Part shown: piece after piece, positions 1-37,384 of the stretch | Layout: each line of letters opens with the position of its first letter | Position numbering within the stretch: the first letter of the stretch is position 1 | Assembly (NCBI GenBank): GCA_943327315.2 | Contig: CALPWQ020000012.1 | Span: 1 to 37,384 of the forward strand | Direction: 5' to 3' | From: Chitinophaga pinensis | Lineage (GTDB): Bacteria > Bacteroidota > Bacteroidia > Flavobacteriales_D > Crocinitomicaceae | DNA: 37,384 nucleotides | Notes under the pieces: model-generated | What the model was told of the DNA's origin: nothing | The model's database searches: none | The model's input: the letters and a program-made list of their open reading frames with translations, nothing else | Program-made: the position numbers and the translations under genes

Positions 1-181
1 AGAGAGACAAGTTGAAAATCTATAATAAAGGGGGTTGGGATTTTACACGCCGTGCTGTTAACGCATGAAGATCAAATAAGTAACAATTTATCTTCAATTA
101 TTTTTGATTTAAATAATAATATACTGATTTTTAATTGTTTAACCTATATTTTGTTTTCGTATTCACGCTGTAATAATCCGT

Positions 182-1024
182 TTATTTTCGTTCATTTAAC
201 AATGCTTGACAAAATTCCCATGCACGGGCATTCAATTGTTGCGCGGTCCCATTGGTATTTCCAAAGCCTGAATTTCCTCTTATACGGTGAGAGGTATAAA
301 ACGTAACACCATTCAATAAACCCCACGCATTTTGGCCGAGATCTTTCATTTCAAGCTGAATGGACTCCATCATTTCTCGACGACGATTCCTCGAACGGCG
401 AAGTGATTCATTCTCCTGAATCGACATTTGCTCTTTCACCTGAGGATCAGGAAACATGAACTGAAGAAAGACATGTACCTCATCCTTCCCTATTGAACGA
501 TCCGATAACTCCTTTGAAAAATATATTTGCTCCCTCTTTCCCTGCTCATATTTCATGAGCACGTCATATATATCTTCGTCTGACATATCCAATCGGTGCG
601 TATGCTTAATTCTCAAGTTGTATAACTCTCTGGAAAATTGATTTTCACAACGAAACATGTAGTTTGATAGACCTAAGAAAATTTTAGATGACTGATCATG
701 TGAATTCCCAATGATTAAATAATGTTCTGCGCGTTGATTTACTAAAGATACTGGTGAACTATCCTTCAAAAAAGCCAATATGCGCTTTCCTTTCTGAAAT
801 TGTTCAAAGCCGATGCTTTTAAAATCTGAAAGTTTCTCAATCCGATCAACTAAGTTCATCAAGTCCTTGTTGTAAAATGGCTCATATATTTCTGAACACA
901 CACTAAGGATTTCTCTATTGTCGGACCGAGTTAAAGCAAAGCGATTGGATCTCTCCCCACGAACGGTTAACAACTCTTCACGATTGACCTCCCAATCGAT
1001 TTCCATTTTTAATGATTCTTTCAT
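182..1024 (-). CDS. DUF932-like protein
   Basis: Resembles the DUF932 / phage-plasmid-like protein family (TIGR03299 type), whose biochemical role is unknown; members are common on plasmids, phages and genomic islands. Visible family-like features are the segment RFALTRSDNREILSVCSEIY near the N-terminus and a basic, Arg-rich stretch RRSRNRRREMM in the C-terminal third. There is no signal peptide or membrane span, so it is probably cytoplasmic. An upstream in-frame ATG at 1060 would add 12 residues (MFYLQNINKCLA) that look unlike a natural N-terminus, so the ATG at 1024 is preferred, though not certain. It is the last gene of a minus-strand run with the ~150-residue protein and WYL regulator to its right, after a gap of about 130 bp. 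The family call is from memory of the pattern and is moderate. Confidence 0.6.
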   Translation of the reverse strand: MKESLKMEIDWEVNREELLTVRGERSNRFALTRSDNREILSVCSEIYEPFYNKDLMNLVDRIEKLSDFKSIGFEQFQKGKRILAFLKDSSPVSLVNQRAEHYLIIGNSHDQSSKIFLGLSNYMFRCENQFSRELYNLRIKHTHRLDMSDEDIYDVLMKYEQGKREQIYFSKELSDRSIGKDEVHVFLQFMFPDPQVKEQMSIQENESLRRSRNRRREMMESIQLEMKDLGQNAWGLLNGVTFYTSHRIRGNSGFGNTNGTAQQLNARAWEFCQALLNERK

Positions 1025-1153
1025 AGCTAAACATTTATTAATGTTCTGCAAATAAAACATGTCATTCGGTATATTTGATACGTAGTTAAAAAATAGTTTA
1101 CTTTTCTTTCCTACAAGCTCTCCCTAAAAAGTTTAAAAAAACCAAAATCTGAT

Positions 1154-1615
1154 TCAATATTCCCTCATTTGAATGGCTTTTTGCATATCAAGATGAATAT
1201 GGAAAAAGTCGAAATTCTCTCCAGAAACATGATGAGCGGCCATAATTTCCTCCTTATCCCCCATAAATTCGGGTTCTATGATTTCATAAATTCCATCTTC
1301 AGCTGGAATGGATTCAAAATACAGAGAGTAAAACTGCCAATCTCGGAGCGATTCGAAATAATGTTTATTCGGTGAAAAAGATATTCCCTCTGCATTTAAA
1401 AGTTTATACTGTCGCTTTCCATTCATTGCTTGCATGTACGTTTCTGGTGAAATTTGAATCCACCCACCATTTGAGTATATACTGTTGAAAGTGGAATAGC
1501 CAAAATCTACTTTTGTATATGCCGGAGTAATCGTAATCCTTAACAATGTTGGATTGTCAGATACTCCTTCATTAGGAACCTGGGAAAACAGGTATGATTT
1601 CGTTGTTTTTTTCAT
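1154..1615 (-). CDS. Uncharacterised ~150-aa protein, paralogue of 2861-3340
   Basis: Function unknown. The 153-residue protein has no signal peptide or membrane segment. It is clearly related to the product of 2861-3340: both carry a T-(V/I)-D-F-x-Y strand, the motif GGWIQ(I/M)xP, then AEGI, P-x-K, YSLYF and a final F-(D/N)-F-F-hydrophobic pattern in the same order. The start codon overlaps the stop codon of the upstream WYL regulator in an ATGA arrangement (1612-1615), which means translational coupling and co-transcription. The context (a WYL regulator between two diverging paralogues) suggests a small regulated module. The proteins may be beta-rich small-molecule or partner-binding domains, but that is inference only. 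Confidence 0.8.
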   Translation of the reverse strand: MKKTTKSYLFSQVPNEGVSDNPTLLRITITPAYTKVDFGYSTFNSIYSNGGWIQISPETYMQAMNGKRQYKLLNAEGISFSPNKHYFESLRDWQFYSLYFESIPAEDGIYEIIEPEFMGDKEEIMAAHHVSGENFDFFHIHLDMQKAIQMREY

Positions 1616-2592
1616 CGTTTAAAATTTTCGTTTACTTCAAGTCTCAACCATTCTGGCTCGACAATTCGGATTGTACTGCCGAACGATCGCAACAATCGAA
1701 TGAGTTCAAAGGACGGAATGAGATTCAATTTTATGCGTGCACGACCACTGTTTTGGACCCTTACAAATTGTTGACTTTCGTGGATAGGGTATGATCTAAA
1801 ATAAGCCAATTCTTGAGGCGAAATATCAATCAATATACTCTGTATGTCTTGATTTTCAATTGGATAAATTCCATAAATATTCTGGAAGTAAGACACTGCA
1901 TCTGGCCCTTGTTCACCGCGAAAATCACCTTGCACACATACAGGGTCATGGATTCGATCAAATCCAAAGGTTCGTATTTCATTGTGTTCTTCCGAAAAAG
2001 CGACGACGTACCATCGATTGTCAAATTCCTTGAGTAACATCGGGTGTATGATGCGTGAAGTAAATTTATGTTTGCTGTATGAATAGTGAACGATGGATAC
2101 CGGAATTCGATCTTTGATGGCACGGAAGAACAGGTCAAAATGCTGAAATCCGCGAAAATCCTTGGCCGCATCTGTTTGAATGAATTGACGTTTAAAATTT
2201 CCTTGGGGGAATTTTTCGCGGTACGCAGTCAGTACTTTTTCCATCGCATGTTCAAATTGTCCACTCACGCGTGAACTGCCAATACTTTGAATCAGCTCAA
2301 TGGCATTTTTAATGCTGTTGATGTCTTGTTCCATTAAGCCCACACCATCAAAACGATAGGTGTCATCTGTATATTCATACACCCGCTTGCTCCGACAATA
2401 ATCGATAGGGGCATGAAAGGAATAACGCATGTTTTTTATATCCTTCACGACGGTGTCCAATGAAGGTTCTTGTTCAGTTTCTTTCGCGCAGGCCTGGATA
2501 AGGTCTTGAATGGTAGGCAATGGCTTTTGCCTATTTCGGAGCCGAGCATCGATGGCTTTGTAGCGGAGATAAGGATTTTTTGTGACTGGCAT
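1612..2592 (-). CDS. WYL-domain transcriptional regulator
   Basis: A 326-residue DNA-binding regulator of the WYL type. Residues 1-110 form an N-terminal helix-turn-helix region of the kind seen in Bacteroidota WYL proteins (start MPVTKNPYLRYKAIDARLRN). The middle holds the WYL domain, with a strand-rich segment IPVSIVHYSY, the pattern HPMLLKEFDNRWYVVAF, and the conserved RTFGFDRI. WYL domains sense nucleic acids or nucleotides and often regulate defence or DNA-repair loci. The gene is translationally coupled to the ~150-residue protein downstream (4-bp overlap) and diverges from its paralogue at 2861. The 268-bp divergent spacer probably holds both promoters and an autoregulatory operator. 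Confidence 0.88.
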   Translation of the reverse strand: MPVTKNPYLRYKAIDARLRNRQKPLPTIQDLIQACAKETEQEPSLDTVVKDIKNMRYSFHAPIDYCRSKRVYEYTDDTYRFDGVGLMEQDINSIKNAIELIQSIGSSRVSGQFEHAMEKVLTAYREKFPQGNFKRQFIQTDAAKDFRGFQHFDLFFRAIKDRIPVSIVHYSYSKHKFTSRIIHPMLLKEFDNRWYVVAFSEEHNEIRTFGFDRIHDPVCVQGDFRGEQGPDAVSYFQNIYGIYPIENQDIQSILIDISPQELAYFRSYPIHESQQFVRVQNSGRARIKLNLIPSFELIRLLRSFGSTIRIVEPEWLRLEVNENFKR

Positions 2593-2860
2593 AGTTTGCG
2601 TGTTAAGAGTTCATCAACAATTCAGCTGTTAGATTGCAAACATACAGCTAAATTATTCAATAACGTATATTACATACCGAATTGTGAATAACTTATTTCT
2701 AGCGAGTTACGAATAATTTATTTTACTACTGATTATAAATACGTAGTGGCTGTGTTTCTTTGTCACAATTCTTAGTGCCGGATGTTATGCCCTCGGAAAA
2801 GGAACGTACAAGCTTGGATACGGATAGAAAATTACATTGTAACCAAAAACCAATACATAA
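2593..2860. other. Divergent intergenic region between WYL regulator and paralogue gene
   Basis: A 268-bp AT-rich spacer between divergently oriented genes. It holds a TAnnTTTG-like element for the leftward gene and a separated dyad TTATTCA ... TGAATAA near 2653-2692. No RNA gene or further ORF with plausible coding character was seen. Confidence 0.5.
2637..2644 (-). promoter_or_regulatory. Possible Bacteroidota -7 promoter element
   Basis: On the minus strand the sequence reads TATGTTTG, a full match to the Bacteroidota -7 consensus TAnnTTTG, 45 nt upstream of the WYL regulator start. The best upstream TTG (minus strand, 2660-2658) is only about 13 nt away, shorter than the usual -33/-7 spacing, so the promoter call is weak. 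A 7-bp dyad TTATTCA/TGAATAA lies further upstream in the same spacer and could be an operator. Confidence 0.3.
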
Positions 2861-3340
2861 ATGAACACAAAAACAGTTACCCCGGAAAAAGAAGAGTTGG
2901 AAACACTCACTCCAAAGAAAAAACCTCAAATCATCAAGCGACCAGTAATTGAAGAGGGACCAGATTCAGATGTTGCCATCAGCGAAATTGAAATCAATGA
3001 TGAGCTCACCCGAATTGATTTCTTTTACATTTCATCGAGAATTTACATCAAAGGAGGATGGATTCAAATGCACCCATCGTGCTACATTCGTCCTCACGGC
3101 ACCGACTTAAAACTGAAAATGATCAAGGCCGAAGGGATTCCTATTGCACCGACAAAGTTCCACTTCCAATGTCAAGGACAGGCGCACAGTTACTCCCTCT
3201 ATTTCCCCGCTCTGCCCAAAGGAACGACAATGATTGATGTCATTGAGCGCGACGGTAATTTTCCAGATGACTTCAACTTTTTTTCTGTGAGCGTGCGCGA
3301 AAACCTTCCCATAGAAATCCGTTTTATTCGCGAAAACTAA
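2861..3340 (+). CDS. Uncharacterised ~159-aa protein, paralogue of 1154-1615
   Basis: Function unknown. It shares the TRIDFFYIS, GGWIQMHP, KAEGIPIAP, YSLYFPALP and FNFFSVSV segments with the 153-residue protein at 1154-1615, so the two derive from one family. It has a charged N-terminal extension of about 40 residues rich in Lys, Glu and Pro (probably disordered) that the paralogue lacks. No signal peptide or membrane span is visible. It is followed after 6 bp by the coiled-coil/UVR-like gene, so the two are probably one transcript ending at the terminator near 3798-3840. Confidence 0.82.
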   Translation: MNTKTVTPEKEELETLTPKKKPQIIKRPVIEEGPDSDVAISEIEINDELTRIDFFYISSRIYIKGGWIQMHPSCYIRPHGTDLKLKMIKAEGIPIAPTKFHFQCQGQAHSYSLYFPALPKGTTMIDVIERDGNFPDDFNFFSVSVRENLPIEIRFIREN

Positions 3341-3346
3341 GCAACC

Positions 3347-3796
3347 ATGAATCTAGACCAAATGCACTATGATATTCTTCGCTTGAAACTAAAGAAGGCA
3401 GAGATTGTGCTCGAAAAAAATGAAGTGATAAAATGTCAACAGTATGAAAAGGCTGCAGACATCAGGGATAAGGAAAGGAAGATCATGGATGATTTAGCCA
3501 TCATCCAAGCAAAACTGATGCATTACGACAATTCACTTGCATTGAATGGAGTTAACTTCAGATTCAAACAAGCGATACGGAATCTAATGACCGAGTTTCA
3601 TTCAGTTGATCAAAGTTTTGCCAGGGAAAGTTTAAATCAGACAGAACTGCGTATTTCTGAGTTAAAAAAAGATCGTCAAGTACACCTGTCCGCACAGGAC
3701 AAAGAATTGGCAGAGCCCCTGATTATAGAACTGAATGAGCAATTCAAACTTCGCAGTGCAATTCAGAACTACCTACAACCTCGCCCAAATATCTAA
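3347..3796 (+). CDS. Coiled-coil protein with UVR-like motif
   Basis: A 149-residue, highly charged helical protein. The segment QYEKAADIRDKERKI (about residues 30-45) matches the UVR motif of UvrB/UvrC and related proteins, which mediates protein-protein contacts; the rest is predicted coiled coil with a Gln/Glu/Lys-rich pattern. It is too small to be UvrB or UvrC, and no nuclease or ATPase motif is visible, so it is probably an adaptor. It lies 6 bp downstream of the paralogue gene and is closed by a strong terminator. A short helical protein with a chance UVR-like match is the alternative. Confidence 0.75.
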   Translation: MNLDQMHYDILRLKLKKAEIVLEKNEVIKCQQYEKAADIRDKERKIMDDLAIIQAKLMHYDNSLALNGVNFRFKQAIRNLMTEFHSVDQSFARESLNQTELRISELKKDRQVHLSAQDKELAEPLIIELNEQFKLRSAIQNYLQPRPNI

Positions 3797-3797
3797 G

Positions 3798-3840
3798 AAA
3801 ATTCTGTGGTAAACCTTTAAATTGCCACAGAATTTTTTAT
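3798..3840. terminator. Rho-independent terminator, probably bidirectional
   Basis: A perfect 12-bp stem, AAAATTCTGTGG (3798-3809) with CCACAGAATTTT (3825-3836), has a 15-nt loop and a T-rich tail on the plus strand and an A-rich 5' flank (T-rich on the minus strand). It sits between convergent genes and can serve both. Confidence 0.9.
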
Positions 3841-3864
3841 TTAAAAAAAAGGTTCTACTTTCTT

Positions 3865-4710
3865 TCACTGCATGATTTCGGTGATTTCATCTTTCAAACC
3901 AAGTACAAATCGGTCGATTGGAATTCGACTATTCACCTCCATTTTCAATTCGTAGCGGTCCGAATTTATCGATTTAGTCAAATGCGGTCCACACAATGGA
4001 TACTCCTCTTTTAAAAGTAAATAGGCCCTTAATGACAGTTCAAAATGCAAGGCATAAACCGTATCCGTTGGACCAAAACCAAAAGCATCAGGTTTTGTTA
4101 AGGTATGTTTTCCTTCGTGCATCCACGACACATCCAAAATTTCAACATTCGTGATGCGCTCGATGTTGAAGTACTTATTTTCACCAGAAGCCGGCTCATA
4201 CGCCAGCAATGATCGGTAATTTTCAGTAAATGCAAATGGTTCTAAATACCGGTCTGAAATTTTCTGGCTATTCAATGAATGATAATTCTTAAGCACCACT
4301 TGTCGACGTGATTCAATGGCTTCACACAATAGCTCAACGATGCGACCAAGATGCGCTTTCAGGAGGTGACTAGAAACAAGTGTTGTTTCCGACGACAAGT
4401 AAATTTTCTTTAAGACAGCATCTTTCAGGGGATGATTCTTTGCATAATTCAATACCATTTTTCGGATCAAGTCGGATTCTTCTTTGGTAAATATTACACC
4501 ACCTTCACCTTCACTCGCAGGAATTGAATACCGATTAAACGTATCTCGCTGCAATTCAAATCCCAATTCCTTCAACAAATCAAAATATCGATATACCGTT
4601 CGGTCCGTCGTTTCGATGATACCCCCTAGTTGACGAATTGATTTTGCTGGCTCTTGTTTCAATAATGAAATCAGTTGCAAAACACGCAAGATTTTATGTT
4701 GATTGAGCAT
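3865..4710 (-). CDS. WYL-domain transcriptional regulator (second copy)
   Basis: A 281-residue regulator. Residues 1-65 are a DeoR/HTH_11-type winged helix (KILRVLQLISLL ... SIRQLGGIIETTDRTVYRYFDLLKELGF). Residues 130-220 are a WYL domain with VVLKNYHSLNSQ, YLEPFAFTENYRSLLAYEP and FNIERITNVEIL, and a C-terminal WCX-like region follows. It is only distantly similar to the regulator at 1612-2592 and has the more usual domain arrangement. It is convergent with the coiled-coil gene and divergent from the malic enzyme gene across a 266-bp spacer. Its target is unknown; self-regulation from the spacer is the simplest guess. Confidence 0.88.
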   Translation of the reverse strand: MLNQHKILRVLQLISLLKQEPAKSIRQLGGIIETTDRTVYRYFDLLKELGFELQRDTFNRYSIPASEGEGGVIFTKEESDLIRKMVLNYAKNHPLKDAVLKKIYLSSETTLVSSHLLKAHLGRIVELLCEAIESRRQVVLKNYHSLNSQKISDRYLEPFAFTENYRSLLAYEPASGENKYFNIERITNVEILDVSWMHEGKHTLTKPDAFGFGPTDTVYALHFELSLRAYLLLKEEYPLCGPHLTKSINSDRYELKMEVNSRIPIDRFVLGLKDEITEIMQ

Positions 4711-4976
4711 TTAGGGATTTTTTTGACGTGCAAATAAAGTTCAAAATGCTGTTAATGAACAAGTTTATGACCCTATTTGTCAAGATTCTTTCATTAAATG
4801 AGTGTAATTACCTATTAAACGAGGTTTTCCAGTGAATTTAACATGCAAAAGCAAAATTTAATCGGTGTAAAATGCTATCCCCATAAACGGTCCTTTTCTC
4901 TTTTTAAAATTCTTCATTTTTCACTCTTCACTCTTAATTTTAAACGTTTATCCTTAGTTTTACCCAAAATGTTTTC
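4711..4976. other. Divergent intergenic region upstream of malic enzyme
   Basis: A 266-bp AT-rich spacer holding the upstream regions of the WYL regulator and the malic enzyme. A TAGTTTTA element at 4955-4962 resembles a -7 box but sits very close to the malic enzyme start and has no convincing -33 partner. Short ORFs here do not look coding. Confidence 0.4.
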
Positions 4977-6581
4977 ATGGACAACAATCTACATTGGCTC
5001 AAGCACAACAAGTTCAACAAATCAACTGCCTTTACCCACGATGAACGAGATGAAAAAGCCATTCGTGGACTTCTTCCTTACGCTGTTTCAACGCAAATGG
5101 TTCAGGTAAAAAGAGTTCTCCGAAATCTAAGAAAGAAAACCTCGAACATTGATAAGTACTCTTATTTATCTGCTTTGCAAAGCAGGAATGAACGCTTGTT
5201 TTACCGTGTGTTGATTGAAAATATTGAAGAACTTCTTCCCATTGTGTATACACCAACCGTTGGAGAGGCTTGTCGCGAATATTCTCATTTGTTTTCTGAA
5301 ACAAAAGGGTTTTACATTACCCCTGATGACCGCGGAATGATTTCGAAAATCTTAAAAAACTGGCCGGAAGAAGACATTCGAGTAATTGTTGTTACGGATG
5401 GTCAACGTATCTTAGGATTAGGAGATCTTGGAGCAAATGGCATGGGCATTCCGATTGGAAAATTGATGTTGTATTCAGCTTGTGCAGGCATTGATCCTGC
5501 TCAATGTTTGCCCGTAATGATTGATATTGGAACAAACAACCAACAACTTTTGGATGATCCATTTTATCTTGGCTATCCGCATAAGCGAATTGAAGGATCG
5601 GCCTATTTTGAATTGGTCGATGAGTTCATTTTGAGCGTACAACAGCTATACCCCAAGGCCATGATTCAGTTTGAGGATTTCCTAACTCCGAACGCGTATG
5701 GATTACTAAAAACCTATAAAAACAAAGTGCTTTGTTTTAATGATGATATCCAAGGTACAGCTTCCGTTGCTTTGGCAGGTATTTACGCATCAACTCGAAT
5801 AACAAAAAAATCATTTTCAACACTAACAATTATGTTCCTTGGCGCAGGATCCGCCGCTACTGGAATTGCAGATTTAATAGCTTATGCCCTCGAAAAGGAG
5901 GGGTTGAATCCTAAAGATGCGCGTCAACACCTTTGGTTTGTGGACGTCAATGGCTTGGTGGTTGCGGATCGAACAGACCTTCTCGAGCACAATTTACCCT
6001 ACGCACACGAACACGAAAAATTGACCTTTGTAGAAGCAATTAAATCCATAAAGCCAGACATTCTCATTGGTGCTACTGGTGCGGCTGGAACCTTTACTCA
6101 AGAGGTGATTGAAACCATGTCGCAAATCAATGAGCGCCCTGTAATCTTCGCACTTTCAAATCCAACTGCCAATGCAGAATGCACCGCTGAACAGGCCTAC
6201 ACCTGGAGTCAAGGAAATGCCGTATTCGTTAGTGGAAGCCCCTTTGACATTGTACAACTGAATGGAAAATCTTATGATCCTGGACAAGGAAACAATGCCT
6301 ACATTTTCCCTGGCTTAGGGCTTGGTGTTACAGCGTGTGCAGCAACCTTTATCCCAGATGAGTTCTTCCTTACCGCCGCTCAAACCTTGGCTGATTTAGT
6401 CACAGAAGAAGATTTACATCATGGCTCACTCTACCCACCTATTCGCGACATTCGAGATGTATCGCTTCAAATCGCGGAATCAGTTGCCGAAAAAGCCTAT
6501 GAAATGAACTTGGCCAAGGCACCTCGTAAGGGATCTATCAGAGGAATGATTGAAGCACTTTTGTATGATCCTTATTATTGA
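4977..6581 (+). CDS. maeA: NAD-dependent malic enzyme
   Basis: Oxidatively decarboxylates L-malate to pyruvate with NAD(P) reduction in the cytoplasm, linking the TCA cycle to pyruvate. At 534 residues it fits the large SfcA/MaeA-type malic enzymes rather than the shorter MaeB fusion family. Diagnostic motifs are LLPIVYTPTVGEACREY (87-103), TDGQRILGLGDLG (140-152), the metal-binding region QFEDF (231-235) followed by CFNDDIQGTA (253-262), and the dinucleotide fold FLGAGSAATGIADL (287-300). The start at 4977 gives MDNNLHWLKH; no good Shine-Dalgarno is visible, as is usual for the phylum. NAD is preferred over NADP by family resemblance only. It appears monocistronic, followed by repeat DNA. 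Confidence 0.96.
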   Translation: MDNNLHWLKHNKFNKSTAFTHDERDEKAIRGLLPYAVSTQMVQVKRVLRNLRKKTSNIDKYSYLSALQSRNERLFYRVLIENIEELLPIVYTPTVGEACREYSHLFSETKGFYITPDDRGMISKILKNWPEEDIRVIVVTDGQRILGLGDLGANGMGIPIGKLMLYSACAGIDPAQCLPVMIDIGTNNQQLLDDPFYLGYPHKRIEGSAYFELVDEFILSVQQLYPKAMIQFEDFLTPNAYGLLKTYKNKVLCFNDDIQGTASVALAGIYASTRITKKSFSTLTIMFLGAGSAATGIADLIAYALEKEGLNPKDARQHLWFVDVNGLVVADRTDLLEHNLPYAHEHEKLTFVEAIKSIKPDILIGATGAAGTFTQEVIETMSQINERPVIFALSNPTANAECTAEQAYTWSQGNAVFVSGSPFDIVQLNGKSYDPGQGNNAYIFPGLGLGVTACAATFIPDEFFLTAAQTLADLVTEEDLHHGSLYPPIRDIRDVSLQIAESVAEKAYEMNLAKAPRKGSIRGMIEALLYDPYY

Positions 6582-6589
6582 TTGGAGAC

Positions 6590-6730
6590 TTCAAGATGTT
6601 AAGATGTTAAGACATTAAGATTTCAAGACATCAAGACAAGGGACATCAAGACAAGGGACAAAGGCTCAACCATGCTTCGGTGGCTGAGCACTCGAAGTTT
6701 TAAAGACAAGGGACAATAGACAAGGGACTC
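6590..6730 (+). repeat. Degenerate 7-8-nt tandem repeats
   Basis: After the malic enzyme stop codon come octad-like units based on AAGATGTT / AAGACATC, then heptad-like AAGGGAC / ACAAGGGAC units. The same words recur at 34485-34645. Two CTTCGGTGGCTGAG-like words (near 6676 and 6739) precede the 24-bp array. Confidence 0.7.
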
Positions 6731-6766
6731 AATCATGCTTCGGTGGCTCCTCCTCGGCGGACAAGT

Positions 6767-6880
6767 GAGGCACTCGAAGCACTGGTGGCTGAGGCACTCG
6801 AAGCACTGGTGGCTGAGGCACTCGAAGCACTGGTGGCTGAGGCACTCGAAGCACTGGTGGCTGAGGCACTCGAAGCCACC
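6767..6880 (+). repeat. 24-bp tandem repeat array (4 full copies plus a partial)
   Basis: The unit GAGGCACTCGAAGCACTGGT followed by GGCT repeats exactly at 6767-6790, 6791-6814, 6815-6838 and 6839-6862, with a partial fifth copy diverging to GCCACC by 6880. The last copy forms a hairpin, GGTGGC (6856-6861) with GCCACC (6875-6880), that touches the stop codon of the reverse transcriptase gene. The array also reads as a small repetitive ORF (...HSKHWWLR...), which is not taken as a gene. There are no spacers, so it is not CRISPR. Confidence 0.92.
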
Positions 6881-7959
6881 TACATTAATTCATGCATTTT
6901 TTCCTGAAACCGAAGAAAAATTGGATCATCCTTGCCACGCACCTGTCCGATAAAAGAGATGTATCCCCGTAAACGATTTAAAAAAACATGTTGGTCATTT
7001 TCACGCACAACAGGAGTGTTTTTGAAATGATTCGCAGCCGCAGCTGTTCTGCCATTTCTTTCGAGATCAAATAGCATCGCTCTTACTTGGCGGATTTGTT
7101 TTCGTTTTACATTTGCCTTCGTATTCACGACAATTCCCGTCACTTCTTTTCTTTTCCCTAAACCTTTTTGACGTATTTTTTTTTCATTTATGACAAAACA
7201 ATTAAACTCAACAATCGAACGAATTTGAGCGATTTCCTCTTGACGAAATGGAACATCAGCCGAGAAAGTGAGATCGTCCGCATAACGGGTGTAGGTCCAA
7301 GTCCTATCTGCTGAAATGCCTCTCATCGCCTCGTCCATTTGCGCGCAAATAAAGTTGGTAATGATGGGTGAAGTGGGCGCACCTTGGGGTAAATGTCCTT
7401 GATATGTTGTTAACAAGGTCAATACTGTCGCTGTCTGGTCATTAAATCTGAAACGCTCAGAAAGGAAGATTTCTTTGACACGTTGTGCACGAATGGACGA
7501 AAAAAAATCTTTTAAATCAATGTTGAGCACATACGGTTTACCGACATGTGGCATTGCATTTTGAACGATTGGCGATGCTGGGGTTCTGTTGTCCTCGTTG
7601 ATGACAAATCCAAATACCGCCGGATTGGGATTGCACATGTACAAGGACTGAAGCCCATGATTCAATGCACGTTGAACCTTCATCAAGCGAGGCTCTGGCG
7701 CTTCTATAGACCTCAAGCCACCGCGTTTCTTTGCAATGGAAAAACTTTTGTATTTGGGAGAGTTGATCAATTGCTCGAGCACTGCGCGTGGCAGCTGAAA
7801 ATACGCGCACACGTCTTGAGCATTTTCCATAGAAAGCATCAGTCCAGCAGAAATCATGTGTTTTGTCACCCCTGGAAATAATTTAATTCTCAAGCTGTGC
7901 AAGCGCAGTGTTTGTTTTAATTCCGGACGCTGCTGTGCCACAAATTCGTACAATGTCAT
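6880..7959 (-). CDS. Retron-type reverse transcriptase
   Basis: Reverse-transcribes part of its cognate ncRNA into branched msDNA. The 359-residue protein carries both retron hallmarks: the region-X NAxxH motif as NAMPH (134-138) and the region-Y VTG motif (273-275, EVTGIVVN). Other RT blocks are NIDLKDFF with the first catalytic Asp at 148, LPQGAPTSP (190-198) and catalytic YADD (226-229). About 70 N-terminal residues precede the RT fold and a short thumb follows; there is no fused effector domain. The ATG at 7959 lies 18 nt after the end of the predicted msr-msd RNA on the same strand. The gene is the last of the minus-strand series SLOG, DnaB-like, ncRNA, RT. Retrons with this layout generally act in anti-phage defence together with an accessory protein; the defence role here is inferred. 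Confidence 0.96.
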   Translation of the reverse strand: MTLYEFVAQQRPELKQTLRLHSLRIKLFPGVTKHMISAGLMLSMENAQDVCAYFQLPRAVLEQLINSPKYKSFSIAKKRGGLRSIEAPEPRLMKVQRALNHGLQSLYMCNPNPAVFGFVINEDNRTPASPIVQNAMPHVGKPYVLNIDLKDFFSSIRAQRVKEIFLSERFRFNDQTATVLTLLTTYQGHLPQGAPTSPIITNFICAQMDEAMRGISADRTWTYTRYADDLTFSADVPFRQEEIAQIRSIVEFNCFVINEKKIRQKGLGKRKEVTGIVVNTKANVKRKQIRQVRAMLFDLERNGRTAAAANHFKNTPVVRENDQHVFLNRLRGYISFIGQVRGKDDPIFLRFQEKMHELM

Positions 7960-7977
7960 GTGCTTTTTATTTAAAAA

Positions 7978-8139
7978 GAGAGCCGTTGCTTCTTATCTTC
8001 AATTTAGATGTTTCGGCGAAAGTGGAGCGCAGCGGAACTTCGACGAAACATCAAAGTTCATGGCCTCCATTTTTCATTGGGTTGCAGGTGCACAACCACT
8101 TATCGGTCATTCCGACACATAAGTTGGGCAACGGCTCTC
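7978..8139 (-). ncRNA. Retron msr-msd non-coding RNA
   Basis: A predicted ~162-nt retron RNA read from the minus strand (5' end near 8139). Its ends form a perfect 12-bp inverted repeat, GCAACGGCTCTC (8128-8139) with GAGAGCCGTTGC (7978-7989): the a1/a2 stem. A further 5-bp pairing, ATAAG (8119-8123) with CTTAT (7992-7996), extends it past a small internal loop. The msr half has two hairpins, 8101-8117 (6 bp, 5-nt loop) and 8080-8097 (5 bp plus wobbles). The msd half is a long hairpin at 8007-8052. The first G after the extended stem (opposite 8118) is a candidate branch nucleotide. The RNA begins 7 nt after the DnaB-like stop codon and ends 18 nt before the RT start. No clear promoter separates it from the DnaB-like gene, so co-transcription is likely. 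Confidence 0.9.
8007..8052 (-). other. msd long hairpin (predicted msDNA stem-loop)
   Basis: The arms GATGTTTCGGCGAAAGT (8007-8023) and ACTTCGACGAAACATC (8037-8052) pair over 16 bp, with one mismatch (8016/8043), one bulged base (8021) and a 13-nt loop. An alternative pairing, GAACTT (8035-8040) with AAGTTC (8054-8059), overlaps it. Long stem-loops of this type are what retron RTs copy into msDNA. Confidence 0.82.
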
Positions 8140-8146
8140 GTATGTA

Positions 8147-9181
8147 TTAAAATGGTGTGTTTCCTAATTCTTCCAATCTGTCTGGATGTATTGAAAACCG
8201 CTCCAGATGATCGTGTATAGAAATAATCCGCGTATAATTGCTGTCTCGTGCGTAGTGTATGCGCTCCAATGATCCGCTTCTATTTTTAGCCAAAATCAAC
8301 TCCGTAATTCCATCCGTTGTGTTTCCATCTTCATCTTGCATAAACCCATAATATTCTGGTCTATAGAGGAAAAAAACTTTGTCAGCATCTTGCTCAATCG
8401 AACCACTTTCACGTAAGTCTGAGAGAATCGGTCGCTTATCTCCTCCGCGCGTTTCTACCATTCGGCTCAATTGACTTGACGCGATAATCAGTACATTAAA
8501 TTCTCGAGCAATGGCTTTCAATTCTCGACTGACATAGCTCATTTCCATTTCACGGTTGTGGCGATATCGGTCAGAACTAATCAACTGAATATAATCGATA
8601 AAAATTACTTGCACCCCATCCTCTTCAATATGTTTTTTGCAACGTTCACGTAAAATTTGCAGGGAATTGGTGCGTTGGTCACTAATCCACAACATTCGCT
8701 CTTGAAACTCTGCGTTGACGGATTCAATCAGTTTCAGCTCCAAACGATTCAATGAACCCATCACCAATTGATTCAAAGAAATGCCCGACAAGGCCGCCAC
8801 CATTCGCTTCATCAGTAATCCTTCCGACAAATCGAAACTGCAATACAAGACCGGTACTTTTGTGGAAATATTTAAGGCAAGATTCATCAATAGGTGGGTT
8901 TTTCCCATGGCAGGTCGACCACCAATCACTATATATTCTCCCCGAAACAAGGGTATGCGCTCATCAAAATCCTCAATTCCCGTTTGAATGGTTTCGCCGG
9001 CCACACCATAGTCATTGACATGCGCAGAAAAAATATCAATGGCTTTTTTGGCTGGGAGAAAAGAATTCTCACGCAACTCAATTTCCCGAACAATGGCTGT
9101 TAATTCAGCCAATATATGCTGATCATCTTTATTTTGATCTTCAATAATTTTTCGTAATCGATGTTGAATGGATGTGTGCAT
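8147..9181 (-). CDS. Stand-alone DnaB-type RecA/helicase-core protein, candidate retron accessory
   Basis: Related to the C-terminal ATPase domain of replicative helicase DnaB. It is only 344 residues long, against about 450-520 for DnaB: the N-terminal domain is replaced by about 65 helical residues. Motifs are Walker A GGRPAMGKT (87-95), Walker B VIFIDYIQL (192-200), the DNA-loop region SSQLSR (235-240), DLRESGSIEQDAD (255-267) and the arginine-finger region LAKNRSG (297-303). At the position of the catalytic Glu in DnaB H1a (SLEM) there is Asp117 (CSFDL). The gene ends 7 nt before the retron RNA, so it probably shares a transcript with RNA and RT and may be the effector or a partner. Being a second, unrelated chromosomal DnaB paralogue is the alternative. 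Confidence 0.9.
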   Translation of the reverse strand: MHTSIQHRLRKIIEDQNKDDQHILAELTAIVREIELRENSFLPAKKAIDIFSAHVNDYGVAGETIQTGIEDFDERIPLFRGEYIVIGGRPAMGKTHLLMNLALNISTKVPVLYCSFDLSEGLLMKRMVAALSGISLNQLVMGSLNRLELKLIESVNAEFQERMLWISDQRTNSLQILRERCKKHIEEDGVQVIFIDYIQLISSDRYRHNREMEMSYVSRELKAIAREFNVLIIASSQLSRMVETRGGDKRPILSDLRESGSIEQDADKVFFLYRPEYYGFMQDEDGNTTDGITELILAKNRSGSLERIHYARDSNYTRIISIHDHLERFSIHPDRLEELGNTPF

Positions 9182-9242
9182 GTATCAAATTTAAATCGGT
9201 TTTGCGCAAAGAAAAATGACGAACATTCTCATTTTTGAGCAT

Positions 9243-9297
9243 ATTTCTCGCGTTCATCACACAAACGGATAACTAAGGAATATTTAACGCGAGAAAT
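9243..9297. repeat. 12-bp inverted repeat between SLOG and DnaB-like genes
   Basis: ATTTCTCGCGTT (9243-9254) and AACGCGAGAAAT (9286-9297) are perfect reverse complements separated by 31 nt. The right arm abuts the SLOG stop codon (9298-9300). There is no T-run, so a classic terminator is unlikely; an operator, an RNA processing hairpin or a structured leader of the DnaB-like mRNA are options. Confidence 0.8.
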
Positions 9298-9894
9298 TTA
9301 ATCCAGCCACGAAAACCATGTGCATTGATCAATATGTTCGACGTTCATTTGCTCACACACCTTGATCGTATGGCCCGTTCCGCCTAGTTTATCTGATGAA
9401 AAATCGATATAAAAAATCGCGAAATTTGCCGGATTCAACTGTTGAGAACCCGTAACCATCAATGTGCTTCGAAGTATATACTTAGCGGACACAATTTTCC
9501 CTCCACTTGTCTCTCCACCTAAATAGCGTTCAATACCATATCGAGCACCCGTATTGCGCTTTGCTTGTTCAACTAAGTTAGGCTCCTGCAATAAATCAAC
9601 TTGATCGAGAGAAAAACTAGCATAAGCGACGCGATTTTTTGGTCGGTGTTTTGGATCTGGGACAATAATTTCAATGCGAGATGGGTCAACTTCTCCAACT
9701 CCATGGATAAAAAAACTATCTGCGCCATCTGCATTCCCACTGCGAAAAACAATCTGTTTACTCCGTTTTGCCAACAATTTTCCCAAATCCCTTAATTTTT
9801 GCTGGTCCATAGGAGCAACATTCCGACTCCCTGCAAGTAAGACAATACTTCCAGCGATGTCGTACGTTTCTAAAAATGTATCTAAATCTAACAT
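9298..9894 (-). CDS. SLOG-fold (DprA/LOG-like Rossmann) protein
   Basis: A 198-residue cytoplasmic protein with the nucleotide-binding SLOG signature: a hydrophobic strand leading to AGSR (21-24), then a helix KLRDLGKLLAKR, a strand IVFRSG and the loop SGNADGADSFF (52-62), as in DprA, LOG and YspA-type (DUF2493-like) proteins. SLOG domains bind or process nucleotides, and several families serve as sensors or effectors in bacterial conflict systems. The C-terminal half (RYGIERYLGGETSGGK ... FAIFYIDFSSD) looks like the rest of the Rossmann fold. It is on the same strand as, and 116 bp upstream of, the DnaB-like gene, so a role in the retron locus is plausible but unproven. It diverges from the M48 gene across an 80-bp spacer. 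Confidence 0.75.
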   Translation of the reverse strand: MLDLDTFLETYDIAGSIVLLAGSRNVAPMDQQKLRDLGKLLAKRSKQIVFRSGNADGADSFFIHGVGEVDPSRIEIIVPDPKHRPKNRVAYASFSLDQVDLLQEPNLVEQAKRNTGARYGIERYLGGETSGGKIVSAKYILRSTLMVTGSQQLNPANFAIFYIDFSSDKLGGTGHTIKVCEQMNVEHIDQCTWFSWLD

Positions 9895-9974
9895 GCCACA
9901 CTTACGAATTCACAAATCAAATGTATCCAAGATTAATTGTTATTTTTAATCAATTCATTCAATTGCTGCATATT

Positions 9975-10886
9975 ATGACCATAAAACGGCTAAAAATCTC
10001 TGCTTTTGCCCTTTCCGTTGCTGCATCGCTACCCTTTCTCTCGTCCTGTGACTCCACCATAGAAAATACGCAGATCAGTGATGAAAAATCATTTGGCGAT
10101 CAATTCAACCAAGCATTAGACGAAGGCAGTAAGCTCATCGATGGCTTTAAGAAAAACGTCGATGCATTCGAAATCAATGGCTTCTCGATTGATGATGATA
10201 AAAAAATGGGAAAGGAGCTCTACGATGAAATTTTGTCAAGCGATGAATACAAGGTGCTTGATCGGCCTTCCAATGCAAAGCTTTATGGGTATGTTGAAGA
10301 AATCAAACAACGCATTCTCAACAGTGGTAAACTTAAACACAAGGATGATTTTGAATGGAAACTGACAATCATTGACGATGACGAGACCATTAATGCATTC
10401 TGCGCACCTGGCGGATACATTTTTGTATATACTGGAATACTACATTTTTTAGACAATGAAGCCGAACTCGCTGGAGTTATGGCGCACGAAATTGGTCATG
10501 CCGATCGTCGTCACGGCACGAGGCAGCTCACAAAGAGTATTGGTATTGACATTGTTTTGTCCTATTTATTTGGCAATGGAAACGGAGCAATAGCGCGACA
10601 AATAACTTCTGGCCTACTGAATTTGCGCTATTCACGAAAATATGAGCGAGAAGCCGACAAATGTTCGGTGAAATACTTGTGTTCGACGGAATACAACGCG
10701 GCAGGTGGCGCTGGCTTTTTTGAGAAAATACTCCAAACAAAAGGAGATCAATCTCTCGAATTGTTAAGTACGCATCCTGATCCAAAGGAACGAATTGAGA
10801 ACTTTAAAGCTGAAAAGGAGGCATGCAACTGTGACGGTAATAATTCCTTTGAACAACGCTACCAAAAAATTAAAAAGTCACTTTAA
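9975..10886 (+). CDS. M48-family metallopeptidase lipoprotein
   Basis: A zinc metalloprotease of the M48 (BepA/LoiP-like) type, probably anchored in the envelope and involved in protein quality control. With the ATG at 9975 the protein is 303 residues: MTIKRLK, a hydrophobic core and lipobox LSSC with Cys25. The zinc site is HEIGH (171-175), with the third ligand in EREAD (224-228) and a C-terminal THPDPKERI element typical of the family. An upstream in-frame ATG at 9876 lies in the 5' end of the opposing SLOG gene and would hide the signal peptide, so it is rejected. The gene ends at a weak terminator and is monocistronic. Confidence 0.93.
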   Translation: MTIKRLKISAFALSVAASLPFLSSCDSTIENTQISDEKSFGDQFNQALDEGSKLIDGFKKNVDAFEINGFSIDDDKKMGKELYDEILSSDEYKVLDRPSNAKLYGYVEEIKQRILNSGKLKHKDDFEWKLTIIDDDETINAFCAPGGYIFVYTGILHFLDNEAELAGVMAHEIGHADRRHGTRQLTKSIGIDIVLSYLFGNGNGAIARQITSGLLNLRYSRKYEREADKCSVKYLCSTEYNAAGGAGFFEKILQTKGDQSLELLSTHPDPKERIENFKAEKEACNCDGNNSFEQRYQKIKKSL

Positions 10887-10908
10887 TCTGAGATGAAGAT
10901 TATTTTTT
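10884..10908 (+). terminator. Weak rho-independent terminator
   Basis: A 6-bp stem TAATCT (10884-10889) / AGATTA (10897-10902) with a 7-nt loop is followed by six T residues. It starts at the M48 stop codon. The stem is AT-rich, so it is probably inefficient. Confidence 0.5.
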
Positions 10909-10950
10909 CCTTGCTCGTCCGTTAATGCGAGGCACTTAAAAACGATTCAT

Positions 10951-13401
10951 ATGTCCGAAAACACATTCACTTATCCTTCGAAAGTTCAAAAATTTGGTAT
11001 TCAACAAATTCATTTGAAATTCATCGTTGCGAAATATGAAAATGAAATCCCTTGGCAATCGGTAGTCAAAAATGAGGAAACATTAATTGCGTTTGTCAAA
11101 TCTACGCTATTGCCCAACCTTATTAGAAAAGCAAAATGGCCTTTGGCTAAGGGGCAAGAAAAACACTTTTTTATCACAGAAAAACATTTGAATTTAGACC
11201 ATGCTCTTGGGAATGAACATGAGTTAAACTCGGATGAATACGAGATGTTAAAAAAAATACATTCGGAAAAAGGGGAACACGAGGCAAGGATATTTTTGTC
11301 CAATTTAATCAACAAGAATAAATCAAATTCATTCAAAAAATGGATTCAATTGTTCAACAAAGAGTTTCCGAATAATGAGGCTTTTCAATTGTTGGTTCTG
11401 CGTCCTATGTTTGAATCAACGGGTTATGGAAATCGCCGAAATTTAAGTGAGCCTTCACTTGACATTATCGATTGGATGGATGGCCGTATGAAGAACAGCC
11501 GCATTACACCTAAATCAAATTTAGCGCGAGAATACTTTATTAAGTCAACCTTTGGATCCGGTGAAGTGATTTATAATGGATGGCAATTGATACGCTGTAA
11601 ATCACCAGGCCCAAAATTGACTTCAGCTGCAAGAGGATCAGGATGGTGTATTGCGGATAACTACTATGCAAAGTATTATATCAAATCCTTCGACTTTTAC
11701 ATCCTAAGATCTGCGGGAAAACCAGTTGTTGCGCTTCGCGTCAATCCTATAAATAAGACAATTATAGAATGTCGCGGGACAAGTAATTCATATCCAGAAC
11801 ACTGGATTTCGGACATTTACTTTTTTACCCAGTCATTAAATCTAGTGAACACCAAAGAAATTCAACTAGATATGAATAAAATTGACTTTGATAAATCAAA
11901 TGAGTGGTGGAGAAAACGCTTGCAATTTTGGCCATTTATTCAACATCGTTTACCTGAAAATTTCGCGAAAGAAAAACCGTCTTTTGAATTGAAAAACATT
12001 TCTAATTATTTGGAATTCTTTTCATTGAATGAAATAAAAGATAAACTTGATTTAAACATCACCTATGAAGATGTGTGCAATATTATCTCCTTACGTCCCG
12101 ACTTATACGACGCTTTATCCAAAAGTTTTGCTGCTAAGGAGACCCTTGAATTCCAAAAAATTGCGTTGAACGCTACCCTAGAAATATTCGACTTAAGAAG
12201 ATTCACCGCCAATGAATTTCAACTACTTCCAAATTTTATAAAAGAGCATGAACTCTTTCTACACAAGTTAGGATTGAATTTCCCGAAAGAATTAACGAAG
12301 AAATTAGAACGAACTCCGCGAAATTGGGGAGAAAGAGCTAGTCCAAGTCTTTTGGCAGATTATATCCCTTATTCCCAGAATGAATCCATTAAAATTTCGA
12401 TTACCCGTGCAGTCAATCTGATCTTAACTCACAAAGACTCTGATTTTTCGGACAATATGTTTCCTGAAGAAATGCGCAATAGCAAGAATTTTAATGAGAT
12501 TAGAGAAACAGCTTGGGTTAAAGCGATTAAAAAAGATCCTACGTATTATTTTGCTTTGCCACATGATTTAAGGGCCAGAAAAATATATGAACCTCTACGT
12601 ACTGTAAATGATGAAAAATTATTGAATCATTGGATTAGTTCCATAGAATCAAGGCCTTGGCATTTAAACGTGCCTGGATACGTCCCGAAAGAAGTACGTT
12701 ATCACGAAAAACTTCTTGGCGCATATATTACCGGATGGGTACCTCGTTTGATGAAAACACCTTCTCGAATATATCATGTTTTTAACAATGGTTGGGGAAC
12801 GAGAACATACATGTCCTATCCCGCTCTAAAGAATAAATTTATTCTTAATGCCCTTATCGAAGGTTTTCAGAAGAACCCAGGTGAATTCAACTATACTTCC
12901 TCCAACCATGTAAAAAATTATCAAATGGCTTGGCTCATAGCTGGTTTTCGCTCCAATTCATTGAACCAATACATGTATTATGATCGTCTAAAAGAGGACA
13001 CACTAAAAAATGGAATCAATGCAAGTGAAAACGATGAAGATCCAACAGCATATTTCAATGTTCAATTTTTTAAAGGCAATCAGACGCTATTGGTCAATGC
13101 CTATTCGGGTTTGAATTCAGCAACTATCTTGAAATTGGACACTACTCCTCCAACCACAATATATGTTGCACCAATAAAAGCCAGTGCACTTAAAAAGATG
13201 CCGACTTCAATTACCAAAGGAAGTTTACTGGAAATCGTATACAATGGGCGAAAAATGCTGATTAGCATCGATGTGGATAAAACAGGGTATGTAACGTTCA
13301 CGTCGAATCAATTAGAGACTAAACTGTTGAAAGGCACGCGCATCGGTGGATCATTTAAAATTGGATCAAATACCATTGAACTTATTGATATATTGGGTTA
13401 A
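10951..13401 (+). CDS. Large uncharacterised protein (816 aa) with WCIA motif
   Basis: Not recognised as a known enzyme. It has no signal peptide, so it is probably cytoplasmic. Around residues 225-280 it has ARGSGWCIADNYYAKYY, then FYILRSAGKPVVALRVNP and ECRGTSN. This layout recalls PcfJ-like and phage proteins with a WCTA/HCV motif followed by a strand-turn-strand, but the match is loose. The second half contains many Trp/Tyr/Pro-rich helical segments (for example WGERASPSLLADYIP, RPWHLNVPGYVPKE and NNGWGTRTYMSYPALKN), perhaps degenerate repeats. Codon use is AT-rich like its neighbours. It stands alone between the M48 gene and a 374-bp gap. A mobile-element or conflict-related origin is possible but not shown. 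Confidence 0.85.
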   Translation: MSENTFTYPSKVQKFGIQQIHLKFIVAKYENEIPWQSVVKNEETLIAFVKSTLLPNLIRKAKWPLAKGQEKHFFITEKHLNLDHALGNEHELNSDEYEMLKKIHSEKGEHEARIFLSNLINKNKSNSFKKWIQLFNKEFPNNEAFQLLVLRPMFESTGYGNRRNLSEPSLDIIDWMDGRMKNSRITPKSNLAREYFIKSTFGSGEVIYNGWQLIRCKSPGPKLTSAARGSGWCIADNYYAKYYIKSFDFYILRSAGKPVVALRVNPINKTIIECRGTSNSYPEHWISDIYFFTQSLNLVNTKEIQLDMNKIDFDKSNEWWRKRLQFWPFIQHRLPENFAKEKPSFELKNISNYLEFFSLNEIKDKLDLNITYEDVCNIISLRPDLYDALSKSFAAKETLEFQKIALNATLEIFDLRRFTANEFQLLPNFIKEHELFLHKLGLNFPKELTKKLERTPRNWGERASPSLLADYIPYSQNESIKISITRAVNLILTHKDSDFSDNMFPEEMRNSKNFNEIRETAWVKAIKKDPTYYFALPHDLRARKIYEPLRTVNDEKLLNHWISSIESRPWHLNVPGYVPKEVRYHEKLLGAYITGWVPRLMKTPSRIYHVFNNGWGTRTYMSYPALKNKFILNALIEGFQKNPGEFNYTSSNHVKNYQMAWLIAGFRSNSLNQYMYYDRLKEDTLKNGINASENDEDPTAYFNVQFFKGNQTLLVNAYSGLNSATILKLDTTPPTTIYVAPIKASALKKMPTSITKGSLLEIVYNGRKMLISIDVDKTGYVTFTSNQLETKLLKGTRIGGSFKIGSNTIELIDILG

Positions 13402-13775
13402 TTGAAGCATTTGTTATCCCCCCCTTGTGCACAGTTCGGTTTGGTTTATGCCCCAAACTCTTTAAAACCTGCCATTGAATGCCGCTGTTAACGTCAAGTC
13501 ACAAGTTATTTTTTTTACATTTTGATCTTTCCCGCATTTAAAGAGATTAACATATTGATTTAAAGCAATTTAAAAATATAGATAAAGTATATTTAGAAAG
13601 CTCCGAATGCTATTTTTGTTTTTTTTTAAACTTTTTTGTAATATTTTGTGAAAATATGCGTTACCTTTTCCAAGAACTGAATTATACCCTTCGTAAAAAT
13701 TGATTTGCCTATGATTTAAAAAGGTTACTCTCCACATTAGAACTGCTTAATGTTTAACCCTAAAAACCAAACGCC
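13402..13775. other. 374-bp non-coding region upstream of the sigma factor
   Basis: A very AT-rich stretch with no plausible gene. It contains the short perfect palindrome ATATTTT-GTG-AAAATAT (13641-13657), about 120 bp before the sigma factor start, which could be an operator or transcript hairpin. No promoter matching the phylum consensus could be fixed. Confidence 0.5.
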
Positions 13776-14270
13776 ATGAAAACGAATCTTGATCTTATTT
13801 CCGAGCAACTTCCTTACTTCCGAGCCATTGCGAAACGTTCTCTCCCAAATCATTACCTCCACCTGGCCGATGACCTTGCCCAAGATGCCATCATCAAGGC
13901 CATTGAAAACATCAGCAAATTTGATCCAGCAAAAGGAAACTTCAAAAGCTGGTTGTATAGAGTAACCCAAAACTTATGTTTCGATGCCATTCGTAGCATG
14001 AAGAAAATGGACCTTGTGCCTTTGAACGGTACAATCATGCACAACGACACTACCGAACAAAAGGATCTTGAACATACCCAGCTTCGTGTGATTCGCAAAG
14101 CCATGGCTTTTTTAAGTGACCGTGACCGTCAATTGATTACCTACCGTTTTATGTACGGAATGAGTGGTCGTGAAATGGCTCAGTTAATGAACATTCCTGA
14201 AAGTCAAATCAATATCTACTTTCAACGCGCAAAGAATCGCTTGAAAGAACTTTGTAAAGAGGCCGCTTAG
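13776..14270 (+). CDS. ECF-type RNA polymerase sigma factor
   Basis: A 164-residue sigma-70 family protein of ECF size. Region 2 covers about residues 15-75 (LADDLAQDAIIKAIENISKFDPAKGNFKSWLYRVTQNLCFDAIRS), with the core-binding helix and the -10-reading FKSWLYRV segment. Region 4 covers about residues 105-160 (AMAFLSDRDRQLITYRFMYGMSGREMAQLMNIPESQINIYFQRAKNRLKEL), a helix-turn-helix for the -35 element. No anti-sigma factor with a membrane span and zinc motif is adjacent; the next gene is a DUF3298 lipoprotein separated by a terminator. Regulation may use the palindrome upstream, but this is a guess. Confidence 0.94.
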   Translation: MKTNLDLISEQLPYFRAIAKRSLPNHYLHLADDLAQDAIIKAIENISKFDPAKGNFKSWLYRVTQNLCFDAIRSMKKMDLVPLNGTIMHNDTTEQKDLEHTQLRVIRKAMAFLSDRDRQLITYRFMYGMSGREMAQLMNIPESQINIYFQRAKNRLKELCKEAA

Positions 14271-14282
14271 GCCTCTTTTTTT
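14256..14282 (+). terminator. Rho-independent terminator after the sigma factor
   Basis: A perfect 9-bp stem AAAGAGGCC (14256-14264) / GGCCTCTTT (14270-14278) has the 5-nt loop GCTTA and a T-run to 14282. It overlaps the stop codon of the sigma factor gene. Confidence 0.95.
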
Positions 14283-14319
14283 TGGACTAAATAACTACCT
14301 TTAGCGAAAATTTAGACCC

Positions 14320-15180
14320 ATGCGTTTCCCCTATTTCATTCTTTTTTTTTGTATACTAGTTCTCACGGCAGCATGTGATAACGGAGAAAAAAAGTCAGTA
14401 AAACCCGAAGAATCTACGGCTGAAAATTCTCAGGAAAAAGACAGTGTCACCGAAGCACAATTTAAAAGTGGCTTGGTCCTTCGATTTCGCGATTACCGAA
14501 AAGAATATTGCTTTACGAATAATGATGCTGAAGTCAATGACTTTTGTTCAGAAATGGATTTGCATATGTTGACGGTTGAATTGAAAGATCAGTCTGTGGC
14601 AGACCGCATCAATCTAGCCATCATCAAAGGAGTAACGAACAATACCTTAAAGGAAAAATCACTGAGTCAATGGGTTTCAGAAGGGGTTGAACGCAACGAC
14701 ATTGAAATGGCTTATCAACGCTCAATTCGGTGTGATGTGGTCGAAAAATCACACGATATTTTAGTTGTTGTCATCGGGAATTATGAATATTACTACGGTG
14801 CAGCACATGGCGGTGGTACTACAGAAACGTTCAATTTTGATCTTCATTCAGGAAAAGTGCTAGGCTTGAGTGACATTCTTCAAGCGGGCTATGGCAAAGA
14901 ATTGAAACGCATTGCGGAAAAGTTCTTTATCTCGGAAAATGGTGCTGAGGGTTGGGATTTCACACCTGGAGGTGGAGATTTTGCATTGGCACACAACATC
15001 TCATTTACGCGAAAAGGAATGGTATTCGTTTACGACGCTTATGAGATTGGTCCCTATGCTGCTGGTGCTCCATCCATGTGTATTCCTTGGAAAGAGCTAA
15101 AAAAATTACTTATCGAAGGATCGTTGATTCAAGATTTCATCGACCATCCTTCTAAGGAAGAAGAGGAATTGGGCTGTTAG
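14320..15180 (+). CDS. DUF3298-domain lipoprotein (RsiV C-terminal-like)
   Basis: A 286-residue lipoprotein: signal peptide with lipobox LTAAC (Cys19), then a Lys/Glu/Ser-rich linker. The C-terminal ~130 residues carry the DUF3298 pattern: AAHGGG followed by FNFDLHSGKVLGLSDIL, then FTRKGMVFVYDAYEIGPYAAG and the closing IPWKEL. The domain is found in Bacillus RsiV, an anti-sigma factor whose extracellular part binds lysozyme. Here the cytoplasmic anti-sigma region is absent, so it is not itself an anti-sigma factor. The location directly after an ECF sigma gene is notable but a strong terminator separates them. A periplasmic ligand-binding role is inferred. Confidence 0.85.
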   Translation: MRFPYFILFFCILVLTAACDNGEKKSVKPEESTAENSQEKDSVTEAQFKSGLVLRFRDYRKEYCFTNNDAEVNDFCSEMDLHMLTVELKDQSVADRINLAIIKGVTNNTLKEKSLSQWVSEGVERNDIEMAYQRSIRCDVVEKSHDILVVVIGNYEYYYGAAHGGGTTETFNFDLHSGKVLGLSDILQAGYGKELKRIAEKFFISENGAEGWDFTPGGGDFALAHNISFTRKGMVFVYDAYEIGPYAAGAPSMCIPWKELKKLLIEGSLIQDFIDHPSKEEEELGC

Positions 15181-15200
15181 ACCTGCATTCTCGTCCTCCC

Positions 15201-15809
15201 TTACTTTGGTGGGACAAGGGTAAATGTGGCCCCTCTCATTCTTCGTATTCCATCCGGACCCTCCACCTTGGCTGTAATTGAAAAATTCGTAGGCAAAGAT
15301 TTACTCAGAAGTATATCCTGAATGTGCTGCGATAATTTATTTCCGAAAACGGAGTATGCTTGACCGTCATTGGGGATTTGAACATTAAACGAAACAATTT
15401 TCCATTCGCCTTCTGGAATTGGACAGGTTGATGGAGGGAATTGAATGGTCAAAACAGCTGAAAGATCTTGAACTTCTCCACCATTCACCACGTTCCCAAA
15501 ATAGATGTCGGGACTAGGACATGACGTGCATGCGTAGTCGCGAACAAGACTTTTTGAATTGGAAAAGGAAATCACAATTCTTACATTCTTTGACGTATCC
15601 GAAACCTTTGCAATCCATTGGTCTCCCGTTGATTTAATCAATGTCGCTCCAGTCGCTTTAAGCGTGTACATTTGGCCATTTACGATTGATTCCATATCGA
15701 GAATGTTGTCGTAATTTCGATAAAGAACAAGACATTCTTCAGTCTCTTGTGCGAAGGAGAAAAAAGGGAAAGCCAGTAGGACCATTATTTTTAACGTTTT
15801 CATAATCAA
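15201..15809 (-). CDS. Secreted GldM C-terminal-like domain protein
   Basis: A 202-residue secreted protein with the signal peptide MIMKTLKIMVLLAFPFFSFAQ. The mature part resembles the third and fourth beta domains of GldM, the periplasmic shaft of the gliding/type IX secretion motor: CLVLYRNYDNILDMES at the start, SCPSPDIYFGNVVNGGEV in the middle, and KVEGPDGIRRMRGATFTLVPP at the end. GldM's N-terminal membrane helix and first two domains are missing, so this is a free domain pair, not GldM. It is the last gene of a three-gene operon (11-bp gap to the barrel-like protein). The assignment rests on remembered GldM patterns and is moderate. Confidence 0.72.
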   Translation of the reverse strand: MIMKTLKIMVLLAFPFFSFAQETEECLVLYRNYDNILDMESIVNGQMYTLKATGATLIKSTGDQWIAKVSDTSKNVRIVISFSNSKSLVRDYACTSCPSPDIYFGNVVNGGEVQDLSAVLTIQFPPSTCPIPEGEWKIVSFNVQIPNDGQAYSVFGNKLSQHIQDILLSKSLPTNFSITAKVEGPDGIRRMRGATFTLVPPK

Positions 15810-15820
15810 AAATTTAAAAG

Positions 15821-16486
15821 TTATTTTAAAAAGTCATACACTTCATGGCGCATTAAACGAACGCGAACACCAAGTTCACAGCGGTAAAAGGATTGTTTTT
15901 GGCCTGAAATTTCAACTTGAATAGCTGGTGTAAATCCTTGTCGGTAAAACACATCAACATGGTTGGTTTGACTTCTTGATTGCTTGCCAGCACCCGAATA
16001 AACGTGACAGAATGACAAGCCTACCTGAGCACCAACTTCGCCATGCGAGAGATTTGGTATGGCTCGTGATCCAAACATGTAGGAGTAATCTGCCCCTACA
16101 AGTAAACCCAATGACAGGTAATGGCATATACCTCTCACCTTCTTCTGCTGCAATTTCGCAATGCGCTTATCAATCAACACCGAACCAACAACAGAATGTG
16201 CCGAAGCATAAGGTAGGATTAGCCCTCTTACACCATAATTTTTGAACGTTGAATAGCCGTATCCTGCTGAAAAAGTAATTCCTGGAATAGGCATTTTCAT
16301 CAATCCTGCCCCGACGCTTAAAGTATTGGCGGAAAGCTCTTTCAAACTTGAGGCGGTTGTTGCCGTTGGAACTCCCGTAAAATACATCCCGAAATTTTTT
16401 CCAGTGCGCTCATAATATTGTGCTTTGCCAATCATCCCGATCAACAATAGGCACCCTAACAATGTCAATTTATTCATCCTCTTCAT
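15821..16486 (-). CDS. Secreted outer-membrane beta-barrel-like protein
   Basis: Not assigned to a family. The 221-residue protein has a signal peptide (MKRMNKLTLLGCLLLIGMIGKAQ) and alternating hydrophobic/Gly-rich strands (SVGAGLMKMPIPGITFSAGYGYSTF; SLGLLVGADYSYMF; GAQVGLSFCHVYSGAG) ending in CELGVRVRLM, which suggests a small outer-membrane barrel. It lies 2 bp after the CHAP-protein gene and 11 bp before the GldM-like gene, so the three are probably one transcript and act together in the envelope. Confidence 0.75.
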   Translation of the reverse strand: MKRMNKLTLLGCLLLIGMIGKAQYYERTGKNFGMYFTGVPTATTASSLKELSANTLSVGAGLMKMPIPGITFSAGYGYSTFKNYGVRGLILPYASAHSVVGSVLIDKRIAKLQQKKVRGICHYLSLGLLVGADYSYMFGSRAIPNLSHGEVGAQVGLSFCHVYSGAGKQSRSQTNHVDVFYRQGFTPAIQVEISGQKQSFYRCELGVRVRLMRHEVYDFLK

Positions 16487-16488
16487 AT

Positions 16489-18342
16489 TTAGTTTAATCG
16501 TCTATACCCCAGAATAGATTCCTTTGAAAACAACGTAACATTTACCTCATCATCCTGATTTCCACCGAGACCTATTATCATCCCTTCTGTTTCACCCAAA
16601 TAAATAACTACATGCCCATGGTAGGATTGTCCCCAACCAAAAACCACAAGGTCGCCTACCTTTGGTTGTTCAACCTTCTTCCCCATCTTCATCCATGATC
16701 GGGCCAACGCATTTTTCGGATAATCAAGCCCATTCATTTTTGCGCAATACATGATGAAAGCACTACACCAATGGGTTTCGTCGTCATTGATGTTCCGGTG
16801 ACCTGTGGCATGAAAAAATTCCACGATTTTTGGATTGTTTTTAACTCCTAGGATTTCAGTCGTTCCATACAAGCCAACGGCAGTGCGAATCATAGGGTGA
16901 TCAAAGCCAGCGAAATCTGTTAACTGGTAGGACAAGACATCGCTGCGGAAACGAGCATTTAACGCAAATACGGCAGGTAGCGCGGAAGACGGTCTTTGAG
17001 TTGTTGAAACGGACTGATTATCAACTACATTCACTTTCTTATTCGCGATTGCAATCGATCTCATTTCCTGATAATATCCATCAATTTCATCGTCTTTTGT
17101 TCCATCGTTGTATATGCGGTAAGTAAACTCTACGCCTGAAGAAGTGCGGATTTTCAGCAAGGCATTTTTTTCTTTAATTGGAATAAGCACTCTCGTTTTT
17201 CCTGAAGTCGTTGTGCTGGTGAACCTTACATCCATGGCTGTTGCATTGTCGGCTCCTATCGGTATGATTTCAGCTTTTGAGATGGACATTCCTGACGAAA
17301 ACAACAATTCCATTTGATCTTTGATATGCACCTCGCCCTTGGCCGGAAGAATACTGATATATTTAGCATTTTCTCGCGTAGGAGCGCTATAAGCCAAGCG
17401 ATTAAATTGTTCTTTCGTTAAAGGAGTTTCCAAGAGTTGCTGCGTTTCATCTAAGGGAAAATGTGAATGAACCATAAGAACAGGATCCACATTCATCCAA
17501 CGATCGCCCAAGCTGATGTCATACAACTGGTCATTTATTCCTACGCGGATTTTATTCCAAAAATGCTTGGGTTTATGTTTAGTTTGTGCCGATGGATCCG
17601 ATTTCAATTCTCCTTCAACAACGCAAGATGGCAAGCCCGCGACTTTCAACATTTCGGCAAATAGTTTGGCAATTCCTTTGCTTCCCGCGCGGCGTTTACT
17701 TCCAACCAAAAGCGAAATGAGTTGTTCAGAATCTTCGGTTTCATCCGCCATAATCTGAACGTTTTCGCGGAGGTAGTCAACAAGTGTTTTTATTTTGATT
17801 CGTCCCTCAGTTTCACCTTTCATCATGTATCGCACGATATCAGTGACATCCACTTCTGATTCAAGGGCTTCATTGGTCACAATCCTCCCATTCTCAGGAT
17901 CCATAAAATACGGTTGACCATACTTTTCTTTAGGCGCACTTCGCAAGACGTACTCTTTTTTCTTGAATAAGGCCCGAAAGCGGTTTTCGTACACTTTACT
18001 ATTGTCAACAAAAAGGGTGATTCCATATAACTTGCATGGAAAATTTTTCTCGAGGCAATTCAATTTCATCTTCCCACTTTCCATGGAATATTTCCCGGTA
18101 TTTTTAAGCACCTTATAATACATCGCATCACTCACCCCGCCTTTAAATTGGTGATCCGGCGAATAAATCAAGTGTTCAAATGACTTATCGTGGTACAAGC
18201 GGATAATCTCAATGTGATCCGATTTTTTAGACAAGGGTTTAAAAACACTGCGTAAAACTGGTGCTTTGGCCTCTATGCTTCGGGTGGCTTGGCTGAACGA
18301 AAAGTTCAGAAGTGTCAAGAAAATGACAAGTATATTTTTCAT
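16489..18342 (-). CDS. Secreted protein with transglutaminase-like and CHAP (TIGR02594-type) domains
   Basis: A 617-residue secreted protein with the signal peptide MKNILVIFLTLLNFSFSQ. Residues about 180-320 look like a transglutaminase-like domain of the KY type (GIAKLFAEMLKVAGLPSCVVEGELKS, HFWNKIRVGI, LYDISLGDRW), with His260 and Asp275 in place but Ser221 where the catalytic Cys is expected. The C-terminal ~100 residues are a CHAP/NlpC-type amidase domain of the TIGR02594 pattern, with catalytic Cys526 (HWCSAF) and His577 (GHVVIYLGE). The likely role is peptidoglycan cleavage or binding in the periplasm. It is the first gene of the operon with the barrel-like and GldM-like proteins, so it may remodel the wall for an envelope complex. 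Confidence 0.85.
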   Translation of the reverse strand: MKNILVIFLTLLNFSFSQATRSIEAKAPVLRSVFKPLSKKSDHIEIIRLYHDKSFEHLIYSPDHQFKGGVSDAMYYKVLKNTGKYSMESGKMKLNCLEKNFPCKLYGITLFVDNSKVYENRFRALFKKKEYVLRSAPKEKYGQPYFMDPENGRIVTNEALESEVDVTDIVRYMMKGETEGRIKIKTLVDYLRENVQIMADETEDSEQLISLLVGSKRRAGSKGIAKLFAEMLKVAGLPSCVVEGELKSDPSAQTKHKPKHFWNKIRVGINDQLYDISLGDRWMNVDPVLMVHSHFPLDETQQLLETPLTKEQFNRLAYSAPTRENAKYISILPAKGEVHIKDQMELLFSSGMSISKAEIIPIGADNATAMDVRFTSTTTSGKTRVLIPIKEKNALLKIRTSSGVEFTYRIYNDGTKDDEIDGYYQEMRSIAIANKKVNVVDNQSVSTTQRPSSALPAVFALNARFRSDVLSYQLTDFAGFDHPMIRTAVGLYGTTEILGVKNNPKIVEFFHATGHRNINDDETHWCSAFIMYCAKMNGLDYPKNALARSWMKMGKKVEQPKVGDLVVFGWGQSYHGHVVIYLGETEGMIIGLGGNQDDEVNVTLFSKESILGYRRLN

Positions 18343-18445
18343 AAGCTAAGGTATTTGGGTAAGAGCCGTTTTATACAGCGACATGCCTAATACGTCAACT
18401 TAGAGGAAAGATAACAAGAGAAAAAAACCAGGGTTTTTAAACGTA

Positions 18446-19378
18446 TCAATGATGCACTAAATTTTCCAACAAAAGCGTTTGTTCACCTGAAAAGCGATAT
18501 CCCACCAAAAGTCCTTCTTTGGCAACGCTAAAATCAATGCAGCAGACGTTATCTCTTTGCACATTGATTTCAGTATGAGACATCCAATAATGGCCAAAGA
18601 AAACAGGTTTTTCATCATGATCGTAATGCAAAATAAATTCTTCAGCCTGAGAAATATAAGGTTTATGAATACTTTCTGGTGGAATTGAGGCAAAGCACTC
18701 CCCCATCGTAGTGCCTTGTTGCGTGGCCCACCATTTGATTCGCCCTTGCCTTCTTACTTTTCCTTCTTTATCTGCGAACTGGAATTCTTCGTCGATTTCC
18801 AATTCGTCTCCTTTCAGCACAATTTCATAGGCCAGGAGTAATTCTGTATCAGCGTGCAGTGCCAATAACCCCTCTCGGTCGAGCTTTGCAATTCCCCGTT
18901 CTCGGATCAATGCGATGGATTTTTTGTCCCAATGTGCATGCACGCATCGACAAACGTCATTTTCAAAAACCAAAGGCAATTCTGCCATCCAATTGAGAAA
19001 AGAGATTTTTTCATCACCAAGCTCTTGATCGGTCAATCTCTCCCCTTCTGTCTTTTTGTCTTGAGGACGGAAAGATTCTCCTAGCTCGTTGGTGTAATTA
19101 TAACACAGAAAATTGAATTCATGATTCCCCATGATGGCTATGGCATTGCCATTTTCCTGCATGGCACGAACAATGCGCAAAGTCATGAGGATTTCTGGTC
19201 CACGATCGATATAATCCCCAATAAAAATAACTTTCCGTCCATCGGGATGCGTATAATTATAAGGTTCTTTCTCTGAATAGCCCATTTTCTCTAATACCAT
19301 TAAGAGCTCCTTGCCATATCCGTGGATATCTCCAATGATGTCAAAGTTTGAGAAAGTAGAAAAATCGTGTGTTGTCAA
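18446..19378 (-). CDS. Calcineurin-like metallophosphoesterase
   Basis: A 310-residue cytoplasmic phosphatase of the PPP (Ser/Thr phosphatase / ApaH-like) type. The metal-binding motifs are GDIHG (16-20), GDYIDRG (54-60) and GNHE (84-87), with a later His in the HAHWDKKS segment and GHYW near the C-terminus. The substrate cannot be read from the sequence: phosphoproteins or dinucleoside polyphosphates are both possible. It is monocistronic, 103 bp upstream of the CHAP-protein gene on the same strand. Confidence 0.93.
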   Translation of the reverse strand: MTTHDFSTFSNFDIIGDIHGYGKELLMVLEKMGYSEKEPYNYTHPDGRKVIFIGDYIDRGPEILMTLRIVRAMQENGNAIAIMGNHEFNFLCYNYTNELGESFRPQDKKTEGERLTDQELGDEKISFLNWMAELPLVFENDVCRCVHAHWDKKSIALIRERGIAKLDREGLLALHADTELLLAYEIVLKGDELEIDEEFQFADKEGKVRRQGRIKWWATQQGTTMGECFASIPPESIHKPYISQAEEFILHYDHDEKPVFFGHYWMSHTEINVQRDNVCCIDFSVAKEGLLVGYRFSGEQTLLLENLVHH

Positions 19379-19580
19379 AATAGTTCGTTTAGTTGCGTTA
19401 AAATCAAGATAAAGATAATCAATGAATTATATAATGAAATCTAAGTTGAAAATTCAGTCATCCATGAATCCGTAAAAATTGATTTACAGCGGAATATTTA
19501 ACGACATTGTTGTGTTGCAATCAATTCCCTTATCCCTATTTTTTCGTAAGTTTATCCTCATAACCCGTGCACAAAAAACC

Positions 19581-20084
19581 ATGAGTACACCGCAAGCACC
19601 CGATACAACAAAAAAACGCCTTTGGATTACTGTCATTGCGATCACAGTATTTTCCGGTTTAATCATTTTTTTACTCTACAAAAACTTGAGTGATGAAGAC
19701 CAGCTTCGCCGTTCACAAGTGCAGGAGATGCGTGAAGAAATTGATAACTTAAATGCAAATCTAAGAGCACTTGGCAAGGATAAACGTTCACTCACCAAGT
19801 CCCGTGACTCCTTGCAACAAAATGTCGATTACATCTGGCCAATGCGCTCACTGGTGTACAATGCAAAATTACGCGACAAAGTATTGGCTGATTTGGAATT
19901 GAAACCAGGAGATGCCTGTCGATTGAAAACTGACTCTAGCATTGTTGTCATTACAGATGTGATTGTTGGTGGGAATCAATATACCTATTTCGTAAATTAC
20001 CGCGCGCGAAATAAAAAAGGAGAATCCAATGATTACTCGCCGATTGAGCTTGAGCCCACTAAAAAGAAAGCAAGTAAAGAATAA
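19581..20084 (+). CDS. Single-span membrane protein with coiled coil
   Basis: Unknown function. With the ATG at 19581 (MSTPQAPDTTKKR) the protein is 167 residues: a short cytoplasmic tail, one membrane helix (LWITVIAITVFSGLIIFLLY), a coiled coil (about residues 35-80, EEIDNLNANLRALGKDKRS) and a small beta-rich tail (ACRLKTDSSIVVITDVIVGGNQYTYFVNYRAR) that resembles a KOW/SH3-type strand pattern. The longer reading frame from 19479 would add 34 residues and bury the membrane topology, so the shorter start is used. It is 17 bp upstream of the thioesterase gene, probably co-transcribed. Confidence 0.85.
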   Translation: MSTPQAPDTTKKRLWITVIAITVFSGLIIFLLYKNLSDEDQLRRSQVQEMREEIDNLNANLRALGKDKRSLTKSRDSLQQNVDYIWPMRSLVYNAKLRDKVLADLELKPGDACRLKTDSSIVVITDVIVGGNQYTYFVNYRARNKKGESNDYSPIELEPTKKKASKE

Positions 20085-20101
20085 CTATCCGTGATCAAAA
20101 A

Positions 20102-20659
20102 ATGACAGAATCCTACAAAACCCCAAGTCAGTCAATCACTACGATCACCGAACTTATGATTCCATCTTATGCCAATTTCGGAGGAAAAGTGCATGGCGGA
20201 ATTATCCTTTCCCTTATGGATAAGGTGGCCTATGCCTGTGCATCTAAACACAGCGGTGCCTATTGCGTTACCGTAGCTGTTGACGGTGTGGAGTTTTTGA
20301 GTCCTGTCGAAGTTGGTGAGCTGGTATCGTTAACTGCAGCGGTTCATTTTGTCGGTAACACTACCATGATTGTTGGCATTCAAGTAGAATCACTTCAACC
20401 TCGAACAGGGCTTGTCAAGCATACAAACTCCTGTTATTTCACCATGGCTGCAAAAGATGAAAATGGGAAATTGACAACTGTACCAGGTTTGAAAATTGAA
20501 TCCAGAGAAGACTTGATCCAGTTCTGTGAGGCAAAAAGCATTCGTGAAAATTCTAAAATTAATCGCGCTCTATTAGCGAATGACATGCAGCATCTAAGCG
20601 TTGATGAACAAATTCACTTTTGTGACGAAGACCGCTGTTTGATCCAAATGCAAGAATAA
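20102..20659 (+). CDS. Acyl-CoA thioesterase (hotdog fold)
   Basis: Hydrolyses acyl-CoA thioesters in the cytoplasm. Residues 10-130 carry the YciA/BACH-type hotdog pattern: ANFGGKVHGGIILSLMDKVAYACASKHSG, VTVAVDGVEFLSPVEVGELVSLTAAVHFVGNTTMIVGIQVES and NSCYFTMAAKDENGK. The HGG-x-x-L-S-L-M-D segment is the conserved active-site helix with Asp. The C-terminal ~50 residues (REDLIQFCEAKSIRENSKINRALL) are helical. Chain-length preference cannot be read from sequence. Confidence 0.94.
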   Translation: MTESYKTPSQSITTITELMIPSYANFGGKVHGGIILSLMDKVAYACASKHSGAYCVTVAVDGVEFLSPVEVGELVSLTAAVHFVGNTTMIVGIQVESLQPRTGLVKHTNSCYFTMAAKDENGKLTTVPGLKIESREDLIQFCEAKSIRENSKINRALLANDMQHLSVDEQIHFCDEDRCLIQMQE

Positions 20660-20732
20660 GCCTTCCAAAACACTTCTGTTATATTGTTCGTGTGCATGCG
20701 TTAGGAGGATTGTAACTTTTAAAACAGATGTC

Positions 20733-21014
20733 ATGGGAACAAAAAAATTCATTCAAACACTACAAGTGTTGCGTCAAGGAAGCATTTCCTTGGTATTGAT
20801 TGGTGGCGTTTTTTATTTGAATCGCTTTACTGGAGGTGTTGCATTGCTCACCATTGGTGGTTTAAGTTTGGCCATTCATTCATTTCTACGGGCCTTCACG
20901 CCAATAACTGAAGAACCAAATTGGGAATTGGTTTACCCAGAATTGGCGCTAGGACACCACAACTTTGATGCAGATGAAAACAAAGTAGTCACTGAAAAAA
21001 AAGACGAACTATGA
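20733..21014 (+). CDS. GldL N-terminal-like membrane protein (first copy)
   Basis: A 93-residue protein with two membrane helices and a C-terminal motif EPNWELVYPELAL. It closely resembles the N-terminal ~70 residues of GldL, the membrane motor subunit that partners GldM (TM1, short loop, TM2, then the ...FEP...W...VYPEL segment). The remaining ~130 cytoplasmic residues of GldL are missing. The membrane Lys and Glu known to matter in GldL are not evident in this copy. An AGGAGG stands at 20703-20708, but 24 nt before the ATG. It overlaps the next gene by 4 bp (ATGA). Function unknown; a motor-like assembly is a hypothesis. Confidence 0.78.
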   Translation: MGTKKFIQTLQVLRQGSISLVLIGGVFYLNRFTGGVALLTIGGLSLAIHSFLRAFTPITEEPNWELVYPELALGHHNFDADENKVVTEKKDEL

Positions 21015-21292
21015 GACCCGGAAGTAAAGGATGGATTCTTTTTATGAAGAAGATCTATTGTTTCAGTGAAGGCTTGCTGATTTTATCAGTTGTCGGTAAA
21101 TTTCTACTGTGGCAGATGCCCGAATTGAAAAGTCCATTTATGGTGTCCATCACGAATGTATCCCTAATGGCTGGAGTTTTCAATTTAGCCATTATGCATG
21201 TGTTGGCAATGTTTGAACCGATACGTCAACAACCGAACTGGGCTGCAGTATATCCCGAACTCCGGGGCGAAAAAGCGCGGGAGAGATCATAA
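21011..21292 (+). CDS. GldL N-terminal-like membrane protein (second copy)
   Basis: A 93-residue paralogue of the preceding gene, translationally coupled to it by ATGA. Two helices (EGLLILSVVGKFLLWQMP and VSITNVSLMAGVFNLAIMHVLAMF) are followed by EPIRQQPNWAAVYPEL. TM1 keeps a Lys at the GldL-like position (VGKFLLWQMP resembles FKILHWPG); TM2 has no Glu where GldL has one. A strong terminator follows. The pair may form a hetero-oligomer, but no partner such as a GldM with a membrane helix is nearby. Confidence 0.78.
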   Translation: MRPGSKGWILFMKKIYCFSEGLLILSVVGKFLLWQMPELKSPFMVSITNVSLMAGVFNLAIMHVLAMFEPIRQQPNWAAVYPELRGEKARERS

Positions 21293-21310
21293 CTTAAAGG
21301 AATAGGATAA

Positions 21311-21341
21311 GAAAGGCGATGAACTCGCCTTTCTTTTTTTT
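21311..21341 (+). terminator. Rho-independent terminator after the GldL-like pair
   Basis: A perfect 9-bp stem GAAAGGCGA (21311-21319) / TCGCCTTTC (21325-21333) has a 5-nt loop and a run of T residues from 21334. Confidence 0.96.
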
Positions 21342-21388
21342 TGTTTCGTTCGTAGCCGAATTGTGAAGCAAAGTAACCACGAAATGTT

Positions 21389-21757
21389 TCAACCCACTTT
21401 CGCAGGTTGAAACACTAAGAGTGTACTTTGGAAGTCTTTCAACTTCGCAAGGCACCAAGCGGCATTTGAAACACTGTGATTTAATACCGAAGTGCGTAAA
21501 TCGCTGTCTGAAGTAATCACAGCAATAGGGTAGTTTATCCCCGCAAGATTCTGTACATAGACAATCACACTTCCTGGGAGTTCCGGAAAAGCGTGTACAA
21601 GACGGTAGAGTTCAATTGAAAACTCAGTTTCTTTTGGAACCAAGGCGTAAGATAAACCCGTTTTGTTTTTTGGATTTTCGCCCACTACAACTTTTTCAAA
21701 GTTTAAACGAAGAGTTTTTGGCGCAGCGCCATTGGAAAGGATGATTCTTTTTTTCAT
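21389..21757 (-). CDS. Uncharacterised 122-aa protein
   Basis: Function unknown. With the ATG at 21757 (MKKRIILSNGAAPKTLRLNFEK) it has 122 residues, no signal peptide and no membrane span; it is beta-rich, with the segment SVIVYVQNLAGINYPIAVITSDSDLR. The longer frame from 21817 adds 20 residues without support. It is convergent with the GldL-like pair and its 3' end lies just after their terminator. No neighbour suggests a role. Confidence 0.7.
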   Translation of the reverse strand: MKKRIILSNGAAPKTLRLNFEKVVVGENPKNKTGLSYALVPKETEFSIELYRLVHAFPELPGSVIVYVQNLAGINYPIAVITSDSDLRTSVLNHSVSNAAWCLAKLKDFQSTLLVFQPAKVG

Positions 21758-22035
21758 GTGATGGTTTTTTAAAATGATTGATCTTTCTGCCGGACGGTTC
21801 GGATATACCTCTCCCACCTGACTTCAATTCAATTTTTTATACCCTACTTACATGTTCAAGAAATCATAAACAAAATTTTCTAGTTCTTACCTATCTACGG
21901 AAACAAAGTAAATAAATAACAACTCTTCGCTATTGTTTACCTTAAAAGTACAATTCACAAAGAATTATAGAAAAAATGAATAGAAAATGTTATGCGCATT
22001 GTTCATCTCCGTACTTGACATGAAAATCAGACCCC
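21758..22035. other. Intergenic region upstream of AAA ATPase
   Basis: A 278-bp AT-rich divergent spacer. No gene, RNA or notable structure was recognised. Confidence 0.5.
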
Positions 22036-23769
22036 ATGCAGAAAAAGATCTCTTCCCCTAAACTACCAGTGCGCATTGCCGTGCCGTCAACTCCAATTTC
22101 TAAAAACAATAAGATTACCCCTCTAGATGCGATCAATACGATTTACTTCGCATCAAAGGAATCGAGTTTACCAGATGAGCTCATTCCGAGTTTGAAGAAA
22201 GAGTTAAATACGCTTTCAAAGTACCTTTCTTGTTCAGAAATAGAAGCATTCTTGTTTGCCAACATCGCCACACTGAACTTGTTTGGCGATAAATCCGACA
22301 TGGTAGATTTGTACCGTTTTTTTGAGATCACCCCCTTCCAATTTATGCCCTTAGTCCCGGCATTAGATTCTTTGTATGAAAAACGCTTGATTTTTAAGAA
22401 GACGCACCGTCACCGCTCGGATGATGTGATGCGGAAATATTATTTTTCTGCTGCGCCCGACATCATTGATGCACTGATTCGCAACGCACCGTTTCCAAAA
22501 TCTGAGAAAAGAGAAATGAATGGCACCATCGAAGTGTTGGAAGTCATTTATGAATTGGCCAACTCTTGCATTCAAGGCGAATTGAATGTCACTGACATGA
22601 TGACCGAGGTTGAACAGTTGTTGAATTCACAAAAAAAGCATGCGTTTATTCGCACCGTTCGCGACTTGGATTTATTGGACAAAGAACGTGTATTGTATAT
22701 TTACGTGATTTGGAAGACACTGATGGGGACTGCTGCTGTGGACATGGACGATCCAATCACTGCTTTTTACCCAATCTCATCGCAACGCGTACGTTACATT
22801 CAAAGCATCTACAGCGGTGAGAGCAAATTGATCAGCAACGAACTTTTGGAATACCGCCAATCGCGATTTTTCAATGATGTAGAACTGCAGGTTACCGAGA
22901 AAACTTCGGATCTTTTGCAAGAGGATCAAATTGTGATTTTCAAACAAAAGAAAAAATCAAATACCATCAAACCTGAAACGATTGGATTAAAAACTCTTTA
23001 TTTCAGCGAGCGTGAAGAAGCTCAAATCAGCACGGTTCGAGAAATGATGATGGAAAACACCTACAAAGAACTCATTGAGCGATTGAAAGGAAAAAACCTT
23101 CCGCTCAACTTGAACATCCTTCTTTTTGGAGCCCCAGGTACTGGTAAAACAGAAACAGTTTTGCAATTGGCGAAGTCAAGCGGACGCGAAATCATGAAGG
23201 TGGAAATTAGTCAAACCAAGTCGATGTGGTTTGGTGAATCGGAGAAGAACATTAAAAAAATCTTCAAAGAATATGAGGAACTGTGCAAAAACTGTGACCT
23301 CACCCCGATCTTGTTCTTTAATGAAGCAGATGCCATTCTGTCCAACAGAAAAAGCGGGTCGAATAGCAATACCGCCCAAACGGAGAATGCCATTCAGAAT
23401 ATTCTTTTGGAAGAATTGGAGAATTTCAAAGGGATTTTTCTTGCCACGACAAATCTTGCAGATAATCTGGATAAGGCATTCGACCGAAGATTCTTATTCA
23501 AAATTAAGTTCGAAAAACCAGAATTGGCAGCACGAACAGCCATTTGGATGGATAAAATCGATGAGCTGGCTAAGGAAGATGCAAGCTATTTAGCAGACAA
23601 CTTTGATCTCACGGGTGGACAAATAGACAACATCGTTCGTAAATGTGAAATTAAGTCTGTCATTGAAGGAGTAGATGCAGATTTCGAGATGCTTAAAAAT
23701 TACTGCATTGAAGAACTCGTTCTTTCGTCAAAATCAGGAAATTTCATTGGTTTTCAAAAGCGTGCGTAG
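22036..23769 (+). CDS. AAA+ ATPase with unknown N-terminal domain
   Basis: A 577-residue cytoplasmic protein. Residues about 360-510 form an AAA+ module: Walker A GAPGTGKT (365-372), the pore-like segment KSMWFGESEKNIKKIF, Walker B-like ILFFNEADA (425-433) with Asn in place of the usual Asp before Glu, TTN sensor 1, and FDRRF arginine fingers. The first ~330 residues match no known domain, but the same fold recurs in the partial gene at 36739: EIEAFLFANIATLNLFG ... RFFEITPFQFMPLVPALDSL corresponds to EQEVYVLIKAVTRHF ... REFFDLQALHMLEFQPVLNSL. It probably remodels or unfolds a partner. No protease is fused. It is monocistronic. Confidence 0.9.
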   Translation: MQKKISSPKLPVRIAVPSTPISKNNKITPLDAINTIYFASKESSLPDELIPSLKKELNTLSKYLSCSEIEAFLFANIATLNLFGDKSDMVDLYRFFEITPFQFMPLVPALDSLYEKRLIFKKTHRHRSDDVMRKYYFSAAPDIIDALIRNAPFPKSEKREMNGTIEVLEVIYELANSCIQGELNVTDMMTEVEQLLNSQKKHAFIRTVRDLDLLDKERVLYIYVIWKTLMGTAAVDMDDPITAFYPISSQRVRYIQSIYSGESKLISNELLEYRQSRFFNDVELQVTEKTSDLLQEDQIVIFKQKKKSNTIKPETIGLKTLYFSEREEAQISTVREMMMENTYKELIERLKGKNLPLNLNILLFGAPGTGKTETVLQLAKSSGREIMKVEISQTKSMWFGESEKNIKKIFKEYEELCKNCDLTPILFFNEADAILSNRKSGSNSNTAQTENAIQNILLEELENFKGIFLATTNLADNLDKAFDRRFLFKIKFEKPELAARTAIWMDKIDELAKEDASYLADNFDLTGGQIDNIVRKCEIKSVIEGVDADFEMLKNYCIEELVLSSKSGNFIGFQKRA

Positions 23770-23880
23770 TTTTTAAAGGTGACCTGACATCCGCATTCCA
23801 TGCAATGTATTCTAATTTTGTGAAAATGTCATGTACCAAAAAACGAATCACTAACTTAGTGCTTTCACGGACTGAAAATC

Positions 23881-24447
23881 ATGTACTTCGTTAATCTTTT
23901 TGGCATCGGCATTCGCTATTGGAATTGTGATATTCCACACGATGTTTTTATAGCAATGGATGAGGCACGCAGAAAACGCGAAGAAAAATGGGAAACACTC
24001 CTCTTCGACACCGACTTTCTCATGACATTCGGCATTTTACACTGGCAACACCTGAGTGAAACCGGAGAAAAGCGTGCTTTTTCATTGTCAAGAGACAACC
24101 GCATCGAAATAAAGCACAAGTCAAAGTTTATAGACAAGTTCAAATCCATCGATCTTCTTGGTGAAGAAAGCCTTTTTCCTAAATATTCAACCTCACTAAA
24201 AAACGAGGATGTACCTCTTAAAGAGGGCCATCAACGTATGGTATTGGTGCACTATGAAATCGGATTGTTTGCAAAATTTGAATTCAACGCACCCTCATTT
24301 GAGGTGGATAACTTGCGTTTTATCATGGTCGATCCAATACCTGGTATAACACAGAAATGGCTTTGCGGTATTGAAATCAATGGATCAACGTTGACCAGTG
24401 TTAAAAATGATGTGCTGTTCCGAGGTTCAACTGTTTACATGCCTTAA
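23881..24447 (+). CDS. Uncharacterised 188-aa protein
   Basis: Not recognised. It has no clear signal peptide and no membrane span; a charged helix (MDEARRKREEKWETLLFDTDF) near the N-terminus is followed by alternating strands ending in KNDVLFRGSTVYMP. It lies 111 bp after the AAA ATPase gene and 79 bp before a membrane protein gene, all on the plus strand. Co-transcription with the ATPase is possible, but the gaps are long. Confidence 0.72.
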   Translation: MYFVNLFGIGIRYWNCDIPHDVFIAMDEARRKREEKWETLLFDTDFLMTFGILHWQHLSETGEKRAFSLSRDNRIEIKHKSKFIDKFKSIDLLGEESLFPKYSTSLKNEDVPLKEGHQRMVLVHYEIGLFAKFEFNAPSFEVDNLRFIMVDPIPGITQKWLCGIEINGSTLTSVKNDVLFRGSTVYMP

Positions 24448-24526
24448 TTCGTTCTCGAAAAGAACCTAAATCCAATTTTATTCCCTTGAAAATTTATTAA
24501 TTTCGTTGAAACAAACCCTATCCACT

Positions 24527-25669
24527 ATGAATAAACTACGCGGCTTATTAAATTTTATTGAAGAAAAAATACTTTTTCGATTTGGAAAAAGAAGTTGGCA
24601 AATCATCTCGATGATCGCTATTGGAACACTTCTTTATGCGATCTCCCTTTACATCTGGAATGCCGTCCCTTCATCTCGTGAGGAGGTGAAAATATCCAAA
24701 ATGGAATTTGATAAAAACGAAATCGATACGGATTTTGATGAAAGTAACAATGTAGATGCTTGTGCAAAAGCAGATTACCAAAAAGTGCTTGACAGCTTAA
24801 AACGTGCCATGCCCAACTCGGAATGGAAAAAATTGGGAGATTCCGTGGAGGTTGATCGCTACCGTTGGGAAGAAGTCTACGACCCGTATTGGGATTTCAC
24901 TTACCCTCAGCAAATTGAATATACAGAGATGGAATACCGGAGAAATCCTCAAGCGATACCTAATATTCTCGACGATATTTTCGAATACAAGGGAATTGAC
25001 TCGTCACAATTCTGCCAGCGCATCAAGGTGCTTCGCATGTTACTTGAGTTGAACAAATACACAAGCCAAGACCAGGGGACAAACTTCTTGCAATCGTACC
25101 ATAGAAATACATTGATTTACAATGGATATTTAAGTCTTTCAAACATTAAAGACGTGGTTTCAATCTTTGAGAAAGTAGAGGGACGTAAGCCGCGATTTAA
25201 AGATTTATATGAAGAGAAAGACGATCTCAACCAATTTAGCAAGTATGTTGACTATTTCAAAAATGACTCCATTACAAAATCTCGAATAGAAACAGTCACT
25301 GAGACATTAAAGAAAATTAAAGGCAAAGGAATCATCAAGACTGCTGCGTTCAAACATCGTATTTCGGAAAAAATTCTAGAAAGCAGTTTAACAGACGCTG
25401 ACATCACTGCCGCATGTGACGATTTCTTCACTTCAACAGAGTTTAAATACACGGACAAATCTGCCGTTGGAATCTTCTACAAATACCATCGTTTGTATTC
25501 GCGCAAGGTAAGGCTTGCCGAAGAGCTATTGGCTGAAGAAACCTTTGAAAAAGAAATGAATAGAGAGCATTATTACGAACTAGGGATTTTGAGCTTTGCC
25601 TCTGTGCTTAGTATCGCGACGATACTTCTACTCTTCTCCATTCGTGGAATATTAAAAGAGAAAAAATAA
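24527..25669 (+). CDS. Two-span membrane protein, unknown
   Basis: A 380-residue protein from the ATG at 24527 (MNKLRGLLNFIEEKILFRFGK). One membrane helix is near the N-terminus (IISMIAIGTLLYAISLYIWNAV) and one near the C-terminus (YELGILSFASVLSIATILLLFSIRG), enclosing about 300 acidic, helical residues predicted to be periplasmic. A TTG in frame at 24506 is less likely as a start. No enzyme motif is visible. A terminator follows. Confidence 0.8.
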   Translation: MNKLRGLLNFIEEKILFRFGKRSWQIISMIAIGTLLYAISLYIWNAVPSSREEVKISKMEFDKNEIDTDFDESNNVDACAKADYQKVLDSLKRAMPNSEWKKLGDSVEVDRYRWEEVYDPYWDFTYPQQIEYTEMEYRRNPQAIPNILDDIFEYKGIDSSQFCQRIKVLRMLLELNKYTSQDQGTNFLQSYHRNTLIYNGYLSLSNIKDVVSIFEKVEGRKPRFKDLYEEKDDLNQFSKYVDYFKNDSITKSRIETVTETLKKIKGKGIIKTAAFKHRISEKILESSLTDADITAACDDFFTSTEFKYTDKSAVGIFYKYHRLYSRKVRLAEELLAEETFEKEMNREHYYELGILSFASVLSIATILLLFSIRGILKEKK

Positions 25670-25686
25670 CCAAAGGCATAATCCAT

Positions 25687-25713
25687 AAAAAGCTCTGCAA
25701 GGGGCTTTTTTTT
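25687..25713 (+). terminator. Rho-independent terminator
   Basis: The stem AAAAAGCTC (25687-25695) / GGGCTTTTT (25702-25710), 9 bp including one G-T wobble, has a 6-nt loop and a continued T-run. Confidence 0.88.
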
Positions 25714-25727
25714 CAACCAAATCAACC

Positions 25728-26153
25728 ATGATTAAAACTTATTTATCCTCCATTTTTATTCTATTCACCACCATTTCATTTGGTCAATCCGTTCGCGACT
25801 TCAAAACGAAAACCTCCGAGAACGAAAACGAACGGACTGAAATTCTAAATGTCGCACGGAAAGATATTTATGCTCAATTTGATCAGGAGGTTGTCTTCGT
25901 GGTGAATCACTTGAAGGTCTGTGGAAATTATGCATGGTTTGAAGGTACGGTGCAACGAAAAGATGGAAAGCCAATGGAATTTCCAGATGAAGCATACGAT
26001 TGTTGTCATGCAGAAGGGCTGTTCCTGAAGAAAAATGGCCATTGGACCATTATGGAATTTGGCGCCTTCTCAACAGATTGCTGGTACTGTGGCTTGAACA
26101 ATCGCTATCCGAATGTTCCTGAAAGTATTTTCTCACAATACGTAACATACTGA
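25728..26153 (+). CDS. Secreted 141-aa protein, NTF2-like fold suspected
   Basis: Signal peptide MIKTYLSSIFILFTTISFGQ. The mature part has RTEILNVARKDIYAQF, VVFVVNHLKVCGNYAWFEGTVQRKDG and LFLKKNGHWTIMEFGAFSTDCWYCGL, a pattern seen in small NTF2/SnoaL-like secreted proteins. Six Cys residues suggest disulfides. It ends 4 nt before the M15 peptidase start, so the two are probably one transcript. Confidence 0.72.
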   Translation: MIKTYLSSIFILFTTISFGQSVRDFKTKTSENENERTEILNVARKDIYAQFDQEVVFVVNHLKVCGNYAWFEGTVQRKDGKPMEFPDEAYDCCHAEGLFLKKNGHWTIMEFGAFSTDCWYCGLNNRYPNVPESIFSQYVTY

Positions 26154-26157
26154 TGTT

Positions 26158-27012
26158 TTGACGAAAAAAAGGAGCGCTACCTTCGTTTCACTGTCCCTAA
26201 TTTTTAGTGGAATGATCAGTTCATGTTTCATTGGCTTCCTTTCAATAAATGCTCAACAAACTCAACTTCCAGAAGTAGCGAACCAACGTTCAACTCAGGA
26301 AACATCAAACAATGATTCAATACCTTGGCAGGTACTTAAGCTTATAAAGGCTTACCCAGACTTTGTGATTGGCTACACAAATGGACGTATTTTATTTCAG
26401 GATTCGACTCAAATGCGTTTCAATGACAATAAGATAAAGTCCACACAAGAACTGCTCGATCATGCGGATCTCGAAGACATGTTTTCTGAAAAATACATGG
26501 CTGATAGTATCGTAAAAACACCGAGCAATGACGCTGGGAGAATCCGAAATGAAGCATTTTTCATGAAGATTTACGGTCAAACGAAAGAAGAAGTCCGATC
26601 AAACTTAACAGAAATCGTTTGGTGTCCAATGTTGGTCAATCAGCGTATATTGGTGAATAAAAAGAATGGTGTAAGTGCGCAATTTATGGCCTTATCCAAG
26701 GAATTGGATCAGCACCCAGAATTCAAGAATTACCTAACAAATATTGGCGGCACCTTCAATTTTCGAAAAATCGCTGGGACCAATCGCTTGAGCATGCACA
26801 GTTTTGGAATTACGATAGACATCAATATTTCAGCATCAAACTATTGGCAGTGGGATTGTGCTTGCACGAATGAAGATGGTGTGAAAGGCTACAAAAACAG
26901 AATACCCTTAGAACTCGTCCAAATCTTTGAAAAACACGGATTCATTTGGGGAGGACGCTGGAAGCATTACGACACCATGCACTTCGAATATAGGCCTGAA
27001 TTATTTCCTTGA
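26158..27012 (+). CDS. M15-family D-Ala-D-Ala carboxypeptidase-like protein
   Basis: A peptidoglycan peptidase of the M15 (VanY / L,D-endopeptidase) type, exported to the periplasm. Residues about 200-284 carry the zinc site: RLSMHSFGITIDINIS (metal His and Asp), then HGFIWGGRWKHYDTMHFEYRPE (catalytic and metal His). The frame opens with a TTG at 26158 giving MTKKRSATFVSLSLIFSGMISSCF, a signal peptide with a possible lipobox ISSC. The only nearby ATG (26212) would remove the signal peptide, so TTG is favoured. It is coupled to the upstream secreted protein (4-nt gap). Total length with TTG is 284 residues. Confidence 0.88.
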   Translation: MTKKRSATFVSLSLIFSGMISSCFIGFLSINAQQTQLPEVANQRSTQETSNNDSIPWQVLKLIKAYPDFVIGYTNGRILFQDSTQMRFNDNKIKSTQELLDHADLEDMFSEKYMADSIVKTPSNDAGRIRNEAFFMKIYGQTKEEVRSNLTEIVWCPMLVNQRILVNKKNGVSAQFMALSKELDQHPEFKNYLTNIGGTFNFRKIAGTNRLSMHSFGITIDINISASNYWQWDCACTNEDGVKGYKNRIPLELVQIFEKHGFIWGGRWKHYDTMHFEYRPELFP

Positions 27013-27123
27013 AAAGAGAACATTCAAACATTAACAATCCAGTAACAAAATAGCGAACAAGCGATTGATTTTCACTTCTAGAATTTTGTAATTTCACACT
27101 TCACGTTTTCAAAATTCGGAATT

Positions 27124-28179
27124 ATGGCGAACAATGCACAACTTCAAAGAAACCTAACATTAGGCCTTCGCATTTTACTTGCAGGCATGTTCTTTTTGTC
27201 CGCAATTGCAAAATTATACCCAAGCGCATCCTTGGCTTTGGGTACGTTTGAAGCCAAACAATTGATTCCAATGGGTTTCAATGAAGAATTTGCACAGTAT
27301 TTCTCTCGCATTTTAATTGGCTGTGAATTGGCGCTGGGTGTAGGTTTGCTTCAGCCCCATTATTTCAAACGCTTGGTCTTGCCGCTTTCCTTTCTCATGC
27401 TGTTTATCTTCTCATCCCAGCTCACCTATGAAATCATGACGATAGGCAATAAAGGGAATTGCGGCTGTTTTGGTGCATTGTTGCCGATGACACCTGTTCA
27501 GGCTCTCGTGAAAAATATCCTTGCGATGGGAATGCTTGTCTACCTATTTCTGGTGATGAAAAAAGAGGACGATAAAAGGAATCATTTCTTGATTTTGACC
27601 ATTATCTTGGCATCTATTTTGGCCATTTTCATGGTTGGACCAATGCAACAAAAAACGAAGATTACGCCAGTGATTCAAGGGACAATCAATGAAGCGGATA
27701 CCGCAATTACTGTTGTGGATACAATTGCGGCTGGCAAAGACCCAAAAGCAGTGAAAGACTCCATTCCAGAAGTTAAGGAGCCAAAAGCAAAGAAATCAGG
27801 CTTCAGCAACCTTTTCCCGGATATTGACAAAGGCAAAAAGGTACTTTGCTTTTTCGCTCCAGGATGCGACCACTGCAAAGAAACGGCAAAGGATCTGACA
27901 AAAATGAAAAAATCAATCGCTGGATTTCCTGAAATATACATTGTATTCATGGATGAAGAAGCCGAATTGATTCCGGATTTCTTCACATTTGCAGGTGCGA
28001 ACTACCCTTACTTAACGCTCGATGTGCTTACGTTCTGGAAAACCCTCGGAAATTCAAAAGATACCCCAGGAGTCATGTACTACTGGAACGGTAACCTCAT
28101 CAAGGAATACAATGGCATTGCGGATAAGAAATTCAAAGAGGGGGAGTTTAAGAAGGTGGTTCTTAAAAAATTTGAATGA
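27124..28179 (+). CDS. MauE/DoxX-type membrane protein fused to a thioredoxin-like domain
   Basis: A 351-residue inner-membrane protein. The first ~175 residues contain four to five helices of the MauE/DoxX family, with the conserved loop GNCGCFGALLPMTPVQALVKN. After a linker rich in Lys/Pro/Asp comes a periplasmic thioredoxin-like domain with the redox site CDHC (248-251) in FFAPGCDHCKE. This arrangement suggests electron transfer or disulfide chemistry across the membrane, as in VKOR- and MauE-type systems. It is monocistronic and followed by a long tandem-repeat spacer. Confidence 0.9.
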   Translation: MANNAQLQRNLTLGLRILLAGMFFLSAIAKLYPSASLALGTFEAKQLIPMGFNEEFAQYFSRILIGCELALGVGLLQPHYFKRLVLPLSFLMLFIFSSQLTYEIMTIGNKGNCGCFGALLPMTPVQALVKNILAMGMLVYLFLVMKKEDDKRNHFLILTIILASILAIFMVGPMQQKTKITPVIQGTINEADTAITVVDTIAAGKDPKAVKDSIPEVKEPKAKKSGFSNLFPDIDKGKKVLCFFAPGCDHCKETAKDLTKMKKSIAGFPEIYIVFMDEEAELIPDFFTFAGANYPYLTLDVLTFWKTLGNSKDTPGVMYYWNGNLIKEYNGIADKKFKEGEFKKVVLKKFE

Positions 28180-28189
28180 CGCTTTATTA

Positions 28190-28348
28190 GTTACTAATTA
28201 CGAGTTACGAATGACGAGTTACTAGTTACGAATGACGAGTTACTAGTTACTAGTTACGAATGACGAGTTACGAATGACGAGTTACTAGTTACTAGTTACG
28301 AATGACGAGTTACTAGTTACGAATGACGAGTTACGAGTTACGAGTTAA
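28190..28348 (+). repeat. Heptanucleotide tandem array (AGTTACT/AGTTACG/AATGACG)
   Basis: About 22 consecutive 7-nt units alternate among AGTTACT, AGTTACG and AATGACG without losing phase. It lies directly after the MauE/DoxX gene. It is low-complexity, with no coding potential. Confidence 0.93.
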
Positions 28349-28369
28349 AAATTGTGAATTTCTGAAGGT

Positions 28370-28488
28370 ATCAAATTACCGAAGGTATCAAATTGCCGAA
28401 GGCATCAAATTACCGAAGGCATCAAATTGCTGAAAGCATCAAATTGCCACAGGCATCAAATTGCTGAAGGTATCAAATTGCTGAAAGC
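28370..28488 (+). repeat. 17-bp tandem array
   Basis: Seven units of 17 nt of the form ATCAAATT-(A/G)C-(C/T)GAA-(A/G)G-(C/T), such as ATCAAATTGCCGAAGGC, run in tandem up to the end of the FHA gene. They have no spacers and a short period, so this is not CRISPR. Confidence 0.92.
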
Positions 28489-28498
28489 ACAAAATTCC

Positions 28499-28936
28499 CT
28501 AACCCGTGATGACATTCAAAACAAAAAGCAAGAAGACAATAGCCGCGAGTATAATCCAAAGGTCACGGTTGATGGTTTCTTTTCTTGCTTCTTGTGCTTG
28601 ATTGTTTTTTGATTTGGGTTGATTATCAGTAACTGGCTTTGTGATTGGTTTTGATACCTTGGGTTGTTCAGTGCGTCTTCCAAGAATATGGTATTCCCAA
28701 TCGTAGGTCGCCGATGAGCCTAATCGAACCTTATCTCCTACCTGAAGAATGACAGGGTCTGAAATTATATGGCCATTCACAAAGGTGTGGGAACGAGAAC
28801 CCAAATCTGTGAGAAATACATTGCCAATGTTATCAATGAAAATCTCAGCATGAGCAGCACCGATATCCGAATCCAAGAAACGCACATCATTTTCTTCCGC
28901 CTGACCAATACGCAGTATTTTAGGTCCTTTCATCAT
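28499..28936 (-). CDS. FHA-domain protein with C-terminal membrane anchor
   Basis: A 145-residue protein. Residues 8-85 are an FHA phosphothreonine-binding domain: LRIGQAEENDVRF, the SDIGAAHAEIF segment where S/H residues contact the phosphopeptide, LTDLGSRSHTFVNG and VGDKVRLG. A Pro/Lys-rich linker follows, then a single C-terminal helix (LWIILAAIVFLLFVLNVI), so the FHA domain probably faces the cytoplasm. FHA proteins read Ser/Thr phosphorylation. It lies 81 bp downstream of the SGNH-MBOAT-SGNH operon on the same strand. Confidence 0.92.
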   Translation of the reverse strand: MMKGPKILRIGQAEENDVRFLDSDIGAAHAEIFIDNIGNVFLTDLGSRSHTFVNGHIISDPVILQVGDKVRLGSSATYDWEYHILGRRTEQPKVSKPITKPVTDNQPKSKNNQAQEARKETINRDLWIILAAIVFLLFVLNVITG

Positions 28937-29017
28937 ATCCTTCGAATTAGATTCATCGATTCTCTTTGCAAAGTAAAGGCTTTATTGCACATTCAAAAAC
29001 GCAATGGAGAAAAAAAA

Positions 29018-30184
29018 CTACTCACGGCCATTCATCCAATGGTTCAGCGCTTCAAAAAGTAGCTCTCCTTGAAGATTGTATCCCTTTCGCAAGTAATGGA
29101 CGTGGTCATCATTCACCAAACCGGCCTTTTTCCATTCGAGCATGCAGCCTTCTCCACCCATTGCTTCATAAAGATCCCAAAGGGCAAATCCATGTTTTAT
29201 GCTCTGCTCACGTAAGATTCCCGAAATGATCAGAATGCGTTGATTGACTGATGCTACCCCACCTTTCAATCGGTAATTTTCTGATGGTAGGGTAATCAGC
29301 ACAGAAGCATTCGGCAATGTTGCATGCATCATGGTAAACATGGAATCAACAATTTGACGAAAACCCGCTTCAGTGAAAGATGGGTCATACGATTCATTGG
29401 TTCCAAGTGAAACAATCACAAGATCCGGCTGAAACAAAGGCATTTGCTGAAGAAAGAAATCATTCCGTAAATAATCGCGGTACCTCGCACCCGCCACACC
29501 AGCCGAATTATAAACCACACCGCGTTGATTGTTCTCTACATAGACTCCATGTAAGGTCATCGCTGCACCAGAAAAGGAAACATCCAATTTGCTCAGTGGC
29601 TTTGTACTTTGAAAAGAAAGTGTGTCAAAATGAGGTTGCGTATTGGCTTTTGAGAACGTATTGTTGATCGTCACGCTCCCCTTTTTTGGATCATTTAAGG
29701 TGTACAACAGAAATCCTTTAGTGTATGGATTGACAACTGAATCTTTCCTCAATTCAAGGGAAAAGGCGCCTGACTCTGTGGTACTTTTGATGCCAATGCC
29801 AGGAAGTCCGATATTGAATTTATGCGGATAATTGATGATCCAACTGTTTGACCAAACAGTCGCTGAAGTGGCCATGAAATCCTTTGGACCATTTGTTTTT
29901 GCCAAGGTATAAGGAAACACCAAGCCTCTGCCTCCATTCCCATAGCTTGCCTGCATTTTTTTTCGTGTGATTCCGCTTAAATTGTCCGGTTGGATGTGCG
30001 AATCCCCAATGTGCAAGATGCGTACTTTTTGAACTCTACCTCCATTCAATGAATCCATTTTCAACACGAAATGGTCGAACAAATCACCCGTATTTTCAAT
30101 GATATTCGAACCTAAAGACAATTGCTCACGTTGTCCAACAGCGAGCAAAGGAAACAACACCACAAACACACCCCACAACTTCAT
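29018..30184 (-). CDS. Secreted SGNH/GDSL hydrolase
   Basis: A 388-residue SGNH-fold esterase/acyltransferase with a signal peptide (MKLWGVFVVLFPLLAVGQ). Block I is GDSH (ILHIGDSHIQPDN), block III the SLGTNES segment, and block V DDHVHYLRKGY with the catalytic Asp/His. A beta-rich insertion lies between blocks I and III. It is last in an operon with an MBOAT protein (10-bp gap) and another SGNH protein, so it probably transfers acetyl groups to, or removes them from, an extracellular polysaccharide. Confidence 0.88.
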   Translation of the reverse strand: MKLWGVFVVLFPLLAVGQREQLSLGSNIIENTGDLFDHFVLKMDSLNGGRVQKVRILHIGDSHIQPDNLSGITRKKMQASYGNGGRGLVFPYTLAKTNGPKDFMATSATVWSNSWIINYPHKFNIGLPGIGIKSTTESGAFSLELRKDSVVNPYTKGFLLYTLNDPKKGSVTINNTFSKANTQPHFDTLSFQSTKPLSKLDVSFSGAAMTLHGVYVENNQRGVVYNSAGVAGARYRDYLRNDFFLQQMPLFQPDLVIVSLGTNESYDPSFTEAGFRQIVDSMFTMMHATLPNASVLITLPSENYRLKGGVASVNQRILIISGILREQSIKHGFALWDLYEAMGGEGCMLEWKKAGLVNDDHVHYLRKGYNLQGELLFEALNHWMNGRE

Positions 30185-30194
30185 TTAGCGCAAC

Positions 30195-31655
30195 TTAAAA
30201 TTGGAAATAGATAAAAGGCTGAACCACGGATGAGCGCATTTGGATAATGACTTGTATCACGATAATCATCATGGCAAACTTCACCAACAGGTCCTGACCT
30301 GAGATGTAAGTTACGATTTTTTCTTTCCAAGTGGAAGGAATTAGTGTTAAACCATACCCCAAAATCAATAAGACAATCAATGTCGGATTGGTTTCCATGA
30401 CGGCCCAGACCATTTGTAAGTTGGCATTGCTAAAGATTCTTGTGTACATTTCCCATGTCATTTCCATGGATGTCGCTCGGAAAGGAATCCAAAGCAGTGA
30501 AACACACACAAAGGTAAAGGCCCAAGAGAGGGCATTGTACCAGCCATTATTCCATCGTTTTCCTGAAAATTTAACCCACAACTTGTGAAGAATCAACAGC
30601 ACCCCGTGACCAGCGCCCCAGAACACAAATTTCCAATCTGCACCGTGCCAAAATCCACCGATCAACATCGTTACGAGTAGAAAGAGCAGTTGAAGAAAAA
30701 ATCCCTTTTGATTGCCCCCCAAGGGAATGTAAATGTAATCGCGCAACCATGAGGATAAGGAAATGTGCCAACGGCGCCAAAAATTCGTAATGTCTAAGGC
30801 CTTGTAAGGTGAATCAAAGTTGAGGCAAAGGCGGTATCCGAGTAGAAGTGCCACCCCAATGGCCATATCCGTATATCCACTAAAATCACAGAAGATCTGC
30901 AAGGTATAACACAAGGAGGCCAAGATCAATTCAGATCCTGAAAATCCATCTGGTGCTGAAAAAACAATATCGGAGTACTGAGCGACATAATCTGCAATGA
31001 TGGCTTTCTTGATCAATCCTTTAAAAATGAGATAAAATGCTTCATTAAATTGAGCCCCATTTAAGCTGAACTTCTTTTTCAATTGCGGCAAAAAATCACG
31101 CGCTCGAACGATCGGTCCAGCCACCAGATGCGGGAAGAATAGCATGTACATCAGGTAGTTTCGAAAGGCCGGACGCTTCACCTTCTTATTTGCCACATCC
31201 ACCATGTAACTGATCGACTGAAAGGTGTAAAAAGAAATTCCAATGGGCAGAATCAATTCGCTCAAGGTATGTTTACTCCCCGTGAGTGCATCCACATTCG
31301 ACAAAAAGAAATTCTTGTACTTGAAATAGAGCAAAAAAGAAAGACTGAAAAGTATACCCGTTGTTAAAATCCATTTTTTCTTTCGCTCATTTTCTTGCCG
31401 TTCAATCCACATCGAAAAGAGATAATCGGCTGAAATCGTGAGCAACAACAAAAGAAGAAAAATTCCACTCGCCTTGTAGTAGAAATATACACTGAACGCA
31501 ATGATGAAATACTCGCGAGGCCCTTTAGTTTTCGCGACAAAGGAATAGCCGATTAAGAAAATGGCGAACAAAAACAAGAAAATCCCTTGATGAAAGAGCA
31601 TTGGATCCTCCGGAATGTGCTGAAACTGTTTCGCTATTTCTCCCCAATTGATCAT
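30195..31655 (-). CDS. MBOAT-family O-acyltransferase (AlgI/DltB-like)
   Basis: A multi-span membrane protein of 486 residues that moves acyl groups across the membrane for polymer O-acylation. Family features are FFPHLVAGPIVRARDFLPQL (184-202), CDFSGYTDMAIG (266-277), NFWRRWHISLSSWLRDYIYIPLGG (301-324) and GGFWHGADW with the conserved catalytic His337. It is separated by 1 bp from the upstream SGNH gene and by 10 bp from the downstream one. The partner SGNH proteins presumably finish the transfer, as AlgJ/AlgX or PatB do in other systems; the substrate is unknown. Confidence 0.95.
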   Translation of the reverse strand: MINWGEIAKQFQHIPEDPMLFHQGIFLFLFAIFLIGYSFVAKTKGPREYFIIAFSVYFYYKASGIFLLLLLLTISADYLFSMWIERQENERKKKWILTTGILFSLSFLLYFKYKNFFLSNVDALTGSKHTLSELILPIGISFYTFQSISYMVDVANKKVKRPAFRNYLMYMLFFPHLVAGPIVRARDFLPQLKKKFSLNGAQFNEAFYLIFKGLIKKAIIADYVAQYSDIVFSAPDGFSGSELILASLCYTLQIFCDFSGYTDMAIGVALLLGYRLCLNFDSPYKALDITNFWRRWHISLSSWLRDYIYIPLGGNQKGFFLQLLFLLVTMLIGGFWHGADWKFVFWGAGHGVLLILHKLWVKFSGKRWNNGWYNALSWAFTFVCVSLLWIPFRATSMEMTWEMYTRIFSNANLQMVWAVMETNPTLIVLLILGYGLTLIPSTWKEKIVTYISGQDLLVKFAMMIIVIQVIIQMRSSVVQPFIYFQF

Positions 31656-31656
31656 G

Positions 31657-32514
31657 CTACTTCACATTCATTAAGATGGTTCGTGTAAACTTGAGTTTTG
31701 GCAAAGTCTCCACCTTCTTGGACATATCGATGACTCCTTTTTCCGTTAAAGAAACTGCAACCTGGTCAAACCATAATTTCGCTGCACTTTTGGAGGGATG
31801 TCGTCCGTCGGCTGAACGTTCCATTTTTAGTTCATGTGAGGCAAAGAAATGACTTCCCACTTCCTTTTGCATCACGGCAATGATCCCTTTGTCCTTTGTC
31901 CAAGCGGCAGGGCCAATCCAGGAGTAACGAACATTGTGTGTATTGAACGACTTGATGATGTTGCGCATGTAAAGGGCACGTTGATCAAAATCGTTGACAA
32001 AAAGTTCATTTAAGCCAATGGCAAACACCACCACTGATGGTTTGTACAGGTCAAGATAATAGTCAAGTGTATCCGACGAACCCCATTGTTTGGTTGATGA
32101 CCCATAATAGATGATCGTTGCTACCAATACATGTCCATTGGCATCGCAATAGGCACTTACTGGACTTCTTAAGCCCTCCAATTGGGAATCACCCAGCAAC
32201 AAAACACGCTCAACGCCTTCGGGTGTATCAACCGGTGTAGCACCTTTCGCCACTTTTACTGGTGTATGCTGTTGCGCTGTTTCCGCAGAATCTATTATTT
32301 GCTTGGATTTGTCCTTTTTGGCGATTGATTTCGCATGTCGATGGGTTTCCTTTTTATCCTGTTTGAAGAAAGCACCGATTTCAGCTTTACGCAATTCAAA
32401 AAGTATCGGGTTTTTGAAAGATCCCAAAAAGAAAAAAAGGCAGAAGGTCAGTAAAAAACCAACGCCTACCTTTCTTAATCTTATCTGTGGATCTTGTGCC
32501 ATTCGCAGAAACAA
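31657..32514 (-). CDS. Membrane-anchored SGNH-fold protein
   Basis: A 285-residue protein with one N-terminal membrane helix (VGVGFLLTFCLFFFLGSF), a charged linker and a periplasmic SGNH domain: LLLGDSQLEGL with the nucleophile Ser, FAIGLNELF with Asn, and DGRHPS with Asp/His. An internal ATG at 32502 (MAQDPQIRLRK) is an alternative start. It is the first gene of the operon with the MBOAT protein. It is probably the periplasmic acetyltransferase or esterase of the O-acylation system. Confidence 0.87.
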   Translation of the reverse strand: MFLRMAQDPQIRLRKVGVGFLLTFCLFFFLGSFKNPILFELRKAEIGAFFKQDKKETHRHAKSIAKKDKSKQIIDSAETAQQHTPVKVAKGATPVDTPEGVERVLLLGDSQLEGLRSPVSAYCDANGHVLVATIIYYGSSTKQWGSSDTLDYYLDLYKPSVVVFAIGLNELFVNDFDQRALYMRNIIKSFNTHNVRYSWIGPAAWTKDKGIIAVMQKEVGSHFFASHELKMERSADGRHPSKSAAKLWFDQVAVSLTEKGVIDMSKKVETLPKLKFTRTILMNVK

Positions 32515-32541
32515 ACTTACGAATAATGCACGAATGAGGTA

Positions 32542-33681
32542 TTAGTCCTTGTACGTCACTAATTCTCTGTCTAGTTTAATGAATTTTCTTTCACCATGTT
32601 CACCCGTGATGTCGTAAAACGGAAGCAATTCTTCACCCACCGCTTCCTTAAATTTCCTTTTGATGCGCGACAGGTTAATGCTGATGTCGCTTTCCAAGGG
32701 ATTCACTAAGGATGCAATTGCACGACGAATATTTTCTTGAGATTCACGACCAGAAAGGCGTTGGTAAATATTCAATAGTTCTTGGCGATGATCATACAAT
32801 TCTGGGATCGAAATTCCTTCAGGATGATTGAGGTACAGCAAGTACAAAGCGCGCTCCTTTGGATTTAAACGCACACAAAGATTTCCGAAATCGGTCAAGA
32901 AAATATGCTTCATGAAACCTTCCACTTGAATACGGCTTGGCTTTCGCATGATGCGCACGCGTTCTCGGAAAATTAAATTATTTCGAATTCCATCCATCGT
33001 GTCGAGGATTTGATTCACAAAGTTTGATTGCAAATCCTTTAAATTAATGTGGTCCAGGCATTTGGGGCAAATATCTGCTGTGCGCATTTTCAAGATAATT
33101 TCCTTTTTGTTTTCGCAGTAATCCATGAAACACCCGATGGAGGTTTGATGCAGGTGCTCTTGCATTTCGTGTCGAGAAGAATAAATACATCCTCTCATCA
33201 ACCAAACGATCACCTCATAGGCGATGGGGAATCGAACATCCACTTGATTTTGGAAGTAATGCCCCCAATTTTCAGTATGGATGAAATAATTCCTTAAGCT
33301 TTCATCCATCGAACCAAACCAGTTTTTATCGTTCCCAATGTCCGTCAGAAGAATAACATGATCATCCGGTGAGACACAGCGCTCTCGGCGGTAATTTTCA
33401 CATTGTCTAAAAAGATCCTGCCATGTCAAGCGTTTGTCAGTCATGGGAAAACTGTAAGGCAATGGTTCATCGGAACTAAGACACACTTGAATAAATTCGA
33501 CATTCTCTTTCGAGTTAAACTTTTTCTCGTCTTCCCAATGCTGGTCCTTCGGCTCCGCATCCATGATCCCGAGTTCACTTTCAATGAAGCGAATGGGGCC
33601 AGGATATTGACGGAGCACAAGAACGACATCGCGATACGTATCTTCACTCAGTTCTGGACTTTTCAGGAGATGTACATTCAT
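32542..33681 (-). CDS. Uncharacterised protein with CPxC motif, downstream of vWA protein
   Basis: Not recognised. The 379-residue cytoplasmic protein has, in the first half, DDHVILLTDIGNDKNWFGS and FIHTENWGHYFQNQVDVRFPIAYEVIVWLMRGC, a layout seen in some uncharacterised conflict or signalling proteins. A CPKC pair (residues about 205-208) may bind zinc or form a disulfide. The C-terminal third (LNPKERALYLLYLNHPEGISIPELYDHRQELLNIYQRLSG) looks like a helix-turn-helix or winged-helix domain. The gene starts 26 bp after the vWA gene on the same strand, so the two are probably co-transcribed. Regulation of or by the vWA partner is possible. Confidence 0.78.
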   Translation of the reverse strand: MNVHLLKSPELSEDTYRDVVLVLRQYPGPIRFIESELGIMDAEPKDQHWEDEKKFNSKENVEFIQVCLSSDEPLPYSFPMTDKRLTWQDLFRQCENYRRERCVSPDDHVILLTDIGNDKNWFGSMDESLRNYFIHTENWGHYFQNQVDVRFPIAYEVIVWLMRGCIYSSRHEMQEHLHQTSIGCFMDYCENKKEIILKMRTADICPKCLDHINLKDLQSNFVNQILDTMDGIRNNLIFRERVRIMRKPSRIQVEGFMKHIFLTDFGNLCVRLNPKERALYLLYLNHPEGISIPELYDHRQELLNIYQRLSGRESQENIRRAIASLVNPLESDISINLSRIKRKFKEAVGEELLPFYDITGEHGERKFIKLDRELVTYKD

Positions 33682-33707
33682 GGCAGTGCTATTTAGTTGT
33701 CAAACAA

Positions 33708-34367
33708 TTACTTGCTTCGACGGTCTTTTTTATCAAAAATATCAAAAATTGAGGTTTTTACGTTGCCCGCATGTTTTGATGCTGAATAATGACGCATAGA
33801 CTCCCCCACATCCATCATCATTTGATTCATGTCTTTTTTATCAAAGGACATCACATTTTCTTGTTTAATGCTCAACATTTGTGAGGTATGGAAGGCATCG
33901 ATATCCGCTCCAATGAAACTAAAACTCCATTTTCCTGTGCCTTCCAAATGACGAACCATGGCGGAAATCTGGTGGTAGGTGTAATAGCGGGAGGTGTTTT
34001 CTTGTCCATCCGTAAGAATGACAATCACCACACTTGCTTCATCGTTTTGAATGTCACCCTGATGCGCTTCATTGATTTTGTTGATGGAAAATCCAATGGC
34101 ATCCAACAAAGAAGTAGAACCCTCTGGAACATAATTCATGTGGTTAAGTACTGGAACAAAATCAGCAGGCGCATCGCGAAATAGGTGCTCAATGTGTCCA
34201 TTAAACGTGGTCAGTGAAACTTTGTATTCTTGATCGGGAAACTCGTTCTTCAGGGAACGAATAATGTCCAACTGCGCGTTAAACCCCTTGATGGTTGGTT
34301 CAGTGCATGAGCACATCGATCCACTTTTATCCAAAATGAATTGATAGATTGTTTTTTTGTTCTTCAT
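33708..34367 (-). CDS. von Willebrand factor A-domain protein
   Basis: A 219-residue cytoplasmic vWA protein. The MIDAS metal site is visible as DKSGS (13-17), the Thr-containing loop EGSTSLLDAIG, and the Asp loop VILTDGQEN. Such proteins bind partners in a metal-dependent way and often pair with ATPases or effectors. No signal peptide is present. It is the first gene of a likely two-gene operon with the CPxC protein. The upstream spacer contains repeats. Confidence 0.93.
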   Translation of the reverse strand: MKNKKTIYQFILDKSGSMCSCTEPTIKGFNAQLDIIRSLKNEFPDQEYKVSLTTFNGHIEHLFRDAPADFVPVLNHMNYVPEGSTSLLDAIGFSINKINEAHQGDIQNDEASVVIVILTDGQENTSRYYTYHQISAMVRHLEGTGKWSFSFIGADIDAFHTSQMLSIKQENVMSFDKKDMNQMMMDVGESMRHYSASKHAGNVKTSIFDIFDKKDRRSK

Positions 34368-34789
34368 GGTTGTTTTTTTAATTGGTTATGGAACAAAGAT
34401 CCTTTAAACCAATCCGAACATGAAATCTTTGCAACCTTGCATTCCATGAATTTACTCCTTTTTAAATAGCTATGAATGATGGAAAAGGGAAAAGGGACAA
34501 GGGACAAGGGACAAGAGACAAAGGACAAAGGACAAAGGACAAAGGACAAGTCTTTGTTCCATGTTCCATCAGCGCAGCGGTCCATCGTCCTCATTAGACC
34601 TCAAGATTTCAAGATTTCAAGATACTAAGGTATCAAGACATATCAATTACTTCAAACGCTCTCCCATCTTGTTCCATGAGCTACTTCGCTTAAGAAATTT
34701 GATCTCAACCTATATCTGGGACATGACACTCGTAACTCGTGGCTTCGAGTATGCTATCGCACCTCAGCCACCAAACTCGTAATTAGTAA
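34368..34789. other. 422-bp non-coding spacer with repeats
   Basis: Holds the heptad array at 34485-34552, octad-like CAAGATTT repeats near 34600-34645, and a word near 34741-34775 (GGCTTCGAG ... CCTCAGCCACC) related in reverse complement to the GGTGGCTGAGG words at 6676-6880. No gene was recognised; short ORFs here read through repeats. Confidence 0.8.
34485..34552 (+). repeat. Heptanucleotide array (AAGGGAC/AAAGGAC)
   Basis: About nine 7-nt units, AAGGGAC x3, AAGAGAC, then AAAGGAC x4 and a partial. The same words occur near 6640-6725. Confidence 0.92.
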
Positions 34790-35911
34790 CTACTTCCCTG
34801 CTTCATACACAATTGGATGATGCTGCCACCCCTTGTTGAGTTCATCTTTAGACAAAAAAGGAAACACAGATGATTGAACGGCAGCTACCATGAATTCATT
34901 TCCGTCATCGTCGTCCATCGGTTTTGGACCCATGCGCAACGAAAAGTCATAAAAAGGATCACTGAAGAAACGATCAGCCTCGTAAAGTCGGACATCTTCC
35001 ACTGTTCCTAATCCGGGTATTTCTGGAAGCTCAAGGACTTGATATTCCGTCAAGCGATCCATTAGACCTTTCGAAAAAATATCCGTTCCCAAGCAGACAT
35101 ACAACTTGGTGATGATTTCATTCACGAAACGGATTTGGGTTTTGCCACTTTTGGCGAAAATATCAAAGGGAAGACCTTCTACATTGAAACATTCAAAATG
35201 AATCTTGAACACTTGGAGGTTATTGAAGGCCATGGGATACTTGTCGAATCCGAGTTTTTCAACGAATTGAAGAAAGTGCTTCTCGGATAGTTCATGGAAT
35301 TTAAAGCTTTCAAATTTATCTTCATAGTGAGAAGTCAAAGGATTCTGGAAGGTGTTTTTATCTGATGTTGTGAACGCTACTTTGATACTCAGGTCCATGG
35401 GTGAAATCACGAGCCCTACATGTTTCCCATCTCTTTCTTCAACCAGGCGAAATACACCCAAAGGGGATTCAGTTTGAGGCTGAAAATTGTCCTTGAGATT
35501 TTCCAATAGCTCAGACAAGGACGATGCAGAAAGTGGATGTTCAGACAGAAACTTCTCCGAAAACAAATCCTTCATTAAAGCAGCATAGTCCGATAAGCGC
35601 GTCATGCGATCTATTTTTTCAAAGGGTGGATTTTTAACGATGCCTTGTTTCGTTCGATGTTCAGGTTGCACCTTGTTATCCAAAGTTGATATTGCTTTTT
35701 TCAATCCTTTCAGATCAGGCTCGAATGATAGCACATACATTTTATTCGCATAGCTGCCATAGGTAGTTATTTTATTAAACTGTCCGAACAATAGTTCACT
35801 AAACCCAGCGTCAACCGAACACAAATACCCCATTTTCAAGCCCAAAGAACCTTTCACCTTTAACTGATCCTCCACTATTTTTAGCAACTCTTCTATCTTC
35901 ATACAATTCAT
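34790..35911 (-). CDS. Uncharacterised 373-aa protein
   Basis: Function unknown. Cytoplasmic by appearance: no signal peptide and no membrane span. It alternates helical and strand segments, with a Pro/Asp-rich tail (MGPKPMDDDDGNEF). No catalytic motif is visible. The ATG at 35902 (MKIEELLKIVEDQ) is an alternative start. It is flanked on both sides by repeat-bearing spacers, so its neighbours give no clue. Confidence 0.75.
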   Translation of the reverse strand: MNCMKIEELLKIVEDQLKVKGSLGLKMGYLCSVDAGFSELLFGQFNKITTYGSYANKMYVLSFEPDLKGLKKAISTLDNKVQPEHRTKQGIVKNPPFEKIDRMTRLSDYAALMKDLFSEKFLSEHPLSASSLSELLENLKDNFQPQTESPLGVFRLVEERDGKHVGLVISPMDLSIKVAFTTSDKNTFQNPLTSHYEDKFESFKFHELSEKHFLQFVEKLGFDKYPMAFNNLQVFKIHFECFNVEGLPFDIFAKSGKTQIRFVNEIITKLYVCLGTDIFSKGLMDRLTEYQVLELPEIPGLGTVEDVRLYEADRFFSDPFYDFSLRMGPKPMDDDDGNEFMVAAVQSSVFPFLSKDELNKGWQHHPIVYEAGK

Positions 35912-35940
35912 TTTTAATGGTTAATGTTCAATCCTTCATT

Positions 35941-36021
35941 TTCAACCTTCGAAGCTCAACGAGCGAAGTAGGTTTAATTCTCCATCTTCAACCTTCGAAG
36001 CTCAACGAGCGAAGTAGGTTT
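35941..36021 (+). repeat. Direct duplication of a 35-bp CTTCG...CGAAG element
   Basis: The 35-nt sequence beginning TTCAACCTTCGAAGCTC and ending GCGAAGTAGGTTT occurs at 35941-35975 and identically at 35987-36021. Each copy has partial dyad symmetry (CTTCG/CGAAG). The second copy reaches the stop codon of the NADAR gene (36021-36023). Confidence 0.93.
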
Positions 36022-36503
36022 CACTCCAAATATTCATCCCTCAACTCCATCAAAATTCTTCCCATTGTATTTTGACCTACCCATTCCTCATTCACCCATT
36101 TCGCACCCCAAAACAAGTGCCTCTCCCCCTTTCTATTTCCAATATTCTCCACAATGACCTTCCCCTTCAACCCTTTCAATCTTGACTTAAGAACAGGATT
36201 CTGATCAAACTTCATCTTTACCACACTTCTCATCATCTCCACATCCACATCACTCATGGGAATAACTACCATGTGACCTTTATTCTTCTTGGCCTTCATT
36301 TTAGCTCCCATCGGACTCTTTTCATTCTGAATCACTTCTTTAATCGCGGGATCATTGAACCGCTTACTTTGAAACAAGGCTTCACTCGTAAGCCAAATTT
36401 CACCCCCTTCACTTATTGGACTTCGAAACATATTCCCCAACCAACCATACTCCAAAGCAACTTTTGTAAACGACACCACTTCACTCTTCTTTTTCATCCC
36501 CAT
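36021..36503 (-). CDS. NADAR-family protein (YbiA-like)
   Basis: A 160-residue protein (from the ATG at 36503) of the NADAR family, whose members hydrolyse N-glycosidic bonds of riboflavin intermediates or remove ADP-ribose from guanine in DNA. Seen here are WLGNMF, SEGGEIWLTSEALFQSKRFNDP, SPMGAKMKAK and the C-terminal HLFWGAKWVNEEWVGQNTMGRILMELRDEYLE. The frame could open at 36572, but the extra residues are unlike the family. No DarT-like toxin or riboflavin gene is adjacent, so the role is open. Confidence 0.88.
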   Translation of the reverse strand: MGMKKKSEVVSFTKVALEYGWLGNMFRSPISEGGEIWLTSEALFQSKRFNDPAIKEVIQNEKSPMGAKMKAKKNKGHMVVIPMSDVDVEMMRSVVKMKFDQNPVLKSRLKGLKGKVIVENIGNRKGERHLFWGAKWVNEEWVGQNTMGRILMELRDEYLE

Positions 36504-36738
36504 AAAATTTAAGATTAGACATACACAGCGGGGTGCTTTACGCTCAAAAAGATAGAATATAACCGATGACACTTCATCTTTTATCGGTTTTCTTTACAAG
36601 AGTGGAGTTTCCACAATCTTTCTTTTGAAAGGTGCTGATCTAAAAAAAATGCAACAAAAATGTGTTAGCCATGTTGCATTTGTTCGTCATGGGCGTACTT
36701 GATTCGAATTTCTCCACGAACCTTTAAAACCTGTATCC
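36504..36738. other. Divergent spacer with inverted repeat
   Basis: A 235-bp region between the NADAR and AAA-like genes. It holds an inverted repeat AAATGCAAC (36647-36655) / GTTGCATTT (36673-36681), 17-nt loop. On the minus strand the second arm runs into a T-run, so it would act as a terminator for leftward transcription. No gene seen. Confidence 0.6.
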
Positions 36739-37384
36739 ATGGCAAAAATGAATTTGAGCAACCTCACAAAAAGCATTTACAGCGTTTTCGATGTCGCACC
36801 TCACGGATTGAACCCTGAACTGGACGTCCACTGTCCGAAACGTCCGATGAACCTTCTCAAAAAATTCTTTGGCGCTGAGGAGCAAGAGGTGTATGTGCTG
36901 ATTAAAGCAGTGACAAGACACTTTGAAGGGTCCGCCACAAGTTTTGAGGATTTTCGGGAATTTTTCGACTTACAGGCACTGCACATGTTGGAGTTTCAAC
37001 CCGTATTGAATTCGTTGGTGGACAAAGGATTACTCGTGAACAACAATGACCCACGCTATACCACAACTAATGCGATTCACTGCACCTATACACTCGCTCC
37101 GGAAGTGGCCAAAGCCATTGCGGACAAAATGCCAATTGTGCCAGTTAAAAAGTCATTCAGCACGTCCTTGGATGTGATGGAAGAAATTTATGCGTTAACA
37201 GAAAATGCCACGAGCACGAAGATGGTGCAGGCGGAGTTCATGAAGCGGTATTTGGATTTCATGTCGGCATGCACCAATATTCCCTATGCAGCCATGCTCA
37301 AGTCCCTACATTTACCTATGGAAGAGGAAATTCTCTTCAGTTGTATTGTTTGGAAAATATTGAGTTCCAATGACACGATTGAAT
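36739..37384 (+). CDS. AAA-type protein N-terminal domain, truncated by window end
   Basis: An open frame from the ATG at 36739 (MAKMNLSNLTKSIY) to the window end, 215 codons with no stop. It is homologous to residues about 60-240 of the AAA+ ATPase at 22036: EQEVYVLIKAVTRHF, FEDFREFFDLQALHMLEFQPVLNSLVDKGLL and VMEEIYALTENAT ... EEEILFSCIVWKIL all have counterparts there. The ATPase module is therefore expected beyond the window, which cannot be checked here. No Walker motif is present in the visible part. Confidence 0.88.
   Translation, partial: MAKMNLSNLTKSIYSVFDVAPHGLNPELDVHCPKRPMNLLKKFFGAEEQEVYVLIKAVTRHFEGSATSFEDFREFFDLQALHMLEFQPVLNSLVDKGLLVNNNDPRYTTTNAIHCTYTLAPEVAKAIADKMPIVPVKKSFSTSLDVMEEIYALTENATSTKMVQAEFMKRYLDFMSACTNIPYAAMLKSLHLPMEEEILFSCIVWKILSSNDTIE

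Follow-up and report, generated by a model that had tools for sequence, protein, structure and literature searches.

The locus examined here raises two questions: whether an inverted repeat beside a reverse transcriptase (RT) gene marks a genuine retron, a type of bacterial element that produces small RNA–DNA hybrids and mostly serves in anti-phage defence, and of which parts that retron consists. It lies in a stretch of 37,384 nucleotides, which we refer to as the window, and a sequence-only reading had taken it for a complete retron made up of an msr-msd RNA and an RT. We checked the type of RT, the anatomy of the RNA, and the order and orientation of the parts, and all agree that the locus is a genuine retron, the arms of its terminal stem covarying in 30 loci. 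The description as complete fell short, in that it overlooked a constant partner just upstream, a gene for a DnaB-like helicase that we call DnaBL. Together, DnaBL, the msr-msd RNA and the RT, in this order, form a three-part retron that co-occurs as a unit across Bacteroidia (Table 1); with DnaBL as the additional protein module, the retron is tripartite by genetic linkage.

Table 1. Positions and strands of the retron features in the window
Feature	Position	Strand	Basis and remarks
Retron RT, 359 aa, without fused effector domain	6880–7959	−	RVT_1; PADLOC RT-Protease_XI 321 bits, RT half only
msr-msd RNA	7978–8139	−	162 nt; fold z −6.4; conserved in 30 loci
a1 arm of terminal stem	8128–8139	−	Pairs with 7978–7989
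a2 arm of terminal stem	7978–7989	−	A run of U comes next
Nearly invariant UUAUG between a1 and msr hairpin 1	8118–8122	−	Alignment of 30 loci
msr hairpin 1	8098–8123	−	Predicted fold
msr hairpin 2, GGUUGU/GCAACC, loop GCACCU	8080–8097	−	98.7% of cells paired; both-sided changes at 3 of 5 pairs
msd hairpin GAUGUUUCG...CGAAACAUC	8007–8052	−	Beats shuffles in 22 of 30 relatives
Predicted msDNA 5′ end	7997	+	Inferred by analogy with retron Ec86 and from GAUAA (7993–7997) beside a2
DnaBL, DnaB-like helicase ORF, 344 aa	8147–9181	−	Pfam DnaB_C, E 3.4e-71; constant partner of the retron family

The msr-msd RNA and its reverse transcriptase

The perfect 12-bp inverted repeat GAGAGCCGTTGC/GCAACGGCTCTC that forms the a1 and a2 arms lies exactly where the sequence-only reading had placed it. 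By itself it is little proof, because about 0.9 such repeats are expected per window by chance, against three observed (30 dinucleotide shuffles); the repeat taken alone, not being significant by length, was therefore rejected as evidence. The 162-nt minus-strand RNA folds at −61.2 kcal/mol, compared with −37.0 kcal/mol for shuffled sequences. To assess covariation we aligned 30 RNAs, each taken from between DnaBL and the RT, and found that the whole RNA is kept with compensatory changes in these related loci. In the a1/a2 stem, 98.4% of cells were paired and both-sided changes occurred at 11 of the 12 pairs; none of 500 shuffles was as good by any measure, and slid controls were 26–50% paired. 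This covariation excludes chance pairing, and the structure of the RNA is under selection. The sequence-only reading had staked its case in part on the paired arms being conserved in homologous loci, and had pointed to alignment and a covariance-model search as the means of finding out; both were run, the arms proved conserved, and the 14 matches of the covariance model were all retron loci. The window RNA scores 127 bits against this model, of whose training rows it is one. No Rfam family reached threshold within the window, and permissive Rfam matches around the RNA were dismissed as chance.

Both small msr hairpins described earlier were found (Table 1), hairpin 2 being the one with measured pairing across relatives. 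Within the UUAUG that precedes hairpin 1, G8118 is the leading candidate branching guanosine, and on the pattern of conservation a good one. The UUAU of this element can pair with AUAA at 7993–7996, which would bring G8118 next to the template start, an arrangement that we take to resemble that of Ec86; the GAUAA at 7993–7997, before a2, is nearly invariant. The UUAU/AUAA helix has both-sided changes in a viral contig (L129, described below), but we regard it as suggestive, because among the window's closest kin (its own clade) UUAU can pair instead within msr hairpin 1.

The msd-like hairpin was likewise recovered, with arms at 8001–8020/8039–8058 that are 85% complementary and a conserved core at 8007–8015/8044–8052. 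We rejected the folding program's energy-minimum hairpin and kept the arms chosen by eye as the better choice, because relatives keep those arms paired with unrelated sequences: the arms change completely among relatives while the hairpin pairing persists. A second msd helix, crossing the first, is also significant in 22 of the 30 relatives. As two crossing helices are both supported, the exact msd structure is uncertain, and the msd may form a switch or pseudoknot. The loop at 8024–8037 carries a family-wide motif of the YCACTGCGTTCCRC type, which occurs in a single copy in the whole genome; on that count we rejected a dispersed repeat as its explanation.

In the RT, the NAxxH (N134, A135, H138) and VTG (V273, T274, G275) motifs noted in the sequence-only reading are invariant in 11 relatives, as is YADD. 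Pfam reports RVT_1 only. The AlphaFold model of the RT (pLDDT 92) is closest to the RT of retron Eco2 (Z 29.2), and its nearest structures are the RTs of retrons Eco2, Ec86, Eco7, Ec78, Ec83 and Eco8 (Z 29 to 23); in a quick tree the protein groups among retron RTs. Within the window's clade its dN/dS is 0.08–0.15. The window also holds tandem arrays at 6766–6876, 28189–28493, 34481–34550 and 35926–36021; the first of these includes, just downstream of the RT, a 24-bp unit in 4.6 identical copies, which we set aside as unrelated to the retron.

Linkage of DnaBL to the RNA and RT

DnaBL is encoded on the strand of the RNA, 8 bases upstream of it, and occupies the directly upstream position in all related loci that allowed inspection. 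When 395 Bacteroidia genomes were searched with a covariance model built on nothing but the RNA, 14 matches emerged, 11 of them outside the set from which the model was built; each of the 14 is flanked by DnaBL at its 5′ end and by a retron RT at its 3′ end, both in the orientation of the RNA. When the model was run on 395 genomes of the phylum, the window's own genome was the sole match, so the type appears largely confined to Bacteroidia, where about 3.5% of species carry it.

The same association holds within the genus. Among its 26 genomes, with DnaBL called at a score of at least 430 bits or as a fragment at a contig edge (G020), DnaBL is present in 13, exactly those that have the RT and RNA, while the other 13 have the replicative DnaB only; in one carrier (G010) the unit is divided between two contigs, which hold DnaBL and an RT fragment, respectively. 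A match this perfect would arise by chance with a probability of about 1e-7 (one over 26-choose-13, relatedness being ignored). In a set of 60 related genomes, RT homologues of 41–90% identity were found in the genus, preceded by DnaBL.

A wider scan by RT homology reduced 84,980 species genomes to 80 retron loci. In the best 21 of these (L047–L067, RT profile at least 344 bits), DnaBL is directly upstream in 20, and in the exception, L065, the contig begins inside the RT gene. Among the remaining 59 loci, only L076 has a DnaB-like gene adjoining the RT; L115 and L120 have one elsewhere, downstream. In a quick RT tree, 38 DnaBL-linked RTs and four others fall on one side of a branch with support of 93. 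Of those four, L065 and L084 (the latter with the RNA) are truncated at the end of a contig, and L119 and L015 sit on long branches. The link to DnaBL changes five times on this tree, against 30.6 times for shuffled labels. No other neighbour occurs in more than five of 24 loci, which leaves DnaBL as the only constant partner. The unit occupies the same malic-enzyme locus in five related genomes, over 78–90% RT identity; we found no empty site, as all five genomes with this locus carry the unit and the others are without the locus.

Among the matches listed from the phage and plasmid collections, the RTs were all distant, at less than 45% identity. One viral contig (L129:4847–6858, IMGVR_UViG_3300005144_000001) has the same arrangement, with a shorter DnaB-like gene in which the Walker A lysine is replaced by arginine, then the RNA and the RT; it is possibly a phage- or prophage-borne version of the unit. 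The labels of some metagenome-assembled genomes look wrong, in that L053 ('Rhizobium') and L058 ('Verrucomicrobia') carry RTs inside the Bacteroidota clade, and the contig of L048, labelled 'Chitinophaga pinensis', comes from a genome belonging to the same genus as the window.

Several further genes were seen near these retrons. Upstream of DnaBL in the window is a 198-aa ORF (9298–9894, minus strand) with a GSR...NADGAD pattern, SLOG/DprA-like by eye and without a Pfam match; it was rejected as a partner, being found only in loci whose whole neighbourhood matches that of the window. Between it and DnaBL is another perfect 12-bp inverted repeat, ATTTCTCGCGTT/AACGCGAGAAAT (9243–9254 / 9286–9297), which could be an operator or terminator. 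In four or five DnaBL retrons (L036:10378–10938; L035, L038, L051) a gene of 186–198 aa, absent from the window, adjoins the RT end or overlaps with it; this gene has no match in Pfam, NCBIfam or PADLOC and is a possible fourth component of a subgroup. A gene with a VWA domain directly follows the RT in three divergent DnaBL retrons (L037:7529–8194, L049 and L067), and a homologue with 53% identity lies in the window at 33708–34367, 26 kb from the retron. In another locus (L043:6721–9217) the gene before a retron RT from the same genus (34% identity) is a 443-aa ORF resembling an SF1-type helicase; relatives of this ORF are also found near the DnaBL retrons L035, L053 and L060.

DnaBL and the known retron types

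DnaBL keeps the RecA-type ATPase domain, linker helix and helical hairpin of DnaB, and is without the globular N-terminal head. The best DnaB profile, TIGR00665, gives 244.6 bits against a cut-off of 385 and matches from position 126 onward only, so that DnaBL, with 344 aa and no head, falls outside the replicative DnaB family; the host's separate full-length DnaB, on contig 90, scores 552.7 bits, and the genome holds no third full copy. The AlphaFold model of DnaBL (pLDDT 82) is nearest to a solved DnaB (4esv, Z 34.9), with which it aligns from about residue 130 on, and DnaBL shares 37% identity with the host's own DnaB. With a dN/dS of 0.06 in the window's clade, DnaBL is under purifying selection, as is the RT. 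Walker A (GRPAMGKT), Walker B and K-N-R are kept, and the catalytic glutamate of DnaB is aspartate in most copies, remaining glutamate in L048, L051, L057 and L061. The C-terminus ends in PF after an acidic stretch in 17 of 24 DnaBL proteins, likewise in the host's DnaB and SSB (DEVLPF); SSB tails of this PF-ending type interact with proteins of replication and repair.

It is the partner protein that defines a retron type, and most partners known so far are nucleases, NAD-consuming enzymes, membrane proteins or proteases. By PADLOC profile the closest RTs are those of types XI (RT-protease, 321 bits), I-C (RT-Toprim, Ec67/Eco2, 300 bits) and XII (RT-TIR, 298 bits), the profiles covering RT halves alone, and Eco2 is also the closest by predicted fold. 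In these three types the effector is fused to the C-terminus of the RT, whereas here nothing follows the RT/thumb region and the partner is encoded by a gene of its own upstream: the type XI profile aligns just to position 318 of 506 and the RT, ending at 359 aa, has no protease domain, and neither the TIR fusion of type XII nor the Toprim fusion of type I-C is present. Ec86/Eco1 (II), Ec78/Eco7 (I-A) and Kva2 (IX) resemble our locus in that effector gene or genes, msr-msd and RT stand in one operon; their partners, however, are NDT, PtuAB and HEPN with a winged helix, respectively, and here the partner is helicase-like. In retrons with a standalone effector, the RT–msDNA complex associates with the partner protein (PMC13405049). 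A retron in which the partner has been replaced has been reported as a hitherto unknown type, Retron-Sda1, with a III-A1-like RT and HipA/DUF3037 (PMC12548924), and differs from ours in both RT clade and partner. Compared with DnaB itself, DnaBL is a second copy beside the normal one, headless, with the glutamate mostly changed to aspartate and, in the genus, always adjoining a retron.

No retron model in PADLOC-DB 2.0.0 matched DnaBL of the window or of five other loci; DnaBL gave weak matches to mad8 (17–30 bits), and to PDC-S27 and mad4 in single loci, and NCBIfam names it just as a weak DnaB. Full-text searches of the open literature gave no link between retrons and DnaB, the original 13-type classification (NAR gkaa1149) lying outside the scope of that search. 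From PADLOC-DB, NCBIfam and the open literature we judge that a DnaB-like partner is known from no described retron type, and that this family probably represents a new type, mostly limited to Bacteroidia.

Possible roles of DnaBL

In well-studied retrons, a complex of RT and DNA sequesters a toxic partner until a phage trigger (PMC12548924; PMC13405049), and because of this analogy we propose DnaBL as a restrained effector. Our best explanation, which we hold to be probable though by a modest degree, is a three-part retron whose RT–msDNA complex restrains DnaBL until phage infection; msDNA production and function are both inferred here from other retrons. As in those, the RT would prime from the 2′-OH of a guanosine, probably G8118, copy the msd into branched msDNA and stay bound. 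The complex would then, less certainly, bind DnaBL, probably via the conserved msd loop, and hold it inactive. A phage product that altered or removed the msDNA would free DnaBL, which, by loading on single-stranded DNA or joining the host DnaB in mixed rings, would stall replication of host and phage, amounting to abortive infection. DnaBL combines the ring-forming ATPase core with an SSB-like PF tail and is without the DnaB head. More specifically, DnaBL may act as a decoy of the replicative helicase: msDNA would restrain this headless DnaB which, once freed by phage, would enter or poison the replisomes of host and phage. We put this forward tentatively. Against an effector role, the change from glutamate to aspartate could mean weak or absent helicase activity, the PF tail was inherited from DnaB and need not be specific to a role in the retron, and the partner in known retrons is usually an enzyme that kills directly, so a helicase may instead be a sensor.

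Such a sensor is the main rival to the restrained effector. DnaBL would then be a sensor or structural cofactor that wraps or unwinds the msDNA and watches the replication fork or phage loaders, and the harm would be done by something else, for instance the RT, a fourth gene specific to a subset, or a host factor. The msDNA is single-stranded, and DnaB rings bind DNA of that kind; extra parts do exist in some loci, four or five having the short gene at the RT stop and three the VWA gene after the RT; the window and most members, however, have no further gene, and with DnaBL as the only constant partner we think this reading unlikely. A cellular role outside defence, perhaps in repair or the restart of replication, where msDNA would guide the helicase or act as its decoy, would suit a unit that can be stably kept, as its persistence at the malic-enzyme locus in five genomes indicates. 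Its patchy distribution (13 of 26 genomes in the genus, 14 of 395 in the class) and changing neighbours nevertheless look like those of a defence gene rather than a core function, and make a cellular role distinctly improbable.

The two remaining alternatives bear on what belongs to the retron at all. Some retron RTs seem to stand alone, which is the one point in favour of a retron made of RT and RNA with DnaBL as a bystander; we find this very hard to reconcile with the presence of DnaBL at all 14 loci found through the RNA and in all 13 genus genomes with the unit, with an order and strand that stay fixed across differing neighbourhoods, and with purifying selection on DnaBL. That the RNA belongs to another class of RT-based defence, of the DRT or Abi type, might be argued from the catalytic core common to all such RTs and from weak profile matches to Drt2 and Drt3a. 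We give that view almost no credence: retron profiles score 200–320 bits against 30–36 for DRT, NAxxH and VTG are invariant, the RNA has the a1/a2 architecture, and retron RTs are the best matches to the predicted RT fold.

The feature of greatest interest at this locus is DnaBL, which had been overlooked earlier. The RNA model, its boundaries and the predicted branch point make the locus directly testable, and the family offers new RT and RNA scaffolds from Bacteroidia for the production of single-stranded DNA. A constant link to a paralogue of the replicative helicase would add a retron type and point to some retrons protecting or attacking the replication fork via the helicase itself; if DnaBL is indeed a decoy, immunity in this family would consist in jamming the replicative helicase ring.
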